Assembly (NCBI GenBank): GCA_001464455.1
Contig: LNEI01000028.1
Span: 1-64,000 of the forward strand
Source of the DNA: Acidobacteria bacterium Ga0077534
GTDB lineage: Bacteria; Acidobacteriota; Blastocatellia; Pyrinomonadales; Pyrinomonadaceae
Direction of reading: 5' to 3'
Length of the DNA stretch: 64,000 nt
The notes below the pieces were generated by a model. The model saw only the letters and a list, made by a program, of their open reading frames with translations, was not told the origin of the DNA and did no database searches. Both the position numbers and the translations under genes were made by a program. Below, one piece after another: positions 1 through 64,000 of the stretch (position 1 is the stretch's first letter; every line of letters begins with the position of its first letter).

Positions 1-130
1 TTCTCGAGAATGAAAAATGTCCCTCCGGCCATTCCCGCGAGTAATAACATGATAAAGCCCACCCTCGATCTCGATACGTGTTTTTCTTGGCATATGCGTT
101 AAGGTGAGGGTATGATAGAGGAAGAATGAG

Positions 131-187
131 AGAATTGCAATATTGCATGACTGACCCCTTTTGTTCCTCAGACCCCTTTTGTTCCTG
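131..187. repeat. REP-like element with GACTGACCCC motif, left edge
   Basis: A short palindromic core (TTGCAATATTGCA) is followed by GACTGACCCCTTTTGTTCCT and a second, partly degenerate CAGACCCCTTTTGTTCCT unit. The same core plus GACTGACCCC recurs at 63271-63323, and in reverse orientation at 63941-63971. Recurrence at both ends of the window in both orientations marks it as a dispersed repeat. Resemblance to the REP sequences mobilised by IS200-like Y1 transposases is an inference; no transposase is in the window. Confidence 0.6.
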
Positions 188-412
188 CTGCTTCACGCAA
201 TCAGCGTGATACAGACAAGCAGCCAGGCGAGCACTGAATTTGGAGACGCTGGGAACTCGAATCCTGATTTCGATTTCCGGTACGACGCAAGTTTGGGCGG
301 TTATATTTTCAACCTGCAGACGACAGGATTCGGGACCGGCAGTTATGTCCTGAATTTCATAGCCGCAAGCCCGCAACCGGTCTATTCGGTTGGCTTTCAG
401 GTAAGACAATGA
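161..412 (+). pseudogene. C-terminal remnant of a secreted PxKF-type domain protein
   Basis: The last 50 or so residues (FRYDASLGGYIFNLQTTGFG onward, ending YSVGFQVRQ) resemble the C-terminal beta domain of large extracellular proteins that ends in an 'FQVR' strand (PxKF-type). The family is normally a tail on a much longer protein. Here only 83 residues remain, and the apparent start is a TTG inside the REP-like repeat, so the first 20 residues are translated repeat rather than a conserved N-terminus. A good terminator follows. I read it as the 3' end of a gene cut off by the repeat; expression as a small protein is possible but unsupported. Confidence 0.5.
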
Positions 413-448
413 TGTCTGACTTCTCAATAAAGCTGGATTTTTCACTAG

Positions 449-473
449 GCCCCGTCGAATGGCGGGGCTTTTT
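449..473 (+). terminator. Rho-independent terminator after the PxKF remnant
   Basis: GCCCCG at 449-454 pairs with CGGGGC at 463-468 across an 8-nt loop and is followed directly by five T residues (469-473). It sits 37 bases after the stop of the upstream fragment on the same strand. The rest of 474-690 shows no gene; a longer imperfect inverted repeat (GCACCTC / GAGGTGC) lies near 552-591. Confidence 0.75.
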
Positions 474-690
474 CTATCGTAATGCGTCGCCTTCGCAGAT
501 AACCCAATGCAAATTAGGAGTCATTTATGAAGTTACCCGCTGATGTCAGGCGCACCTCGAGGGAGAACACATTCTAGGTTTTTTGAGGTGCGTTTGAATT
601 CCTGACAAGACACCGAACCGAATGCCTCCCGTTTGGCTAGAAGTATTTTTCAACATCGCCTACGCCTGATCCGGCAAACTCCATCTCCTT

Positions 691-1419
691 TTACCGGTCC
701 AGCTTTTTGAGTTCGGCTCGCAGCAGGGCGGCTTCGCGGGATGTGGTATTGACGGCGAGGGCTTCTTGGAAGAGCGGTGTCGCTTTTTCGCTTTTTCCGA
801 TACGGATGTAAGCCTGGCCAAGGGTCAGAAGCAGACGCTGCTGGCCGTGGTGGTGAAATTTCTTGAACATCGGGCCCATGCCTTTGATCATTCCTTCGAG
901 CATTTCGACGACATGCGGTGCCATTCCGTATGAGTCGGGCAGCCAGAGATACGTGGCACTCGCGACCGACAGTACAGCTCCATTTCGCGGGTCGAGCTTT
1001 TCGGCCAGTTTGACCAGTTCGAAGCCCTTGTCGAAACTCGCCTTCTGGATCGCGGGCTTATCCTTTTCGAGCCGGACCGCCCGGAGCACGTGAAGTGAGC
1101 CGAGATAGGCGAGAGTTTCCGGTTCGTCCTTTTCGATGGTCAACGCGCGTTCGAGGGTCTTTTGCGATTTGGGGACCGCTTCCTTCAGGCCCTCGTCAAA
1201 GAACTGAAAAAAGTACGCCTTACCGAGCTTTCTCACCAGGCGAAGATCGTTTGGATTAGCGGCCGCTTCCTTTTCATACTGAGCGACCATCTCCGGCGAC
1301 GGAGCGTTACCAGCAGGAAAATCCTGAGCAAGCTGGCCCGGTATCTGGCCGATCGCTGTGGCGGCAAAAACAAACAAGAATAACGATAAAAACGCGGATG
1401 GAAAAAGCTTAGGATTCAC
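691..1419 (-). CDS. Exported TPR-repeat protein
   Basis: A hydrophobic signal sequence (FLSLFLFVFAATAIG) precedes an alpha-helical protein with tetratricopeptide-type repeats: NPNDLRLVRKLGKAYFF, EPETLAYLGSLHVLRAV and QRLLLTLGQAYIRIGKSEKA followed by LFQEALAVNT. TPR proteins act as binding scaffolds; no enzymatic motif is seen. I chose the GTG at 1419 because a GAGGT Shine-Dalgarno lies about 7 bases upstream; the frame extends to a TTG at 1461 that has no ribosome site. It leads a run of minus-strand exported proteins but is separated from its neighbour at 1501. The specific partner cannot be told from sequence. Confidence 0.75.
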   Translation of the reverse strand: MNPKLFPSAFLSLFLFVFAATAIGQIPGQLAQDFPAGNAPSPEMVAQYEKEAAANPNDLRLVRKLGKAYFFQFFDEGLKEAVPKSQKTLERALTIEKDEPETLAYLGSLHVLRAVRLEKDKPAIQKASFDKGFELVKLAEKLDPRNGAVLSVASATYLWLPDSYGMAPHVVEMLEGMIKGMGPMFKKFHHHGQQRLLLTLGQAYIRIGKSEKATPLFQEALAVNTTSREAALLRAELKKLDR

Positions 1420-1444
1420 GGCGTGTACCTCGAAATATGTTGAA

Positions 1445-1463
1445 TTTTGACTTGCAGTCAAAA
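1445..1463. promoter_or_regulatory. Perfect palindrome upstream of the TPR gene
   Basis: TTTTGACT-TGC-AGTCAAAA is a perfect 8-bp inverted repeat with a 3-base centre. It lies about 26 bases upstream of the GTG start of the TPR gene, and on the minus strand it includes a TTGACT hexamer that could serve as a -35 box. The symmetry and position suggest a repressor or activator operator; the regulator is unknown. Confidence 0.4.
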
Positions 1464-1500
1464 TACAAAACGCTGCGCAGGTTAAAAAAGTTCGCCAGGG

Positions 1501-2673
1501 CTATTTAATAGTTGCAGACGGGCTCACGATCTCGGCGATCTCGGCAAGTAATCTTGCCGGGCCTTTTCCACCGAAAACACCGGGAGCACTGGTATTCACC
1601 TGAATGGCGATCGCGATCTTCTTGTCCGGAAAATACATCATGTCTGTGACGTAGCCCGGGAAAAAGCCGCTATGGCCATAGGTCGTACCGTTCTGCGTCG
1701 GGCGAATAATGGCACCGAGGCCGTATTTTACGTTCGGGCCAAGTTTTGCCGGAACGCCATCGACCATCATGGCAGCCATTGCGGGATCGATCGCTTTTCC
1801 TTCATAAAGGGCCTTTGCCCAACGCGCGAGATCGTGGCCGGTCGAGGCCCAGCCGCCGCCTGTCCATTCTAGCTGCGGATTGACGATGAACTTGCCGTTC
1901 TCGATCATCGCGTCCTTGCCGCCGAACGGATTATTAGCCCCGGCATAGCCCTGGACGACGCCCTTCATAACCGGCCCTTCCTGAGCGATCGTATCGTCGA
2001 GCTTAAATTTCTTGATGAACCGGTTCCGAGCTTCGTCGTAGAACTTTTTGCCGGTGATCTTTTCGAGGATCATGCCGAGCACGATGTAATTCGTGTCGGA
2101 ATATTCCCAACCTTTGCCAGCCTCGAACGGAGCAGGAGCGTCAAACAGGTAGGCTAGGCGATCCTCGGGCGTCCAGACCTTGTAGGGATTTGCGGTTAGA
2201 AAATCCGTGAACTCTTTCTTAAATTCGTATCGAACCAGCCCGCTCGTGTGGTTCATCAACTGCCGGACGGTAATCTCCTTCGCGTTTGAAACCCGACCGA
2301 ACCACGGCTCTTTCCCAAAGAATTTTTCGACCTTGTCATCAAGACTCAGCTTGCCATCTTTTACCAGCTGCATTGCCATCGCCGCGGCGAAAGTCTTGCC
2401 GGTGCTGCCCGCAGGCATTCGGTCGGTCGGTTTCATCGGCGTTTTTGCATCACGGTCCGAGTATCCGACTGCGAGGCCAAACGATTCGCCGTTCGCAAAG
2501 GCAACACCGAGCGTTGCGCCCGGAAATTTGCCGGCCTTGTGCCATTCAGCGAGCTTGGCCTCTATCTGCTGCTTGAATGCCGCACTGTCGGTTGAGCGTG
2601 CGGTCTGTTGCGAATAGGCCGCGATCGTTGCCGACAGCAACACTAAACTAAAAAAGAGTCGTCTCATTATCAT
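1501..2673 (-). CDS. Secreted serine hydrolase of the beta-lactamase/class C family
   Basis: A signal peptide (MRRLFFSLVLLSATIAAYSQ) precedes a PF00144-type serine beta-lactamase-like domain. The nucleophile motif is S90-T-G-K93. The second motif is Y191-S-D193 rather than the usual Y-x-N, and the third is H334-S-G336, the HxG variant common in esterase-like and D-amino peptidase-like members. The 390-residue length fits the family. Substrate cannot be assigned: peptidoglycan peptides, esters and D-amino acid peptides are all used in the family. The first in-frame ATG and an alternative ATG two codons later both precede the signal sequence. It probably acts in the periplasm. Confidence 0.85.
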   Translation of the reverse strand: MIMRRLFFSLVLLSATIAAYSQQTARSTDSAAFKQQIEAKLAEWHKAGKFPGATLGVAFANGESFGLAVGYSDRDAKTPMKPTDRMPAGSTGKTFAAAMAMQLVKDGKLSLDDKVEKFFGKEPWFGRVSNAKEITVRQLMNHTSGLVRYEFKKEFTDFLTANPYKVWTPEDRLAYLFDAPAPFEAGKGWEYSDTNYIVLGMILEKITGKKFYDEARNRFIKKFKLDDTIAQEGPVMKGVVQGYAGANNPFGGKDAMIENGKFIVNPQLEWTGGGWASTGHDLARWAKALYEGKAIDPAMAAMMVDGVPAKLGPNVKYGLGAIIRPTQNGTTYGHSGFFPGYVTDMMYFPDKKIAIAIQVNTSAPGVFGGKGPARLLAEIAEIVSPSATIK

Positions 2674-2717
2674 CTCAAATACCCCAGCTCCGAATTAGGT
2701 TCCTCGATGCGAAACCT

Positions 2718-3593
2718 TCACGGCGTGATCTGTCTCAGATTCGTTCCGTCGGAATCAACCATGAAGATCGCAGCAGGGCCGTCACCATCGGATGAAAAAA
2801 CGATGCGCTTTCCATCCGGCGACCAAACGCCCGATCGCTCCGTGGCTTTGGTATTTGTGAGGCGTTTAGGATCCCTGCTTTTGGCGTCCAGGACATAAAG
2901 CTCGCCGCGGCCGCTGCGGTCGGAAACGAATGAGATCCTCTTATTGTCCGGCGACCAGAAAGCCGCATTGTCGTTGAACTCGCTAACATGAAATCTTTTC
3001 ACGTCACCACCGTCAGGCTTCATCGTATATAGCTGATTCTTTCCCGAGCGATCCGAAAAGAAGATCAATAGTTTTCCGTCGCGCGACCAGTTGGGAACCT
3101 GGTCATTCGCTTTACCGTCCGTTATCACCTTCAGGTTTTTTCCGTCGGCATCCATTACGCAAATGAGCCACTTCGCCCCGTCGCGAAAGTCATTGGTCTT
3201 TCGCCACATGAGCGCGATCTGTTTTTCATCGGGCGAATAGACCGGCACGCCGGCGAAGCCATTAAGATCGGTCAATTTGCGAACATCCGACCCGTCTGAA
3301 TTCATTACATAAATATTTGTATCGACGCCATTCGCTCGCGGCGATTGAAATAAAATGAGCCTTCCGTCTTTCGAAAAATAAGGATGAGCATCGCGTCCTT
3401 TAGAATCCGTCAGCCGAACGGATTTCGATCCGTCGGCGTTCATAACATAGATCTCGGGATCACCGTCGCGATCTGAGGTAAAGACTATCTGGCGGCCATC
3501 GGGGGACCACTGGGGAAAAGTATTGTTAGCCGCTTGCGCCGTAACCGTGACCGTAAAGATGGTGAGCAAGAAGATTTGAGCGATCAGTTTCAT
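2718..3593 (-). CDS. Exported PD40 (TolB-like) beta-propeller protein
   Basis: A signal peptide (MKLIAQIFLLTIFTVTVTAQ) is followed by about six repeats carrying the PD40 signature: FPQWSPDGRQIVFTSDRDGD, then variants such as PNWSRDGKLLIFFSDRSGKN and AFWSPDNKRISFVSDRSGRG. Each is followed by a 'YVMNADGS'-like strand. This repeat forms the C-terminal propeller of TolB; the N-terminal TolB domain is absent, so it is not TolB itself. It is probably a periplasmic binding scaffold. It lies 40 bases upstream of the serine hydrolase gene's strand-mates and may be cotranscribed with the gene at 3634. Confidence 0.8.
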   Translation of the reverse strand: MKLIAQIFLLTIFTVTVTAQAANNTFPQWSPDGRQIVFTSDRDGDPEIYVMNADGSKSVRLTDSKGRDAHPYFSKDGRLILFQSPRANGVDTNIYVMNSDGSDVRKLTDLNGFAGVPVYSPDEKQIALMWRKTNDFRDGAKWLICVMDADGKNLKVITDGKANDQVPNWSRDGKLLIFFSDRSGKNQLYTMKPDGGDVKRFHVSEFNDNAAFWSPDNKRISFVSDRSGRGELYVLDAKSRDPKRLTNTKATERSGVWSPDGKRIVFSSDGDGPAAIFMVDSDGTNLRQITP

Positions 3594-3633
3594 ATCACGG
3601 TCTCGGCAGATTGGTTGAATTCATGCCTAGCTC

Positions 3634-4542
3634 CTATTTCTTGCGAACATAAGTAAAGTCAAAACTGGTCGTCCATGTTTTGCCTTCGTCCGTTGAATTC
3701 TCGCCGTGCTGGCGGACATCGCCATTGGGTAATCTCGAAAACGTCATTCGAGCGATCGCCTTTTTGCCGTTGATCATCGTATTCGAATCAAGGATCATCT
3801 TGCCGTCGACCATGCCGCCAACATAGTGTGTGATCAACCCTTTGTCGTCGACCCACGTCTGGTGCCATTTACCATCCCGAACATCGAACACATTGAAACT
3901 CTTGCCGGACGAAACGGGCGTCGACCAGTTCTCAAAGATGATGCAGCTACCCAGGATCAACTGGATGCTACTTGTTCCGACAGTTATGCCTTGCGTATTT
4001 CGCGGCAGCCATTCGCCGATCCAGAAATCGAATTGCCGAAACTCGGGCCGAGCCTTACATGGATTGACGGTCTTGTCTGAGCGATCCACAAAAGCGACAA
4101 ATTTTGGCTCGGCCTTGAACGCCGCAAAATCCGCCTCGCCAGTCAGCGACTCGGGAGCGATGCCTCCTGTCCGCAGACTGCCTTCGAGAGTCTCGTACAT
4201 CTTTGTCGCGTTGCCCGTTCGTGCGTATGCACGGGCAAGGGCGAGCGAAAAGACCGGGTTTGGTGAGATACCTGACGCCGCCTCGAGATACTTTGCTGCA
4301 TCTTCATTTCGTTTCAGGCCGAGCAAGGACATCCCGAGACGGTAGCGGGCATTCGCATTCTTCTCTTCAGCCGAAACGATCTTCTCATAGGCCTTGGCGG
4401 CGTTTTCCCAGTCCTGTTTCTGGTATGCTTCATTCGCCGCCGTCCGCATCTCGGGCGTGACAGCGGAAGGCGGCTGAGATTGCGCAGCCGAAAAGCTAAC
4501 GAACGAGACTACTAAAACAGAGAGAACAAATACCTTGATCAT
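3634..4542 (-). CDS. Exported two-domain protein: TPR plus DUF1579-like barrel
   Basis: After a signal peptide (VFVLSVLVVSFVSFSAAQ), residues of roughly 30-150 form TPR-like helices (ANEAYQKQDWENAAKAYEKI, NARYRLGMSLLGLKRNEDAA). The C-terminal 130 residues form a predicted beta-barrel with FDFWIGEWLP, WHQTWVDDKGLITHYVGG and RMTFSRLPNGDVRQHGENST, which resembles DUF1579/lipocalin-like proteins ending in 'S.D.G.tW...FD..Y'. No function is established for such barrels; small hydrophobic ligand binding is a guess. It sits in the same minus-strand group of exported proteins. Confidence 0.7.
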   Translation of the reverse strand: MIKVFVLSVLVVSFVSFSAAQSQPPSAVTPEMRTAANEAYQKQDWENAAKAYEKIVSAEEKNANARYRLGMSLLGLKRNEDAAKYLEAASGISPNPVFSLALARAYARTGNATKMYETLEGSLRTGGIAPESLTGEADFAAFKAEPKFVAFVDRSDKTVNPCKARPEFRQFDFWIGEWLPRNTQGITVGTSSIQLILGSCIIFENWSTPVSSGKSFNVFDVRDGKWHQTWVDDKGLITHYVGGMVDGKMILDSNTMINGKKAIARMTFSRLPNGDVRQHGENSTDEGKTWTTSFDFTYVRKK

Positions 4543-4615
4543 AAGAGACTCCTTCAGACGGATTTGCCCTGTCAGATGCTGCCAAAAAAGGTTTTCGTTG
4601 TCGCGACCTGCCTGG

Positions 4616-5101
4616 CTATTTCGCCTTCATCGCCTTTTCCTTTTCACTGCAATCGCCCGGATCCATCGTTGAGGCACCGTTGGCGATCTTCCAGCCCGCG
4701 TCGGTACGGACCATGTTGAACTGATTGATCCCGCAATGCGAGAGCTTGCCCTCATTAAAAAATACGTATCGTCCCCATACCATAGCCCAGTCGCCCGAGA
4801 TCTCGACCTTCGGGTCGTACATAACTTCTTTAACAGCTCCGGGTTTGGTAAAGAATTTGGTGAATTGCTCGCCGTTGATCACGCTGATACGTGATTTACC
4901 GTCGCGCCCTTTTTGAAGAGCAACGAGTTGATTCTCAGGTGTGCCCGTTGCAAGAATTCCCGCGGCATTCGCTGCAGCCATCTCGTCAAAAAGCCTCTGG
5001 ACCACGGCGAGGGCAGCAGCTCTATCATCCGCTTTCTGTGCTGCGGCACTCGTGGCGAATAGCGAAATTGCGAGGGTTAAGATCGTAAATACTTTTTTCA
5101 T
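4616..5101 (-). CDS. Exported SnoaL/NTF2-like protein
   Basis: The start at 5101 is set by an AAGGAG ribosome site 4 bases upstream and by the signal peptide that begins there (MKKVFTILTLAISLFATSAA). The mature part has the NTF2-like fold pattern: a helical opening (AAALAVVQRLFDEMAAANAA), VEISGDWAMVWGRYVFF and a closing 'W-K-I-A-N-G' strand. Such proteins are enzymes or ligand-binding subunits; the motif does not say which. An upstream in-frame ATG at 5140 would add 13 residues before the signal peptide and is less likely. Confidence 0.7.
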   Translation of the reverse strand: MKKVFTILTLAISLFATSAAAQKADDRAAALAVVQRLFDEMAAANAAGILATGTPENQLVALQKGRDGKSRISVINGEQFTKFFTKPGAVKEVMYDPKVEISGDWAMVWGRYVFFNEGKLSHCGINQFNMVRTDAGWKIANGASTMDPGDCSEKEKAMKAK

Positions 5102-5148
5102 ATTCTCCTTAAATAAATGATCGATGTCTGCCAAATTCACGGTGGTTA

Positions 5149-6585
5149 CTAGTTCGATGTTTTATGTTCGATGTACGAACCCGCGATCTTTGGCGCGATC
5201 TCGTCGAGCCATCGGTCGAGTTCGGTTTGCGTGTACCATTTTCCTTTGAGCATTACGCCTGAGCGTTTCTTTGTGTTCGAGATGTCGTCGAGCGGGTTTG
5301 CGTCGAGCAATACGAGATCGGCACGTCGGCCTTTTTGAATAGTTCCGACCGCGGCGAGCGTGCCAAAGAATTCGCTCGGGTTACGTGTCCCGGCCGCCAG
5401 AACGGCATAATTCGACAGGCCCGCTTCGTTTAGGGCCTTCATCTCGTGATGCACGCCAAACCCATACAGCCAGAGAAACTCCGGCGAATCGGACCCGACC
5501 ATTATCTTGCCGCCGGCATCGTGGATCGCCTTGATAAATTTCTCACGCAGTTCGATCCAGCGTTTTCGCTTCTCGACCGGAACGGTGTTGAGCATCCGGT
5601 TTCGCTTGTAAAAATCGAACCATGTCTGCTGCACCTTCGCCGGGTAGAATTTGAAGTCAGGCTGCGCCCGCATCTCTTCTTCGGTGCGCAAACGACCGAA
5701 GGAATTCTTCATAAAATGGTGCGTCGGGTTTACGAAAGGATTTGATTCGACCGTTTTTCGAGCGATCTCGGGGATCTTCGACTCGTCCATGTGATCGAAA
5801 CTCTTCCAGTTGTCCGGCGTGTAGATGTAGAGGTCGGAAACCGAACCTTTCGTCGGGGCGTCGGGCTTGAGCAGCAGTTCCATGTAGCCGTCGAGATGCT
5901 CGATCTGCTGCCCGGCCTTCCACGCACGCTCAACGCCGACGAAGCGGCTGTCAGCGTGGCCGACCACACGAATCCCAAGCTTTTTTGCCTCATCGACCGC
6001 TGATTCATAAACCAGAGACGGAACAAAGGTGGTTACCTTGATGAAATCGTAACCGGCCGCCTTAGATTTTCGAACGGCTTCGCGGGCCTCTTCGGTGTTG
6101 GTTACGACAAAGTTATTCCCCTGTTCACGCCCCGTCAGATGCGGACTCGCGACATAGATCGTTGGAGCGGCGATCTGTCCGGCGGCACTCTGCGCACGTA
6201 ATTTGAGCAATTCCGGAGTGCCGATCATAAAGCGAACGGTTGTTACGCCATTTGCGACCATTACGCGCAATTCATCGGGAGCGATCGAGTCTGGATAATC
6301 ATCCGCATCAGACAACAGATGAGTGTGCATATCGACGAGGCCGGGAATAAGGTACTTGCCCCTTGCATCGATCTTGACCGCGTCTTTCGGCACGTTTACT
6401 CGCGAGGCATACCCCATTTCGGCGATAACGCCGTTCTTTACGATAATGGTTTGATCGAGAAGTACACGCTCTCGATCCATAGGTATCACGTTCACGCCGA
6501 TGAATGCAGTCGATTGCGAGAACGCATTCGTAACTGTGAACAGAACTATCAGGAAAATGGCAATGTCTATTGACTTCTCTTTCAT
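5149..6585 (-). CDS. Exported metal-dependent amidohydrolase
   Basis: This is an amidohydrolase-superfamily TIM barrel of the imidazolonepropionase-like group with an N-terminal signal sequence (IAIFLIVLFTVTNAFSQ). Metal ligands are visible in order: H87-x-H89 in GLVDMHTHLL, K183 in YDFIKVT, H210 in VVGHAD, H230 in IEHLDG and D366 in VGSDSPEF. The C-terminal strand 'GRRADLVLLDANPL' closes the small beta-sandwich. The family hydrolyses C-N bonds in cyclic or peptide substrates; related secreted members are Xaa-Pro-type or prolidase-like enzymes. The substrate is not determined. It lies directly upstream of the SnoaL-like gene with a short gap. Confidence 0.85.
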   Translation of the reverse strand: MKEKSIDIAIFLIVLFTVTNAFSQSTAFIGVNVIPMDRERVLLDQTIIVKNGVIAEMGYASRVNVPKDAVKIDARGKYLIPGLVDMHTHLLSDADDYPDSIAPDELRVMVANGVTTVRFMIGTPELLKLRAQSAAGQIAAPTIYVASPHLTGREQGNNFVVTNTEEAREAVRKSKAAGYDFIKVTTFVPSLVYESAVDEAKKLGIRVVGHADSRFVGVERAWKAGQQIEHLDGYMELLLKPDAPTKGSVSDLYIYTPDNWKSFDHMDESKIPEIARKTVESNPFVNPTHHFMKNSFGRLRTEEEMRAQPDFKFYPAKVQQTWFDFYKRNRMLNTVPVEKRKRWIELREKFIKAIHDAGGKIMVGSDSPEFLWLYGFGVHHEMKALNEAGLSNYAVLAAGTRNPSEFFGTLAAVGTIQKGRRADLVLLDANPLDDISNTKKRSGVMLKGKWYTQTELDRWLDEIAPKIAGSYIEHKTSN

Positions 6586-6594
6586 CTTCGTAGA

Positions 6595-6879
6595 TCAACG
6601 CAGCTTGAGCTGCTTCATTTTTGAGTTGAGCGTACTGTTTCTTAGTTTCAGCAATCTTGCGGCCTGGTTTTGCCGGCCGCCGCTCAGATCGAGAGCAGAA
6701 CGGATCAATTCGGCTTCGAATCGCTCGACCGCCTGATAGAAGTCGACGCCTTTATCGGCATCAATCTGAACGCCGCATGCCATTCTGTCTACTTGGTGCA
6801 AAAGATTTCGGACGGTTCTTCGCAGATTATCAAGTTCATTAACCGTCGCTCTACTTTGGACAAAAGCTCGTGTCGCCAT
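6595..6879 (-). CDS. Small Fis-type helix-turn-helix regulator
   Basis: The C-terminal 30 residues (LSGGRQNQAARLLKLRNSTL and onward) are a Fis/HTH_8 DNA-binding unit like that at the end of NtrC-family activators. The rest is helical and has no AAA+ or receiver domain, so this is a stand-alone small DNA-binding protein of about 94 residues. The ATG at 6879 has an AGGGTGG site just upstream; a further in-frame ATG at 6936 would add 19 unconserved residues. It sits 9 bases upstream of the amidohydrolase start and probably shares a transcript with the propeller gene upstream. Confidence 0.65.
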   Translation of the reverse strand: MATRAFVQSRATVNELDNLRRTVRNLLHQVDRMACGVQIDADKGVDFYQAVERFEAELIRSALDLSGGRQNQAARLLKLRNSTLNSKMKQLKLR

Positions 6880-6937
6880 ACTTACCACCCTAAAATCAAG
6901 GTTTGTGCCTTCTAGTGGATAGGCCTGGATCTGCATC

Positions 6938-7954
6938 TTACATACCGGCCACGGCTATCCCGTCTGGGGCCGCACCGGGTGTTGCGGTACCGGTTATCTC
7001 CATCTTCTCGAGGTTGATCTTGAGCACCTGGTCGACACCCGGCGAAGCAGGATTCGGGCGGCCAGCCGTGACAAACAGTGTCTTACTATCATTTGAAAAC
7101 GCTACGCCAAGCGGAACATTGTCGAGTTTCAAGCGCCTTACTTCCTTTCGCGTCGCGGCGTCGATCACCAGGATCTCTTTTGTCGGGAGCATCGTGCAGA
7201 TCACGTATTTGCCATCCGGTGTAAAGCGTACGCGGTAGGGGCGGCCCTTGATATCTAGCTTTGCGACTGATCTTGCAGATGCGAGGTCAACTACCTCGGC
7301 CATTCCCTCGACGTTGAGGCCGACCCAGACCTCTTTCCCGTCAGGCGAGAGATCGATTGCCTCAGGTTGTTTACCGACCGGGATCTGAACGATCTGCGAC
7401 GGCCCCGGCGGTGCCGATTGCGGGAAGTTAAATACCGTGACATTGTCCGAACCGATATTTGCCGTGTAGAGCCTCTTTTGATCAGGCGAGACAACGACCA
7501 TATGCGAGCCATTTTGGCCTGTGCCCATTATCCAATCGACCTTATTCGCAACTATGTCGTAACGTGCTATCGCCCGGTTAACCTCGGCCGAGAAATACAG
7601 CTTTGTTCCGATCAAATGCAGCCCATGGGGACGCAGCAGCGGCGAGACATCGACGCGGCGAAGCTCTTTTGCTGTCGCGATGTCGATCACCGAGATAGAA
7701 CTTCCCGGTGTCTGGGCCCCGTAATTAGACACATACGCCGTCTTTCCGTCCGCCGATAAGACCACTTCGTGCGGCCCGTCGCCAACCGGCACTTTGCCGG
7801 TTATTTTCATGGTTACCGGGTCTATGATCGACATCGAGGCCTCGCCCTTATTTGTCGTAACGAGTACGGGCTTGATGACCTGGGCAGCGGAGTAAGTCGC
7901 AGCCATTATCACGAAGAGGAAGGAAAGGATGGTGAACGCAAACTTATTCTTCAT
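6938..7954 (-). CDS. Exported YncE-like seven-bladed beta-propeller
   Basis: The signal peptide begins at the ATG at 7954 (MKNKFAFTILSFLFVIMAAT), so an upstream in-frame ATG at 8038 is rejected. The mature protein is built of 'YVTN' repeats: AYVSNYGAQTPGSSISVIDI, LYTANIGSDNVTVFNFP, VWVGLNVEGMAEVVDLAS and TLFVTAGRPN. This is the cytochrome d1-like/YncE propeller without heme motifs. Members are periplasmic and often of unknown role. The gene directly precedes the small Fis-type regulator. Confidence 0.8.
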   Translation of the reverse strand: MKNKFAFTILSFLFVIMAATYSAAQVIKPVLVTTNKGEASMSIIDPVTMKITGKVPVGDGPHEVVLSADGKTAYVSNYGAQTPGSSISVIDIATAKELRRVDVSPLLRPHGLHLIGTKLYFSAEVNRAIARYDIVANKVDWIMGTGQNGSHMVVVSPDQKRLYTANIGSDNVTVFNFPQSAPPGPSQIVQIPVGKQPEAIDLSPDGKEVWVGLNVEGMAEVVDLASARSVAKLDIKGRPYRVRFTPDGKYVICTMLPTKEILVIDAATRKEVRRLKLDNVPLGVAFSNDSKTLFVTAGRPNPASPGVDQVLKINLEKMEITGTATPGAAPDGIAVAGM

Positions 7955-8054
7955 ATGATTTTCTCGCTTATACGCGAATGACCAGAGAATGGTTTCGGTC
8001 AATGCGCGAAATGTTACCTGCCGCATCCGGGCCAGCATAGATGATCGATGTATT

Positions 8055-8099
8055 TAAAAGAAAACGCGCCGATGATGATCTGTTTATCTTCATCGGCGC
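8055..8099 (-). terminator. Rho-independent terminator after the Agl23-like gene
   Basis: On the minus strand GCGCCGATGA-type arms (8066-8075 and 8090-8099) form a perfect 10-bp stem with a 14-base loop. It is followed by TTTTCTTTT. It lies 28 bases past the stop of the gene ending at 8127, and separates it from the propeller gene that starts at 7954. Confidence 0.8.
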
Positions 8100-8126
8100 C
8101 TTGGCTGCTTTGTAAGCAATAAGAAG

Positions 8127-10232
8127 TTAACTGGTGACGCCGAAGATCGGCTTATATTCGGTCACCTTGTTTATCTCCTCATCGTCGGGGTCGGCGATAT
8201 CTTTTCGCACGAGCAGGACCAAATTCACACCGGGCCTCAAGGGGTAGACGCCGGCATACTTATAATGGGTCGAATATCGCTGGATCATCGCCGCATCCTG
8301 ATCATTCTTCTTTGCGACGATCATCTCGGCAGTACTGGCATCAACCAATGAGCCGTGAAAATTGGCTTTGTAAGGAGCAAAATACCATGTAAGCGGCCAG
8401 TAATCAGGCGAGACGATCTCGATCGTTGCCTCTTTTCCCTTGCCGCTTTTTGCAGCGTAACGCTCCACTTCGCTAACCAGATCCAGCATGCCGCGGCGCG
8501 AATGCGCATAGACGTAGGGCATGTCTTCATCGTCGTACCGAACGAAATTGTGCGAATACGTTTGGTATGAAAGAAGGACTGTCCCGATCAAAGCGAGTGC
8601 CACGGACGCGTATTTTTGGCGATCGCTCCCGGAGGTGAACATCTGCCCGAGCCCGTATCCGGCGGCGATGCACATAGGCAGCAGGAAACTCAGCATCAGC
8701 CAAGGCGTCTTATAAGGAATTATTGAATACGCCATCAAGAGGCCCAGCGCCCAAAAGCCGGTGAAAATGGCAAATTTATGCTTCCCTTTCATCAACGCGA
8801 TCAATCCGCCGAGTACCGAAAACACCAGGATCGGAGCTTCGATCTCGATGCCCCATTTTACATATCCCAGGTAGCCGCTCTGCGTATGATCTTTGTTCCC
8901 CGTCTTCGTCCAGATGGCATAGGCTTCGAACGCCCGTGAGATGCCTTCGGCGAATGTGAAGAAAGAAGAGAAAAACAAGACACTGACGTAAATGAACGCC
9001 GTTGCGACCCCCGCACCGATGACGATCATCTGCGAGTTGTCTCCGAGGCCCCGTCGGAAGTTGCTCCACGTTGGATCGACCGGTTCGGCAAACTCAGTCT
9101 TGTTCTCTTTCCTCAGGTCTGACAGGAAAATGCCCCAAGCAACAACAGCCGCGATAACGGTGAAGATGACCAGGTAAAAGGCAAAGCTCTCGGCCGGTTT
9201 ATTCGGCGTGAAAAAGTTCTCGTTCAGGAACTTCCACGCCGCCGAAAGGCTCTCGCTCTTAAAAAGGGCGGTAGCTAAGATAATGCCGTGTACTGCCAAC
9301 AAAATGCCCCACCAATTCTGTTGAAAAGCCCGGCTTTCTCTTATCTGCTTCCAGATCCACACGCTGAGACATGCGATCAGCATCGTACCGATAGTAATAA
9401 AAGCGGTCTCCTTGGTAGCGAAGAAAAGCGCGACCGATGCCGATGCGAGGATCAGGTATAACGGCCGGCCTTCATCCCACGTTAGCAAGCGTTGAATCAG
9501 GTAATAGGTCAGGCCGGCTGCCCCGAGAAAAAGTGAGATCCGTGCTATGAAGAGGACGTTGTCATTATCACCGCCAATCAGCTTTGCGATCCGTAGCGCG
9601 AATGGCGACAAACAGGTAAATAAGAGCACGCCCATCCACGCAATCGCCCCCGGACCTGCACGTCGCTTTTCGATAAAAAAGAGTACCGAAAGGACTATCG
9701 CAAGACTCAAAAAAACAAAGAATATCTCGTGAATAAAGTATCGTGAGATATAGACCATCCCCGGCGAAAGAGCTACGAACAAGGCTGCGACGAGCGTCCC
9801 AACCTTGCCGATGTAGTTCTTCAAATAGAGCACCAGAATCACCATGAGCACGCCGAAGATAGCCATGCTAACCCGAACGGGTATGGTTTCGAGGCCAAAC
9901 AACTTAGCAAAAGTTAGCGAGATGTAATAGAGCGTCGGGCCGTGATAGTTATCTGGTTGATACTTGTAAATGCCATCCTTAAACAGAGTCGTTAAGAAAA
10001 ATCCGTTTACACCCTCATCGTGATGAAAGGGCTTAAGCCCGAGCATGAAGAAGCGCAAAAACGCCGATATTGCCACGATCACAGCCGAGCATCCAAGCCA
10101 AACGTAGTCTCTTTCCCCACTCGCACTTAGTGGTTCAGGAGCGGGGTCGAGAGACCTTTCTACTATTCCATCGTCGGGAGCGTTCTCTGCTGCCTCGATC
10201 TCTGCGGGTTTGTTTTTCTTCTTCTTTGCCAT
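8127..10232 (-). CDS. TIGR03663/Agl23-type GT-C membrane protein
   Basis: A charged N-terminal tail (MAKKKKNK) precedes about a dozen transmembrane helices. The loop after the first helix carries H70-H71-D72-E73 in LKPFHHDEGVNGFF, the acidic lumenal motif of the PMT/ArnT-like GT-C superfamily, followed by YHGPTLYYISL. This combination is typical of the TIGR03663 family named after archaeal Agl23. The C-terminal soluble domain contains a TWYFAPYKANFHGS segment. The family is thought to transfer sugars from lipid carriers at the outer face of the membrane; neither donor nor acceptor is known here. The next gene downstream on the minus strand is transcribed separately; the one upstream (10238-12223) ends 5 bases before this start, so the two form an operon. 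Confidence 0.8.
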   Translation of the reverse strand: MAKKKKNKPAEIEAAENAPDDGIVERSLDPAPEPLSASGERDYVWLGCSAVIVAISAFLRFFMLGLKPFHHDEGVNGFFLTTLFKDGIYKYQPDNYHGPTLYYISLTFAKLFGLETIPVRVSMAIFGVLMVILVLYLKNYIGKVGTLVAALFVALSPGMVYISRYFIHEIFFVFLSLAIVLSVLFFIEKRRAGPGAIAWMGVLLFTCLSPFALRIAKLIGGDNDNVLFIARISLFLGAAGLTYYLIQRLLTWDEGRPLYLILASASVALFFATKETAFITIGTMLIACLSVWIWKQIRESRAFQQNWWGILLAVHGIILATALFKSESLSAAWKFLNENFFTPNKPAESFAFYLVIFTVIAAVVAWGIFLSDLRKENKTEFAEPVDPTWSNFRRGLGDNSQMIVIGAGVATAFIYVSVLFFSSFFTFAEGISRAFEAYAIWTKTGNKDHTQSGYLGYVKWGIEIEAPILVFSVLGGLIALMKGKHKFAIFTGFWALGLLMAYSIIPYKTPWLMLSFLLPMCIAAGYGLGQMFTSGSDRQKYASVALALIGTVLLSYQTYSHNFVRYDDEDMPYVYAHSRRGMLDLVSEVERYAAKSGKGKEATIEIVSPDYWPLTWYFAPYKANFHGSLVDASTAEMIVAKKNDQDAAMIQRYSTHYKYAGVYPLRPGVNLVLLVRKDIADPDDEEINKVTEYKPIFGVTS

Positions 10233-10237
10233 CGTTA

Positions 10238-12223
10238 CTACTTTACTTTGTATACACGGTATTGCCCGGCTTCGGCTACGACCGGAAACTTCTTAAAGAA
10301 CTCTTCGTTTGCTTTTAGGGTGTTGCGTTCCTCGTGCGTAAAGATCACGTAATCGACATTATATTGAGCAAGGAGAGTATCTGCCAAAGCCGCTCCGCTG
10401 TATATCTGCCGCACGTCTGCCTCGCGGGGCCCGTAATCTATACCATGCGAAGCAAGGTGTCCGCTGTAACGCATTACCGATTGACGCCCTGAAAGAACCA
10501 CGGGGGAGTTGTAGGTCGGAGCATTAAGGAATATTGCTTTTGGATCAGTCTTCTGCCTGATCTGTTCGGCGATCCGAACGGCATCGGGTTCAAAAACCCC
10601 GTACTTGATCTGACCGGAAACGGTTCGCCATACGTCGAGTGACCCCGAAGCAATAAGGACAAATACCGCGGCTCCGGCGACTATCTTAAAGAGCCTCGAC
10701 TGCTCCCATGCCCAGGCAATGGCGATCGCTACAAAGGGCAAAGTGCCCGCAAACCAGTAGATCAGGATCTTGATATTATCCCATTCCCAAGGGGCCAATT
10801 TCGCACTGTTCGATATTACGAAGAGGAAAATGAAAGGGATATAGAAAAGCACGAGCGTCAGCCTCAACCCTGCTTTTGACTCTTCCTCTTTTTCGAACAG
10901 CTTGCCACGCTTCAGATATATCCAAATCCCCACGGCCAGGAGAGGGAAGACGAGTCCGGTATTCGTGAACCAGAACCAAAGAAAACCACTCTCACGTTTA
11001 TCCCATCCGAAGAACCAGTCGAAGAACTTTGTCGTTTCAGTCGCCGTTCCTGTCATTAGCCATACAAGCTCGGGGATCGCGATCACCGCAGTTCCAATTC
11101 CGAAAGCTATCCACTTGATCCACTGATCGGGCCGCATCGCGAACAGGAATGCAGTTACGAGGAAGAGCACCACAAGACTGTGCATGTGGATGAGCGGAAG
11201 CGTACCTGCCAGGAGCCCGGCCGCTAAGGCAGGGCCGCCGACCTTGATCAGCCTCGATCTCAGGTCCGGATCAGTATCGGTTGTCGCATCCTCTGACTTC
11301 GCCCGTGGGCAGGCAAAGACACGCCATAGATACCCAAGTACGAGTAGGGTCAGCGGCATTCCGAGCAGCAGACTCCGCTGCGTCATGAACAGTACGACCA
11401 GCGAGTTTCCCCATCGATACTTGTCGTTGATCGTATAATCTCGCGGCAGGGCCATCAGAAAGTCGTAGAGCCCTTTGCCGGATGCCGAGAGGTCGCTGCT
11501 CATCGCAATAAAGCCGAGGCCGCCGCTTAGGAACAAGAGTACCGGTGCGATACGCCCTGCCAGCTTGCTGCCGGTTATAGTGGCGACAAAGCTTTCGAAT
11601 ATCACGAAGAGCGAGAACGCCCATGCCACGTTCTGTACGAACATCGCACTTATTACGTCAGCCCCGAGCTTAACGTAAACCGCACTCAGCAGATCCGCAA
11701 TGAACGGGTATGTATACTTTGCACCTGCCCATGAGGGATTGACGACCGGGAAGTTATTGGCTTCTGTAAAGCTAAAGATCGTACCGAGATGATAGGGAAG
11801 ATCTCCGAGGTTCTGCGAACCGCCGGTTTGTATGGCGCCGCTCGCCATGAACATCGTCCGGTCGAAGAAGAGCCAGAAAAGTAGGAAGAATCCGGCGTAG
11901 TATGCGAAACGCTTTGCTTTTGCAAGGTTTGCTCCCTGCATCGAGCCTTTTGCCTTAGCCCAGTCGTTGAGGAACTTCTTTCTAATGGCGGCGTCTCTCA
12001 TTACGGCCAGCGGTGCCAGCGTGACCGCAACCGCGACGAGGAGGACCGGAACAGTAAAGCCGCCTATCGAGGCAAGAAGGAACGCTGCGAGGCCGAGTAT
12101 CACCGAGCCGATGATCGTGCCCGCCGAGAGTCGCCACAGCAATGTCTTCTCTCTAGCGACGAGATATGTCAGCGGCAGGCCGCCTATTGCGGTCATGGCT
12201 ATCAGGATCAGGGCAATGATCAT
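10238..12223 (-). CDS. Multi-pass membrane protein, GT-C glycosyltransferase-like
   Basis: The protein has roughly 14 hydrophobic helices and a C-terminal soluble domain of about 110 residues with a nucleotide-binding-like pattern (AEQIRQKTDPKAIFLNAPTY ... YNVDYVIFTHEE). A lumenal loop has D141-L-P-Y-H145, placed like the acidic motif of GT-C sugar transferases. The end resembles the C-terminal region of several YfhO/DUF2298-like membrane proteins. I cannot assign a substrate. It ends 5 bases before the Agl23-like gene, which supports a joint role in glycan or glycolipid assembly. Confidence 0.65.
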   Translation of the reverse strand: MIIALILIAMTAIGGLPLTYLVAREKTLLWRLSAGTIIGSVILGLAAFLLASIGGFTVPVLLVAVAVTLAPLAVMRDAAIRKKFLNDWAKAKGSMQGANLAKAKRFAYYAGFFLLFWLFFDRTMFMASGAIQTGGSQNLGDLPYHLGTIFSFTEANNFPVVNPSWAGAKYTYPFIADLLSAVYVKLGADVISAMFVQNVAWAFSLFVIFESFVATITGSKLAGRIAPVLLFLSGGLGFIAMSSDLSASGKGLYDFLMALPRDYTINDKYRWGNSLVVLFMTQRSLLLGMPLTLLVLGYLWRVFACPRAKSEDATTDTDPDLRSRLIKVGGPALAAGLLAGTLPLIHMHSLVVLFLVTAFLFAMRPDQWIKWIAFGIGTAVIAIPELVWLMTGTATETTKFFDWFFGWDKRESGFLWFWFTNTGLVFPLLAVGIWIYLKRGKLFEKEEESKAGLRLTLVLFYIPFIFLFVISNSAKLAPWEWDNIKILIYWFAGTLPFVAIAIAWAWEQSRLFKIVAGAAVFVLIASGSLDVWRTVSGQIKYGVFEPDAVRIAEQIRQKTDPKAIFLNAPTYNSPVVLSGRQSVMRYSGHLASHGIDYGPREADVRQIYSGAALADTLLAQYNVDYVIFTHEERNTLKANEEFFKKFPVVAEAGQYRVYKVK

Positions 12224-12287
12224 ACTTGTCGGTGCTGGCGAACCAGAATCAAATTACCTACTTTACCCGCAAAACTCAACACTTCTG

Positions 12288-13832
12288 CTACTCCCATTCG
12301 ATCGTACTAGGGGGTTTCGATGAGATATCGTAAACCACTCGGTTTATACCTCGCACCTCAGAGGTGATCCGCGACGAGACCTTCGCGAGAAGGTCGTGCG
12401 GCAACCTCGCCCAGTCGGCGGTCATGCCGTCGGTCGAGGTGACCGCCCGAATAGCGACCGTCTTTTCGTAGGTTCGGAAGTCGCCCATCACGCCTACCGA
12501 CTGGATGGGGAGCAGCACGGCAAATGCTTGCCATACCTCACCATATACCCCGAAGTTGTGCAGCTCCTCGATAAATATCTTGTCGGCCTTCTGCAGCAGC
12601 TCGACCTTCTCGGGTGTGATATCGCCGAGGATGCGAACGCCGAGGCCCGGGCCGGGGAAAGGATGTCGCTGCAGTATCTCATCCGGGATACCGAGGTCCT
12701 TGCCGATCAGCCTTACTTCATCCTTGAACAGCTCGCGGAGCGGTTCGATGAGCTTGAGGTTCATCTTCTCGGGCAGGCCGCCGACGTTGTGATGCGATTT
12801 GATCGTCACAGACGAGCCTCGCAGGCTGACCGATTCTATAACGTCTGGGTAGAGCGTGCCCTGGACAAGCCATTTCACATCGCCTATCCGCTTAGCCTCA
12901 GTATCAAAGACGTCAATGAACTTTGCACCTATCGCCTTTCGCTTCTTCTCAGGATCGACCACGTCGGCTAGCACCTTGTAAAACTCGGTCGATGCATCGA
13001 CGCCGGTGACATTGAGATGAAGATTGTTCTTGTATACGTCGAGCGTGTCTTCGAACTCCCTATATCTCAGGAGGCCGTTGTTTACGAATATGCAGTGCTG
13101 GCGGTCGCCTATCGCTTCTTGTACAAGCACCGCCGCGACGGTCGAATCTACGCCGCCCGAAAGTCCGCAGACGACCCTATCGTCAGGGCCGACGATCTGG
13201 CGTATCTTCTCGACCTCTTCCGTTATGAACTGTGCCGGCGTCCAATCGCCTTTACAGCCGCAGATACGGAAGATGAAGTTCCTTAAGACCTCTTTTCCGA
13301 GCGGGGTGTGAGCGACCTCGGGGTGGAACTGCACGCAGTAGATACCGCGTTCATCGTTCTCCATTGCGGTTATCACGTCGCCGGTCGTAGCGGTCTTGCG
13401 AAAGCCGGGCGGAACGTCGGTTACGTGATCGCCGTGGCTCATCCACGCGTCCAGCTCGAAAGGCATCTCGTCAAAGAGGCGTGTCGCACCGCTGAGAACC
13501 TTGACCTTGGCGTGGCCGTATTCGCGACGCATCGCGGGTTCGTTCCGTCCGCCGAGGTCGACGGCGACCATTTGCATCCCGTAGCAGATGCCGAGGATCG
13601 GTACATCGATCTTGTCGTAGAACCCCGCCTCGACTCGCGGTGCATCCTCATCCGTCACGCTCGACGGGCCGCCGGAGAGTATCACGCCTTTCGGCTTTCT
13701 GGCCGCTATCTTGTCGGCCGCCAGGTGGAACGGGTGTATCTCGCAATAGACTCCCTGCTCGCGAACCCGCCGGGCGATCAGTTGGGTATACTGCGAGCCA
13801 AAATCGAGGATGATGATTACTTCGTGCTGCAA
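12288..13832 (-). CDS. guaA: GMP synthase (glutamine-hydrolysing)
   Basis: It converts XMP, ATP and glutamine to GMP in purine synthesis, in the cytoplasm. The N-terminal class I glutamine amidotransferase has the nucleophile C83 in GICYGMQ with H170 and E172 in FHPEV. The ATP pyrophosphatase P-loop is S225-GGVDS-230. The C-terminal dimerisation domain ends in the family signature PPSTIEWE. The full length of 514 residues is normal. The start is a TTG at 13832, supported by a GGAGA site 8 bases upstream. A TATAAT hexamer at 13868-13873 on the minus strand is a candidate -10 box. Confidence 0.97.
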   Translation of the reverse strand: MQHEVIIILDFGSQYTQLIARRVREQGVYCEIHPFHLAADKIAARKPKGVILSGGPSSVTDEDAPRVEAGFYDKIDVPILGICYGMQMVAVDLGGRNEPAMRREYGHAKVKVLSGATRLFDEMPFELDAWMSHGDHVTDVPPGFRKTATTGDVITAMENDERGIYCVQFHPEVAHTPLGKEVLRNFIFRICGCKGDWTPAQFITEEVEKIRQIVGPDDRVVCGLSGGVDSTVAAVLVQEAIGDRQHCIFVNNGLLRYREFEDTLDVYKNNLHLNVTGVDASTEFYKVLADVVDPEKKRKAIGAKFIDVFDTEAKRIGDVKWLVQGTLYPDVIESVSLRGSSVTIKSHHNVGGLPEKMNLKLIEPLRELFKDEVRLIGKDLGIPDEILQRHPFPGPGLGVRILGDITPEKVELLQKADKIFIEELHNFGVYGEVWQAFAVLLPIQSVGVMGDFRTYEKTVAIRAVTSTDGMTADWARLPHDLLAKVSSRITSEVRGINRVVYDISSKPPSTIEWE

Positions 13833-13867
13833 ATCTTATCTCTCCGCATGTCGATTTCGAATCCGTA

Positions 13868-13873
13868 ATTATA
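13868..13873 (-). promoter_or_regulatory. Candidate -10 box of guaA
   Basis: The minus strand reads TATAAT here, 35 bases before the TTG start of guaA. The expected -35 position reads TCGGTC or similar, a weak match, so only the -10 element is supported. No guanine riboswitch fold is apparent in the short leader. Confidence 0.4.
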
Positions 13874-13907
13874 ACCGCACGTTCCGTTTTGACCGAAACC
13901 CGTATTG

Positions 13908-14324
13908 TCAGCTCTTTCTGACATGCTCCACTGACTCGGTGACCAGCGTTTCGAGTATCGACATATCTATGTCGGTTAGCCGTTTCACGTACAGACACGA
14001 TTTGCCCGTCTTGTGCTTGCCGAGTGAGGCGAGCAGCTCGTCGTATCGGGCGAAGCCATCCATGATATAGAGCGTCAGGCTGCCTTTCCTTGGCGAGAAG
14101 CCTGTGATCATCCAGTCCAGCTCGCGGCCTGAGTCGTATTTGAGCGTTCGTGAACCGAAGCCGATGATCGCCGGGCCCCACATCTTCGCCGGTTCGCCCG
14201 TGACCCGCTGCATCAGGTCGAGGATGACTAGGCTGTCTTCCCGCTGCTGCTCGTCTGCGACCGAATTTAGGAATGCCACCGGATCGGCATCATTCTCTTT
14301 CGTTTTCAGTTCTACTTTTGCCAT
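13908..14324 (-). CDS. DUF1801 (YdhG-like) protein
   Basis: A 138-residue cytoplasmic protein with the DUF1801 pattern: DSLVILDLMQRVTGEPAKMW, GPAIIGFGSRTLKY, FSPRKGSLTLYIMDGF and the terminal GKHKTGKSCLYVKRLTDID. The fold is YdhG-like and the biochemical role is unknown. GGAGA lies 6 bases upstream of the ATG. It is divergent from rpiB, with 50 bases between the starts, so the two promoters must overlap or lie back to back. Confidence 0.85.
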   Translation of the reverse strand: MAKVELKTKENDADPVAFLNSVADEQQREDSLVILDLMQRVTGEPAKMWGPAIIGFGSRTLKYDSGRELDWMITGFSPRKGSLTLYIMDGFARYDELLASLGKHKTGKSCLYVKRLTDIDMSILETLVTESVEHVRKS

Positions 14325-14374
14325 TCAATGTCTCCTGTTTTCGGCCACGGCTTGGATGGTCTAAAATCTAGAGT

Positions 14375-14821
14375 ATGAAGATCGCAATTGCCGCTGACCA
14401 CGCTGGTTTCGAGGAAAAGGAAAACATCAAATCCACGCTCGACGAGATCGGTGTCGAATATACCGACATGGGCACCGACTCGGCCGATTCCGTCGACTAT
14501 CCCGACTATGCTCGCAAGGTGGCCGAGGCCGTCGCTCGGGGCGAGTACGAACAGGGTTTGCTCGTATGCGGTTCGGGTACCGGAATGGCGATCTCGGCAA
14601 ATAAGGTTCGCGGAGTTCGTGCCGCTGTCGCCTGGAACGCCGAGACTGCGAGCCTCGCCCGCCGGCATAACAACGCTAACGTCCTCGCCATCGGTGCCAG
14701 AACCTCGCCTGCGGGAACCATTCCTGACATCGTGAAGGCTTGGTTCGCGGCTGATTTCGAAGGCGGCCGCCACGGCAACCGCGTCGATAAGATCACTGGT
14801 ATCGAAACGAGTTGCCTTTGA
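14375..14821 (+). CDS. rpiB: Ribose 5-phosphate isomerase B
   Basis: It interconverts ribose 5-phosphate and ribulose 5-phosphate in the pentose phosphate pathway. RpiB/LacA hallmarks are present: the opening IAIAADHAGFEEKE, the catalytic C65 in GLLVCGSGTGMAISANK and the ASLARRHNNANVLAIGAR segment with its phosphate-binding H and R. Length 148 is normal. It starts at an ATG opposite the DUF1801 gene. The alternative LacA/AllB assignment is unlikely outside sugar operons. Confidence 0.93.
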   Translation: MKIAIAADHAGFEEKENIKSTLDEIGVEYTDMGTDSADSVDYPDYARKVAEAVARGEYEQGLLVCGSGTGMAISANKVRGVRAAVAWNAETASLARRHNNANVLAIGARTSPAGTIPDIVKAWFAADFEGGRHGNRVDKITGIETSCL

Positions 14822-14854
14822 TCGGGCTCCTATTATCCTCCTGCCTTTATAGAG

Positions 14855-15040
14855 TTATCCCCGCTTCTTGTCCGGTCTTGGCTTGATCGCGGTGCTCGTT
14901 CGCGGCGTCACGGCTGAGGCGACGAGATCCTCGGTCGACTGTGATTCCCTTTCGGTCTTGCTTGTCAACAGTTTTGAGTTGCTGACGATTCGTTTTGCGG
15001 CTTTTGCCGCCTTGCTCGGTCGTTTCGTTGGTTTGGTCAT
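14855..15040 (-). CDS. Small basic protein translationally coupled to mnmA
   Basis: A 61-residue lysine/arginine-rich protein ([20 protein letters not shown] at the N-terminus, ending KPRPDKKRG). Its ATG shares one base with the mnmA stop codon (TAATG), and an AGGAAAAG site lies in the end of mnmA, so it is probably translated by coupling. The composition, with a K/A/P-rich head and a neutral S/T-rich middle, resembles nucleic-acid-binding histone-H1-like or ribosome-associated tails, but there is no recognisable domain. The function is unknown. A longer frame back to 15067 lies inside mnmA and is less likely. Confidence 0.5.
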   Translation of the reverse strand: MTKPTKRPSKAAKAAKRIVSNSKLLTSKTERESQSTEDLVASAVTPRTSTAIKPRPDKKRG

Positions 15041-16158
15041 TACTTTTCCTCGTTCCTTATTATCCATCCGCCGCCGACTACTTCGTCGCCGTCGTAAAAT
15101 ATCGTCGCCTGACCCGGCGTGATCGCCCGCTGCGGCTCATCGAAAACGATGCGTGCCCGCTCGCCCGGCAGAGCGTGTATAGTCGCCTGAGCTGGATCGT
15201 GGCGATAGCGTATCTTGACCTGCGCCCTGACGGGTTCCGTTGGCGTGTCGAAGGCTATCCAGTTCACACCGCGCGCCGTAAACTCCATCGCCTCAAGCTC
15301 ATCTTCCTCGCCGACGATTATCTGATTGCGTGCCCGCTCGATCTGAATTACGTACAGCGGTTTCTCATGAGCGATGCCGAGCCCGCGACGCTGGCCGATC
15401 GTGTAGCGGTGAATTCCGGTATGTGTACCGAGCGTTTCGCCGGTCGTGCTCACGATCTCGCCGCCCTCGGGGAGTTCGTCGGAGCGGCCTTCGTGGTCGA
15501 GGTAGCGGTCGATGAACTCGCTGTACTTGCCGTCCGGCACGAAACAGATCTCCTGCGATTCCTGCTTTTCGGCGGTGTAAAGATTGGCCCCGCGAGCGAT
15601 ATCGCGAACCTCTTCCTTTTCCATTTCGCCGAGAGGAAAATATGACCTCGAAAGCTGTTCCTGATTCAGTTCCCAGAGGAAATACGTCTGGTCTTTCCAG
15701 CGGTTGGTCGAGCGAAACAGGCGGTAACGGTTCGCCGCTTCGTCATAGATCACGCGGGCGTAATGCCCGGTCGCGACCTTGTCACAGCCCAAGCTTATGG
15801 CCATCTTGTCGAGAGAGGCGAATTTCAGCCTCGAGTTGCACGCCACGCACGGGATCGGAGTTTCGCCGCTCAGGTAGCTTTCGACGAAAGGCTCGACGAC
15901 GTCGCGTTCGAAGTCCTTTTCGAGATTGAGCACGTAAAACGGAAACCCAAGCGACTCAGCCACGCGGCGTGCGTCATATACATCATCCAGCGAGCAGCAA
16001 CGCGACGGCAACGGGTCGCCGTTCTCATCGGTCGAAATCCCTCGACGCTGGTTCCAGAGCTGCATCGTAAACCCGACCAGCTCGTGCCCCTCATCCTTTA
16101 GCAGAGCCGCCGCCGCCGAACTATCGACCCCACCGCTCATTGCTACCGCGATCTTCAT
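15040..16158 (-). CDS. mnmA: tRNA-specific 2-thiouridylase MnmA
   Basis: It adds sulfur to U34 of tRNA-Lys, -Glu and -Gln, working on the same wobble base as the mnmE and mnmG products also encoded in this window. The PP-loop is [12 protein letters not shown] at the start. The catalytic pair is the Cys in [13 protein letters not shown] and the Cys in [22 protein letters not shown] and [11 protein letters not shown] are the conserved tRNA-binding strands. I chose the ATG at 16158 because the family begins [10 protein letters not shown]; 16 residues upstream in frame are not conserved. 372 residues is a normal length. Confidence 0.95.
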
Positions 16159-16236
16159 ACTTATTAGTATATCGCAATGGGATCGCGATCCGACTCTGGT
16201 TGCCAAAAGTACGACCAGTTGTCTACCACGCTCCCT

Positions 16237-16458
16237 GTCGCCAACGGCGACAAATATTAAAGCCTAGGGTGGAATGAGCGATAGCGAATGCAACCCTAGG
16301 TAAGTCCCAATCATAGGTTCGGCTCGCTGAAGGCGAGCAATCGGCTCGCAGCAGTTTATTCGTCCCCTTCAGGGACGCCGCGATCTAACGGCAAGACCTA
16401 GGGTTCCGCTCGACGACTCGCTGCACCCTAGGCTTTAATATTTGTCGCCGTTGGCGAC
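16237..16458. repeat. 222-bp palindromic element with 35-bp perfect terminal inverted repeats
   Basis: Bases 16237-16271 and 16424-16458 are exact reverse complements over 35 bases. Each outer end is itself a hairpin (GTCGCC-AAC-GGCGAC). The interior holds further stems: CTCGC/GCGAG near 16323-16337 and CGTCCC/GGGACG near 16361-16377, plus extra CCTAGG copies. There is no open reading frame. The architecture is that of a MITE or a REPIN-like non-autonomous element; no target-site duplication is evident. It occupies most of the 503-base gap between mnmA and the ATPase gene. Confidence 0.75.
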
Positions 16459-16501
16459 GTTAACTCGAACGAGGCTCTTGATGATTCAATTTTCAAAGAT
16501 C

Positions 16502-16598
16502 TGTCCCACATGGGACACGGCGGGACGGTCGCTGGGTCGGCGTAAATTATTAATAATAAACCATTTATCGCTGACCCTCCGTCTTGTCCCACTGTCCC
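16502..16598. promoter_or_regulatory. TGTCCC repeat array and AT-rich stretch upstream of the ATPase gene
   Basis: TGTCCC-ACAT-GGGACA forms an inverted pair at 16502-16517, followed by GGGAC at 16522-16526. Two direct TGTCCC copies lie at 16585 and 16593. Between them is an AT-rich run with TAAATTATTAATAATAAA. This is either a multi-site operator or an iteron plus unwinding-element arrangement. The sites lie 65-160 bases upstream of the ATPase start. Confidence 0.4.
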
Positions 16599-16633
16599 GC
16601 ATAGATTTAAATTGTGTTTCTTTCATAAAACAC

Positions 16634-16661
16634 TTGACTATTATTGCAACGTATGTAAGAT
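16634..16661 (+). promoter_or_regulatory. Candidate sigma70 promoter of the ATPase gene
   Basis: TTGACT at 16634-16639 is followed after 16 bases by TAAGAT at 16656-16661. Transcription would begin at or just past the annotated ATG at 16662, so translation either starts leaderless or uses the in-frame ATG at 16674. No Shine-Dalgarno is visible before either codon. Confidence 0.4.
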
Positions 16662-18104
16662 ATGTCAATACATATGGACGCGCCGTTTTTGGAAAATGAG
16701 GTCGAACCTGCCGCCGAGGGCGTGCGGCTGTTTCGCGAGTGGATCGCGGACGACACGGCCGAAGCTGACCCAAAGGAGCTCGCGGGACATCTGTGGCGTG
16801 AGGGCGAGATCGCTCTGCTCGTGGGCGAACCGGGTGCGGGTAAGAGCATTCTGGCGGTCGAGATCGCCGACCGCATTTCGCAGAGTTATGAGGGCAAGCC
16901 GCTCGATTGCACGGTCGAGCCAACTAACGTCCTCTATGTCGACCTGGAAATGGACGCCCGCCAGCTCAGGCGGCGTTATTCTTATGAGCTCGATCCCGGC
17001 GAAACTCGCGAGGACTACGAATTTACCGAGCGTCTGTACCGTCTGCCCGTCAATCCGCTAAAGATGATCGCTCGTCGCACGCCGGAGGAAACGGCCGCAG
17101 CTTTTGTGACCGAGATATCGAAGGCCGCCCGCGAATGTGAGGCGAGGGTGATCGTCATCGACAGCATAACTGCTTTGAAACGTTCGTATTACGGCACGAC
17201 CGATCTGCTGCCGATCATCCGACGCATTCGCCACCTTGCGCAGCGTCGCGGGCTGTCGATCCTGATGCTTGCAACCATCCCCGGACGTGAAGCGGATAGG
17301 GCTGTTTCGCTCCGAGACCTCGGTGGGCTGCGGCTCGCGGCAAGCTGTGTCGATACGGTTTTCGCTATCGCCAAAAGCGGCGTGGTGGCAAACGAGCGCT
17401 ACATCAAGCACCTGACGTCGCGGAATTCGCAGGTAGTTTACGACGCGAACTCCGTTTTGCGGTACGAGCTGAACCTAAGCGGAAATTTCCTCGGGCTGGA
17501 ATTCAAGGGCTTCGATTGTGAATCGTGCCTGCTCAGCTCCGGTCAAAAGGTGCATACCGACGGCGAGATAGCCGAGATCATCAGCCTACGCCGTGAGGGC
17601 CGAACGATCCGCGATATCGCCCTCGAGGTCGGCCGCTCGAAAACAACGGTCGGCCGCCTGCTGCAGCGATACTACTGCTCGGGCGAACCTCACCCGGACG
17701 AGGACGACACCGAAGCGCCGAATTTTGCTGAAATTTTGATCCGTGCCGCCGAAGATCTCACGCCTGAGGAACCAGCAACCGAGCCGTTCGAGGATGCGAC
17801 CCAGGAGCCGCGGGCCGACAGCGAAGAAACGATCGAAACACCGGAAGAGAGGTTGATCCCGTACGAATTTCCGGGCTGCGAAGAGTATGAGAAAGCGCTT
17901 CGCGACCCGCGGCTTGTCGTTGAAAAGGGAATGAAAAGAAAGGATGCCAAGCTCCTAAGACGCGAACGCTCGATCATCGAAGCCGCCGCAACCACCGCCA
18001 ACCGCAGCTATAAGGAAAAAGGCCTCAAAATGCGTCTAAAAGACCACCCACGGCTGACGGCATTTCGGACGGACCATGGGATCGGGTTTGAGGATTCGGG
18101 TTAA
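16662..18104 (+). CDS. AAA/RecA-like ATPase with C-terminal HTH (RepA-like)
   Basis: Residues of about 45-280 form a RecA-fold ATPase of the AAA_25/RepA type: Walker A G55-EPGAGKS-62, NVLYVDLEMDARQLRRRY, Walker B RVIVIDSITAL and an arginine-containing LATIPGREADR loop. Around residues 310-335 is a helix-turn-helix (IRDIALEVGRSKTTVGRLLQ) of the resolvase/Hin type. The C-terminus is acidic and then basic, with no known domain. Hexameric relatives act as plasmid or phage replicative helicases, so an origin-binding helicase or a DNA-dependent regulator is plausible. It is bracketed by two palindromic repeat elements, which fits a formerly mobile segment. The start may be 16674. Confidence 0.7.
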   Translation: MSIHMDAPFLENEVEPAAEGVRLFREWIADDTAEADPKELAGHLWREGEIALLVGEPGAGKSILAVEIADRISQSYEGKPLDCTVEPTNVLYVDLEMDARQLRRRYSYELDPGETREDYEFTERLYRLPVNPLKMIARRTPEETAAAFVTEISKAARECEARVIVIDSITALKRSYYGTTDLLPIIRRIRHLAQRRGLSILMLATIPGREADRAVSLRDLGGLRLAASCVDTVFAIAKSGVVANERYIKHLTSRNSQVVYDANSVLRYELNLSGNFLGLEFKGFDCESCLLSSGQKVHTDGEIAEIISLRREGRTIRDIALEVGRSKTTVGRLLQRYYCSGEPHPDEDDTEAPNFAEILIRAAEDLTPEEPATEPFEDATQEPRADSEETIETPEERLIPYEFPGCEEYEKALRDPRLVVEKGMKRKDAKLLRRERSIIEAAATTANRSYKEKGLKMRLKDHPRLTAFRTDHGIGFEDSG

Positions 18105-18120
18105 GAGCCCAGAGAAAGAA

Positions 18121-18193
18121 CGCTCCGTAGGAGCGACCTGTCTGTAGCCGACAATGACAATAAGAAGATCGAGCGAGGCCGCTCCTACGGAGC
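18121..18193. repeat. Palindromic intergenic repeat with 14-bp inverted ends
   Basis: GCTCCGTAGGAGCG at 18122-18135 is repeated in reverse complement (CGCTCCTACGGAGC) at 18180-18193. The left arm is also a hairpin by itself (CGCTCC-GTA-GGAGCG). The right arm reaches into the stop codon of the SGNH hydrolase gene. The two convergent genes end here, so it may work as a terminator-like structure, but it lacks a T run. This is a dispersed-repeat type of sequence rather than a coding unit. Confidence 0.6.
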
Positions 18194-19284
18194 TACTTCA
18201 ACTCGCTAGCCAACCGCTCGATGATTGCATCGGCGTACATTCGCGAACCCGCGGGGTCGGGGTGGCCGATGGCGGCGACTTCGCAGAGGCGGACGGGGTA
18301 ATCGATGCCGGTTTCTTTCTTTAGTTTTGGCAGGGTCTCACGGCAATCGCGGGTTCGCTCGCGAGCTTTGGCATCTTTGACGTAGCCGCCCTTGCCCATT
18401 CGGAAGAGCCGCGAGTTCGGGGCCTCGGTAGCATGCTCGTCGGTCAGAGGCGAACGGACGAAGAATGCACGTTCGGAGCCGAGTTTTTGATTGAGTTTCG
18501 CGACGGCCTCGGCCATGCACGTATTTGAGGTTTCGAACCACAGACGCGAGCGTTCGATGGCACGTTTTCGGAGCTTGTCAAAAAACAACGGCCGCACAAG
18601 CGGATTGTTCGGTACGAACTTGAGGAATCGCGGAAAGCTGAGAGCCTCGAGCCAGGCGTTGAGCAGCTTGCTCGACTGGGAGTACTTTGTGATGACCGGA
18701 TAGTAGCCGACGACAACTATTTTCGCCTTGGGGTTTCGCGCGGCGGCAAGCTCCAGCACATCGTAGAGGTCATCGCGAAGGTGGGTTTGGATATCCCGCT
18801 TCAGCTCAGCGTCATTACCCTTCGGGTCCAGAACTTCTGACGTGCTAATGTCCGTTATGCCGCCGGTCAACATTATCAGATCAGCCGTTTTGCCTTCGCT
18901 GCGGTATTCATCTGACGCCGTCTCGATCTGTTTCGAGATGCTCGGGAAGCCGACGTTGACTTCCGGCTCGTAAAAAAAATTCTCGTCGCGGCCGATCTTT
19001 GCGTACTTTGCCGCCTCGTGAGCGTGAAACTTCAAGGTTGAGCCAGAATGTGCTTTGACCTTGACGTTAACCGACGTCGACAACGTTTTTCTCAGCCAAT
19101 CGGCCGTCAGCGAGTAAAATTTGTCTTTTTCCTCAAGCCCCTGGCCCCAGATAACCGAGTCGCCGACGACCAGAAACTCAAACGCGGTGTCCGTCTGAGC
19201 AAGCAAACGCGGCCCGCCTAGCGTCAAGCCCAAGACGGACGCCGACAACGCTTTGAGAAAAGAACGCCGGTCGAGTTTTAGCAT
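18193..19284 (-). CDS. Exported SGNH/GDSL-type hydrolase
   Basis: A Tat-like signal (LDRRSFLKALSASVLGLTLG) opens the protein at the ATG at 19284; 22 extra upstream residues in frame are discounted. The catalytic Ser block is FLVVGDSVIWGQG. A GGITDIS segment matches block III (G-x-N-like), and the terminal GHPDPAGSRMYAD supplies the Asp-x-x-His-like position as H-P-D. The fold is SGNH hydrolase; substrates in the family range from lipids to acetylated glycans. An insertion of about 60 residues (LLNAWLEALSFPRFLKFVPN) lies before the last block. Probably periplasmic. Confidence 0.75.
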   Translation of the reverse strand: MLKLDRRSFLKALSASVLGLTLGGPRLLAQTDTAFEFLVVGDSVIWGQGLEEKDKFYSLTADWLRKTLSTSVNVKVKAHSGSTLKFHAHEAAKYAKIGRDENFFYEPEVNVGFPSISKQIETASDEYRSEGKTADLIMLTGGITDISTSEVLDPKGNDAELKRDIQTHLRDDLYDVLELAAARNPKAKIVVVGYYPVITKYSQSSKLLNAWLEALSFPRFLKFVPNNPLVRPLFFDKLRKRAIERSRLWFETSNTCMAEAVAKLNQKLGSERAFFVRSPLTDEHATEAPNSRLFRMGKGGYVKDAKARERTRDCRETLPKLKKETGIDYPVRLCEVAAIGHPDPAGSRMYADAIIERLASELK

Positions 19285-19555
19285 TATTTGCGGATAGGTT
19301 AAACGATTTGACGATGAAAAGGCAAAGAAACCTCTGCGGTTTGACCGCACCTGCTACTGGCTCGACGCGAAGAAGCACCCGGGCCTTGCAACTCGCATTG
19401 GCGCTATGTTATTTTTTTCAAACTATGAAGCTTGCCATCCGCATTCGCTAATTAAACCCCGACGCAATTATCCGTATCGTAGAAGAGCGCTTTGCGCCCG
19501 TTGATCCGGGCGTGAGCGACGCTTATTTGTCTTTTTTCATAAGGAATAGTTAGTC

Positions 19556-20983
19556 ATGTCTAGTAATGTTGAAACTCCGCCCACGGAGGAGATCAAAAAT
19601 TCGTTTTCGAGCGTCCTGCGTGAGGCCTTTGTCGGAACGACCCGCGATTTTACCAAGGGGCCGATCCTGCCCGCGCTCATTATTCTCGCCATCCCGATGA
19701 TCCTCGAGATGTCGATGGAGGCCCTGTTTGCGATCGTCGACACGTTCTTCGTCGCCAAGCTGGGTGCGGAACCTGTTGCCGTAGTTGGCTTTACGGAATC
19801 GGTGCTCGCTCTGGTTTACGCCGTCGCGATCGGCCTCAGTATCGGCGGGACGGCGACCGTCGCCCGGCGATTTGGCGAGCAGGACCTCGACGGAGCCGCA
19901 CGCACGGCGACCCACGTCGTCTACCTTGGCCTGATCGTCTCTGTTGTGATGGGAGCCGCGGGGCTCATCTTTGCGCCCGATATCCTGCGTTTTCTCGGAG
20001 CCGAGCCAAGCGTCGTCGAGCTTGGAACGCCGTTCGCCCGAATAATGTTCGGAACGAATGTCGTCATCGTTTTCCTGTTCCTGCTTAATGGCGTATTTCG
20101 CGGTGCCGGCGATGCGGCTATCGCACTTCGAGTACTGATCATCGCAAACGGCTTGAACATCATCCTCGATCCGCTGTTCATTTTCGGCGTCTGGATCTTT
20201 CCCGAATGGGGCGTTACCGGTGCTGCGGTCGCGACGGTCATCGGGCGTGCGGTCGGTGTGACCTACGCATTTTGGGCGCTCTTTCTGCGAAAGAACGGGC
20301 GGCTCGAAGTGCGTGCGGAACACTGGCGTTTCGACCCGAAACTGATCGTCTCGCTCATCAAGATATCGGGTACGGCGGTGCTGCAGTTCCTGATCGCAAC
20401 GCTCAGTTGGAGCGGACTGGTGATCATACTTGCTCCATTTGGCACAGTCGCCCTGGCCGGGTATCAGATCGGGCTGCGGGTGATCATTTTCGTCCTGCTT
20501 CCCGCCGTCGGCTTGGCAAACGCCGCAGCAACGCTCGTCGGCCAAAATCTCGGGGCCGGACAACCCGAACGTGCCGAACGCTCGGTCTGGCTCGCAGGCG
20601 CCCTGAATGCCGGCCTGCTCGGCCTCGCCGGACTGTTCTTCGTGATCTTTCCTGACCTGGTCGTCAGCGTGTTCACGACGGATCCGCAAGTATCGACATA
20701 CGCAAGCGACTGTCTGCGGATCGTCGGTTACGGCTACGCTTTCTACGGGCTCGGGATGGTGATGGAAAGCTCGTTCAACGGTGCCGGCGACACCTGGACG
20801 CCGACTTACTTGAACTTCTTTGTTTTCTGGATGTTCGAGATACCGCTGGCGTACGTGCTCGCCAACCATTTCGGCTACGGCCCGCAAGGCGTCTTCTGGT
20901 CGATGACGCTGGCATTCTCAATGCTGGCGGTCGTCTCGGCCCTGCTGTTCAAACGCGGTAAGTGGAAGCTGAAAGAGGTGTAG
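19556..20983 (+). CDS. MATE family multidrug/organic cation efflux transporter
   Basis: A 475-residue inner-membrane protein with twelve predicted helices in two related halves, as in NorM/DinF. Typical segments are IPMILEMSMEALFAIVDTFF in helix 1, GAGDAAIALRVLIIANGLNI and the second-half repeat GAGDTWTPTYLNFFVFWMFE. MATE transporters exchange Na+ or H+ for cationic drugs or metabolites. About 25 hydrophilic residues precede helix 1. The drug range cannot be predicted. The 270 bases upstream hold no gene that I can support. Confidence 0.9.
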   Translation: MSSNVETPPTEEIKNSFSSVLREAFVGTTRDFTKGPILPALIILAIPMILEMSMEALFAIVDTFFVAKLGAEPVAVVGFTESVLALVYAVAIGLSIGGTATVARRFGEQDLDGAARTATHVVYLGLIVSVVMGAAGLIFAPDILRFLGAEPSVVELGTPFARIMFGTNVVIVFLFLLNGVFRGAGDAAIALRVLIIANGLNIILDPLFIFGVWIFPEWGVTGAAVATVIGRAVGVTYAFWALFLRKNGRLEVRAEHWRFDPKLIVSLIKISGTAVLQFLIATLSWSGLVIILAPFGTVALAGYQIGLRVIIFVLLPAVGLANAAATLVGQNLGAGQPERAERSVWLAGALNAGLLGLAGLFFVIFPDLVVSVFTTDPQVSTYASDCLRIVGYGYAFYGLGMVMESSFNGAGDTWTPTYLNFFVFWMFEIPLAYVLANHFGYGPQGVFWSMTLAFSMLAVVSALLFKRGKWKLKEV

Positions 20984-20997
20984 ATTCCCGATGATTC

Positions 20998-21070
20998 ACC
21001 ACGGAGAACACGGAGAACACAGAGTACAATTTAAGGCCATTTCTCTGTGTTCTCTGTGCCCTCTGTGGTT
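20998..21070. repeat. Imperfect inverted repeat of the ACCACGGAGAACAC type
   Basis: A left arm beginning ACCACGGAGAACACGGAGAA and a right arm ending CTCTGTGGT are imperfect reverse complements flanking a short AT-rich centre. The repeat sits between the MATE and aat genes and could extend both transcripts into a hairpin. Purine-rich palindromes of this style are scattered in many bacterial genomes. Confidence 0.6.
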
Positions 21071-21082
21071 AAATCTCTTCTT

Positions 21083-21775
21083 ATGCGAGGCGATGTTTTT
21101 CCCGATCCGTTAACGTACCGCTACCCCGAGTGGGTCGCGATCGGGAACTATTATTATCAGGCGCACGACGTCGTTGCTTTTGGCACGCCGCTGACGCCTG
21201 AGAACGTTCGCGAGGCTTACCTGAAAGGCATTTTCCCTTGGAATACCAAAGGCCTTCCGCTGCCATGGCATTGCCCCGAACGTCGTGCGATCCTCGTGTT
21301 CGAGGAGTTAACAGTTCCACGCAGCCTCGAGAAAGTCAGGCGAAAGACCGAGCTAACGTTCACCATCGACAGCGATTTCCGCTCGGTAATGCACCAATGC
21401 GCACTCGCCTATCGCCCTGGACAAGGCGGCACGTGGATATCGCCGGAATTCGAGATAGTCTACAACCAACTCCACCGCGAAGGCTTTGCCCACAGCGTCG
21501 AAGCATGGAATCCCGACGGCCAACTCGTCGGCGGCCTCTACGGCATCGACGCCGGCGGCGTATTCTGCGGCGAATCGATGTTCTACAAAGCACCCAACGC
21601 CTCAAAACTCGCCCTGCTATTCTTGATCGATCACCTAAAACAACGCGGCTCAACCTGGCTAGATTGCCAGGTGATGACACCGCATATGGAAGCGCTTGGG
21701 GCGAGAGAGATTGACCGTAGAGAATTTTTGGATAGACTCAAGGAAACCCAGAAGTTAGAGCTTGATGTATTCTAA
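21083..21775 (+). CDS. aat: Leucyl/phenylalanyl-tRNA--protein transferase
   Basis: This cytoplasmic enzyme adds Leu or Phe from tRNA to proteins with N-terminal Lys or Arg, making them N-degron substrates of ClpS-ClpAP. Family blocks are clear: GIFPWNTKGLPLPWHCPERR, GQGGTWISPEFEIVYNQLHR, HSVEAWNPDGQLVGGLYGI, FCGESMFYKAPNASKLAL and LDCQVMTPHMEALGAREI. The ATG at 21083 is chosen because the frame upstream of it runs into the inverted repeat. The catalytic Glu of the GESMF block is present. Confidence 0.93.
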   Translation: MRGDVFPDPLTYRYPEWVAIGNYYYQAHDVVAFGTPLTPENVREAYLKGIFPWNTKGLPLPWHCPERRAILVFEELTVPRSLEKVRRKTELTFTIDSDFRSVMHQCALAYRPGQGGTWISPEFEIVYNQLHREGFAHSVEAWNPDGQLVGGLYGIDAGGVFCGESMFYKAPNASKLALLFLIDHLKQRGSTWLDCQVMTPHMEALGAREIDRREFLDRLKETQKLELDVF

Positions 21776-21788
21776 ACAGGAATAGCTA

Positions 21789-21995
21789 ATGCCGCATCGA
21801 GAACGAAAGAACATCCGTCCGGGATCGCAGGTGGCAATCGTACTGAAACAAGATCAGCGAACCGGCAAGCAAACCATCGGTATCGTTAAAGACCTGCTGA
21901 CAAATTCACCGAGCCACCCGCACGGGATCAAGGTAAGGCTGACTGATGGCCAGGTTGGCCGCGTTCAAAACCTTATCGATAGCCAGCGACAGTAG
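21789..21995 (+). CDS. YwbE-family small protein (DUF2196)
   Basis: A 68-residue protein with the YwbE pattern: NIRPGSQVAIVLKQDQRTGK, then IGIVKDLLTNSPSHPHGIKV and RLTDGQVGRVQNLI. The fold is a small beta-barrel of SH3/KOW-like type in related proteins, and the role is unknown. It starts 13 bases after aat with AGGAATAG before the ATG, so the two are probably cotranscribed. Confidence 0.85.
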   Translation: MPHRERKNIRPGSQVAIVLKQDQRTGKQTIGIVKDLLTNSPSHPHGIKVRLTDGQVGRVQNLIDSQRQ

Positions 21996-22025
21996 ACGCC
22001 TCTTCAGTGTGGTAAAGGAGAATTT

Positions 22026-23210
22026 ATGAAAGGCTTATCCAATTCAATTAGCCCCATTTTTCTGCTGGCTATCTTACTTCTGATCCCCCACTCAGCACTG
22101 TCGCAGCCAAGCTCTGATTACAAATATTCGCCTCCGGCGAGACTCAGTGACGGCATTCAGACGGGAACACTAAGATCGGGAAAGCTTGACGAGGCAAAGG
22201 TATTTGCCGGGATGAACGAGGTCCTGAAACGAACTTATGGAAATATCCATAGCGTTTTGATCTTTCGAAACGGGAAGCTAGTCTGCGAAGAATATTTCAC
22301 CGGACCTGACGAGAATAACCATAAGGGCGAGATCGGTATTGTCGCTCACAACAGAGAGACGCTACATGATACTCGCAGCATATCGAAAAGCGTTGTCGCA
22401 TTAGCTGTTCTAATCGCTTATTCCCAAGGCAAGATCAAGGATCTAGATCAGCCCATCTTTTCCTATTTTCCCGAATACGCGAGCCATGCCGAAGGCGAAA
22501 AGAAGAACATTACGATTCGCCATGCTCTCACGATGACTCCGGGTCTCGAGTGGAACGAGGAATTATCGTATTCGAACCCAGCAAACACCGCATATCAGAT
22601 GAATAGGGCGCCGGACACGATCAAGTTCGTTCTGAGCAGAAAGCTCGTCAATAAACCGGGAACCAAATTTGAGTACAGTGGAGGAATGACCCAGCTGCTT
22701 GCTGCGATCGTCAAAAAAGCTACCGGATCGGACATAGAAGAATTCACACGGAAGCATCTACTCACCCCGCTCGGAATAACAAAGTATGAATGGGCCGAGC
22801 TGAAGCCGGGCCAGCCCGACGCCGACTCTGGCCTCCGGCTCCGTTCGCGTGACATCGCTAAGATCGGATTGCTTTTGGTGAACGGAGGCATGTGGAACGG
22901 TAAACGGATCGTACCCCAAAAGCTGATAGCGGACGCAATGGCAGAGCACGCGAAAGTGTCGTCTGACGAGAAAACCGGTGACGTTGTGACCTATGGTTAT
23001 CAGATCTGGCGGTTCACATTTCGGCCAGATGATAACTGGCCGTCCGGCTTCATCGAGCTCAGCGGAAACGGCGGCCAAAAAGTGGTTATCGATGCCAAGA
23101 CAAAAGCGATGGTCGTCATCACGGCCGGAAACTATGACCTCACCGGTCTTAAGAAAAATTCATTTGATATTTATCCGGACCTGGTATTTTCTGCAATGCT
23201 TGACCGGTGA
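22026..23210 (+). CDS. Secreted serine hydrolase of the beta-lactamase family
   Basis: A signal peptide (PIFLLAILLLIPHSALSQ) precedes a PF00144-type domain. The nucleophile motif is S118-I-S-K121 in DTRSISKSVVAL. The Y-x-G type second motif is FEYSGGMTQLL, and the third region reads SGNGGQKVVID in place of K-T-G. The core is of the ordinary 6-aminohexanoate-dimer-hydrolase/penicillin-binding type (NITIRHALTMTPGLEWNEEL). It is a second, clearly different paralogue of the hydrolase at 1501. GGAG lies 7 bases before the ATG. Substrate unknown. Confidence 0.85.
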   Translation: MKGLSNSISPIFLLAILLLIPHSALSQPSSDYKYSPPARLSDGIQTGTLRSGKLDEAKVFAGMNEVLKRTYGNIHSVLIFRNGKLVCEEYFTGPDENNHKGEIGIVAHNRETLHDTRSISKSVVALAVLIAYSQGKIKDLDQPIFSYFPEYASHAEGEKKNITIRHALTMTPGLEWNEELSYSNPANTAYQMNRAPDTIKFVLSRKLVNKPGTKFEYSGGMTQLLAAIVKKATGSDIEEFTRKHLLTPLGITKYEWAELKPGQPDADSGLRLRSRDIAKIGLLLVNGGMWNGKRIVPQKLIADAMAEHAKVSSDEKTGDVVTYGYQIWRFTFRPDDNWPSGFIELSGNGGQKVVIDAKTKAMVVITAGNYDLTGLKKNSFDIYPDLVFSAMLDR

Positions 23211-23231
23211 GATAATCGTCCGATCAAAATT

Positions 23232-24320
23232 ATGACAAACACATTCCTGATCTACGGAGCGAACGGCTACACGGGTGAATTGATCACGCGGTTTGCGGCG
23301 GAGCGTGGTTTGAGGCCGATCCTCGCGGGGCGCAACGAAGCGAAGATCAGCGAGCTGGCGGGCAAGTACGGTTTTGAATACCGTATTTTCTCGCTCGACG
23401 ACACGGCGAAGCTGGATGCGGCTTTGCAGGAAGTCGACATGGTACTGCATTGTGCGGGGCCGTTTTCGATCACTAGTTTGCCGATGGTGAAGGCTTGTTT
23501 GCGGAACAAAAAGCATTACACGGACATCACGGGTGAGATCAGTGTTTTTGAAACTTGTGCGGCGATGGATAAAAAGGCTGTCGAGGCCGGGATAATGGTC
23601 ATGCCGGGCGTCGGATTCGACGTCGTCCCGAGCGACTGTCTGGCCCGGCATCTGAAGGATCGCCTGCCGTCAGCGACGCATCTTTCGCTCGCATTCTACG
23701 GCATGGGCCGCATTTCGCACGGAACGCAGGCAACGATGACAATGAACGTCGGCCGCGGCGGAGCGATCCGCAAAGACGGCCAGATCACGCCCGTTCCGGC
23801 TGCCTGGAAAACCCGCGAGATCGACTTTGGCGAGGGCGTCACCAAGACCGGCGTCACAATCCCCTGGGGCGATGTCTCAACCGCCTTTCATTCGACAGGA
23901 ATCCCAAATATCGAGGTTTTCACAGTCGTACCGCCCAGCGCGGTCAAGATGATGAAAGCCTCACGCTACCTCGGCTGGCTGCTCGCGACGGGTCCGGTGC
24001 AGAAGTATCTCCAATCAAAGATCCCACCCGGCGGCCCGTCCGACGCCGAACGCAAAAAAGGCAGAACCCTCATGTGGGGCAAAGTTACCGACGCCGACGG
24101 TAACTCCGTCGAGTCCCGCCAACAAGGCCCCGAAGGCTACACCCTAACCGCCCTCGCCGCCCTGAACATCGCCGAAAAGATCCTCGCCGGCAACTTTACA
24201 CCAGGCTACCAAACCCCCGCCAAAGCCTACGGCCCCGACCTGATCCTTGAACTGGAAGGTGTCACCCGCAACAACACGACGTCTTTGCGGCCGGAACAAT
24301 TCCTCGATAAAGGACTCTAA
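23232..24320 (+). CDS. Saccharopine-dehydrogenase-like (trans-acting enoyl reductase type) protein
   Basis: The N-terminal Rossmann fold (FLIYGANGYTGELITRFAAE) binds NAD(P). The middle contains VDMVLHCAGPFSITSLPMVK, YTDITGEISVFETC and MPGVGFDVVPSDCLARHL, the pattern of proteins annotated as saccharopine dehydrogenase NADP-binding domain or trans-acting enoyl reductase. It is not a lysine-pathway enzyme by itself. A reductase acting on acyl substrates is the likeliest role, but the sequence does not settle it. It begins 21 bases after the serine hydrolase. Confidence 0.8.
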   Translation: MTNTFLIYGANGYTGELITRFAAERGLRPILAGRNEAKISELAGKYGFEYRIFSLDDTAKLDAALQEVDMVLHCAGPFSITSLPMVKACLRNKKHYTDITGEISVFETCAAMDKKAVEAGIMVMPGVGFDVVPSDCLARHLKDRLPSATHLSLAFYGMGRISHGTQATMTMNVGRGGAIRKDGQITPVPAAWKTREIDFGEGVTKTGVTIPWGDVSTAFHSTGIPNIEVFTVVPPSAVKMMKASRYLGWLLATGPVQKYLQSKIPPGGPSDAERKKGRTLMWGKVTDADGNSVESRQQGPEGYTLTALAALNIAEKILAGNFTPGYQTPAKAYGPDLILELEGVTRNNTTSLRPEQFLDKGL

Positions 24321-24327
24321 TACTCTT

Positions 24328-25044
24328 ATGAGAAGATTGCGACGGTCTTTTCTGATAAGAAGGAAAGCTATAGGGCTCGTGCTCTTTTGTTTTGTTATTG
24401 GTTGCGGTGTGCCTGAGTGGAGTACAGATCCCGCGTTCCACGGGACCCGGCCGTACTCAACTCTTGAAGGAACAACTGTTCGAGTAAAGCCTGTTGACGC
24501 TACATTCTCGATTCCCGAAGACTGGATTGTTCCGCAGGAACGGAAAAATCTATTTCTTAGCTCGGAGGAAATGGACCGCCTAGACAATAATCCGGCCTAC
24601 GGAATAAAGTTCGATGAAGAGTACGGGTCGGTATTGGATTCGATCGTACCTTTCGAGAACTGTGCGGCACACATCGGAAGCATTGGATGGAATGCAGGTA
24701 CTACAAATAACAACCTCCAGTTTCGCTTTTGTATGACTTCTCTGGATCCAGATAGGTTCTCAGAGCGGGTGGTATCGCGCGGATTGAGAAAGGCGAAGTC
24801 ACTATTCGAAGAAGCCGACCTTGTAACCATCAATCATGAAGGTTGGCAAAAATATCGCTTTGATATAGTTGATGCACCCACTCACGCTATTACGATAACA
24901 ACAATTGATCTCTATTTTCGCCGGTGTAACGGTACCGCAGTTGTTTTCGCTTTCGTCCGATCCAGCGCTTACAGTGATACTGTTGAGGCCATATTACGAT
25001 CGTTCCAGGCAAGTCCGTCTATGTTACCGTGTGAGATGGCATAA
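24328..25044 (+). CDS. Hypothetical lipoprotein
   Basis: The ATG at 24328 starts a lipoprotein signal: an RR-rich N-terminus, GLVLFCFVIGC with the lipobox Cys, then a mature part of about 210 residues. That part contains VRVKPVDATFSIPEDWIVPQ and a final mixed alpha/beta segment (YFRRCNGTAVVFAFVRSS). I do not recognise a family. Several Cys residues (ENCAAH, RFCMTS, RRCNG, LPCEMA) could form disulfides in the periplasm. It starts 7 bases after the previous gene; an AAAGGA site lies 13 bases upstream. Confidence 0.6.
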   Translation: MRRLRRSFLIRRKAIGLVLFCFVIGCGVPEWSTDPAFHGTRPYSTLEGTTVRVKPVDATFSIPEDWIVPQERKNLFLSSEEMDRLDNNPAYGIKFDEEYGSVLDSIVPFENCAAHIGSIGWNAGTTNNNLQFRFCMTSLDPDRFSERVVSRGLRKAKSLFEEADLVTINHEGWQKYRFDIVDAPTHAITITTIDLYFRRCNGTAVVFAFVRSSAYSDTVEAILRSFQASPSMLPCEMA

Positions 25045-25281
25045 CGTGGACTTCACAGAATCGGGAGCCTGTCCCAGCCGGCTACATCCAAATTCTGGAT
25101 CTCGAGGAACGCATCAGTAGTACAATTCAATGTCGTCATGGAACACTTTCCCTAGGAATTTCTAGGTGTGAGAGCTTTACGGTCACCTGTCGTTGGTCTT
25201 CAGCGATCTGCTTCAATGCTTATCGTTTCAGCCGTTCGTTTGCGGCTTAGTACGATTGAATACAAAAGAGACCAATCAGCT

Positions 25282-25638
25282 TTACGACCGAGCCAGTTTG
25301 GTGTTTATCAGGGCGTTGAGCGAGATGCCCTGGGTTGTGGATTCGAGGGCGAGGCGGCGGTGGAGTTCTTTGGACATCCGGAGGTTTAGCTTGCCGCTGT
25401 AGTTTCGCTTTCCGAGCGGTTCGGGTATCGGCTCGCGGTTTTCAGTGAGATCCTCGAGAACGAACCTAACAACCCCGCGAAGCTCTTTCAGGGCCTTTTC
25501 CTGGGTTTTGCCGTGGGCCGCAAGCGACGGAAATTCGGAGACGCGACTGATGAATGCATCGTCTTCGTCAGACCAGGCTACGGTGTAGCTGTAATCCTCG
25601 GCTCGAAAGATTCCTGTGTTGTTTTTAGCGTCCGCCAT
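25282..25638 (-). CDS. hicB: HicB-family antitoxin
   Basis: The N-terminal half has the HicB fold pattern (YSYTVAWSDEDDAFISRVSE, then FPSLAAHGKTQEKALKELRG). The C-terminal third (KLNLRMSKELHRRLALESTT) matches the ribbon-helix-helix DNA-binding tail of HicB proteins, with TQGISLNALINTKL. HicB neutralises the HicA mRNA interferase and represses the operon. It lies 19 bases downstream of hicA, in the usual toxin-first order of hicAB. 118 residues is a typical length. Confidence 0.85.
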   Translation of the reverse strand: MADAKNNTGIFRAEDYSYTVAWSDEDDAFISRVSEFPSLAAHGKTQEKALKELRGVVRFVLEDLTENREPIPEPLGKRNYSGKLNLRMSKELHRRLALESTTQGISLNALINTKLARS

Positions 25639-25657
25639 ACGTTCTCAGTTCAACTCC

Positions 25658-25906
25658 CTATAGCTCTTTCAATCTTTTTAATGCGGTTATCACCTGCTCG
25701 ACCTGATACGGTTTTGCCTTGCCTTTGTCCGGCTGAAGATTTAACCGTGGATCACCCGGCCATGGCATTTTGAAAATATGATGACTGCCACTAATTCTCG
25801 CGGGCCCGAATAGCTCTTCGCATATCCGTATCAATCTCGAAAATCGGGTACTGCCTTTTCCTCGCTCAAGTTCGACAATTGTCTGTGCGATATCCTTAGA
25901 CGGCAT
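25658..25906 (-). CDS. hicA: HicA-family mRNA interferase toxin
   Basis: A small double-stranded-RNA-binding-fold protein of 82 residues. The catalytic His lies in the ISGSHHIFKMPWPG strand-loop. The opening (PSKDIAQTIVELERGKGSTR) departs from the short canonical HicA start and resembles the longer HicA-like group. The C-terminal KAKPYQVEQVITALKRL helix fits. ATG at 25906 is chosen over the in-frame TTG one codon earlier. HicA cleaves mRNA when HicB is lost. It is the first gene of the operon, with the palindromic operator immediately upstream. Confidence 0.8.
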   Translation of the reverse strand: MPSKDIAQTIVELERGKGSTRFSRLIRICEELFGPARISGSHHIFKMPWPGDPRLNLQPDKGKAKPYQVEQVITALKRLKEL

Positions 25907-25914
25907 CAAAGCGA

Positions 25915-25943
25915 ATAGTACTACATACAGTACTATCGGTCAA
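25915..25943 (-). promoter_or_regulatory. hicAB promoter with overlapping palindromic operator
   Basis: On the minus strand TTGACC (25938-25943) is followed after 17 bases by TACTAT (25915-25920). The perfect inverted repeat ATAGTACT-N6-AGTACTAT (25915-25936) covers the spacer and the -10 box. This is where a HicB ribbon-helix-helix dimer would be expected to autorepress. The predicted start of transcription is within a few bases of the hicA ATG, so the message may be leaderless. Confidence 0.65.
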
Positions 25944-25948
25944 AGCTT

Positions 25949-28129
25949 TTACTCCACAACCTCGAGATCTATCGACTGGCTTGAGACGGCGGTTTTGTTG
26001 CCTAGGAGGTCGCGGACGATTATCTGGAGGGCGTATTCGCCGGGGGCAGCGTTGGCGTCGAGGCGCATGTACGCGTAGTCCTGGATGCGTGCCCAGTCGG
26101 TTTGGTTTTCGATCTCGGCAGTGTTTTGGGCGCCTTCGGTGACGAGCTTGCCGTCTTTGTAGAGGTTGACGGTGATGGCGAGCCGGGGCTTGCCGGACGC
26201 CTTGTCGAGCTTGGCGTTGTAGATCGAGTAGGCGTAGGCGATGACCGAGCCACGTTTGAAACGGCGGATCGCGGGGACGGCTTCGGATGAGGGCAGCGTG
26301 ATCGCATTGGCGGCGGTGGTCGCTGCCGGACGTTCAAATTTGCCGGCCGCATCGACGCCCGCGACGGTCAAGCCCGCGACGAAGACATCCGAGCGTTTGA
26401 GGTCGGGTATCTGCACGATCTGAGCGGCGGTGCCGAGCGTTTTGCTGTTTTGATCGCGAACGGCGACGCGGAAATTGTAGCTGCCGGCCTTCTTTACAGG
26501 TACGTCGGTCGAATAGATAAGGCCGTCGCGCTTGATACGCTCGGCGGTGGCGGCGTCAAATTTCAGAGTGTGTGTGCGGTTGAATTCGTCGACCACGTCG
26601 TTCTTTTCGTCCATCGTCACGGCGACCACGTCGATCACTGCCTTCTTTTGTCCGCCTTCATCTGCAAAAGTGAGTTCGCGGCCGTCGAGATGAAATAGCG
26701 ACCTGACAAAATTCTCACCCGTCGGAGTGACGCCGAAATATGCCGTCAGATCGATGCCCAGACCGGCCTTAGGCAGCGGAGCGGCGATAGCGTCGTAAAG
26801 GTCGCTCTCGGCGCTTTTTGCGCGGCGTTTGACGGGTTCGGTATCGACGTTTGCGAGAAAGCCGCTTCGGTGCGAAATGCGCAGCTCCGGCACCTTGATC
26901 TTGACGTCGATCGAGTTGAACTTCTTGCTTTTGAAAGTATTCTCATCCGGCTCGTAAGCGAGCAGGTAATAGCCGGATTCCTTTTCGAGGATGCGGCTCA
27001 CGAGCTTGTCCGGAACGCCGGATGAGCGATAAAATTCGCCGCCCGTGTCGTAGGCAAGCGCCTGCAGGCCATCGTTGAGACGGGTTTCCTGGTTGATGCG
27101 GTCACGTGATATGGATTCGGTAGCGTTGAAATTGTCTTCGACGTAGACCTCGTCCTTTGACTCGATCATGCCCGGGATCGTGGATCCGCGGAGCGAGAAT
27201 GTGTGCACGACCACACCCGCACGATTGGCGGCGTCGGTCAATTGTCGCAATGCGGCGGCGGCATCGTTGATGCTATTGTCGCGGTTGCGCAGCGGCAGCC
27301 CATCCGAAAGCAAAAACATCGATTTTCGGCCTGGAACGCGTTCCAACCCACTGACCGCATAGCGAAAAACGCCAAGAGCTCCGACGATCTGATTGCGGGC
27401 TACCGAATCCTCATTGTATTCGCGGATCTTCCGTTCTGCTTCGGACTCGATCGTGATCGGCACCGCACCCTCTGAGGTCCGTTTGAGGAAAACATTTGAC
27501 TTCGCTGCCTCATTGAATGAACCGTCGCTCCGCGCGCACAGGCCTTGCGGCGGGTACCAGCGGATCTTATCGGCAGCTTTTAGGAGCGTTGTTTTGTCGG
27601 AGGTGTACTGCTGAAACGCACTGCTGCCGGCACGCGTTCGATAGATCGCTACCCGGTCGGACGGCAGCATCTGTTCGTTGATAAAACGCTTGACGGCCCT
27701 CTGCGCCGAATCCATTCCCCATACTGATGTGGAACACGAACCGTCGTCGATCAGAAACGCGATCACACGAGTGCTTGCAGTGAGCGGTGTTCGGGCTGGC
27801 GGCGGGACCGGGATATTCGGATCGGTTTTCGCTTTCGCACGCTCCTCGACGCTCGATGTCATTTCGCCCGGCGTCACAACCGGCACAAATGTAAACCCCA
27901 CGATCTTCTGCGGCTTACCATCCTGCAGCAGCTCAAAATCTGTTGCTTTCAGGTCACGCACGGGCTGGCCTTTCTTATCCGTCACGACCACGTCGACCTG
28001 TACGAGCTTTGTCGTTATCTTGACGATGTCGTCCTTGTCCGGCGTCGACGCCGGACTCTGAGCCGTACCTTGAGCGACAAATAGCGTAAAAACAGAAAGG
28101 AAAAAAACAGGGAAAATTGAGCGTTTCAT
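25949..28129 (-). CDS. Secreted VWFA-domain protein (Acidobacterial TIGR03436 type)
   Basis: The signal peptide begins at the ATG at 28129 (MKRSIFPVFFLSVFTLFVAQ); 84 residues of upstream open frame are ignored. The mature protein opens with KITTKLVQVDVVVTDKKGQP, DFELLQDGKPQKIVGF, the N-terminal hallmark of the 'VWFA-related Acidobacterial domain'. A VWA core follows: RVIAFLIDDGSCSTSVWGMD and GRKSMFLLSDGLPLRNRDNS. Here the MIDAS-like DxSxS is D-D-G-S-C rather than canonical, so metal binding is doubtful. The C-terminal half consists of beta-sandwich segments. Roles of the family are undefined. Confidence 0.85.
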   Translation of the reverse strand: MKRSIFPVFFLSVFTLFVAQGTAQSPASTPDKDDIVKITTKLVQVDVVVTDKKGQPVRDLKATDFELLQDGKPQKIVGFTFVPVVTPGEMTSSVEERAKAKTDPNIPVPPPARTPLTASTRVIAFLIDDGSCSTSVWGMDSAQRAVKRFINEQMLPSDRVAIYRTRAGSSAFQQYTSDKTTLLKAADKIRWYPPQGLCARSDGSFNEAAKSNVFLKRTSEGAVPITIESEAERKIREYNEDSVARNQIVGALGVFRYAVSGLERVPGRKSMFLLSDGLPLRNRDNSINDAAAALRQLTDAANRAGVVVHTFSLRGSTIPGMIESKDEVYVEDNFNATESISRDRINQETRLNDGLQALAYDTGGEFYRSSGVPDKLVSRILEKESGYYLLAYEPDENTFKSKKFNSIDVKIKVPELRISHRSGFLANVDTEPVKRRAKSAESDLYDAIAAPLPKAGLGIDLTAYFGVTPTGENFVRSLFHLDGRELTFADEGGQKKAVIDVVAVTMDEKNDVVDEFNRTHTLKFDAATAERIKRDGLIYSTDVPVKKAGSYNFRVAVRDQNSKTLGTAAQIVQIPDLKRSDVFVAGLTVAGVDAAGKFERPAATTAANAITLPSSEAVPAIRRFKRGSVIAYAYSIYNAKLDKASGKPRLAITVNLYKDGKLVTEGAQNTAEIENQTDWARIQDYAYMRLDANAAPGEYALQIIVRDLLGNKTAVSSQSIDLEVVE

Positions 28130-28272
28130 AAATCTTAGACAGAAACGTGAACACGTGAGAGATCGTGTCCAGCAATGTGATGGAAAGCCGTTTTTGTACA
28201 GGTTAGGGAATATGGGAACGAAAAGCAAGCGTTTTTCGGAGGCTCCGTGGTAAACAGGAAGAGCACGGAGAC

Positions 28273-28947
28273 CTAGGGCACGAACTGATAGCTGAGGACT
28301 CCGGAAACCATTACCCGCTGGCCACTTAAAACGACAGGCTCGATGCTCGATGCGCAAGCGGCTTTTGACGCAGCATCCCAAAGGTAGTGATGGCCGCCCA
28401 GAGGTGCCGCAGCCATGACCTTACCGTCGGTGGCGACAACGACGCCAACCGGCACGGACCCCCCAGCTCGAATAGCTTTGGCATTCGCGGGGTAATCAGG
28501 TCACGCCAAGCGCTTAACTCTTCCCTGCAAGACGCCCGCTTCGACTACTTTAGTGCCGGGTTTCTCAGACTTTGCAGGTTTACCGGATTCGTCAAACCTG
28601 TAGGTAAGTTTCATTTCGATATCGACCGGTTTGCCGTCTTGCAGAGTCGGCTCGAACTGGGCCTGCTTCGCCGCGTCTACGACCGCCTTCCTGATCTTAT
28701 CGACCCGCGAATCGACCAGGTTCGAGCACGGCGCGGCGGGTCCAAACGCTCGCTTCACGGAAACTTTTCCTTTCTTGTTCACCTCGATATGAACGATAAC
28801 ATTTCCGCCGTAACCAAGAGTACCGGCTTCAGCCGGATAGAGAGGATCGGGATTACTGATCACAACCGGGGAACTCACTGTCGACTGACCAAAAGAACAG
28901 ACAACGAAAGCGAATAGCAAAACCACCGAATGTAGAAACACTTTCAT
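28273..28947 (-). pseudogene. TonB-C-domain protein interrupted by one in-frame TGA
   Basis: Bases 28504-28947 encode a signal peptide (MKVFLHSVVLLFAFVVCSFG) and a first TonB C-terminal-like domain (DPLYPAEAGTLGYGGNVIVH ... FEPTLQDGKPVDIEMKLTY). The frame then meets TGA at 28501-28503 and continues without shift into a second TonB-type domain: PDYPANAKAIRAGGSVPVGV, ASSIEPVVLSGQRVMVSGVL, ending SYQFVP. Both halves are well conserved, so the stop is either a recent nonsense change or a sequencing error. A Sec reading is unlikely: the residue is not at a redox site and no SECIS-like hairpin follows. Without read-through, the first domain alone would be made. Confidence 0.7.
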
Positions 28948-29012
28948 TTGTCTTCAATGCAGGTATCTTGAACCTCGCCGCCCCGATATTTCTTGGAATG
29001 ACCGTGGCGAAT

Positions 29013-31490
<2,478 letters not shown>

Positions 31491-31633
31491 CTAAATTTTA
31501 GCACTTTTTGAATCGTAAGCACAGCACGCAAACACAATAAACATCAATGCTTTAGTACCATACGGGCTGACTGGAACGCAGGAGCCCTCGCCTGCAACAC
31601 CGGTTCCTCCGGCGTGATAACGATCGGGCTTTT

Positions 31634-32803
31634 TCACGTTGAAGGGTTATCACTAACCTCACCGTCCAGAAGCGGAATGCTTGTAGGTGAGGGAGCCTGC
31701 GTTCCCGACGATAGGGCATGTCCACGTTCGACTCGAAACACGCGGGCCGCGGAGCCAAACCGCTCAACAAAACTCTCTTTTGACGTCGTCACAAACGTTT
31801 GTGTTTTGCCGTCCAGGAATTCGAGCAGTTTGCCGATGCGGCGGTAGTCTAGTTCGGCGTCGATGTCGTCGATGAGGAAAAGTGGGTATTCGCCGCGGGT
31901 GGCGTTAAAGACTGAGATGTTTGCGATCAGCAGCAACAGGAGTGCGCTTCGTTGCTGGCCGGCTGAGCCGAACTTGCGGATGTCGTGGCCGTCAAATTTT
32001 AGCTCGACATCGTCGCGATGGGTTCCGATAAGAGCGTGGCCGGAGACGACCTCGGCCTGGACGCGGAGGGCCAGGCGTTCGGTGATCAGTGATTCGTAGT
32101 CGGCGAGGTCGCCTTTGCCCTCGAGCGATGAGAGGTAGCGGACGGAAAGTTCCTCGCGGCCAAACAGCTTTTTCTCTAGCACCTCGTTAATGCGTTCGAT
32201 AAACCGCAGACGCGCCCGGTTTATCTTCGCCGCAAGACGTGCGAGTTGCTCGTTCCACGGTTCGAGTTTCTCCGTAACTTTTTCGAGCGGTGTTTCATTG
32301 TCGCGCGCCTGCTGGAGAAGGGCGTTCTTTTGCTTGATCACGCGGTTGTAGTCAGTGAAAACCTGAATAAAGGGCGGATGGAGCGAGATGATGCCGGCAT
32401 CGAGAAACCGCCGCCTCGCTTCCGGCGTACCGCGGACGATCTCGAGTTCGTCTGAATTGAATACCACGGCGGTAAGCTGGCCCAAGTAGCGATTTACTGT
32501 TTCCTTCTTATCGTTGACGAGCAGCGTTTTTGTGTTTCCGGCGATGATGATCCGCAGCTCGCGAACGATCTCCTCTGATTCACGAACGAATCCGCGGACC
32601 ATCGCATCCCTCTCTTCAAACTTTACCGTGTCCTGAAGTCTCGCCGTTCGAAACGACCGCGTCGAAGCCAAAACGGCGATCGCTTCCAGCCAGTTCGTCT
32701 TGCCCTGGCCATTTTCGCCGACAAGGACGTTGAGCCCGCTGGCGAACGAGATCGACCCGGCAAGATTGCGAAAATTTAGGGCTTCGACAGATTCGAGCAG
32801 CAT
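31634..32803 (-). CDS. recF: DNA replication/repair protein RecF
   Basis: An SMC-like ATPase that helps load RecA at single-strand gaps. Walker A is GENGQGKTNWLEAI. The signature motif is FGSAGQQRSALLLLL, and Walker B is LFLIDDIDAELDYRR. The D-loop and the family phrase IGTHRDDVELKFDG are present. 389 residues is typical. It lies 206 bases upstream of gyrB on the same strand; that gap holds no recognised feature. The family opening 'VEALNFRNL' follows the ATG closely, so the start is secure. Confidence 0.95.
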   Translation of the reverse strand: MLLESVEALNFRNLAGSISFASGLNVLVGENGQGKTNWLEAIAVLASTRSFRTARLQDTVKFEERDAMVRGFVRESEEIVRELRIIIAGNTKTLLVNDKKETVNRYLGQLTAVVFNSDELEIVRGTPEARRRFLDAGIISLHPPFIQVFTDYNRVIKQKNALLQQARDNETPLEKVTEKLEPWNEQLARLAAKINRARLRFIERINEVLEKKLFGREELSVRYLSSLEGKGDLADYESLITERLALRVQAEVVSGHALIGTHRDDVELKFDGHDIRKFGSAGQQRSALLLLLIANISVFNATRGEYPLFLIDDIDAELDYRRIGKLLEFLDGKTQTFVTTSKESFVERFGSAARVFRVERGHALSSGTQAPSPTSIPLLDGEVSDNPST

Positions 32804-32930
32804 CGGGAGATTTTATCACGGCGGCCGGATTACTTCTGCTGCTTGGGTTCTGTGGTCCGGATTCTGGATCTCGGCAGATATTGATACTATGTTTAAAGAA
32901 GTTTAACCCACTTCCACTCTCTATCTCATT

Positions 32931-33439
32931 ATGTATCGACTCATTCAGGTAATTGTACTTTCAGTTTTCCTCGCTGCGGCCGCGTTCGCTCAGCAGAGCA
33001 TCAAGATCGGCTCGGCGGCCCCTGCATTCTCGGGTACGACGATTGACGGATCACCAGTCGAACTGCGTTCACTTGAGGGCAAGGTGGTCGTAATGACGTT
33101 CTGGTCGACGCGGTGCTTGATCTGCCATACCGAGATGCCGAAGCGAACGCGATGACCACGCGGTTTGACCGCTCGAAGGTCGTTTTTCTGGCTCTTTCGA
33201 TGGAAAACGAGGAAAAGATCACCGGTTATCTGAAAAAGATCGTGGTTCGCTCTCAGGTCGTCCCGAACAGCTTCGGCACGGTGCTCCAGTACGCCGACCG
33301 CGACCGAACCGGCAGCCTCGATATGGGTTTTCCGGCGTACTTCGTCATCGATCAGGCCGGAAAAGTCCAGCACCGCTCATCCGGCTACGATAAGACCGCC
33401 GGCATCGAAGCTGCGATCAGTAAGTTGGTCGCAAAATAG
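32931..33439 (+). pseudogene. TlpA-like thiol-disulfide protein, frameshifted
   Basis: The first part (32931-33155) has a signal peptide (VLSVFLAAAAFA), the TlpA-type start GSAAPAFSGTTIDGSPVELR and the active site C62-L-I-C65 in WSTRCLICHTEMPK. About base 33144 the frame breaks: the sequence continues in the +1-shifted frame as NAMTTRFDRSKVVFLALSME and runs to 33439 with the cis-Pro strand MGFPAYFVIDQAGKVQHRSS. A single lost base (expected CTG after AAG) explains it. It may be a real pseudogene or a sequencing error. The intact relative follows at 33476. Confidence 0.7.
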
Positions 33440-33475
33440 ATTGACTTTCGAGCGGAATCGAACTAAAAGAGGGTT

Positions 33476-33994
33476 ATGAAAACCCTCGCTGCATTCGTGT
33501 TTGCCGTTTTCCTGTCTGTTTTCGTTTCAGCTCAAACCGATTCGAACAAGCCGACCTTTGTTGAGTACTCGATGGACGGAACCCGCGTGGACATCGAAAA
33601 ACTCCGCGGCAAGGTCGTTGTCCTCAACCTCTGGTTCATAAACTGCCCAAACTGCCTCGAAGAGATCAAAATGCTCAATGCGCTCGTCGACGAGTACAAG
33701 GGCAATCGTGATGTCGTCTTCCTCGCCCCCGCAGCCAGCAAGAAAGCCGAACTGCAGAAATTCCTCGCAAAGAATCCTTTCAAATATCAGGTCCTTCCAG
33801 ATGCAACGATAACGATCCTCAGCAAGTTCGGGGTGCCGGACAAGGATGGAAATCTGAACGTCCCCTTCCCAATGCACATCGTCCTCGACCGTGACGGAAA
33901 CATGGTTCTGAAAGAGCAGGGCATCAAGGGAATCGCTAAGGTGAAGGCCGAGTTGAAGAAACAATTTACCTCAAGTTCTATCGCCTCACAGTAG
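33476..33994 (+). CDS. Exported TlpA-family thioredoxin-like protein
   Basis: The signal peptide (MKTLAAFVFAVFLSVFVSAQ) is followed by a thioredoxin fold with C57-P-N-C60 in LWFINCPNCLEEIKMLNALV. The cis-Pro strand NVPFPMHIVLDRDGNMVLKE is present. It is probably a periplasmic thiol-disulfide oxidoreductase of the ResA/TlpA type. It begins 36 bases after the frameshifted paralogue and may have taken over its role. GAGGG lies just upstream of the ATG. Confidence 0.85.
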   Translation: MKTLAAFVFAVFLSVFVSAQTDSNKPTFVEYSMDGTRVDIEKLRGKVVVLNLWFINCPNCLEEIKMLNALVDEYKGNRDVVFLAPAASKKAELQKFLAKNPFKYQVLPDATITILSKFGVPDKDGNLNVPFPMHIVLDRDGNMVLKEQGIKGIAKVKAELKKQFTSSSIASQ

Positions 33995-34051
33995 ATTTGG
34001 GTTGTTGGACGCTTACGTTTCGGGTATATTCTTAGTTTCGATCTCTCGTGC

Positions 34052-34137
34052 GGAGAGATAGCCTAATTGGTAAGGCAGTAGTCTTGAAAACTACCGCGCG
34101 TAAGCGCTTGCAGGTTCGAGTCCTGTTCTCTCCGCCA
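34052..34137 (+). tRNA. tRNA-Ser (anticodon TGA), CCA encoded
   Basis: The acceptor stem GGAGAGA pairs with TCTCTCC (7 bp), followed by G and an encoded CCA. The anticodon arm GTAGT-CTTGAAA-ACTAC has TGA at the anticodon. A long variable arm (GCGCGTAAGCGC) marks a class II tRNA, and the T arm CAGG-TTCGAGT-CCTG is normal. The 86-base length fits tRNA-Ser. Confidence 0.93.
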
Positions 34138-34271
34138 TTTAGATTTTGGATTGCCGATTTGGGATTTTGGATTTGTCCAACCCGATCGGCTTTTCATTTT
34201 TGTACTGCTCGATTGCTACACACGATTTTCCTTGATTTCAATTTCACATTTGTTATAGCCTAGGGGCATAC

Positions 34272-34289
34272 TGAATGAAGATTCATTCA
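34272..34289. promoter_or_regulatory. FadR-type operator upstream of the TetR gene
   Basis: TGAATGAAGATTCATTCA has perfect 7-bp inverted arms TGAATGA/TCATTCA with a 4-base centre. It closely matches the known binding site of Bacillus FadR (YsiA), a TetR-family repressor released by long-chain acyl-CoA. It ends 12 bases before the ATG of the TetR gene, so autoregulation of the regulator-acyl-CoA synthetase pair is the natural reading. Confidence 0.7.
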
Positions 34290-34301
34290 TAATCGCCTAT
34301 T

Positions 34302-34919
34302 ATGCCGAAACCTGTTCGAAATGGTGCGTCAGCCAGGACTGTCGTTATCGATAAACGCGAGGCTATTCTTCGTGCAGCGACCAAGGTCTTTGCAGTGAAC
34401 GGGTATTTTAACTCGAAAGTGTCGGATATCGCCGGTGAAGCCGGGATCGCCGACGGGACTGTTTATCTGTACTTCAAGAGCAAGGACGAGATTCTGCACT
34501 CGATCTTTGACCGGGCGATGGCGGAGTTTATCGCGGAGGGTCGCAAGGAGATCAGCGAGATCGATGGCCCTGAGGCAAAGCTACATCGAATAGCCGAGCT
34601 GCACCTGGGCAGGCTAGGTGCCGATCGCGAACTGGCGATCGTTTTTCAGGTCGAGCTTCGCGGTTCGACCAAATTCATGCAGGAGTTCTCGGCCGCAGGG
34701 TTCGGCGAGTACCTCGACATCATCCGCACGACGATAGCAGACGGGCAAAAGAGCGGTGATTTTCGCACCGATATCAAGCCGGTCGTCGCGGCAAAAATAC
34801 TGTATGGAGCTCTCGACGAGATGGTGACGAACTGGGTCTTGTCAAACAAAGCATACCCGCTGCTGCCGATGGCGGGCGAAGTAATGAAGATATTTCTGGG
34901 AGGAATAACTAAACGATGA
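34302..34919 (+). CDS. TetR-family regulator, FadR (YsiA)-like
   Basis: The N-terminal TetR helix-turn-helix is ILRAATKVFAVNGYFNSKVS then DIAGEAGIADGTVYLYFKSK. The C-terminal ligand domain includes LAIVFQVELRGSTKFMQEFS, which resembles the acyl-CoA-binding TetR_C_33/FadR group. It overlaps the next gene (acyl-CoA synthetase) by four bases (ATGA), and an inverted repeat of FadR-operator type lies upstream. Together these imply a repressor of fatty-acid degradation relieved by long-chain acyl-CoA. The effector itself is inferred. Confidence 0.85.
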   Translation: MPKPVRNGASARTVVIDKREAILRAATKVFAVNGYFNSKVSDIAGEAGIADGTVYLYFKSKDEILHSIFDRAMAEFIAEGRKEISEIDGPEAKLHRIAELHLGRLGADRELAIVFQVELRGSTKFMQEFSAAGFGEYLDIIRTTIADGQKSGDFRTDIKPVVAAKILYGALDEMVTNWVLSNKAYPLLPMAGEVMKIFLGGITKR

Positions 34920-36772
34920 ACGAGCAGTCTGTGAGCCGAAATGATCAAGTGAGCACTGATGAGGCCGCGTATTTTGCGAGCTATCCGCCTACGCTCGCCG
35001 ATCTTTTTCTGGCCTCGGCTGAAAAGTTCGATCTGCCAAACGCGCTGAATTATAAAAAGGATGGCGAATGGCTTCCGATCTCATCGCGTAAACTCGTGGA
35101 GAGATCTGAGAATATTGCACTTGGGCTATACTCGCTCGGCCTTAGAAAAGGCGACCGTGCGGCGATACTTGCGGCAAACTCGCCCGCGTGGACGATGGCC
35201 GATGCGGGATGCCAGTTCGGCGGCGTCATCGACGTTCCCATTTATACAACACTCGCTAACGATTCGGTCCGTTACATCATCAATGATTCGGAAGCACGGG
35301 TCTTTTTTGTCCAGGATGCGGCAACGTTCGAACGCGTTCGTCCAGCGATCGCAGATTGTGTTTCGCTTGAGCATTTTGTTTTGTTCAGCAATGAATCAAA
35401 CGATGACAAGCGTGTCGTCACGCTCGCAGATCTCGAAGAAGCCGGTGCGAAGCTCCGTGCCGAGCAGCCTGACCTGATACTTGGTCTTCGCAAAGACATC
35501 CTCGCCTCGGACATCGCCACGCTTATCTACACGAGCGGCACGACCGGTGAGCCGAAAGGCGTGATGCTGAGCCATGGAAATCTGGTCTCGAACGTCGTCT
35601 GTGCGAGCGAACGATATGATTTCTCGCCGGACGACGTTTCGCTGTCCGTGCTGCCTCTGTCGCACGTTTTCGAGCGTGGCGGAATGTACGTCTATATCCG
35701 TTCCGGAATGCGTGTATTTTATGCCGAGTCGATCGACAAAGCTCCGGAAAATCTGAAGGAGGTGAGGCCGACGATCTTTGTTGGCGTGCCTCGCATTTTT
35801 GAGAAAGTTTTCGAGCGTGCCCGTTTGAAGGCGGTACAGGCCGGGCGTGTGAACGAGATGATCTTCGACTGGGCGATCGACGTGGCGAAGGAATACGCAA
35901 AACTGCTCGAAGCAAAACAGCCAATCCCGATGTCGATGATGGCAAAGCACAGCATCGCGGACACGATCGTATTTTCGAAACTTCGTGATTTCTTTGGCGG
36001 ACGGCTGCGGTTCTGCATTACCGGCGGTGCCGCTCTGCCGGACGAGATCTATTTGATCTTTACCGGTGCAGGTATCTCGATCATGCAGGGATATGGCCTG
36101 ACAGAAACCTCGCCGGTGATATCGTCAAACAACCCGTCGGCGATTCGCGTAGGAACGGTCGGAAAGCCGATCCGTGATGTCGAGGTCAGGATAGCGGAGG
36201 ATGGCGAGATCGAGGTCAGGGGGCCAAATGTCATGCTCGGCTATTACCACAAGCCCGAGGCGACCAAGGAAGTCTTTACCGACGATGGCTGGTTTCGAAC
36301 CGGCGACATCGGCCAACTCGATGCCGACGGCTTCCTAAAGATAACTGACCGCAAGAAAGAGCTTTTTAAAACCTCTGGCGGCAAATACATCGCCCCGTCG
36401 CCGATCGAGCAGATGATACGTTCGTCACGGTTTGTGAATCAAGCGGTGCTCGTCGGAAACGAGCGAAAATTCCCGGCGGCGTTGATCGTTCCAAACTTCG
36501 AAATGCTCGAAAGCTACGCAAAGCTGAAGGAACTCGATATCAAGACCCGCTCCGAATTCTGCTCGCACCCGCGAATTCGTGACCTCTTCAAACGCCAGAT
36601 AGAGACGATGACTCCGAATCTGTCACAGTTTGAAAAGGTAAAGAAATTTGTACTGCTCGAAAACGAATTCTCGGTCGAAAACGGAGAAATGACCCCGACT
36701 CTAAAAATAAAGCGCAGGGTCATTGATGAAAAATATCGCGATCTGATCGACTCAATGTATCGCGATCAATAA
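34916..36772 (+). CDS. Long-chain acyl-CoA synthetase (AMP-forming)
   Basis: It activates fatty acids to acyl-CoA via acyl-AMP. The AMP-binding signature near residue 202 is LIYTSGTTGEPKGVMLSHGN. Then come QGYGLTETSPVISSNNP, YHKPEATKEVFTDDGWFRTG and ITDRKKELFKTSGGKYIAPS with the C-terminal catalytic Lys region. Length 618 and the KELFKTSGGKYIAPSPIE motif fit the FAA1/FadD15-like long-chain group. It is cotranscribed with the FadR-like regulator. The final bases overlap the stop of the convergent polysaccharide-export gene by 7 bases. Confidence 0.9.
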   Translation: MNEQSVSRNDQVSTDEAAYFASYPPTLADLFLASAEKFDLPNALNYKKDGEWLPISSRKLVERSENIALGLYSLGLRKGDRAAILAANSPAWTMADAGCQFGGVIDVPIYTTLANDSVRYIINDSEARVFFVQDAATFERVRPAIADCVSLEHFVLFSNESNDDKRVVTLADLEEAGAKLRAEQPDLILGLRKDILASDIATLIYTSGTTGEPKGVMLSHGNLVSNVVCASERYDFSPDDVSLSVLPLSHVFERGGMYVYIRSGMRVFYAESIDKAPENLKEVRPTIFVGVPRIFEKVFERARLKAVQAGRVNEMIFDWAIDVAKEYAKLLEAKQPIPMSMMAKHSIADTIVFSKLRDFFGGRLRFCITGGAALPDEIYLIFTGAGISIMQGYGLTETSPVISSNNPSAIRVGTVGKPIRDVEVRIAEDGEIEVRGPNVMLGYYHKPEATKEVFTDDGWFRTGDIGQLDADGFLKITDRKKELFKTSGGKYIAPSPIEQMIRSSRFVNQAVLVGNERKFPAALIVPNFEMLESYAKLKELDIKTRSEFCSHPRIRDLFKRQIETMTPNLSQFEKVKKFVLLENEFSVENGEMTPTLKIKRRVIDEKYRDLIDSMYRDQ

Positions 36773-37782
36773 ACAACGCGAACACCGGTCTGATTAGCGG
36801 CTGATGAGATTATCGATCGTCCGGCGCCCAGGGCAAACTCGGCGATGGTGAGAGCGATACTCTTTTTGGTTTTGTCGACTACAACCAAGTCATACGGCTC
36901 GAGGATTATGTCCTTCGCCTCGCGTTTTCGGACCTTTTCGAGATTGACGCTGATCTCTTGCTTTTCGTCATAGCCAGCAGTTTTCCTATAGATCTTTACG
37001 TCCTTCATCTTGGCTTCCGGGCGATTGCCCCCAACCATGCTAATTGCGTCCATGACCGTCGTACCGCCCTCTCTTTTTAGGAGAATTGCCTGCGGCTGGA
37101 ACACCTCGCCAACAACGTACGCCGGAGCCGCTTGCGGTACGAAGATCACGTCTCCCGGCATGATCTCAGGGTTATGGGCAGCGATACCTCTTTCCATTTC
37201 GGCTATGTTGTAAAGCCTAAACGGTACCTCGGTAGGGTCACCGCTTTCTGGTTTCCAGTTGTTCGCGTCGTTATCGTCCGAGCACATAACGCGCTGAGGG
37301 CGATACACCTGAACGATCTGTCCGGCATCCTTATTCGCTCCGCCCGCAAGGCCGACCATCTCAAATAGGGTGGCCTTCCTCGTGAGATCGATCTTGGTTT
37401 TTGTGTTGACTTCGCCAAAAACAGTAACCGGGGGTCTTGCACGCTTTGTCGTTCTAAGCGTCCACTGCGGATTCACAAGGTCTTTCTTCAAAAGCTTTGT
37501 TATCTCAGTTCGCAGCTGACTTTCGGTCTTGCACTGAGCGACGATCGGTGTTCCCGAAAATGGGAGCAGGATCTGGCCGTTCTCGTCCACGGTGGCTTCA
37601 AAATTATAATCTGCCTCTCCGATGATCTTTCCGGCGATCTCATCGCCCGGGCCGTAAACGTAAGGTTTCGGCGTGTTCGTCTCGACCGTCTGCTTGACCA
37701 CCTGAGCGACCGTTTCCTGAGCGTTCACAAAACTCGGCAGGCAAAGTGCCGTAAGTAAAAATGCTAAATAAAACTTCTTCAT
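36766..37782 (-). CDS. Polysaccharide export protein (Wza-like, SLBB domains)
   Basis: After a signal peptide (FYLAFLLTALCLPSFVNA), a Poly_export domain begins YVYGPGDEIAGKIIGEADYN and DENGQILLPFSGTPIVAQCK. Two SLBB-type beta-grasp units follow: VTVFGEVNTKTKIDLTRKAT and YVVGEVFQPQAILLKREGGT. A hydrophobic C-terminal stretch (IALTIAEFALGAGRSI) may anchor it. There is no lipobox, so unlike Wza it is not an obvious lipoprotein. It should form an outer-membrane or periplasmic export ring, but no other capsule gene is adjacent. Confidence 0.85.
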   Translation of the reverse strand: MKKFYLAFLLTALCLPSFVNAQETVAQVVKQTVETNTPKPYVYGPGDEIAGKIIGEADYNFEATVDENGQILLPFSGTPIVAQCKTESQLRTEITKLLKKDLVNPQWTLRTTKRARPPVTVFGEVNTKTKIDLTRKATLFEMVGLAGGANKDAGQIVQVYRPQRVMCSDDNDANNWKPESGDPTEVPFRLYNIAEMERGIAAHNPEIMPGDVIFVPQAAPAYVVGEVFQPQAILLKREGGTTVMDAISMVGGNRPEAKMKDVKIYRKTAGYDEKQEISVNLEKVRKREAKDIILEPYDLVVVDKTKKSIALTIAEFALGAGRSIISSAANQTGVRVVY

Positions 37783-37906
37783 AGAGAAAACTGCCCTCCA
37801 ATATCGAACGCGCTAGAGTTTATCGCACCTTTTGCTGCTAAACAACCTCTTTACACGACACGGGTATGATGCAAAAAGCGCTTGTTTTGTATGTTAATCT
37901 TCTTGT

Positions 37907-38149
37907 GTGGAAGAGAAAGATGCAGAGACGGAAGAGCGCAGACGGGCGAGATCTTCGTGGCCTACTCGGCTAACGACCCTTGCGGAAAGCGATGATGCCG
38001 GAGGACTGCGAGCAACGACGACTCCTCAGCAGCGTTGGAATATGATGTGGCAACTTGCCTGTAATGCCAATGCCTTCAGCGGAGAACCAGTTCCGGAGCC
38101 CGGACTTCAGAATCGGCAAGTAGAACGAGTTATACGACCCAAGTCCTGA
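37907..38149 (+). CDS. Conserved small hypothetical protein
   Basis: An 80-residue protein started by GTG. Its C-terminal half, PQQRWNMMWQLACNANAFSG followed by EPVPEPGLQNRQVERV, matches a small-protein pattern I recognise ('TPEeR..mMW.La..a..F.GE') but for which no function is known. The N-terminal half is acidic and then basic. No clear Shine-Dalgarno is present. It lies 19 bases upstream of the aminotransferase gene on the same strand. Confidence 0.5.
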   Translation: MEEKDAETEERRRARSSWPTRLTTLAESDDAGGLRATTTPQQRWNMMWQLACNANAFSGEPVPEPGLQNRQVERVIRPKS

Positions 38150-38168
38150 TAAAACTTTGTATTTTGAA

Positions 38169-39389
38169 ATGAATAGTACGCAAAAATCATTCAGCAAATC
38201 GCGGATCTCGCGTAAGGCAGGCAGTTTTACCGAATCGGTCATCCGCGAGATGTCGCGGGAGGCATTAAAATATGGGGCTGTGAATCTGGGGCAGGGGTTT
38301 CCTGACTGGGAAGCTCCTGAGGATATAAAGCAAAAGGCGATCGAGGCGATATTGGAGGACCATAACCAATACGCCGTGACCTGGGGCGTGAAGGAATTTC
38401 GTGACGCGATCGCTAAGAAGACGATGTGGTTCCTAGGCCTCGACCTTGATCCTGAGACTGAGATCACAGTAACCTGCGGTTCGACGGAGGGGATGATCGC
38501 AGCGATGCTTTCGACCGTGGACCCGCTCGACGAGGTCGTCGTTTTTGAGCCTTTTTACGAAAATTATCAGCCGGACGCGATCCTCTCGGACGCGACTCCG
38601 CGGCGAGTGCCGCTGTATCGGACAGACAACGGATTCGTATTTGACCGCGATGAACTTCGTGCCGCCTTCAACGAAAAAACTAAGGCAATCATCATCTGCA
38701 ACCCAAACAACCCGACTGGCAAGGTCTATACAAAGGATGAACTCGAGTTCATCGCCGACCTCTGCAAAGAGTTCGACGCACTGTGCTTTACCGATGAGAT
38801 ATACGAGCACATAACTTATGAGTCTGGAGTCGAGAGTGCGGAGTCAGGAGTCTTTCCGCACGTCTCGATGGCGACTTTGCCGGGGATGCGTGAACGAACC
38901 GTTGTCGTTAATTCGCTGTCGAAAACGTACTCCGTTACGGGTTGGCGCGTCGGTTACTGCATCGCGCCGCCGGATATTACTTCAGCGATCCGTAAGGTGC
39001 ATGACTTCCTGACCGTGGGTGCCGCTAATCCGCTGCAGCGAGCGGGTGCTTACGCAATGTCGCTGCCGCCGAGCTACTACGACGAACTTCAGCTCGAATA
39101 CCAGCGAAAACGCGATTTCATCATCCCCGCACTCCGCAACGCAGGCTTCAAATGCGACACGCCCGAAGGTGCGTATTACGTCATGGCCGACATCTCGAAC
39201 TTTGGCTTTGCAAACGATATCGAGTTCACCAAACACCTCATTCGCGAGATCGGCGTCGCCGTCGTCCCCGGCTCGTCATTCTACTTCGACAGCACGATGG
39301 GCTCGCAGCTTGTGCGGTTTTGCTTTTGTAAAAAGGATGAAACGCTCGAAGCGGCGGTGGAAAAGTTAGAAAAACTGAAACGTGGATAA
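38169..39389 (+). CDS. PLP-dependent aminotransferase, class I/II
   Basis: A fold-type I aminotransferase of the aspartate/kynurenine/methionine group: NLGQGFPDWEAPEDIKQKAI, CNPNNPTGKVYTKDELEFIA, DEIYEHITYE, the PLP lysine in NSLSKTYSVTGWRVGY, and the terminal QLVRFCFCKKDETLEAAVEK with the carboxylate-binding Arg. Which amino acid it uses is not resolved; methionine or glutamine with a keto acid is common in this subgroup. An 11-residue repetitive insert (ESGVESAESGV, bases 38820-38852) interrupts the usual 'EHITYD...H.S.A' loop. ATG at 38169 is preferred over a TTG at 38157. Confidence 0.88.
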   Translation: MNSTQKSFSKSRISRKAGSFTESVIREMSREALKYGAVNLGQGFPDWEAPEDIKQKAIEAILEDHNQYAVTWGVKEFRDAIAKKTMWFLGLDLDPETEITVTCGSTEGMIAAMLSTVDPLDEVVVFEPFYENYQPDAILSDATPRRVPLYRTDNGFVFDRDELRAAFNEKTKAIIICNPNNPTGKVYTKDELEFIADLCKEFDALCFTDEIYEHITYESGVESAESGVFPHVSMATLPGMRERTVVVNSLSKTYSVTGWRVGYCIAPPDITSAIRKVHDFLTVGAANPLQRAGAYAMSLPPSYYDELQLEYQRKRDFIIPALRNAGFKCDTPEGAYYVMADISNFGFANDIEFTKHLIREIGVAVVPGSSFYFDSTMGSQLVRFCFCKKDETLEAAVEKLEKLKRG

Positions 39390-39394
39390 TCTAC

Positions 39395-39472
39395 TGCGAA
39401 AGCCGGCGCGTCAGCAAGGGCGTTACACCCAACGTGCGCGTATCGCCCCTTGCTTACGCGCGGGCTTTCGCA
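39395..39472. repeat. Large imperfect inverted repeat after the aminotransferase
   Basis: A left arm beginning TGCGAAAGCC (39395) and a right arm ending GGGCTTTCGCA (39472) pair over most of 28 bases with a few mismatches, around a 20-base loop. It includes GCAAGGG/CCCTTGC. It lies directly after the aminotransferase stop and could act as a 3' stem, but it has no U tract. It resembles the other dispersed palindromes in this window. Confidence 0.6.
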
Positions 39473-39585
39473 CAAGCCTCGCGAGGCAACCTATTCCTTC
39501 TCAAAAAGCAACAAAAATAGTAACCGATGCGTAAGACGCAGCGTCATTATTCTTTACGATATTTCTCGTTTAGGAGGTTATTCTT

Positions 39586-40608
39586 ATGTTTAAAAATATT
39601 CTAGGTCTTGGATTGATCGTCGCCGGTGGGGCCGTTTTCGCTGTTGCTCAGACGCCGGAGCCGAAGAGTGAGAAACTGATCGCACCGCAGGCTTTCGCGT
39701 TTTCGTTTGACGGAAACGGCGGGTATCTCGGCGTGCAGACGGTCGAGGTGACGAAGGATAATTTTGCGAAGTATGGGCTTCGCGGTGTTCGCGGAGTCGC
39801 GGTTGAAAAGGTAGCAGAAAATTCACCAGCCGCCGCCGCAGGCCTGATAGACGGCGATGTGATCCTTCGCGTCAATGGCGACGAGATCACAAGCACGCGA
39901 AAGCTGACCCGCCTGATCAGCGAGATCGAGCCCGATCATCAGGCAAAACTCACCATCTCACGCGGTGGCAGCGAGCAGGAGATCACGGCAACGCTCGGAA
40001 AGCGCCCGACTCCGAAGTTTGGTGAGGGGAGCTTTAGGTTTGAGGGGCCCGAGGCTTTTGGCACGCTCGACCTTGATAATTTCCCGCAGCTAAAAAACCT
40101 GCCGCGTCTCAAGGACTTTGACTTCAAGAACCTGCCCGACGGCGAAGGCTTCCGTAGCTTTTCGTTCCCGGGCGGCGAGGGCCGCGTCATGAGCTGGACC
40201 AATGGCCGCCAGATCGGCGTGGGTGTTTCCCCGCTGACGACGCAGCTCGCGAAGCATTTCGGTGTTCAAGCCGGCCTGTTGATCAATGATGTCCGCGAAA
40301 ATTCGCCCGCCGCTAAAGCCGGCCTGAAGGCAGGCGACATCATCGTCGAGGCAAACGGCAAAGCTGTCAAAAGCGACTTCGATCTGATCGGCGAGATCAA
40401 CGGCAAGAAAGAGGGCGATGTTTCGCTCGTCATCGTTCGCAACGGCAGCCGCCAGACGATCTCCGTAACCCCCGAGGCTTCAAAGGATGGCGGGTTTTTG
40501 TTCAGAAACGAGGACGGCGACGGCAAGATCCTCACGCCAAAACCACCCAAAGCCCCCGCAGCTCCGATCGCGCCGCTCCAAGCCCTTCGCTGGAACCGGA
40601 TGATCTGA
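39586..40608 (+). CDS. Exported protein with two PDZ domains
   Basis: A signal sequence (ILGLGLIVAGGAVFAVAQ) precedes two PDZ domains. The first is GYLGVQTVEVTKDNFAKYGL, then ENSPAAAAGLIDGDVILRVN. The second is IGVGVSPLTTQLAKHFGVQA, then ENSPAAKAGLKAGDIIVEAN. There is no trypsin-like or other protease domain, so unlike DegP this is PDZ only. It probably binds C-terminal tails of periplasmic proteins. The linker between the domains is rich in F, L and P. A strong AGGAGG site lies upstream of the ATG. Confidence 0.85.
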   Translation: MFKNILGLGLIVAGGAVFAVAQTPEPKSEKLIAPQAFAFSFDGNGGYLGVQTVEVTKDNFAKYGLRGVRGVAVEKVAENSPAAAAGLIDGDVILRVNGDEITSTRKLTRLISEIEPDHQAKLTISRGGSEQEITATLGKRPTPKFGEGSFRFEGPEAFGTLDLDNFPQLKNLPRLKDFDFKNLPDGEGFRSFSFPGGEGRVMSWTNGRQIGVGVSPLTTQLAKHFGVQAGLLINDVRENSPAAKAGLKAGDIIVEANGKAVKSDFDLIGEINGKKEGDVSLVIVRNGSRQTISVTPEASKDGGFLFRNEDGDGKILTPKPPKAPAAPIAPLQALRWNRMI

Positions 40609-40622
40609 TCGTAAGAAATAGA

Positions 40623-40687
40623 AACCACGAAAAAACACGAAACCGCACGAAAAATGACTTTAGGGCGGTTTCGTGTTTTTCGTGGTT
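40623..40687. repeat. Inverted repeat of the AACCACGAAA family
   Basis: AACCACGAAAAAACACGAAA near 40623 pairs with TTTCGTGTTTTTCGTGGTT ending at 40687, about 22 bp with one extra A. The same AACCACGAAA ends occur in the repeat at 62149-62220. It separates the convergent PDZ gene and membrane protein gene, where it can serve as a bidirectional 3' stem. Confidence 0.65.
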
Positions 40688-40692
40688 CCTTC

Positions 40693-41748
40693 TTAAAACA
40701 ACCGAAACTCCGGATGGCTCCCACGCCGCCAGATGAAACCGTCGAGGACATAATGCGTTAATTGCGGGACGGCGAGCAGGGGAACGACGAGCATCTTGAT
40801 TGTTTTTCCCCATTCCCAATCGGTGCCAAAAAGGTATTGCTTGTCGTGCCAGATGCCACGGTGCCAGAAGAGTTCCTCGACATACGCGAGTGCCCACAGC
40901 GTCGCGAGAAAGAAGATCCAGTTTGACGAAAGCCCACGATAGACCGGCCCGGCGGTTTCGCGGCGGTATTTTGCGTATACGTAGATCAGGGCGAAATACG
41001 GAACGCCGTGGATGATGACGTTTGTGACTGTGAATGCGTAGTCGGAATTGAAAGCGACAATGCCAACATACCAGCAGATAGCCGTCGTCGCGACGACGAT
41101 GTCTTTGCCGATGTTAAGAAAACCGTCTTTGAAATAAAGATAGATAGACTTCGCGAAATATGCCGTGAGAGCAAGGACGTATATCGGAAATAAAACTGTC
41201 TCGACCACCCCCGGCAGCGAGATAAAATCATTCGGGACAAACCATTCGAAGTTTCGCGGCAGCGATGTCATCCAGAATGCCAGTGGATAAACGGTCGCCA
41301 GATAAACCGCCGTCGCATCTATCCACCAAGTCCAGCTCGCCGTCTCACCAAGTCGCCGTCGATAGAGATTGACCCAGCCATACTGCTGCCGGACAAAATG
41401 AAAAACCGCGATCACAGCAAGCGTCCGCCAAAAGACAAGTTCGCCCTCACTATACAACGCCACCCCGACCGCATAACCCGCCACCGGCACGAGAACATAA
41501 AGCCAAAACCGCCGCTTCAGCTCCTCGGTATCAAAATAGACCCGAAAGCTGGTCGACCACACATGAGCGACGTCGATAAGCAGGATAGCCGTGATCCACG
41601 TCCACTCCGGAGAATCGCCCTCGAGCAGCCCGGCTTGATAGCCAACCGCCAGCAATACTAGGGACAAGACTGCGCTGCCGAGGAAGACAGTCAGATCGAT
41701 CTCGCGGGAAAAGAGCCAGTAGTTAGTTTTCGGTAATGTTGCGTCCAT
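40693..41748 (-). CDS. Multi-pass membrane protein, last gene of the polyamine-type operon
   Basis: A 351-residue protein with about nine transmembrane helices. Conserved-looking His/Asp motifs face the membrane region: AILLIDVAHVWSTSFRVYFD, FHFVRQQYGWVNLYRRR, NVIIHGVPYFALIYVYAKYR and LTHYVLDGFIWRR. The clustering of His with Asp, Arg and Trp hints at a metal or quinone site, as in fatty-acid desaturase-like or acyltransferase-like membrane enzymes, but I do not recognise the family. It begins 52 bases after the FAD oxidase start-side gene and is the seventh gene of the speD-led cluster. Confidence 0.65.
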   Translation of the reverse strand: MDATLPKTNYWLFSREIDLTVFLGSAVLSLVLLAVGYQAGLLEGDSPEWTWITAILLIDVAHVWSTSFRVYFDTEELKRRFWLYVLVPVAGYAVGVALYSEGELVFWRTLAVIAVFHFVRQQYGWVNLYRRRLGETASWTWWIDATAVYLATVYPLAFWMTSLPRNFEWFVPNDFISLPGVVETVLFPIYVLALTAYFAKSIYLYFKDGFLNIGKDIVVATTAICWYVGIVAFNSDYAFTVTNVIIHGVPYFALIYVYAKYRRETAGPVYRGLSSNWIFFLATLWALAYVEELFWHRGIWHDKQYLFGTDWEWGKTIKMLVVPLLAVPQLTHYVLDGFIWRRGSHPEFRLF

Positions 41749-41800
41749 AAACGCTCGCCATCGAGGACTCGGCGGGCAAGCAAGGATGCTTGCGCTCCAG

Positions 41801-43393
41801 TCAGATCACTTCGCCTGCGGCCCGCAATCCATGATAAAACGCTTCCTCAAAAAGTGCGATGCCGCTTAGATCGGTGTGGGCGAAGTGGATGTTGCGGTAG
41901 GGTTTCATTGCCTTTTCGCGGATGCCGCTGTGGATGAAGTTTGGCCGGGGCGAGATCATGGCGTGGCCCCAGCGCATGATGTCGATGCGCGTCGTCAGGT
42001 CGTAAATGTCAGGGTGCGCGCGGGCCATGTCGGTCAGGCATACGTCGGCGAGGTCTCGCCATTCGTAGTTGAAGAGCTTGGTGCGACCGCCTTCTTCGTG
42101 GCACATCGGGTAATAGTACGTCAGGATCGTCGGGCCGTAATCGATGCCTTTTTGGTGGGTTGCGGTGACATATCCGAGCGAGGGGCTTTCGTACAGGACG
42201 TTGTCCCATGCCATTGGGAAATCCTTCGGGAATCTCTGTTTCGGCCGGTCTTTTAGAAACATGTTCGCGACGAACCAGGCGTTGTGATGAAACTCGGTTG
42301 CCGCAAACGGAGCGTCGTCGCGAAAGCCCCGGATCAGGTACGGAGCCGTAAAGATAGGCGACGCAAAGATAACGCGTTCGGCGCGGATTCCCCGCAATGC
42401 GCCATTATTTAGGCAAATGATCTCGACACCTTTTTCTGTCGGGACCAACGAAACCGCCATCCAGGACCGCCGGACGTGCTCACCCACTCGGGAAAGAAAA
42501 TGATTGACAAAGCGGCCGTTTCCTTCGGGAAATGTGATAAATGGCTGGGATTCGTCACCGCTTTTCTGTACGCGTGAGCAGAAGTAGAACAGTCCGGCCC
42601 AGGCCGAGGTTTGTTCGAGCTTCAGCCCGTAATCGTCGCGGCATGCGTAGTCGCAGTACCAGATCAGCCGTTCCGAATTCAGTCCGTTTTGGCTCAGCCA
42701 TTCGGCGAACGATATCTTGTCGAGCGAAGTTGCCTCGACGTCCGTCGAGCAGTTTGCAGATGGAACAACAAACGCACGTTTGCCGCTTTCGTCGCGCCAG
42801 TTGACCCATTTTTCGATGTGATTTTGAAATTCAGCTAGCTGGCGTATGTCTTCCTGACTTTCGCCGACGTGCAGATAAAGGCCGTCGTACCAGCGGCCCT
42901 TGTAGAAGACACGCTCTTCCGGGTCGCGGCAGAGATACTGCTCTTTGACCAGAACCTGTCCTTCCGAACCTCGGCCTTCGGTGAGGTTCATTTCCTCGAG
43001 CAGCGTAACCAGCTCTCCATTTTCCTGAAATGGCACCGGCAGGTAATGCGCCGCCCATGGATAGCCGACTGGTTCACCGCGGCCGCTCGACGACGTTCCG
43101 CCAGCCTCTTTTTCAAGCTCGACAACCGCAAAATCGTTGACGCCTTCACGCTTCAGCTTCCATGCCGCCGACAATCCGGCGATCCCGGCACCGACTATCA
43201 CAACTTTTCTTGAGTCCCAGTTGTCCGGCGGCACTTCGAAGGTTCTATTTTCTCTAAGGACATGACCAATCGTTGCGGATTGACCGACGATCTCGCCTTC
43301 CGGAAACTGGCGCGCGGCAGAAGACCGACAAGCCACGCTTGCAAGCGGAGCCCCTAGGAATGCTGTTAGAAGTTCTCTTCGCGAGAGGTTCAT
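41801..43393 (-). CDS. Tat-exported FAD-dependent amine-oxidase-like protein
   Basis: The N-terminus carries a twin-arginine signal (NLSRRELLTAFLGAPLASVA, with a Cys that could be lipidated). A dinucleotide-binding fold follows near residue 64: KVVIVGAGIAGLSAAWKLKR, then a flavin-contact GGTSSSGRG. The C-terminus (FAHTDLSGIALFEEAFYHGL) matches the flavin amine oxidase (PF01593) closing strand-helix. Members oxidise amines, polyamines or carotenoids. It is encoded 10 bases downstream of a spermidine-synthase-like gene, so an aminopropylated or polyamine substrate outside the cytoplasm is the best guess. The reaction is not established. Confidence 0.75.
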   Translation of the reverse strand: MNLSRRELLTAFLGAPLASVACRSSAARQFPEGEIVGQSATIGHVLRENRTFEVPPDNWDSRKVVIVGAGIAGLSAAWKLKREGVNDFAVVELEKEAGGTSSSGRGEPVGYPWAAHYLPVPFQENGELVTLLEEMNLTEGRGSEGQVLVKEQYLCRDPEERVFYKGRWYDGLYLHVGESQEDIRQLAEFQNHIEKWVNWRDESGKRAFVVPSANCSTDVEATSLDKISFAEWLSQNGLNSERLIWYCDYACRDDYGLKLEQTSAWAGLFYFCSRVQKSGDESQPFITFPEGNGRFVNHFLSRVGEHVRRSWMAVSLVPTEKGVEIICLNNGALRGIRAERVIFASPIFTAPYLIRGFRDDAPFAATEFHHNAWFVANMFLKDRPKQRFPKDFPMAWDNVLYESPSLGYVTATHQKGIDYGPTILTYYYPMCHEEGGRTKLFNYEWRDLADVCLTDMARAHPDIYDLTTRIDIMRWGHAMISPRPNFIHSGIREKAMKPYRNIHFAHTDLSGIALFEEAFYHGLRAAGEVI

Positions 43394-43403
43394 TTGCCTG
43401 ACT

Positions 43404-44930
43404 CTACTGCTCCACCCTTCGCCACTCGGTCTCGTAATACCGAACGAGAGATTGATTATCGAGACGGTTTACTTCCAGCTCTTCTTTCGGCTTTGCCGTA
43501 TCGTTAGGGAACTCGAACATTGAGGCGAACGTTTGGTCGTTTAGGAATTTCAGATCCACGCCGGGACGTGGTTTTTGCGGTTCGTCGAATGGCTGAAGTC
43601 TTGCCAGGGCAAAGCCCCAGATGCCAAAGCTCGGGACGGTTGTCTGATAAGGTTTCACCGAGAAGCCGGTCGCCTCGAGAGTTTTCATTACCGACCAGAA
43701 CGACTTCGGCGCAATAAGCGGCGATGTCGTCTGAATAACGACGGCCGACTCTGGTTTTAGCTTTTGCTTGAGCAAGTTGTAGAAACGGGTCGTATACAGT
43801 TTGCCGAGGGCGTAGTTGTTCGGATCGGGAAAATCGACTATCGCCAAGTCAAACGGCGGTATTTCATTGTTATCCAGCCAGACGAACGCATCGCCGTTGG
43901 CGACCTTTACACGCGGGTCCTCAAATGCGTGTTTATTAAGTTCTCCGAGAGCCGGAAAATCTTTTGAGAGCCCGGTCATCATCGGGTCGAGATCGACAAG
44001 GTCGACACTTTCGACTGAAGGATATTTCAAGACTTCGCGGAGAGCGAGTCCATCGCCGCCGCCGAGCACGAGGATACGTTTCGGATCGCCGTCGTATGCC
44101 GCAAAAGCGGGATGGACAAGCGCTTCGTGATAGCGATACTCGTCGAACGAGTGAAACTGAAGATTTCCGTTGAGATAGAGGGCGTGTCCGGTCTTGCCTT
44201 TCGTTACGACGATGCGCTGGTACGGAGAACTTTTTGCGTAGACGATATTGTCAGGAAAAAGCCCATCCTCGGCGAGCGTCGTGAGGCTGTCGGCCTTGAT
44301 AAATGCGATCGCGAGCAGGACGATAACGGCAAAACCGGCAACGCGTAGGAATGTAATTCTTCGTTTGCCGATAAGCGGTTCGAGAAGCCAAGTTGCCCAG
44401 ACGCCGACCGCGGCATTGAGCATGCCGAAGAGGAGCGAGGTTCGATTGAGCCCGAGCTTGGGAACGAGGAAGATCGGAAAGAGGAGCGAAGCGACTAGCG
44501 CTCCGATGTAGTCCAATGCGAGTACCCGGGAAACGAGTTCTTTGAAGTCAAGCTCATCCTTTAGGATCCGCATGAGCAGCGGGATCTCAAGTCCTACGAG
44601 CATGCCGATGATAAAAACCATCGTGTAAAGAATGATGCTGAAATAGGTAACGTAAGCGAAGGTGAGAAAGAGAAGGGGTGCGGAAAACCCTCCGATTATC
44701 GCGACGGCGAGTTCGATGTCGATGAATTTCTCAGCAACGTTCTTGTCGATGTACCGCGAAAGGTACGAGCCGACGCCCATCGCTGAAAGATAGACGCCGA
44801 TGATCAGCGAAAACTGTGTGACGGAATCGCCGAGAACGTAGGATGAGACCGTTGCGGCCAGTAATTCATAGATCAGGCCGCAGGTCGCGATGATGATGAC
44901 GTTGAGGAAAAGAAGCGGAGTGCTCTTCAT
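43404..44930 (-). CDS. Membrane-fused spermidine synthase-like aminopropyltransferase
   Basis: The N-terminal 210 residues form about seven transmembrane helices (LNVIIIATCGLIYELLAATV onward). The C-terminal domain is a SpeE-like Rossmann fold: YQRIVVTKGKTGHALYLNGN, DEYRYHEALVHPAFAAYDGD, LVLGGGDGLALREVLKYPSV, SVDLVDLDPMMTGLSKDF and LAIVDFPDPNNYALGKLYTT. The GGGDG loop and the Asp in VDLDP are as in SpeE; the catalytic D-S-T-D-P-like loop reads D-F-P-D-P. Decarboxylated SAM from SpeD (five genes upstream) would be the donor and the acceptor is unknown. It uses a membrane-fused architecture found in many bacteria. Confidence 0.85.
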   Translation of the reverse strand: MKSTPLLFLNVIIIATCGLIYELLAATVSSYVLGDSVTQFSLIIGVYLSAMGVGSYLSRYIDKNVAEKFIDIELAVAIIGGFSAPLLFLTFAYVTYFSIILYTMVFIIGMLVGLEIPLLMRILKDELDFKELVSRVLALDYIGALVASLLFPIFLVPKLGLNRTSLLFGMLNAAVGVWATWLLEPLIGKRRITFLRVAGFAVIVLLAIAFIKADSLTTLAEDGLFPDNIVYAKSSPYQRIVVTKGKTGHALYLNGNLQFHSFDEYRYHEALVHPAFAAYDGDPKRILVLGGGDGLALREVLKYPSVESVDLVDLDPMMTGLSKDFPALGELNKHAFEDPRVKVANGDAFVWLDNNEIPPFDLAIVDFPDPNNYALGKLYTTRFYNLLKQKLKPESAVVIQTTSPLIAPKSFWSVMKTLEATGFSVKPYQTTVPSFGIWGFALARLQPFDEPQKPRPGVDLKFLNDQTFASMFEFPNDTAKPKEELEVNRLDNQSLVRYYETEWRRVEQ

Positions 44931-44939
44931 GACGAGTTT

Positions 44940-45045
44940 GGAGAGTGATCTAGTACATAGAGTTTTGGAGAGTCCGACCTTAGAAATGCCTGGTCAACGA
45001 ACCATCAAACTGGAACTCTCCAAACTCCCCAACTCTCGAAACTCT
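44940..45045. repeat. Imperfect inverted repeat within the operon
   Basis: The 117-base gap between the DUF350 gene and the spermidine-synthase-like gene holds GGAGAGT/ACTCTCC and AGAGTTT/AAACTCT units in inverted order. Examples are AGAGTTTTGGAGAGTCC near 44956-44972 and GGAACTCTCCAAACTCC near 45010-45026. A long imperfect hairpin in the mRNA is likely. It could separate expression of the two halves of the operon, or be a dispersed repeat. Confidence 0.5.
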
Positions 45046-45047
45046 AT

Positions 45048-45308
45048 TTAGCCGTGTATCGCGGCCGCAATGATAATGGAGATGCCTAGGATCAACGCAC
45101 CGATGATGATGGCTAGAGCTGTATTCTGATCTTCCTCGATCTCCTTCTTGACCGAGAAGGGAGCGACCAGCACTACGATCAGGAATGCAATTGCAAAGAC
45201 AACGAGCCCGATCAAAACGAAGATCGCCGTCGTCGCCATGACGGGGAAGAGATCTTCGAGTTTTACCACCATGCCCAAACTCGGGGCGAGCGAAGCGAGA
45301 TTCAACAT
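45048..45308 (-). CDS. DUF350 membrane protein
   Basis: An 86-residue protein with two hydrophobic helices (TAIFVLIGLVVFAIAFLIVV and ALAIIIGALILGISIIIAAA) joined by a charged loop (KKEIEEDQNT), the pattern of DUF350. Function is unknown in the family. A GGAGG site lies 7 bases before its ATG, inside the end of the 49-residue gene upstream, whose stop codon directly abuts this ATG (TAAATG). Position between DUF4178 and the aminopropyltransferase suggests a membrane component of the same system. Confidence 0.8.
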   Translation of the reverse strand: MLNLASLAPSLGMVVKLEDLFPVMATTAIFVLIGLVVFAIAFLIVVLVAPFSVKKEIEEDQNTALAIIIGALILGISIIIAAAIHG

Positions 45309-45458
45309 TTATTTTCCTCCACGAAATCCTGAATAAAAGAAGGGCGTCCCTAACCGTGATTTGCTTCCCGAGTTAGCCAACTCCCACCCGAACCACGACG
45401 CCATCGAGTAAAACCCGAGCACCCCGATGCCGAAGGCCATATATAGTTTTTTCCACAT
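45309..45458 (-). CDS. 49-residue membrane peptide in the speD operon
   Basis: ATG at 45458 (GAGG upstream in GAGGTAACGGTTT) encodes MWKKLYMAFGIGVLGFYSMA, a tryptophan pair and a polar tail ending FFYSGFRGGK. The N-terminal 22 residues form one transmembrane helix. The stop TAA touches the ATG of DUF350, and its last codons supply the DUF350 ribosome site, so translation is probably coupled. It fits exactly into the space between DUF4178 and DUF350, so a real gene is likely. No family was recognised. Confidence 0.65.
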   Translation of the reverse strand: MWKKLYMAFGIGVLGFYSMASWFGWELANSGSKSRLGTPFFYSGFRGGK

Positions 45459-45469
45459 AAACCGTTACC

Positions 45470-47410
45470 TCATTCCGAATCTGAACCGGTCGAGCTGAAC
45501 ATGCTGTCTTTCCACCGGCTGCTCTCAAATGACATCTTTCGTATCAAACCAAAGATCGGAACAATAAGTAAGATCAAAAACGCACAGATGAAATTTACGC
45601 CGCGGGTCACGCCCTGCTCTACCTTAAGGGAGATCTGCAGCGGTTGCTGAACCCCTTCGGTCGTGCCCTGTGCTCGCAACGTGTATTTGCCGGCTGGAAG
45701 TGATGAGATAGTCGCATCGTTCGACCGGTCGCCCTCGCTCCAGCTTTCGCCGCCTTCTACGCCCTGATAAAACGAGATCGGGATCACAACGGACTCGATC
45801 TCCTGGCTCTGCTCATTTATGAGATCTACATCGAGGTCTGCAGCCGCGTTGGTCAGCGGTGCGGAGGCAGAGATCCTGATGTTGCGATTCCCCTTAATGT
45901 CAAAGGCTGTGCTAAAGACCGTCTGAGGCGTGGTCGGATTAACCGATGGCGGCATCGTGATCGTCTGGTTTAAGACAGTATTTGTTATCCCCGTAAACGG
46001 GATCATAAATATCGCAACCACGAGCAATGCCAGCAGCGGTAAAAACCCCCAAGTATAGTAAAACTGACCGGTGAACGGCTGATTTGGCGCGACGCCCCAG
46101 GGCTTTGGCAATCCGCTGATGCCGAAGGCCTTTTCGACCTCGTCATTGGTCATATAGGTGCCGACCGACCAGTTCATCTCATTACCCGATAGCTCCTGTG
46201 AGAGCATCATCGGGGCTGAAACGTAATCGATCGCTCTAACTGTCTCACCCTGTTCGACCCGCCAATAGAATTCGCCCTTTACGTAATCGACCGTCGCTGG
46301 TGCATCCTGAAAGATCCTGAAAGATCGACCGTTATAGTTGACCTTCGTTGACGCGGCAGTCAGTCCGGTATGAACCTCGACCTCGGCCGGATTGATCGGC
46401 TCGACAAAATTCCAATGGTTGTCGGAGTGTACCAGCCAGCGGAATCCGATCATCGGATTGTAAAGCAAATACTCGTGCCAGAAATACTGCACACCGTCAA
46501 AAGTAACGCTACGCACTACCGAGCCAATGATCTTAAACTTCACATCCCCGGGAAACGTTCCTTCAGCCCCGATCGGTGCAACGAACTGCGGTGCGTTTGC
46601 TGGCGGGGTCAGTGACTTCAGGTAACTTAGCTTGCCCTGATTGACGTCTAGTAAGGAATCACAGTTAGGGCAAGTGACGCGTTCTGCCTTGTCCGGGGCG
46701 ATGAGATTCAGAGGGCCGCCGCAATTAGGGCATCCCATGCTCGCTACCGCGACGCGCTGGCCTTCACGCTTGACCGATTTCGCATCGCCAAGGCCGATCT
46801 CCTCTAACGTCACCTGATTTCCGACAAAGACCCACGGGGGCGACATGCCGTAATCGATCGTTGCAAAGGCATTTCCTTTTCCTGCGAGGTCGGCATAATT
46901 CGACTGCTCGCCGGGGGATAACTTGTAAGGGATCTCACCGTCGGCAGCAACGGAAATAGCAGTTCCTTTTTCCTGCACCATCAGGGGAACGGGATTAGGT
47001 ATCTCACCGATTACCTGCCCAAGCTGCAACCCCTCGAACGATGGCAAGGTTGTCCCGTCAGGTAGAGGCTGATAGAACGTCATGTAAAAACGCCCTTGCG
47101 CTTCGGCGAGCCAACCAACCCAGCCGTTATTAAAGGTCGCGTACCATTCGTCCCAGACGCCGCCGAGTTCGTGTTTGAGCTGAGCGCGGCCCGTCAGTTC
47201 GAATTTTGCGTCTTTGTATACGCCCTTCAGCCCGAGCTTTAAGGGCGATTCGGAATCGACGATCTCTGCGACCTTTCCGAGATCCTCAAGCGTGCGATCG
47301 GTTCTTGAAATTGCCGACCGGCAGTATGGACAAACAAGGACGAGCGTCGAACCTTTTTTGAACTCTACCGGGCCGCCGCATGACGGGCAATTTGCCTGGA
47401 GAACGCTCAT
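45470..47410 (-). CDS. DUF4178 protein with two zinc ribbons and two membrane helices
   Basis: Zinc ribbon 1 is C8-x2-C11 and C27-x2-C30 at the N-terminus; ribbon 2 is C227-x2-C230 and C247-x2-C250. Each is followed by a DUF4178-like beta domain (LKLGLKGVYKDAKFELTGRA, then GDVKFKIIGSVVRSVTFDGV), so the protein is an internal duplication. A transmembrane helix lies near 455-480 (FLPLLALLVVAIFMIPFTGI), a beta-rich segment at 490-600, and a last helix near 615-630. The start overlaps the end of speD by four bases (ATGA). A scaffold or sensor linking polyamine synthesis to the membrane is inferred. Confidence 0.8.
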   Translation of the reverse strand: MSVLQANCPSCGGPVEFKKGSTLVLVCPYCRSAISRTDRTLEDLGKVAEIVDSESPLKLGLKGVYKDAKFELTGRAQLKHELGGVWDEWYATFNNGWVGWLAEAQGRFYMTFYQPLPDGTTLPSFEGLQLGQVIGEIPNPVPLMVQEKGTAISVAADGEIPYKLSPGEQSNYADLAGKGNAFATIDYGMSPPWVFVGNQVTLEEIGLGDAKSVKREGQRVAVASMGCPNCGGPLNLIAPDKAERVTCPNCDSLLDVNQGKLSYLKSLTPPANAPQFVAPIGAEGTFPGDVKFKIIGSVVRSVTFDGVQYFWHEYLLYNPMIGFRWLVHSDNHWNFVEPINPAEVEVHTGLTAASTKVNYNGRSFRIFQDAPATVDYVKGEFYWRVEQGETVRAIDYVSAPMMLSQELSGNEMNWSVGTYMTNDEVEKAFGISGLPKPWGVAPNQPFTGQFYYTWGFLPLLALLVVAIFMIPFTGITNTVLNQTITMPPSVNPTTPQTVFSTAFDIKGNRNIRISASAPLTNAAADLDVDLINEQSQEIESVVIPISFYQGVEGGESWSEGDRSNDATISSLPAGKYTLRAQGTTEGVQQPLQISLKVEQGVTRGVNFICAFLILLIVPIFGLIRKMSFESSRWKDSMFSSTGSDSE

Positions 47411-47805
47411 TGCTGTCCTCCGGCGGTCTGGAATTGCGGGTCAGTGGTCACAGATCGCGGATCGATCTCGCCCCGCTCGATCTTTGTTACGGAAACCATT
47501 TCAGCTCCGAGGGCGCTTTTTAGTTCGCCGTCCCAGTTCCATTCGGGCCGCGTACGGCAGCAGTAAAGGTTAAAGGTCGCCGTGTTGTATTCGGGATAGG
47601 TATGACAAGCCAGATGCGATTCGGTTAAAGCGACAAGGCCGGTCACACCGCCTTCGCCCTCGAACTTGTGCCAGACGGAGCCTATCGAACGAAGTCCCAG
47701 ATCCTCGATCACATTAAGGAGCACGTTTCGCACAGCGTTTTCGTCGCGCAGGATATCTGCGTCACAGCCCGTCGCCTCGATCAGCCATTCGGTTCCAACG
47801 ATCAT
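47407..47805 (-). CDS. speD: S-adenosylmethionine decarboxylase proenzyme
   Basis: It supplies decarboxylated SAM, the aminopropyl donor. The self-processing site is ES in TESHLACHTYPEYN; cleavage before Ser makes the pyruvoyl group, with His and Cys of HLACH as the other active-site residues. The length of about 132 residues fits the prokaryotic class 1b enzyme. I took the ATG at 47805 because homologues begin at 'GTEWLIEATGCDA'; the open frame runs back to a TTG at 47856. It is the first gene of the minus-strand operon and is divergent from the lipoprotein at 47889. Confidence 0.88.
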   Translation of the reverse strand: MIVGTEWLIEATGCDADILRDENAVRNVLLNVIEDLGLRSIGSVWHKFEGEGGVTGLVALTESHLACHTYPEYNTATFNLYCCRTRPEWNWDGELKSALGAEMVSVTKIERGEIDPRSVTTDPQFQTAGGQQ

Positions 47806-47888
47806 CACGCTTAACTTTACGAAAATCCGTTCCTTTAAGTTTGAACTATCGTCCAAACGCCTGCGTTATAATGGAGTAGCCAAGAAGT

Positions 47889-48833
47889 ATGTCGATGAAA
47901 ATGATAACCAAAATCTGTTTATTTGTCATATCGACCACTTCGGTAGTGATATCGACCGGCTGTGCGGCTGCCTCGCAGAAAAGCAATTCGCTGAAGCCAT
48001 CGGTAGCGTTTGAACAGCCGCTCGTAACCGGAAACATTAGATCATCGGATGTCACAGAGAGCAGCGGTTTGGCGGCTTCGAAATGCCACCCCGGCGTTTT
48101 CTGGACACACAATGATTCGGGTGACGGCGCCTTTATTTACGCTTTCGAAAAGGACGGCAGCACCCTCGGCACCTGGAAAGTCACCGGGGCGGAAAACATA
48201 GACTGGGAAGATATTGCGGCCACGAAGGACGCTTCGGGAACGTGTTACCTGTACATAGGTGAGATCGGCGACAACCAGAAGCGGCGGCCAATGCACATGA
48301 TATACCGGGTCGAAGAACCGGTTGCGAATGATGCAAGCCGAACATCGACCCGCAATGCACCGCTCCAGACATCCACGGCGACTTCGCTCGCCTTTTCATA
48401 TCCGGACACGAATCAAGACGCCGAAACACTGCTCGTCCATCCCAGGACCGGTGAGATCTACATCGTAACCAAACGCGTTAGCGGGCCGGCCGGGATATAC
48501 CGCGTCAAACCGGGTTTTGATAATGGCGGGATCCAGAAGGCACTATTGATCGGCGAATTGTCCGTTCCGGCCATACCGAACGGGTTTCTTACAGGCGGTG
48601 ATATTTCAGTTGATGGTACGCGAGTTGTGATCTGCGACTACACACAGGGCTACGAGTACTCACTGCCAAAGGGCGAAACTGACTTCGACAGTATCTGGAA
48701 GCAGACCCCCGAAACCGTTGATCTGGGGAAACGAAAGCTAGGCGAGGCTATCGGCTATAGCTCAGATGCCAGCTCGATATTTGCAACAAGTGAGGGCAAG
48801 AATCCGCCAGTGATCGAAGTTCGCAGAAAGTAG
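47889..48833 (+). CDS. Lipoprotein, beta-propeller-like, function unknown
   Basis: A lipoprotein signal with lipobox STGC precedes GLAASKCHPGVFWTHNDSGD, DWEDIAATKDASGTCYLYIG, EIGDNQKRRPMHMIYRV and the repeat-like EIYIVTKRVSGPAGIYRVKP. The beta-strand pattern and 'W-E-D-I-A' suggest an SdiA-regulated/PhoX-like propeller, but no catalytic motif is certain. A TATAAT at 47867-47872 is a candidate -10 box; no good -35 was found at standard spacing. It shares the divergent region with speD, and a bidirectional terminator follows. Confidence 0.7.
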   Translation: MSMKMITKICLFVISTTSVVISTGCAAASQKSNSLKPSVAFEQPLVTGNIRSSDVTESSGLAASKCHPGVFWTHNDSGDGAFIYAFEKDGSTLGTWKVTGAENIDWEDIAATKDASGTCYLYIGEIGDNQKRRPMHMIYRVEEPVANDASRTSTRNAPLQTSTATSLAFSYPDTNQDAETLLVHPRTGEIYIVTKRVSGPAGIYRVKPGFDNGGIQKALLIGELSVPAIPNGFLTGGDISVDGTRVVICDYTQGYEYSLPKGETDFDSIWKQTPETVDLGKRKLGEAIGYSSDASSIFATSEGKNPPVIEVRRK

Positions 48834-48846
48834 TTCGAAGAAACAA

Positions 48847-48882
48847 AAAAGCACGAAACTGAGAGCTCAGTTTCGTGCTTTT
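48847..48882. terminator. Bidirectional rho-independent terminator
   Basis: A 17-bp perfect stem (AAAAGCACGAAACTGAG with CTCAGTTTCGTGCTTTT) has a 2-base loop and is A-rich before and T-rich after on both strands. It lies between the convergent genes ending at 48833 and 48902 and should stop both transcripts. Confidence 0.85.
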
Positions 48883-48901
48883 CTATTATTTCAAGGTTAC
48901 T

Positions 48902-50554
48902 CTAATTAACGATCGTAAACTTACCTTTGTTTTCGATCGTCTGCAGCTTGCCGTCGGCACCGGGAACGCGGTCCTTGATGATGACCTTCAGTTCATAGTC
49001 GCCAACCGGCATCGACGCGGTTGGAAGAATTCTCGCAAGCGTCAAGCGCTGTCCGGAATCACTCAGGCCCGACCAGTCTTCACCTGTCTTGAGAAGTTCC
49101 TTGCCATCCTTAAGAAGCTGATAGGTGACATCGACTGCCGGCCGGAGCGTGGTCTGATCGATACCGGCATTATAGACCTGCATATAGAGACCGACTTCCT
49201 GGCCCTGTCTGTAAATACCAGAGAGGTTCGGGATCACCTTTGCGTTTCCAATAACGAACGCCTGGCCGATGTCGGAGTCTGATGTGGCTCGAAGTTTCGA
49301 AGCCATCACGAGCGACGATGTTGAAAGCTTCTTTTCGTCATATCGCGGTACAACGAAGCCGAGGTTCTGAACCCCCTTTGTACCAGATTTTACATCGCGA
49401 ACCACGACGTCTACTTTGTAGGTGCCCGGCGTGAGAGCAATGGCTTTCTGATAGACAGATTTACGATCTTTCGCGTCAGTCAGCTCGGCGGTGGTTGCGG
49501 TGGCCGTCACGGAGTCTTCAAAAATACCCGAACGCTTGCCCGAAACGGAGGTCACACGGCCAAAGATGTTCATTGTCGCCTGCTCGAGGCCGCCGACCTG
49601 CTCAAAAGAGAGCTCTTTATTATTAGCTTGGACGGTAAATGCTGTGATTACCCGATCATCAGACTGACGGAAGAAATCGACACGAACGTCAAAGTTGAGC
49701 GGATTGCTGTCAATCACACCGCCGTCACTGCCTGCAATTCCCTGCAGATCGCTAAACTTGACCGTCGGCGGACGCATCAGGTTGTTTTGGATCTCAAGCC
49801 GGCGAAACATCGTATCCTGCTCACGCTGGAAGTTGGTGTTGTAATTATTTTGGCCAGTGATGCGGTCTGCCTTGTCCGAAAGGCCCAGCTGCTCGCTCGT
49901 GGTCAACCCGGCCCCCGGAACCATCTTCAACGCATCTTTTTCGCTAGCGTCGCGTGCCATGCGGTATTCGCCGGTACCGGTAGGGTCGACAAACTCGATC
50001 TCAAGCCCGTCACCGACGCCCTCCAAATGGCGATAGAACCAGATCTCAAACGGATAGGTCGTGGTCGAACCGCCGCCTTCCCAGCTGGGACGGTCGTATG
50101 AACCGCCCGCCGGGCGAGACTCGATAGAGTCGGGTTTGCCGTGAGCGATATAGACGCGGCCGCGGTCCGTTTTCCATCCCGGAATGCCAGACGCAAAATG
50201 CTGGTTGGCGTAGGCTATACGCTCGTAGTACTCTTCGCGATATTCGTTTTCCTCGGTATCCGGATTCGGATCGCGGCGACGCCAGAAATTCTCAATGAAA
50301 TTCTCGCGCTCTTCGTCGGTCGTTAGTGCCTTGAAAGCTTTCTTTTCCTGGTCGGTAATGATGTACGCAACGTCATTATCCATCCATTTCTTGTAGACTT
50401 TATTTGCCTCGTTCGTGACCTTGCGAACGTTGTTAAGCGGGTCAGTGTTAGGGTCTTTCTTGTCCGGCGGCTGAGCCGTGACAACGAGTCCCATACCAGC
50501 AACCAAGCCGGTCAACAATACGCCCTTAAATCCAAAAACTTTAGACATAGCCAT
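48902..50554 (-). CDS. GWxTD-domain protein
   Basis: An exported protein with signal sequence GVLLTGLVAGMGLVVTAQ. The GWxTD domain lies at residues of about 60-200: YIITDQEKKAFKALTTDEER, FIENFWRRRDPNPDTEENEY, the name motif GWKTDRGRVYIAHGKPDSIE and YPFEIWFYRHLEG. The C-terminal 300 residues are beta-sandwich-like. The family occurs in Acidobacteria and related phyla and has no established function. ATG at 50554 is chosen: an AGGAG site lies 4 bases upstream. An ATG at 50569 would precede it by five codons. Confidence 0.85.
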   Translation of the reverse strand: MAMSKVFGFKGVLLTGLVAGMGLVVTAQPPDKKDPNTDPLNNVRKVTNEANKVYKKWMDNDVAYIITDQEKKAFKALTTDEERENFIENFWRRRDPNPDTEENEYREEYYERIAYANQHFASGIPGWKTDRGRVYIAHGKPDSIESRPAGGSYDRPSWEGGGSTTTYPFEIWFYRHLEGVGDGLEIEFVDPTGTGEYRMARDASEKDALKMVPGAGLTTSEQLGLSDKADRITGQNNYNTNFQREQDTMFRRLEIQNNLMRPPTVKFSDLQGIAGSDGGVIDSNPLNFDVRVDFFRQSDDRVITAFTVQANNKELSFEQVGGLEQATMNIFGRVTSVSGKRSGIFEDSVTATATTAELTDAKDRKSVYQKAIALTPGTYKVDVVVRDVKSGTKGVQNLGFVVPRYDEKKLSTSSLVMASKLRATSDSDIGQAFVIGNAKVIPNLSGIYRQGQEVGLYMQVYNAGIDQTTLRPAVDVTYQLLKDGKELLKTGEDWSGLSDSGQRLTLARILPTASMPVGDYELKVIIKDRVPGADGKLQTIENKGKFTIVN

Positions 50555-50664
50555 AAAACTCCTGATCAATTAACTGCATAGATCGCGTAGCCTTTATTCC
50601 AGTTGATTTTAGACACTTCAGTCTAAGTATTCAAGATGCGAAAAGGGAGGCCTGAGGTTGCTTT

Positions 50665-51738
50665 TTACGAACCCGCAGCCTCAGCATCGGTGCGGCGTTT
50701 TCGGTTGAATATCCAGGCGATAAAAATAGATACAACATATAGCACCATCATCGGTGCCGCAAACAACATCATGTTGACTACATCCGCCGTCGGAGAAACA
50801 ACCGCCGCAACAATTAAAATGATAATCAGCGAAACTTTCCAACTCCGAATAAGCAACCCGGGAGTGACAATTCCGATTCGAGCCAGGACATATGTGATAG
50901 CCGGCATCTGGAACACCAAACCCATCGCGAGCATGATGACCAAAACGAAGTCAAGATAGTCGGTAGCACGGAGCTGAAACTGAAACTCGCCCGCACCAAC
51001 ATTAAGCAGAAAATTCAAGGCGGGTGGAAGCAAAATGTAATACGCAAATGCCGCCCCACCCATGAAAGAGATAGTGGAGAGCCCAATGAACGGCGTCACA
51101 TACTTCCGCTCGTGACTGTATAAAGCCGGTGAAATAAAGCCCCAAACCTGCCAAAGTAGTAAGGGCAACGCAAGGGCAACTGCAGCGTACAAGGAAACGG
51201 TGACAAAGAGCGTGAACTGCTCGGGCGCAGTCGTTACCGTCATCTTCGAATCGGGACTTTGCTGAGCACTTGCGATCTCGTCTATGTAGGCGACGGGAAG
51301 TCTGACTCCGGCTGGAACGACGGCATTACTCGTAATGATCGGCTCGGTAGTAAATATCCCGATGTTACCTTCCACGTCACGACCAACCTCCGCCCCTACT
51401 GATGTGCCCCGGGGAAGCAATGTGCCGCCGATCGTACGGTCTACGTCAAATACGTAACGGCCTTGGTCACCATCCTTGATCTCGGTAAGAGACAGAACCT
51501 TTTCTACGCCGGTTTTCCCACTCACCGGAAGCTCTTTTCTTTCTGCCTCAGAAAGAGCTTTGCGGGCGGGGATCGAGAGAAAATTATAGATGTTGTCAGA
51601 AAAGTAAAAGCAAACCAGAAACGACGCGAACAGTAGAATAACCGCCTTGACCAGACGGCTGCGCAGCTCGTCCAGATGCTCCATGAACGACATCTGGCCG
51701 GTTGGTTCGATCTCTTTTTCTGATCCGAGTTGATCCAT
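50665..51738 (-). CDS. tatC: Sec-independent translocase subunit TatC, with enlarged loop
   Basis: TatC forms the twin-arginine receptor with TatB. The N-terminal MSFMEHLDELRSRLVK and the helices VILLFASFLVCFYFSDNIYN, FVTVSLYAAVALALPLLLWQ and ISFMGGAAFAYYILLPPALN match the family, with the conserved Phe/Glu-bearing segments and PTADVVNMMLFAAPMMVLY at the end. At 357 residues it is about 100 longer than usual. The extra length lies between helices 1 and 2 (residues of roughly 55-165), in the first periplasmic loop. It begins 3 bases after the TatB-like gene, so it is one operon. Confidence 0.9.
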   Translation of the reverse strand: MDQLGSEKEIEPTGQMSFMEHLDELRSRLVKAVILLFASFLVCFYFSDNIYNFLSIPARKALSEAERKELPVSGKTGVEKVLSLTEIKDGDQGRYVFDVDRTIGGTLLPRGTSVGAEVGRDVEGNIGIFTTEPIITSNAVVPAGVRLPVAYIDEIASAQQSPDSKMTVTTAPEQFTLFVTVSLYAAVALALPLLLWQVWGFISPALYSHERKYVTPFIGLSTISFMGGAAFAYYILLPPALNFLLNVGAGEFQFQLRATDYLDFVLVIMLAMGLVFQMPAITYVLARIGIVTPGLLIRSWKVSLIIILIVAAVVSPTADVVNMMLFAAPMMVLYVVSIFIAWIFNRKRRTDAEAAGS

Positions 51739-51741
51739 TGG

Positions 51742-52164
51742 TTACAGCCAGGTCTTTTTGTCGTTTGCGTCCGAGATATCTTGCGACACTTCGACGTCGA
51801 CTTCTATCGTATCTTCAGTTTCGGTAGGGTTGAGCAAATGTTTGAATTCCTCCGGATCCGCTGCTCTGATCGCCGGCGATTCCGGCGGCGTCTCAGTAAC
51901 GACAGCGTCGACGGGTGCCGTTTCGCGAGGGACGGTCTCTTCGTCCATGTCGTCGAGCGACAGCATTTTCTTTTCTTCTTCTAAACTAGCCTCGCGTTCC
52001 CATGTTTCTTTGAACTCGTTTGCCGTTCCGCGAAACTCCGCCATAATTTTGCCTGCCTTCTTGGCAAGCTCCGGCAGTTTGCGCGGCCCGAGGAAGATCA
52101 GAGCCACGATCCCGACAAGGATCAGTTCCGACGTTCCGATCGATTCAAATATAAACAAAAACAC
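51742..52164 (-). CDS. TatA/TatB-family translocase protein, TatB-like
   Basis: A short N-terminal helix with an early acidic residue (FESIGTSELILVGIVALIFL) leads to the hinge GPRKLPELAKKAGKIMAEFR, the TatA/B signature. An amphipathic helix and a long acidic tail of about 90 residues follow. Glu near residue 7 and the long tail favour a TatB role; a dual-function TatA cannot be excluded because no other tatA is in the window. It lies between selD and tatC. The same window encodes Tat substrates (the FAD oxidase and SGNH hydrolase). Confidence 0.85.
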   Translation of the reverse strand: MFLFIFESIGTSELILVGIVALIFLGPRKLPELAKKAGKIMAEFRGTANEFKETWEREASLEEEKKMLSLDDMDEETVPRETAPVDAVVTETPPESPAIRAADPEEFKHLLNPTETEDTIEVDVEVSQDISDANDKKTWL

Positions 52165-52165
52165 G

Positions 52166-53185
52166 CTAACTTACCTCGATACAATATTTACCGGCAGCGA
52201 CGACATCCCCGATGATGACCGAATCTTCGACTTCGGCGAGAAATTGCTCGGCATTTTCCGGCAACATGCTAATCAACAATCCGCCCGCTGTCTGCGGGTC
52301 AAAAAGAGCACTCTGCATCTCACCCAAAACGCTTGACGCTATTTTAACCGTTTCGCCGACATATGTCCGATTGTTGCGATCACCGCGTGTCAACATTCCC
52401 TGTGCGATCAGTTCGAGAACGTCCGGCAGCAGCGGAACTCCATTAGATACAATATTTAGCGTCACACCACTGCCCTTGGCCATTTCATAAGCGTGCCCTA
52501 GCAGCCCGAATCCGGTGACGTCTGTACACGCGTTTGCTCCAAACTTCTGCATCGCTTTCGACGCCGTAGCGGCTGAAGTCGACATTGTCCGAACCGCAGC
52601 GGCCTCAGTTTCGCGACTTGCGACACCACGCTTGATCGCGGTATTGATCGCTCCAGTACCAATTGCTTTGGTCAATACCAACACATCGCCAGGAAGTGCC
52701 CCGGAATTCCTCACAACTTTGTCTGGGTGCACGATGCCTGTCACCGCATAACCAAACTTCATTTCCTTATCGTCAACGGAATGCCCGCCGATAACCGCCA
52801 CGCCTGCCTCCGTCATCGCCTCTTGGCCGCCTTTGAGGATCTGGCCGAGAACATCCCAGTCGCCTTTCTGCGGGTAGCAAACTATCGAAAGTGCAGAAAG
52901 CGGGGTTCCGCCCATCGCGTAAACATCATTGAGCGAGTTGATCGCCGCGATCCGCCCGTACATTTCCGGATCGTCCGCAACCGGAGTAAAGAAATCGAGG
53001 GTTTGAACTAACGCAATATCGTCCGTAAGGCGAAAAACACCCGCATCGTCAGCAGTTTCAAAGCCGACGATCACGTTTTCATTCACCTGTTTGGGCAGTT
53101 TGCTCAAAACTTGAGCAAGGTCGCTGGGGGCGAGTTTGGCCACTCAACCGGCGCAGTCAACCATCTGCGTTAGACGCAATTGCAT
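52166..53185 (-). CDS. selD: Selenophosphate synthetase, Sec-containing (UGA read as selenocysteine)
   Basis: SelD makes selenophosphate from selenide and ATP for Sec and selenouridine synthesis. An ATG at 53185, with AGGAGGG 6 bases upstream, opens MQLRLTQMVDCAG, then TGA at 53144-53146, then VAKLAPSDL in the same frame. That TGA falls at the family's catalytic Cys/Sec position (the 'G-C/U-x-x-K-L' motif), and all later motifs follow: GFETADDAGVFRL, YAMGGTPLSALSIV, GGHSVDDKEMKFGYAVTG, CTDVTGFGLLGHAYEMAKG and DPQTAGGLL. Calling the gene from the GTG at 53143 would delete the active site. A SECIS-like hairpin follows the TGA. Confidence 0.93.
53100..53118 (-). promoter_or_regulatory. bSECIS-like hairpin downstream of the selD UGA
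   Basis: On the minus strand, 25 bases after the TGA, TTGCTCAA pairs perfectly with TTGAGCAA around the loop GTT (8-bp stem). The loop starts with G. Both the spacing and the G at the loop start fit the bacterial SECIS model in which SelB binds a hairpin just after the UGA. This is a fold read by eye; no energy was computed. Confidence 0.65.
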
Positions 53186-53201
53186 TCGATTCCCTCCTGT
53201 T

Positions 53202-54065
53202 TTAATTGATGATCACCCGGTAAATGCGGTCTAGATCGTCAACGCTGTAATACTCGATCTCGATCATTCCGCCAATACCTTTCTTGTCTGGCTTTATCTT
53301 GACGTTTGTGCTCAACGCTCGCATCAGACGCGTTTCCGCAGCCTTGACGTTAGCGTCCACAACTCTCGTAACTTGTTTTTTATCATTAGCTTGCGGCGAC
53401 TTAGAGAGTCGTTTGACCGTTTTCTCCGTTTCCCGAACCGATAAGCCGTAGTCGATGATCGAGTTCGCGACCTGCCGCTGTATCTTCGGATCATCCGTCA
53501 TCAAAAGCGCCCGGCCATGCCCGGCAGAGATCTTTCCGGACTCAATGTTTCGAAGGACATCGTTTGGCAACTTCAACAACCTGATCGCGGTCGTTACGAC
53601 AGTACGCGACTTGCCGACACGCTCCGCCACTACTTCTTGCGTTAGCCCAAGCTGGTCAATAAGTTTTCGGTACGCCTTTGCCTCTTCCACCGGGTTCAGT
53701 TCCTGGCGCTGGATATTCTCGATCAATGCGAGCTCGAGCATCTTATCGTCGGAGACTTCCTTGACCACCGCCGGAATACGCCGCAACTCTGCCCGCTGCG
53801 ACGCCCGCCAACGGCGTTCACCCGCAACGATCTCGTATCGGGTACCTACTTGCCGCACCACGATCGGCTGCACAACGCCGTTCATCCTGATCGACTGCTC
53901 AAGTTCCGCAAGACTATCCTCACTGAACCGGCTTCGGGGCTGATCTGGGTTTGGGCTAATGAGATCGATGTCTATCTCAAGGCTAGATCTCTGTTCAGTC
54001 GCTTCAACGGGTTTATCGTCTCCGAGGAGAGCGCTAAGGCCACGGCCGAGTGTTTGTCTAGGCAT
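53202..54065 (-). CDS. parB: Chromosome-partitioning protein ParB
   Basis: ParB binds parS, spreads and loads condensin. Family blocks: LEIDIDLISPNPDQPRSRFS, GVVQPIVVRQVGTRYEIVAG, GERRWRASQRAELRRIPAVV and LIENIQRQELNPVEEAKAYR. The HTH is TQEVVAERVGKSRTVVTTAI, then GHGRALLMTDDPKIQRQVAN. A C-terminal dimerisation tail is present. 287 residues is normal. It overlaps parA by 8 bases. The GERRxR CTPase box is intact. Its cognate parS may be the variant palindromes upstream of parA. Confidence 0.95.
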   Translation of the reverse strand: MPRQTLGRGLSALLGDDKPVEATEQRSSLEIDIDLISPNPDQPRSRFSEDSLAELEQSIRMNGVVQPIVVRQVGTRYEIVAGERRWRASQRAELRRIPAVVKEVSDDKMLELALIENIQRQELNPVEEAKAYRKLIDQLGLTQEVVAERVGKSRTVVTTAIRLLKLPNDVLRNIESGKISAGHGRALLMTDDPKIQRQVANSIIDYGLSVRETEKTVKRLSKSPQANDKKQVTRVVDANVKAAETRLMRALSTNVKIKPDKKGIGGMIEIEYYSVDDLDRIYRVIIN

Positions 54066-54819
54066 TCTTTAGGATCTCCTTTGCTAATTCCGCATAGCTC
54101 TCCGCTCCACGCGACCGCGGGTCGTAGAGCATTATTGGCTTGCCAAAACTTGGAGCTTCGGCAAGCCGAACATTTCTTGGAATAACGGTCTTCATAACCT
54201 GTGAACCGTAAAAATCGCGAAGATCCTTAGCTACCGCCGCCGACAAATTCGTGCGTTCGTCGTACATGGTTAGCAAAAGCCCTTCAATTGCCAATTTCGG
54301 ATTCAGTTCCCGGCGCAACCTCGCAAGAGTATCAAACAGCTCAGTTACTCCTTCGAGGGCATAATATTCGCACTGGATCGGTACGAGCAGCGAATCCGCA
54401 GCCGTCAGGCCATTTAGAGTTAAAATTCCAAGCGAAGGGGGGCAATCAATGATCAAATAATGGAAATAATCGCGAACATTGTTCAGAACACGTTTAAGGG
54501 CGTGGCTCCGCTCGTTTGTTTCAACCAGTTCTATCTCAGCCCCGGCGAGATTTTTGTCGGCCGGAAGAACCCAAAGCGTGTCGATCTCAGTCGGAAGCAC
54601 CATCTCTCGGGGAGAATCGCCGCCAACTAGAGCATTGTAAAGGGTTTTTCGGTTCGCTAAACGTGGAACTCCCGCTCCTGAAGTAGCGTTCGCCTGGGGA
54701 TCAGCATCAACGAGAAGCACCTTTTTACCTTCCGCAGCCAATGCGGCGGCTAGGTTAACTGATGTTGTAGTCTTCCCGACACCGCCTTTCTGATTCGCAA
54801 CCGCTATGATCTTTCCCAT
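54058..54819 (-). CDS. parA: Chromosome-partitioning ATPase ParA (Soj)
   Basis: The deviant Walker A (KGGVGKTTTSVNLAAALAAE) opens the protein. LLVDADPQANATSGAG, YLIIDCPPSLGILTLNGL and QCEYYALEGVTELFDTLARL follow. The C-terminus (VIPRNVRLAEAPSFGKPIML, YDPRSRGAESYAELAKEIL) matches Soj-type ParA. It drives segregation of parS-bound ParB. It is the first gene of parAB; upstream are two perfect CACGTG-centred palindromes. 253 residues is normal for chromosomal Soj. Confidence 0.95.
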   Translation of the reverse strand: MGKIIAVANQKGGVGKTTTSVNLAAALAAEGKKVLLVDADPQANATSGAGVPRLANRKTLYNALVGGDSPREMVLPTEIDTLWVLPADKNLAGAEIELVETNERSHALKRVLNNVRDYFHYLIIDCPPSLGILTLNGLTAADSLLVPIQCEYYALEGVTELFDTLARLRRELNPKLAIEGLLLTMYDERTNLSAAVAKDLRDFYGSQVMKTVIPRNVRLAEAPSFGKPIMLYDPRSRGAESYAELAKEILKNA

Positions 54820-54884
54820 CTAATCGCCTATTCGCAAACTAATAAACTAGCACAGCGCCACGTAAAGGATAAATCAGAGACGAA

Positions 54885-54928
54885 TGTGGCACGTGCCACA
54901 GTCCCGGAACTGTGTGGCACGTGCCACA
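54885..54928. promoter_or_regulatory. Two parS-like palindromes (TGTGGCACGTGCCACA)
   Basis: Perfect 16-bp palindromes at 54885-54900 and 54913-54928 have the same sequence with 12 bases between them. The central CACGTG and outer TGT...ACA match the universal parS TGTTTCACGTGAAACA, while the two positions on each side are GG/CC instead of TT/AA. They lie 66-109 bases upstream of the parA start, between parA and mnmG, where parS often lies. Binding by this ParB is inferred. Confidence 0.65.
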
Positions 54929-54948
54929 ACCTATAGGTAATTCAAACC

Positions 54949-56832
54949 TCAAGCTGCCCGCCGTGACGAATTTGCCGTCAAATGAACCAAAACTGATGAA
55001 ACCGCGGCCGGCGTCATTCCTGGAAGATTCCTCACCTGAGCAAAGTTGCTTGGCCTAGCCCGTTCGAGTCGCTCCACCATCTCATTCGAAAGACCGCCGA
55101 TCGTCCTAAAATTGAAATCCGTTGGAACCTTTAGCGAGTCGTGATGGTTCACTCGTTCGCTTGCGAGCTTTTGTTTTTCGATATAGCCGCTGTAAAGGGA
55201 ATCGGCTAGCGCGGTTTCGAGATCAGTGAGCCTGATCTCTTCGCTGAAGCCGTTTGGGAGCAGTCGGAGCACAAGATCAGGTGTAACACCCTGTCGCATC
55301 GCCAGCTGCGACAACGTGATCGAATCCCCGAGATCAACGCATAGCAACTGAGAAACACCAGCGTACTCAGCCGATGATCGTTTGAACCGTGTCTGATCCA
55401 AAGCGTTTCGGAGCTTGGCGATCCGGTCGCGCTTCTGGTTGAACCTTTCCCATTCCGCTTCACCCAACAGCCCGACCTCGCGGCCCTTGGGCGAAAGCCT
55501 GGTATCAGCATTGTCATGGCGAAGCGTCAGACGGGCTTCAGCACGCGACGTAAAGAGGCGATAAGGCTCGTCGACCCCGTGACGGATCAGGTCATCTGTT
55601 AGTACCCCGATATATGCCTCATCTCGTTGTAGAATAAATGGTTTACGGCCATCAATTGAAAATGCTGCGTTGATTCCGGCGACAAGTCCCTGACAAGCGG
55701 CTTCTTCGTAACCGGTGGTTCCGTTTATCTGTCCTGCCAGAAACATGCCCTTCATGCGAGTCGATTCCATTGTCGGTCGCATCTCACGCGGATCGACAAA
55801 GTCATACTCGATGGCGTACCCGGGCCGAATGATATGAACATTCTCAAAACCTTCGACCATCCGTAGCAGTTCGTGCTGCAACGCCGATGGAAGGGAAGTA
55901 GAGAAACCGTTTAGGTATACTTCGTTGGTGCCTCTGCCTTCCGGTTCGAGGAATAGCTGATGTCGATCCTTATCGGCGAACTTGACGACCTTATCCTCTA
56001 TAGACGGACAATACCGCGGTCCGATGCCCGTGATCTTGCCGGAGTATAATGGCGACTGGTGTAGATTGTCACGAATGGTTTGATGCAACCGCTCGCTCGT
56101 GTAGCCGATGAAGCATTGGATCTGTTCCTGCTTGATCTCGTCGGTCGAGAATGAGAAAGCGACCGGCTTTTCGTCGGGTGGCTGAGGTTCAAACGCATCC
56201 CAGTCAATTGTACGGCCATCAAGCCGAGGGGGCGTGCCTGTTTTCAGGCGTCCTACGGGAAAACTATGCTTCCTTAGGCTCTCAGCAAGCTCGATTGAAG
56301 CAGGTTCGCCAGCTCGGCCTGCAGAGAATGTTTGGCGGCCCGCGTGGATCATCCCGTTAAGAAAGGTCCCGGTCGCGACGACGACTGCCTTAGCGGCAAA
56401 GCGACGAGAATCCTGCATCTCAACGCCCTTAACCGTATTGTTTTCAACAATTAGATCGACGACAACACCTTGTCTGAGGTGCAGATCAGGCGTCGATTCG
56501 AGCACGCGACGCATCTCGGTGCGGTACAGCGCTCGGTCAGCTTGAGCACGCGGCGACTGCACTGCCGGGCCCCGTGAACGATTCAGCAGGCGAAACTGGA
56601 TTCCGGTTCGATCGATTACCCGGCCCATAATACCGCCAAGAGCGTCGATCTCTCTAACAACATGTCCTTTCGCTATACCGCCCACCGCCGGATTGCAAGA
56701 CATCTGGCCTATAAGGTCAAGATTGATCGTGACCAACGCAGTCCTTGCACCAAGGCGCGCAGAAGCGGAGGCCGCCTCACACCCCGCGTGGCCCGCACCG
56801 ATCACAATCACATCAAAAGTTTCGTCAAACAT
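54949..56832 (-). CDS. mnmG: tRNA uridine-5-carboxymethylaminomethyl modification enzyme MnmG (GidA)
   Basis: With MnmE it installs the cmnm5 group on U34 of tRNAs. The FAD-binding fold is at the start (VIVIGAGHAGCEAASASARL), followed by the conserved CNPAVGGIAKGHVVREIDAL, LNRSRGPAVQSPRAQADRAL, ATGTFLNGMIHAGRQTFSAG and RLKTGTPPRLDGRTIDW. The later MFLAGQINGTTGYEEAACQG and SRAEARLTLRHDNADTRLSP are present. 627 residues is normal. mnmE lies two genes upstream on the same strand and mnmA elsewhere in the window. Confidence 0.96.
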   Translation of the reverse strand: MFDETFDVIVIGAGHAGCEAASASARLGARTALVTINLDLIGQMSCNPAVGGIAKGHVVREIDALGGIMGRVIDRTGIQFRLLNRSRGPAVQSPRAQADRALYRTEMRRVLESTPDLHLRQGVVVDLIVENNTVKGVEMQDSRRFAAKAVVVATGTFLNGMIHAGRQTFSAGRAGEPASIELAESLRKHSFPVGRLKTGTPPRLDGRTIDWDAFEPQPPDEKPVAFSFSTDEIKQEQIQCFIGYTSERLHQTIRDNLHQSPLYSGKITGIGPRYCPSIEDKVVKFADKDRHQLFLEPEGRGTNEVYLNGFSTSLPSALQHELLRMVEGFENVHIIRPGYAIEYDFVDPREMRPTMESTRMKGMFLAGQINGTTGYEEAACQGLVAGINAAFSIDGRKPFILQRDEAYIGVLTDDLIRHGVDEPYRLFTSRAEARLTLRHDNADTRLSPKGREVGLLGEAEWERFNQKRDRIAKLRNALDQTRFKRSSAEYAGVSQLLCVDLGDSITLSQLAMRQGVTPDLVLRLLPNGFSEEIRLTDLETALADSLYSGYIEKQKLASERVNHHDSLKVPTDFNFRTIGGLSNEMVERLERARPSNFAQVRNLPGMTPAAVSSVLVHLTANSSRRAA

Positions 56833-56874
56833 CTGCCAAAACCCCTGATTATAGCAAGTATTGCAGGGCTTGTG

Positions 56875-57909
56875 TCACTTAACTGCAGTTTCAAGAAACG
56901 TCAGCGTCGCTTTCTCAGCATCAAGCTCAGCAACTATCCCCATCGGTAATGTGAAATTATCGCGAATATGACCGAAAGAAAGTCCGTAAACAACCGGTAC
57001 TCCCAGATCTCCGAGCCGGTCTTGGAAAACACTCAAAAGTGATGCTGAGGGCGCATCCCGAGTGGGTTCACCGCTTGCGAAAACGCCTAGTGCAATACCC
57101 GCAACCGTCTTAAGATCAACACTTTGCCGAAGCTGCGTGAGCAGCCTGTCAACCTTATAGGGAGGTTCATTGATATCTTCAAGAAATAGCAATCTTCCTC
57201 GTACATCTTTGAGCGCGAACGGCGTACCGGCTAGGGCTCCGATCAAACTCAGGTTACCGCCCGTAAGCGGCCCACGGCACCTGCCTGGCGAAACAATCGT
57301 CGGCCGAAATAGTTCTGACGCAGGCTGAAGATTAAATTCCGAAACGTCAACCTTATATGGGGCGCTTGGAGTTACAAGCATGTTGAGAACGTGCTTTTTA
57401 GTATACTCAGAGTACTCCGACGTGCCGACCGGGCCATGGAAAGTCACAAGGCCTGTCTTTTGAAAGATTGCCAAGTGAAGAGCGGTGATGTCAGAAAACC
57501 CAATAAATACCTTCGGATTCTTCTTGATCAGCTGATAGTCTAAATCCGGCAGCAGGCGTGGTGACCCGCTGCCGCCCCGCACGCACCAGATGCCTTTTAT
57601 TTCAGCGTCACGAAATGCCCAGTGTAGATCTTGAAGACGCTCATCGTCGGTTCCCGACAAAAACCCCTTGCTACCTCTCGCGTGTTTCCCTTCTTTTGGA
57701 ACGAACCCGAGGATACGTATATTTTCGAGAGCCCGGTCGAAAGCCTGCTTTGATACACCGCTTGAGGGTGCGATGACAGCGACGGCGTCGCCCGCGGCAA
57801 GGCGTTTCGGTTTGGTGATCTTTCTCGATGGCATTCGATTGCTTTGCGCCGTCGCAGTTGCTGCGAGAGGAAGGGCCGCGACGGCTTTCAAGATATCTCG
57901 TCTATCCAT
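56875..57909 (-). CDS. LD-carboxypeptidase-like serine peptidase (S66), exported
   Basis: A short twin-arginine-like leader (MDRRDILKAVAALPLAATAT) is followed by the S66 fold: AGDAVAVIAPSSGVSKQAFD and CVRGGSGSPRLLPDLDY. The catalytic triad candidates are S139 in FIGFSDITALH, E244 in LLFLEDINEPPYK and H314 in YGLSFGHIRDN. LdcA-type enzymes cut the L,D bond in muropeptides; an export signal fits peptidoglycan rather than cytoplasmic recycling. It separates mnmE and mnmG on the same strand with short gaps. MccF-like activity cannot be ruled out. Confidence 0.85.
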   Translation of the reverse strand: MDRRDILKAVAALPLAATATAQSNRMPSRKITKPKRLAAGDAVAVIAPSSGVSKQAFDRALENIRILGFVPKEGKHARGSKGFLSGTDDERLQDLHWAFRDAEIKGIWCVRGGSGSPRLLPDLDYQLIKKNPKVFIGFSDITALHLAIFQKTGLVTFHGPVGTSEYSEYTKKHVLNMLVTPSAPYKVDVSEFNLQPASELFRPTIVSPGRCRGPLTGGNLSLIGALAGTPFALKDVRGRLLFLEDINEPPYKVDRLLTQLRQSVDLKTVAGIALGVFASGEPTRDAPSASLLSVFQDRLGDLGVPVVYGLSFGHIRDNFTLPMGIVAELDAEKATLTFLETAVK

Positions 57910-57910
57910 A

Positions 57911-59293
57911 TTACTTTCCGATGCAAAATGTTGAGAATATTCGAGTTAGCATGTCCTCGGTCGTGGTTTCGCCAGTTATCTCGCCGAGATAACGAAGGGC
58001 ATTGTGCAGCCCGATGAGGACGATCTCTTCGCTGATCTTCTCGTTGAGTTGGGACAACGACCGCTCGATCTCATTCTTCGTTCGTATCAGTAGATCGTGA
58101 TGACGGGCGTCGGTGACCAGGAATCCTGCGTTTGAAATATCTTCCGCTGCAAAAGGCCGAATTATTGCATGTCTCAGATCATCGAGCCCCTCGCCTGTTT
58201 TTGCCGAGATAGGCGTTATCTTTTCACGAAAGTCCGCCAGTGACGAATGCTCTGAGGCGACTAACTTATCGATGTCGGTAGCAGGAGTTTTGTCGATCTT
58301 ATTTATAGCGATGATGAAGTTTAGATGCTGGGCGCTAGCAAGTATCTGCCGGTCGTAGTCGGATGTCTGCTCACTCGCGTCGAGCATTACAATAACAATG
58401 TCTGCGTCCGTCATCGTGGCCTTGGCTCGCTCTACACCGATGCTTTCTACCGTATCCGTTGTCTCCCGGAGACCGGCAGTATCGATGAGAGATATCGGAA
58501 TGCCATCAACGACAAAACGCTCGTGGATCTGATCGCGTGTCGTTCCCGCGATATCCGTGACGATCGCTCGGTCTGAACCGAGTAACGCGTTGAAAAGACT
58601 AGACTTACCTACATTGGGCCGGCCGACGATCGCAACACGAAGACCCTCTCGAATAAGGTGCCCGGCCCGAAATGTATCCGCGAGCCGCCCGGCTTCCGAA
58701 GCAATCTTTGATAAGTTGCTTTTGACGCTATCGAGCTGCACAGTCGGAAGATCGTCTTCGACAAACTCAAGGGCCGACTCGAGAACAACAATTATGTTCA
58801 GCAGGTCGTCCTTTAGCGGCTGTAACGCGAGCGACAGTTCACCCCGAAGCTGCCTGACAGCCTGGCGGGCAGATGTTGTCGTTTGAGCGTCGATCAGATC
58901 ACGTATTGCCTCGGCCTCGGCAAGGTCGATCCTACCATTAGAAAGGGCCCGGAGCGTGAATTCGCCCGGCTCGGCAAGCCGCGCGTCGAGCAACAGACAG
59001 ATATCGATCACCTGCCGCAGCAAAACGGGTGACCCGTGACAACTGATCTCGACAACATCCTCGCCGGTGAATGATCGCGGAGTTCTGAAGAAAGTCACGA
59101 CCGATTCATCGAGAGTTTCGTTGGAAACCGGATCGGAGAGGGAACAGAGCACGGCCTTTCGTGGATCGGGAGAAAAGTCCGGCTTGCTCACAAGCCTTTT
59201 CAGGATCTCGAGCGCACGCTCACCACTCAGCCTGATCACACCGATACCGCTGCGGCCGGTGGGAGTTGCGAGTGCGACGATAGTTTGCGACAT
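57911..59293 (-). CDS. mnmE: tRNA modification GTPase MnmE (TrmE)
   Basis: A dimeric GTPase working with MnmG on tRNA wobble uridine. The N-terminal tetrahydrofolate-binding domain starts IVALATPTGRSGIGVIRLSG. The G domain has VGRPNVGKSSLFNALLGSDR, IVTDIAGTTRDQI, LIDTAGLRET and INKID. The C-terminal signature FCIGK with the catalytic Cys is present. It starts with ATG at 59293 and ends 1 base from the LD-carboxypeptidase gene, so these are cotranscribed. 460 residues is normal. Confidence 0.96.
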   Translation of the reverse strand: MSQTIVALATPTGRSGIGVIRLSGERALEILKRLVSKPDFSPDPRKAVLCSLSDPVSNETLDESVVTFFRTPRSFTGEDVVEISCHGSPVLLRQVIDICLLLDARLAEPGEFTLRALSNGRIDLAEAEAIRDLIDAQTTTSARQAVRQLRGELSLALQPLKDDLLNIIVVLESALEFVEDDLPTVQLDSVKSNLSKIASEAGRLADTFRAGHLIREGLRVAIVGRPNVGKSSLFNALLGSDRAIVTDIAGTTRDQIHERFVVDGIPISLIDTAGLRETTDTVESIGVERAKATMTDADIVIVMLDASEQTSDYDRQILASAQHLNFIIAINKIDKTPATDIDKLVASEHSSLADFREKITPISAKTGEGLDDLRHAIIRPFAAEDISNAGFLVTDARHHDLLIRTKNEIERSLSQLNEKISEEIVLIGLHNALRYLGEITGETTTEDMLTRIFSTFCIGK

Positions 59294-59373
59294 CGGTACA
59301 ACTATAGACTATTCAGCCCGAGTACGATGAGACTCTCGATCCGTGGATTTCTTACAATGGTTCTACGAGGAAG

Positions 59374-59823
59374 CTATTGTAGCCTAACCTGCAGACGCCG
59401 ATCCCGGCCGTCGCCGACCGATTCGGTAAACAGGTCTTCCTCTTTCTGGAGCGTCGTATGGATTATGCGGCGTTCGGTCGAATTTAGCACTCCGAAAGTG
59501 AATGGCCGACCATTCTTACGAACCTGATCGGCGGCGAAGCGGGCCATTGCATGAAGTTCGGCCTTTCGGGTTTGGCGAAACCCTTCCGCGTCGACGACAA
59601 AGCGATGCTCGCGATCGAGCTCGCGGCCAAACGCTTGGAACAGGACGACTTCGAAGGCGTCAAGCAGCTCACCATTCTCGGTCAGGGCATAATGCGAATC
59701 TTCACCAATTAGATCAAGCAAACAGCCTTCATCGGTCCATGTCGACGTGACCGAAAGGTCAAATTTCACGTCGGATAGCAATCCGCCAAGAAATTCTTTC
59801 GCACTATCGCAGGTCTGGTTCAT
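59374..59823 (-). CDS. Jag/KhpB-like RNA-binding protein with R3H domain
   Basis: Residues of about 90-149 form an R3H domain (AELHAMARFAADQVRKNGRP then FTFGVLNSTERRIIHTTLQK), preceded by a KH-like segment (LDAFEVVLFQAFGRELDREH). The N-terminal Jag_N domain found in many homologues is missing, so at 149 residues it is a short form. Jag is normally encoded beside yidC and mnmE, as here, and binds RNA in the cytoplasm. The exact RNA targets are not known. Confidence 0.85.
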   Translation of the reverse strand: MNQTCDSAKEFLGGLLSDVKFDLSVTSTWTDEGCLLDLIGEDSHYALTENGELLDAFEVVLFQAFGRELDREHRFVVDAEGFRQTRKAELHAMARFAADQVRKNGRPFTFGVLNSTERRIIHTTLQKEEDLFTESVGDGRDRRLQVRLQ

Positions 59824-59866
59824 AACTTTATCGCAGGCTGCGAGCCTGTCCCCCCTTCATGAAAAA

Positions 59867-61837
59867 CTATTTAGCACCTTTTGTACGCATGTTGGCAGCC
59901 GACGTTCCAAGTTTTGGCTTGACCTTTTTCGCACCTTTCGGGACGGTTTCGACGACCTCCGTTGTCGGCGGAACGTCTGTCTTATTCAGACGATTGATAA
60001 CCATTTGCTGCCCAAAACTGACGATATTTCCAACAAACCAATATAACAGAAGGCCCGAAGGTGCCGTCCACATGACCCAGAGCATCATTATCGGCATGAG
60101 CCAGGTCATCATTTTTTGCTGCATCGCCTGTTCCGGAGTCATAACCGCGGCCTGCGGCGTAAACTTCATCGAAAGAATCATCGAGATCGCAAAGGCGAAC
60201 TCGAGGATATGCCAGGGATCAGCGGCCGATAGGTCGGGGAGCCATAGGAACGATGCTTGTCGGGCATCGAGGGCGATGGTGATGGCGGTGTAGAAGGCGA
60301 TCAGCAGGGGGAACTGGAGCAGCATCGGAAGGCATCCGCCGATGGGCAGAGCGTCCTTGGTCATCTTCAGCTGGTCCATCTGAAGCTGCCGCATGCGCGG
60401 ATCGTCGTTCGGCACGCCTTTCTTCTGTAGGTCTTTGATCTTTTCCTGGATCTCCTTCATCTTTGGCGCGTTGCCGGAAGCTTTCTTAAAAGACTTCGAC
60501 TGCGACCATCTGAGCGGGAACAGGAGCATGTAGAAAAGGAACGTAAAGACTATGATCGCGACGCCGTAGTTTAGCGTGATCGTGTTGAAAAAGTGCAGCG
60601 CGTAGAGGATCGGGATCGACAAGGGCTTTGTCATCCAACGCAGCCACCAGTAGTTACTGAAATTGATCAGGTCAACGAGGGAAACCGCTCTGCCGTCGGC
60701 CCCTTTGAGCGACGAGCTTAGCTCGTTGAGCAGAAAGTAATCCTTCGGCCCCGTAAAAAGCTTTGTCACGGAACCGTCGCCGGGTACTGGCATAAACGCC
60801 GTCACGAGGTGACGTGTTTCCGTGGTTTTAGGGCTTCTGAGCACCCAGTTGAAGACACTGTCGTAGACTGGTTCGATGTTGACGTCGTACTTTGAGGCCC
60901 GATAATCCGCCCCCGCAACGGGGCTCGCCGGTATCGCGGCCATTGCGAAATACGCATCGCCCATCGCTACCCAATCGACGTTGCCACGGTCAGCCAGCAT
61001 CGACTGTCCGCTGGCATCGTACGTGAACGAATAATTGCCCCAGTAACGGCTAATATCACCATTCAACGCGGCGACGGTCTCAGACTCGGTGTGGTAAAAG
61101 CTGTGAAAGTTGATCGCGTGGTCGCCGATCGAGGCTCCGATGGCGAGCTTTGTGTCGGCTATCGGCTGCCCGTTCTGTTTTGCGGTTATCGCGAGGTCGG
61201 CGACATAGCTGTCTGCCCGGAAAACAAAAGCCTTCTTGATCTCGACGCCATTCTCGCCCACAAACGAAAACTCGATCGGCCTTTCCTCGCCGGCGGCCAG
61301 CGTGATCGTATCTTCCGGAACCGAGATCTGATAATTTCGGTCGTTGATGGCAGTTGTAACCGCAGCGTCAGGGGTCGTCAGCCGAAACGGCAATTCCCGC
61401 GGATTCTGCTCACGGGCCTTTTGTGAAATGAGCTCGAGGGGCTTTTGATTAGCTGAGGTCGAGCCGTCCGCATAGATCTGATACTCATTCTTAGGCGACT
61501 TGTTCTGCAGGATCACCCAGCTCGTTGCCAGAGCTCCTTTCGAATCGAACGTCACCTCGTAAAGCGGTGATTTGATCGTGATCGTCCGGCTAGGAACCGA
61601 ATCAGGAACTGCAGCCGGAGCGACGGGCTGCTGAGCGGCTGGTGTCGGCTGAGCAGCAGGCTGGCTCGCGGCGACGTTAGCGTTAGCCGCTGTGTTCGAG
61701 GCTGTGTTCGAATTTGAATTCGCATTGGGATCAGGCTTCGGCGCAAAGAAGAATTGCCATCCGAAAAGAACCGCCATCGAAAGCACTGCCGCGATCAGAA
61801 ATCGCGACTGGTTATTGCTGTTACCTTGATTTTCCAT
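59867..61837 (-). CDS. yidC: Membrane protein insertase YidC
   Basis: YidC inserts proteins into the inner membrane. Helix 1 is FLIAAVLSMAVLFGWQFFFA, followed by a large periplasmic domain (residues of about 40-370) with LYEVTFDSKGALATSWVILQ and FTYDASGQSMLADRG. The conserved C-terminal core has NYGVAIIVFTFLFYMLLFPL, PIGGCLPMLLQFPLLIAFYT and a final MLWVMWTAPSGLLLYWFVGN. A basic tail (KGAKKVKPKLGTSAANMRTK) may contact ribosomes. The ATG at 61837 is preferred to a TTG one codon earlier. Confidence 0.95.
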   Translation of the reverse strand: MENQGNSNNQSRFLIAAVLSMAVLFGWQFFFAPKPDPNANSNSNTASNTAANANVAASQPAAQPTPAAQQPVAPAAVPDSVPSRTITIKSPLYEVTFDSKGALATSWVILQNKSPKNEYQIYADGSTSANQKPLELISQKAREQNPRELPFRLTTPDAAVTTAINDRNYQISVPEDTITLAAGEERPIEFSFVGENGVEIKKAFVFRADSYVADLAITAKQNGQPIADTKLAIGASIGDHAINFHSFYHTESETVAALNGDISRYWGNYSFTYDASGQSMLADRGNVDWVAMGDAYFAMAAIPASPVAGADYRASKYDVNIEPVYDSVFNWVLRSPKTTETRHLVTAFMPVPGDGSVTKLFTGPKDYFLLNELSSSLKGADGRAVSLVDLINFSNYWWLRWMTKPLSIPILYALHFFNTITLNYGVAIIVFTFLFYMLLFPLRWSQSKSFKKASGNAPKMKEIQEKIKDLQKKGVPNDDPRMRQLQMDQLKMTKDALPIGGCLPMLLQFPLLIAFYTAITIALDARQASFLWLPDLSAADPWHILEFAFAISMILSMKFTPQAAVMTPEQAMQQKMMTWLMPIMMLWVMWTAPSGLLLYWFVGNIVSFGQQMVINRLNKTDVPPTTEVVETVPKGAKKVKPKLGTSAANMRTKGAK

Positions 61838-61849
61838 CAATAAATTCTG

Positions 61850-61930
61850 GTCTTTGATCTTTGACCTTCGATCTTTGAGCTCTGAATGACCTTTCGATAA
61901 TCAAATCAAAGATCAAAAATCCAAGATCAA
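61850..61930. repeat. Inverted GATCTTTGA repeats between yidC and yidD
   Basis: TTTGATCTTTGACC and CGATCTTTGAGC units near 61852-61882 face AAATCAAAGATCAAAAATCC and AAGATCAAAGATC near 61903-61935. The gap can form a long A/T-rich hairpin in the transcript. It precedes the yidC start and lacks coding potential. Confidence 0.5.
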
Positions 61931-61933
61931 AGA

Positions 61934-62143
61934 TCACCTCACCGGATCATGCCCGCCCTTACAAAATGGCTGACAGCGTAAGATACGCTTTACGCCCATC
62001 CATGTTCCGCGAAGAGCCCCGTATTTCTCGACCGCGTCGCGTGCGTATTCAGAACAGCTCGGTTCAAATCGACACGCAGGCGGCAGAAAGGGCGAAACAA
62101 ACGCCTTGTACAAACCGATCATGTCCAGAACCAGGTACTTCAT
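61934..62143 (-). CDS. yidD: Membrane protein insertion efficiency factor YidD
   Basis: A 69-residue membrane-associated protein that helps YidC-dependent insertion. The family core CRFEPSCSEYARDAVEKYGA and RILRCQPFCKGGHDPV are intact with their Cys residues. An amphipathic N-terminus (LVLDMIGLYKAFVSPFLPPA) precedes it. The ribosome site AAAGGG is formed by the end of the repeat at 62149-62220, 3 bases upstream of the ATG. Gene order rpmH-rnpA-yidD-yidC is the standard one. Confidence 0.93.
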   Translation of the reverse strand: MKYLVLDMIGLYKAFVSPFLPPACRFEPSCSEYARDAVEKYGALRGTWMGVKRILRCQPFCKGGHDPVR

Positions 62144-62148
62144 GTCCC

Positions 62149-62220
62149 TTTCGTGAGTTTAGTGTATTTCGTGGTTAGCCTTTAGGGAAGGAACCACGAA
62201 ATATCACGAACTACACGAAA
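62149..62220. repeat. Inverted repeat of the AACCACGAAA family between rnpA and yidD
   Basis: TTTCGTGAGTTTAGTGTATT and TTTCGTGGTT (62149-62176) face AACCACGAAATATCACGAAC and ACACGAAA (62192-62220), an imperfect 28-bp stem around a 15-base centre. It shares its AACCACGAAA end with the repeat at 40623-40687. It sits inside an operon, and its left end supplies the yidD Shine-Dalgarno. Confidence 0.65.
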
Positions 62221-62260
62221 TGATCATTCAAGTGTGTAGTCGCTACACTCGAGCCACTAG

Positions 62261-62794
62261 TCACGCACCCTCGCTACTGCTCAGGCGTCTGCCTATCTTC
62301 GCCACGATCTGCCGAAACTCGGCAAGCGGCTTATCGAGCTTCGCGTGCATCAGGCTTCGGCGGGCGTTTAGGACCCAGTCGAATCTCTGCAAGACGGCAT
62401 CCGTCTCGGCCCGGCTTAACCGGAAACTCTCACGCAGCAGGCGTTTCGCACGATTGCGGTCGTGTGCCTTGCCGATCGCTTTCTTGGTCGCCGTTATTCC
62501 TACGCGGTGCAGCGGGCCTGTTGACGGCAAAATAAAGACCGTCATAAAACGGCCTTCGAAACGCGCACCCTCATTGTAAACACGAAGAAACTCGGCGCGT
62601 TTCAGCAGCCGAGCCTCTTTCGGTAACGAAAAGCTTAATAATGGTGAACCGTCAGACGCTTGCGGCCTTTCGCCCTGCGGCGTTTGATCACGGCCCGGCC
62701 GTTCTTGGTCGCCATACGCGCCCTGAATCCGTGCTTTTTCGCGCGACGGCGGTTGTTCGGTTGATAAGTTCTCTTCGGCATAACTCGTCTCCAT
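62261..62794 (-). CDS. rnpA: RNase P protein component, N-terminally extended and overlapping rpmH
   Basis: The RnpA core starts near residue 54 with [20 protein letters not shown] and includes [10 protein letters not shown], then the RNR-type motif [20 protein letters not shown]. The frame has no ATG, GTG or TTG between the conserved core and the ATG at 62794, so this ATG is the only standard start. It adds about 52 residues and encloses all of rpmH in another frame. No ribosome site precedes the ATG. The extension is rich in E, Q, R and P ([20 protein letters not shown]) and may be inactive or cleaved. The only alternatives are non-canonical starts. Confidence 0.85.
62635..62781 (-). CDS. 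rpmH: 50S ribosomal protein L34, nested inside rnpA
   Basis: The 48-residue protein [20 protein letters not shown] followed by [20 protein letters not shown] and KRLTVHHY is a textbook L34. A GGAG site lies 7 bases before its ATG; that site overlaps the rnpA ATG codon (ATGGAGACG). The rpmH frame is +1 relative to rnpA and ends inside it at 62635, so the two genes share 147 bases. Being too short, it is easily missed. It is encoded first after the promoter. Confidence 0.95.
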
Positions 62795-62796
62795 TA

Positions 62797-62819
62797 GTTT
62801 TCACTGCGAAAGTGAAAAC
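62797..62819 (-). promoter_or_regulatory. Hairpin at the predicted 5' end of the rpmH-rnpA mRNA
   Basis: GTTTTCACT and AGTGAAAAC pair perfectly (9 bp) around a TTCGC loop. It ends two bases before the rnpA ATG, and its 5' side coincides with the predicted transcription start. There is no U tract, so it is not a terminator. A 5'-terminal stem can protect an mRNA from decay, or be a control site for L34 or RnpA production. Confidence 0.6.
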
Positions 62820-62823
62820 CTAG

Positions 62824-62853
62824 AGTTTACGCGCCAAAACCCGCCTTTGTCAA
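62824..62853 (-). promoter_or_regulatory. Sigma70-type promoter of rpmH-rnpA
   Basis: The minus strand has a perfect TTGACA (62848-62853), an 18-base spacer and TAAACT (62824-62829). Transcription would start about 5-8 bases downstream, close to 62819-62816, directly at the hairpin. It is the strongest consensus promoter I found in the window. Confidence 0.75.
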
Positions 62854-63262
62854 AGCAACCCAAGTAAAAACGGGCACTTGGCGCGCTCGCACCCGGAGCT
62901 GGCGAGCGATGTGTCGCCATATAGACCACTCCCGGACCAGAGCCCCAAAATATTGTGCCCCACTATGCGTCACAATCGCGCCGGAAATGTCCCTCAGAGT
63001 CCTCAAAACGCGTCCCAACGCAAACAAAAACGCAAAACTCCGAACCGCTGGGACACACCAATCAATAGATGCATCATCCCCAAGCCTCCTCCTCGTCAAC
63101 TGCACCATCATTCATGTCATGATGCTCAAGGGTCATTCCCAAAACAAGAACAAACGAAGCGGCTATGTTAGCAGTCAAATATGCTGCTTAATCGACATTA
63201 GAAGATCAAGAAAAAAAATGGAAACGTAGCGTAAATCGTGCGACAATGCGATTTCCAGCGGC
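62854..63262. other. Gene-free region upstream of rpmH
   Basis: About 410 bases hold no convincing gene. Short open frames on both strands have no family resemblance or ribosome sites. An oriC is often found near rpmH, but I saw no TTATCCACA-like DnaA boxes, no GATC cluster and only a short A-rich run near 63209-63218. No conclusion on origin function can be drawn. Confidence 0.5.
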
Positions 63263-63270
63263 AGAGATCG

Positions 63271-63323
63271 CGAATTGCAATATCGCACGACTGACCCCGA
63301 GAGTGCGACTGACCCCGAGAGTG
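63271..63323. repeat. REP-like repeat, second copy of the left-edge element
   Basis: CGAATTGCAATATCGCACGA and then CTGACCCCGAGAGTG, itself duplicated with GACTGACCCCGAGAGTG. It is closely related to the element at 131-187, sharing GAATTGCAATAT.GCA.GACTGACCCC with two substitutions. Translation of it gives a spurious repeated DPES at the front of the following open frame. Confidence 0.65.
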
Positions 63324-63340
63324 TATACGCCGAGAGTGCT

Positions 63341-63814
63341 ATGAATATTTCTGGAAGGAAAGAAGAAGTAATAAACGCCGCAATTGCGGTCGCTGTTTTC
63401 TTTGCATGTACTTATCTGCTCGCCGCCCTCATCGGTTTTCGATACGGTTACAGTGCCGCTTTTAAGGTCGAGTATCCGGATTCTGGCTCGATAGAATGGG
63501 CAGTTCATGGAACCAGTCTGATGGAACCAATTGTAGGCGGCATCGTGCTCTGTTGGTTTTTTTCGTTTATTTACATTTATGTCGTGATTCGGGGAAGTGC
63601 CTCTAAGGGAAGCAGAATATTGCTATTGGCCGGAGCGACCCTCGCAATGACTTACACTTTGTATCACAAGTATCTGGTACAAAGTCTCACCGGAAGTCCT
63701 GGATTCTTAAATGTATATGGTGAGTTCTTCGTTCATCTAACTGCTATTGAGGTGATGTCCTTTTTACTTTTAACTACACTGATTGCAATCGACTCGTGGA
63801 AATGGAAACCTTGA
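63341..63814 (+). CDS. Small multi-pass membrane protein flanked by inverted repeats
   Basis: The ATG at 63341 starts a 157-residue protein with about four transmembrane helices (AAIAVAVFFACTYLLAALIG, GGIVLCWFFSFIYIYVVIRG, ILLLAGATLAMTYTLYHKYL and MSFLLLTTLIAIDSW). Longer frames upstream run into the repeat and are ignored. No family was recognised. REP-like repeats lie on both sides in inverted orientation, so the gene may have been moved or captured with them. Confidence 0.6.
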   Translation: MNISGRKEEVINAAIAVAVFFACTYLLAALIGFRYGYSAAFKVEYPDSGSIEWAVHGTSLMEPIVGGIVLCWFFSFIYIYVVIRGSASKGSRILLLAGATLAMTYTLYHKYLVQSLTGSPGFLNVYGEFFVHLTAIEVMSFLLLTTLIAIDSWKWKP

Positions 63815-63971
63815 AGGGGTCAGCCAAATGACATTTGGCCCCCCCCAATGACAAATGAATCTCGCCTGCAGGGTACGGGGGTCAGTCACAAAGGGTATGA
63901 GGAAAGGGGTCCATGAGGAAAGGGGTCAGTCATAATGTGAGGAAAGGGGTCAGTCATGCAATGTTGGAATT
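63815..63971. repeat. Cluster of GGGGTCAG repeats, inverse orientation
   Basis: GGGGTCAG occurs four times between 63815 and 63955, plus one GGGGTCCATG variant. The last copy runs into TCATGCAATGTTGGAATTC, the reverse complement of the core of the left-edge element (GAATT...TTGCATGA). A small palindrome CCAAATGACATTTGG is near 63821-63837. Together with 63271-63323 it brackets the membrane protein gene. Confidence 0.6.
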
Positions 63972-64000
63972 CTTCCGCTTCTCGTAGTTACTGCTAACGT

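Follow-up and report, generated by a model that had tools for sequence, protein, structure and literature searches.

A gene for a RecA-fold ATPase fused to a helix-turn-helix (HTH) domain stands alone among core genes in the 64,000-nucleotide stretch of acidobacterial DNA analysed here (the window), preceded by a palindromic array of TGTCCC/GGGACA sites. The question raised by this locus is what a replication-type ATPase does in such a position, and what the array is for. In the reading preferred here, to which a probability of about one half is given, the ATPase-HTH derives from an integrative mobilizable element (IME), is a putative binder of TGTCCC arrays that controls its own expression, and has acquired dispersed sites in the chromosome.

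The ATPase and its chromosomal setting

The ORF of 480 aa extends over 16662–18104 on the plus strand, and its sequence makes the ATG at 16674 a likelier start than 16662, because a probable promoter occupies 16634–16661. Pfam searches assigned residues 23–203 to AAA_25 (E=3.9e-22) and residues 300–336 to HTH_38 (E=3.8e-6), the HTH spanning about residues 300–340 and being followed by a C-terminal tail. The best Foldseek match was RadA (8rxc, E=1.5e-11), and structural matches were also obtained with KaiC (Z=22.4, rmsd 2.7 Å over 217 residues) and with DnaB (2q6t; Z=21.5, rmsd 4.7 Å over 231 residues). The RecA fold is common to these proteins and the window ATPase, but identity was 13–19% among the matches listed and the matches covered the ATPase core; a PDB sequence search returned a single match (E=0.078). 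To our knowledge, no member of the RadA, KaiC or DnaB families is known to combine an HTH with palindromic arrays dispersed in the genome. The RecA-fold ATPase with HTH proposed in the earlier note was thus borne out as a RecA/DnaB/KaiC-type protein by both Pfam and structure matches. The protein reads VDLEMD and so keeps the catalytic glutamate, at a position that we take to be RecA E96-like. A defence system was considered and rejected, as PADLOC gave weak matches only (best mad8, 5.2e-8).

The divergent neighbour is the core gene mnmA (15061–16158, minus strand; NCBIfam MnmA, E=5.3e-132), and a GDSL/SGNH hydrolase-like gene (18196–19284, minus strand; Lipase_GDSL_2 E=3.9e-7, slightly short of the Pfam threshold) is the second gene between mnmA and the MATE gene. 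Five neighbouring genes were scanned with Pfam (mnmA, the GDSL-like hydrolase, MATE, rpiB and the Leu/Phe transferase gene) and none was an integrase, excisionase, primase or mobilization gene. Directly 3′ of the ATPase no Zn_ribbon_16/DUF6371 gene was found, the hydrolase-like gene lying there on the opposite strand; L067, a locus of the same genus, has a DUF6371 gene (E=4.7e-47). Full-length matches of mnmA across the genus were 77–88% identical, and none of 29 other mnmA loci in sister genomes had the ATPase within 1.5 kb upstream, mnmA and MATE being divergent and 230–408 bp apart in five of them. The ATPase locus is thus extra DNA relative to those genomes. Apart from the ATPase family, no protein cluster among those listed recurred in more than 4 of 41 loci compared, and a gene-neighbourhood partner was rejected on this ground.

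Two palindromic elements flank the gene, as previously pointed out, and both have inverted ends. The first, of 222 bp (16237–16458), has arms at 16237–16278 and 16417–16458 (42 nt at 93%, the outer 35 bp forming a perfect inverted repeat), and the second is a 72-bp hairpin (18122–18193) with arms at 18122–18139 and 18176–18193 (18 nt at 94%, the outer 14 bp perfect). The 222-bp element was found at about 23 places in its own genome, 18 of them over the full length with the window counted, and the 72-bp element had four partial matches of 26–28 bp beyond itself (E≤0.001). Since both recur in the genome, the bracket delimits no unit; their role as the ends of a mobile unit was rejected and both are regarded as bystanders, which leaves the array as the informative feature of the locus.

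The array and the putative promoter

The array (16502–16611, plus strand) belongs to class B of a dispersed element family. Exact TGTCCC or GGGACA sites start at 16502, 16512, 16585 and 16593, with a copy one base off at 16522, and the AT-rich centre between the array halves occupies 16543–16569, flanked by GGGTCGGCG and CGCTGACCC; the repeats and AT-rich run first described 5′ of the ATPase were thereby confirmed at 16502–16598. A TTTTCAAAGA box at 16490–16499 (plus strand) recurs near arrays at other loci. An nhmmer profile built from six orphan arrays elsewhere in the same genome matched the array with E=1.9e-17 and, when all TGTCCC/GGGACA were masked, still matched 16537–16605, which includes the AT-rich centre, with E=4.5e-6. 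When the 64-kb window was simulated 300 times with a first-order Markov model, no run reached four exact sites in 97 bp and 2 reached three; the window holds one TGTCCC-N1-8-TGTCCC pair against 0.05 expected. Downstream, a sigma-70-like promoter read from the sequence (TTGACT-16 bp-TAAGAT, 16634–16661, plus strand), with TTGCAAC in its spacer, is the putative promoter of the ATPase gene.

Inverted sites of this kind could also be the stem arms of an RNA, either a small RNA gene or a structured leader. At five orphan loci of the same genome, a complementary-strand promoter, TTGAC(A/T)-17 or 18 bp-TATNNT, does read into the array. Nevertheless, an Rfam search of the window and 14 array loci at the gathering threshold returned two tRNAs and one AdoCbl-II riboswitch and nothing at an array, the stem-adjacent positions showed no covariation (13 distinct cases), and the 11-bp phasing and unequal arm numbers fit DNA sites better. 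The RNA hairpin was rejected on the Rfam and covariation results, and an RNA origin of the arrays is considered very improbable.

Relatives in Tn4555-type elements

The kinship with mobile elements suspected at first is supported by Tn4555-type mobilizable transposons of Bacteroides (CP103131, CP103138, NZ_CP103154 and NZ_CP032820), whose ATPase is 30–31% identical over residues 37–336. The AAA_25 plus HTH architecture is common to both, as shown for a close relative at locus L242, and the window protein belongs to the Tn4555-type ATPase family by its AAA_25 domain, its C-terminal HTH and its sequence similarity. All four records have a palindromic TGTCCC/GGGACA array, placed at the 3′ end of the ATPase gene, whereas that of the window gene is upstream; our class-B profile gave no match in six Tn4555-type loci. 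Taken together, the Tn4555-type records also carry tnpA, an integrase, tnpC, an excisionase, DUF6371 and mobilization genes, in contrast to the solitary window gene among core genes.

Iteron plasmid initiators, such as RepA/RepC of RSF1010, likewise have repeated sites and an AT-rich stretch beside a replication-type ATPase gene. The array might accordingly be an origin made of iterons, served by the ATPase as a RepA-like initiator or helicase, and the locus would then be what is left of a small replicon or of an element able to excise. The RecA/DnaB-type fold, the AT-rich centre inside inverted sites, the glutamate kept in the window protein, and the adjacency of array, ATPase and Zn-ribbon/DUF6371 gene in Tn4555-type elements and L242 all agree with such an origin. 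It is nonetheless judged unlikely: the five scanned neighbours include no integrase, primase-like or mobilization gene, 24 of 27 members of the window protein's clade have lost the glutamate, and dozens of orphan arrays per genome are implausible as origins. Moreover, unlike RSF1010-type initiators, the protein has its HTH fused to the ATPase, its sites are inverted and chromosome-wide, and most of its clade is without the catalytic glutamate.

An array-bearing clade with frequent loss of the catalytic glutamate

A midpoint-rooted tree of 72 rows comprised clade 1 (27 rows), clade 2 (29) and IME ATPases (16). All 19 genes labelled array-bearing fell in clade 1 (support 100/100), which also includes the window ATPase, and the array label changed once on the tree, a value as low being found in 0 of 500 shuffles; outside clade 1 stood solo homologues without arrays (clade 2) and the integrative-element ATPases. 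At least two TGTCCC sites were found upstream of 16 of the 27 genes in clade 1, of none of the 29 in clade 2, and of 3 among 365 control ORFs (stretches of 450 and 350 bp for clade-1 genes and control ORFs). The most enriched upstream 6-mers in 41 family genes relative to the 365 control ORFs were GGGACA (33 versus 2.8 expected) and, as a second motif, GTTGCA (34 versus 3.5), GTTGCA/TGCAAC preceding 19/27 clade-1 and 17/29 clade-2 genes. The tie between array and ATPase family put forward in the earlier note is thus upheld by association, here and in the Tn4555-type arrays, and the array is a candidate operator. Homologues in a conserved position without the repeats, which were to count against the inference of the earlier note, do occur in clade 2 (e.g., the syntenic L074, L078, L081 and L084) and were not found in clade 1.

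The catalytic glutamate is kept in 16/16 IME ATPases, 26/29 clade-2 proteins and 3/27 clade-1 proteins, the window protein included (clade 1 versus clade 2, p=2.6e-9), and clade 1 keeps the P-loop lysine in 26/27 and the Walker B aspartate in 27/27.

In eleven of the 27 clade-1 genes the 450 bp upstream hold fewer than two TGTCCC sites: four have variant sites, L064 and L086 are truncated where their contigs end, repeats of the GTTCC type stand at L085 and L088, and L059, L061 and L147 are without any array. The TGTCCC array was also absent at the gene in L067, L068 and 13 of 15 viral-contig relatives examined. An attempted pairing of array classes A and B with sub-clades gave no clean result, the patterns being too loose. 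In named genomes no close relatives were found and the class-B consensus matched 0 stretches.

The eleven clade-1 genes without an upstream TGTCCC array would also fit another, unlinked DNA-binding protein as owner of the arrays, with the ATPase gene as just one of its targets. Arrays without a clade-1 gene in four genomes (G020 with 20, G026 with 16, G018 with 10 and G031 with 11, the last of the variant type) point the same way, as do orphan arrays of the window's genome near unrelated genes, among them those for phosphoglucose isomerase, S21/SurE, ATP synthase b subunits, a GidA-family protein and an S49 peptidase. This is judged improbable, because clade-1 genes are preceded by an array about 70 times as often as control ORFs are, and the same motif accompanies a distant homologue in Bacteroides, with which shared host regulators are unlikely.

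Dispersed arrays in related genomes

Paired TGTCCC occurred 25 times in the window's own genome against one for the reversed control, and 0 to 91 times per genome in sister species, mostly where the ATPase family is present. The survey of the phylum scored the five best first-look candidates per genome. Across 41 genomes the number of family copies correlated with that of array matches (Spearman 0.73, p=8e-8) and did not correlate with that of the reversed-pattern control (0.05, p=0.73), with 671 matches in 28 family-bearing genomes and 28 in 13 without the family (reversed controls 23 and 19). Array matches also differed between 17 clade-1 genomes and 24 others (p=1.9e-4), and 14/18 clade-1 genomes (the G004 fragment counted) were array-rich against 3/23 others (p=6.7e-5), with thresholds set after the counts were known. 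All these genome counts lack independence, because the species are related. Variant TGTCC[AGT] arrays were found in G013 (69), G006 (27), G029 (16) and G038 (12), all four with clade-1 genes. The spacing of same-orientation sites had its main peak at 11–12 bp and further peaks at 8 and 10 bp.

Many orphan arrays of the window's genome lie 5′ of core genes. In other species, orphan arrays stand on either side of genes, 5′ as well as 3′, so that no clean regulon is visible; by mechanical ORF calls in G032, G004 and G015 the neighbours of arrays face both ways, and a housekeeping-gene regulon is therefore not proposed. The array at L143 appears to sit between convergent genes.

Dispersal of this kind recalls REP/BIME sequences, short palindromic units scattered between genes and uneven between species, from which the arrays differ in being multi-site, helically phased and recurrent upstream of one protein clade. 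They might alternatively be selfish, REP- or MITE-like non-autonomous elements with no host function, the ATPase being an accidental or active helper. Among 20 loci fetched from G027, two element types recur nearly unchanged, one at 9 and the other at 11; of 53 site clusters examined in four genomes, only 6 are inside a mechanical ORF of at least 90 aa; and the 0–91 range of matches per genome suits such elements. Even so, an unsystematic look noticed no transposase or target duplication, in the window's genome conservation is mainly limited to sites and boxes, the remainder having drifted, and of the 21 array loci fetched from G017, 13 occupy the same intergenic region as one fetched from G039 or G027; we consider selfish repeats an unlikely account.

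Proposed mechanism and significance

According to the preferred reading, the window gene would be a solitary chromosomal descendant of a Tn4555-type ATPase-HTH, and the HTH of its clade most likely recognises the TGTCCC/GGGACA array as its DNA site. With ATP bound, the RecA-type domain would assemble the protein on the DNA and hold the helically phased inverted sites together. The array-bound protein would also regulate the promoter of its own gene, for which the GTTGCA element in the –35/–10 spacer would serve as a second operator. Most clade-1 members in the genus may be ATP-switched DNA binders rather than helicases, since they have lost the glutamate and kept the P-loop lysine and Walker B aspartate, and the orphan arrays would be further sites of the same clade proteins. 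Altogether, the data suggest, without proving it, that part of a mobile element was turned into a chromosome-wide DNA-binding system. It is a more tentative and rather doubtful proposal that this domesticated ATPase-HTH of one genus, mostly hydrolysis-dead and ATP-switched, occupies tens of dispersed, phased palindromic arrays and organises the genome or regulates it globally in a way without described precedent, the protein having drifted in step with its site (TGTCCC, TGTCC[AG] and GTTCC variants). In the available portions of the literature searched (PMC5704250 and PMC10333322), neither the arrays nor the ATPase family were found described as a system, which does not prove their absence from print.

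The locus joins three topics usually studied separately: the little-explored role of replication-type ATPases in IMEs, palindromes dispersed between genes, and the loss of catalysis in a RecA fold whose nucleotide-binding residues are kept. Should the protein prove to bind the arrays, the conversion of a replication component of mobile elements into a chromosomal DNA-binding network could be tested inside a single genus, and the locus would predict where such proteins bind in the Tn4555-type elements of gut Bacteroides.

The ATPase gene and its array in the window

The ATPase ORF (16662-18104, + strand) codes for an AAA_25 domain (E=3.9e-22) followed by an HTH_38 domain (E=3.8e-6). Its AlphaFold2 model, obtained from an input alignment of 13 sequences, presented a mean pLDDT of 72, with the ATPase core and the HTH mostly above 80 and a poor C-terminal tail, and the modelled core matched RadA, KaiC and DnaB. 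Upstream of this gene, the array placed at 16502-16598 (TGTCCCacatGGGACA-cggc-GGGACg, then an AT-rich stretch, then TGTCCCacTGTCCC) gathers four exact TGTCCC/GGGACA sites in 97 bp, which was never reached in 300 simulations.

The existence of the 222-bp and 72-bp palindromic elements described in the earlier note was confirmed, and their proposed role as the ends of a unit was not borne out, since both recur in the source genome. The 222-bp element (16237-16458), whose inverted ends are perfect over 35 bp and whose interior contains CCTAGGGT repeats, occupies about 23 places, the window and some 22 others, most of them within the fetched loci L006-L024; the match is full-length at 18 places, window included, and full-length copies are 68-81% identical to that of the window. 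Apart from itself, the 72-bp hairpin gave four partial matches.

The gene left of the ATPase, mnmA, is a core gene found in 39 of 41 same-genus genomes at E<=1e-60, with full-length matches 77-88% identical. Thirty mnmA loci were fetched, one being that of the source genome, and among the 29 others, some cut at contig ends, there was neither an ATPase within 1.5 kb upstream of mnmA nor a group of three TGTCCC-type sites close together. Two of these 29 loci presented a site pair (L206, about 1 kb off, and L227, at -62/-46), and L222 had four scattered sites. A MATE gene was located upstream of mnmA in 7/29, with a gap of 230-408 bp in five loci and 1,357 bp in L226 (L231 left out); in the window this gap is 3.4 kb. 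The gap, together with the absence of the ATPase from the other mnmA loci, indicates that the ATPase and a GDSL-like gene are extra DNA in the window, acquired either together or separately.

A dispersed family of arrays in the source genome

The pattern TGTCCC-N1-8-TGTCCC matched the source genome 25 times, against one match for the reversed control; as a single array can yield more than one match, these correspond to 16 places, window included. The 15 other places, all away from the five family genes of this genome and termed orphan arrays here, comprise eight of class A, in which two or three TGTCCC are followed by GGGACA and mostly by a TTTTCAAA box, six of class B, the type of the window array, and one lone pair (L136). 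A profile built from the six class-B orphan arrays, window excluded, detected the array of the window with E=1.9e-17, or 4.5e-6 once all TGTCCC/GGGACA were masked, so the similarity reaches beyond the six-base motif. When searched against family-member loci and records of Tn4555-type elements, which are Bacteroides integrative mobilizable elements (IMEs), in all 66 loci and 761 kb, it gave its best matches just upstream of the ATPases of L070 (1.6e-8) and L066 (6.8e-6) and none in the Tn4555-type loci. At five orphan loci of the source genome, as read from the sequence, a promoter with a spacer of 17 or 18 bp is directed into the array.

Two other features were observed at array loci of this genome: an AdoCbl-II riboswitch (Rfam RF01689, 37.9 bits) at L135:1294-1362 (+), beside an 802-aa ORF and some 2.6 kb away from the array, and, right of the orphan array of L137, repeated units with CCCCTCCTGGACAGGAGGGG inverted repeats.

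Arrays and protein clades across the genus

The ATPase family was found in 28 of the 41 genus genomes at E<=1e-8, with 1-5 matches each, and array matches ranged from 0 to 91 per genome. Both counts were correlated (Spearman 0.73, p=8e-8, versus 0.05 for the reversed control), with p-values that ignore the shared descent of the species. Genomes with the family held 671 array matches (control 23) and those without it 28 (control 19). GGGACA and GTTGCA were the two 6-mers most enriched upstream of 41 family genes relative to 365 control ORFs.

A tree of 72 proteins, from which rows shorter than 290 aa such as L150 were excluded, resolved clade 1 (27 rows, including the window protein), clade 2 (29 rows, all solo genes) and an IME group with 16 members, namely one Tn4555-type protein, twelve relatives from viral contigs, and L067, L068 and L069 of the genus itself. 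All 19 genes labelled array-bearing belonged to clade 1; this label, which we assigned from upstream site counts, takes in two-site genes (L065, L072, L144) and variant-TGTCC genes (L091, L094, L152, L163) and leaves out L160 despite its two TGTCCC sites. By a fixed rule of at least two TGTCCC/GGGACA upstream (450 bp for family genes, 350 bp for controls), arrays were found at 16/27 clade-1 genes, 0/29 clade-2 genes and 3/365 controls. GTTGCA was upstream of 19/27 clade-1 and 17/29 clade-2 genes, and in several promoters inspected visually its position is between -35 and -10.

At the genome level, 14 of 18 clade-1 genomes were array-rich versus 3 of 23 others (G020, G026, G031; p=6.7e-5), on counts entered by hand, with G004 included from a fragment only and with thresholds (at least 16 pair matches or at least 10 variant matches) set after the counts were known. 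The comparison of array matches between 17 clade-1 genomes, G004 excluded, and 24 others used no thresholds and gave p=1.9e-4.

Variant arrays, with A, G or T after TGTCC, were found in G013 (69 matches, a few being simple repeats), G006 (27), G029 (16), G038 (12) and G031 (11); for this pattern the reversed control has a noisy background in some genomes, reaching 12. Clade-1 genes are present in G013, G006, G029 and G038; no family member was found in G031 (89% complete, about 600 contigs) despite its eleven triplet matches. Variant sites also precede a clade-1 gene of the genome itself in G006, G029, G016 and G027, and L085 and L088 show, by eye, GTTCC-type repeats of similar geometry.

Two further loci concern single family genes. 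A 1.8-kb segment of G015 (L064:188-1994 and L065), duplicated at 94% identity, contains nothing but a clade-1 ATPase flanked by about 100 bp upstream and about 45 bp downstream, and is a recent single-gene duplication or movement. L180 (G004:C29:10796-11191), situated in an open frame of 265 aa with an array about 2 kb away, matches the family C-terminal part (model positions 352-465) without an ATPase-domain match.

Catalytic residues and origin of the family

The catalytic glutamate, read within the motif DLxL at what we take to be the position of RecA E96, was present in 16/16 IME proteins, 26/29 of clade 2 and 3/27 of clade 1 (clade 1 versus 2, p=2.6e-9). Clade 1 retains the P-loop lysine (26/27) and the Walker B aspartate (27/27), and we infer that hydrolysis was probably lost in most of its members. 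The glutamate is retained by three clade-1 proteins, that of the window among them; as the window protein also has a long branch (1.37), it may be an intermediate. The ATPases of L070 (G032) and L071 (G015) have a P-loop two residues shorter (FGRTGKT, FGDSGKT); the glutamate is also missing in both, and their neighbourhoods are similar.

In a phylum draw, the family was found in 9 of 297 genomes at E<=1e-40, all in this genus (9/13), and in none of the 284 other-genus genomes among the five best candidates scored per genome. Relatives occur in IMG/VR contigs, with integrase, HTH_17 or DUF6371 genes as neighbours in L234, L236 and L242, and in eight Bacteroidales plasmid records, four of which were opened. 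NZ_CP103154 is annotated with the Tn4555 genes tnpA and tnpC; CP103138 and NZ_CP032820 share a similar gene order with integrase, excisionase-type gene, DUF6371 and mobilization protein, and CP103131 has a sparse gene table. According to PMC10333322, some isolates contain more than ten Tn4555 copies. All four opened records carry, at the 3′ end of the ATPase gene, an array of TGTCCC/GGGACA, in one instance three sites separated by a spacer from three inverted ones. Arrays were also present in L242 and L243, and none was found at the gene in 13 other viral contigs examined, nor in L067 and L068.

Within the genus, L067 holds an integrase, ATPase and DUF6371 set, with homologues of these genes in L068. 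Given these element gene sets and the mobile relatives, the family most likely arrived in the genus on Tn4555-type elements and then expanded as solo genes. The tree is rooted by midpoint only, and TGTCCC being ancestral or having arisen twice would both fit. In our literature search, no description of the TGTCCC arrays or of the ATPase family as a system was found.

Spread and predicted role of the arrays

In the 20 loci fetched from G027, two element types recurred with almost no change, at 9 and 11 loci respectively, which suggests a recent spread. In G017, 13 of the 21 array loci fetched have their intergenic region in common with an array locus fetched from G039 or G027, and many sites thus probably predate these species. 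Several of the pairs inspected show turnover of the intergenic DNA around the array.

At the array loci fetched from seven genomes, neighbouring sites of the same orientation were most often 11 bp (64 cases), 12 bp (41), 8 bp (31) or 10 bp (28) apart, near one helical turn, and no covariation of the positions beside the palindrome arms was found in 13 distinct cases. Both observations favour DNA bound by protein over RNA. Genes beside orphan arrays point in both directions. From the sequence comparisons, the arrays are likely binding sites of the clade-1 proteins; the whole reading, in which these proteins would bind them in a regulatory or organising rather than a replication role, is given a probability of about one half.
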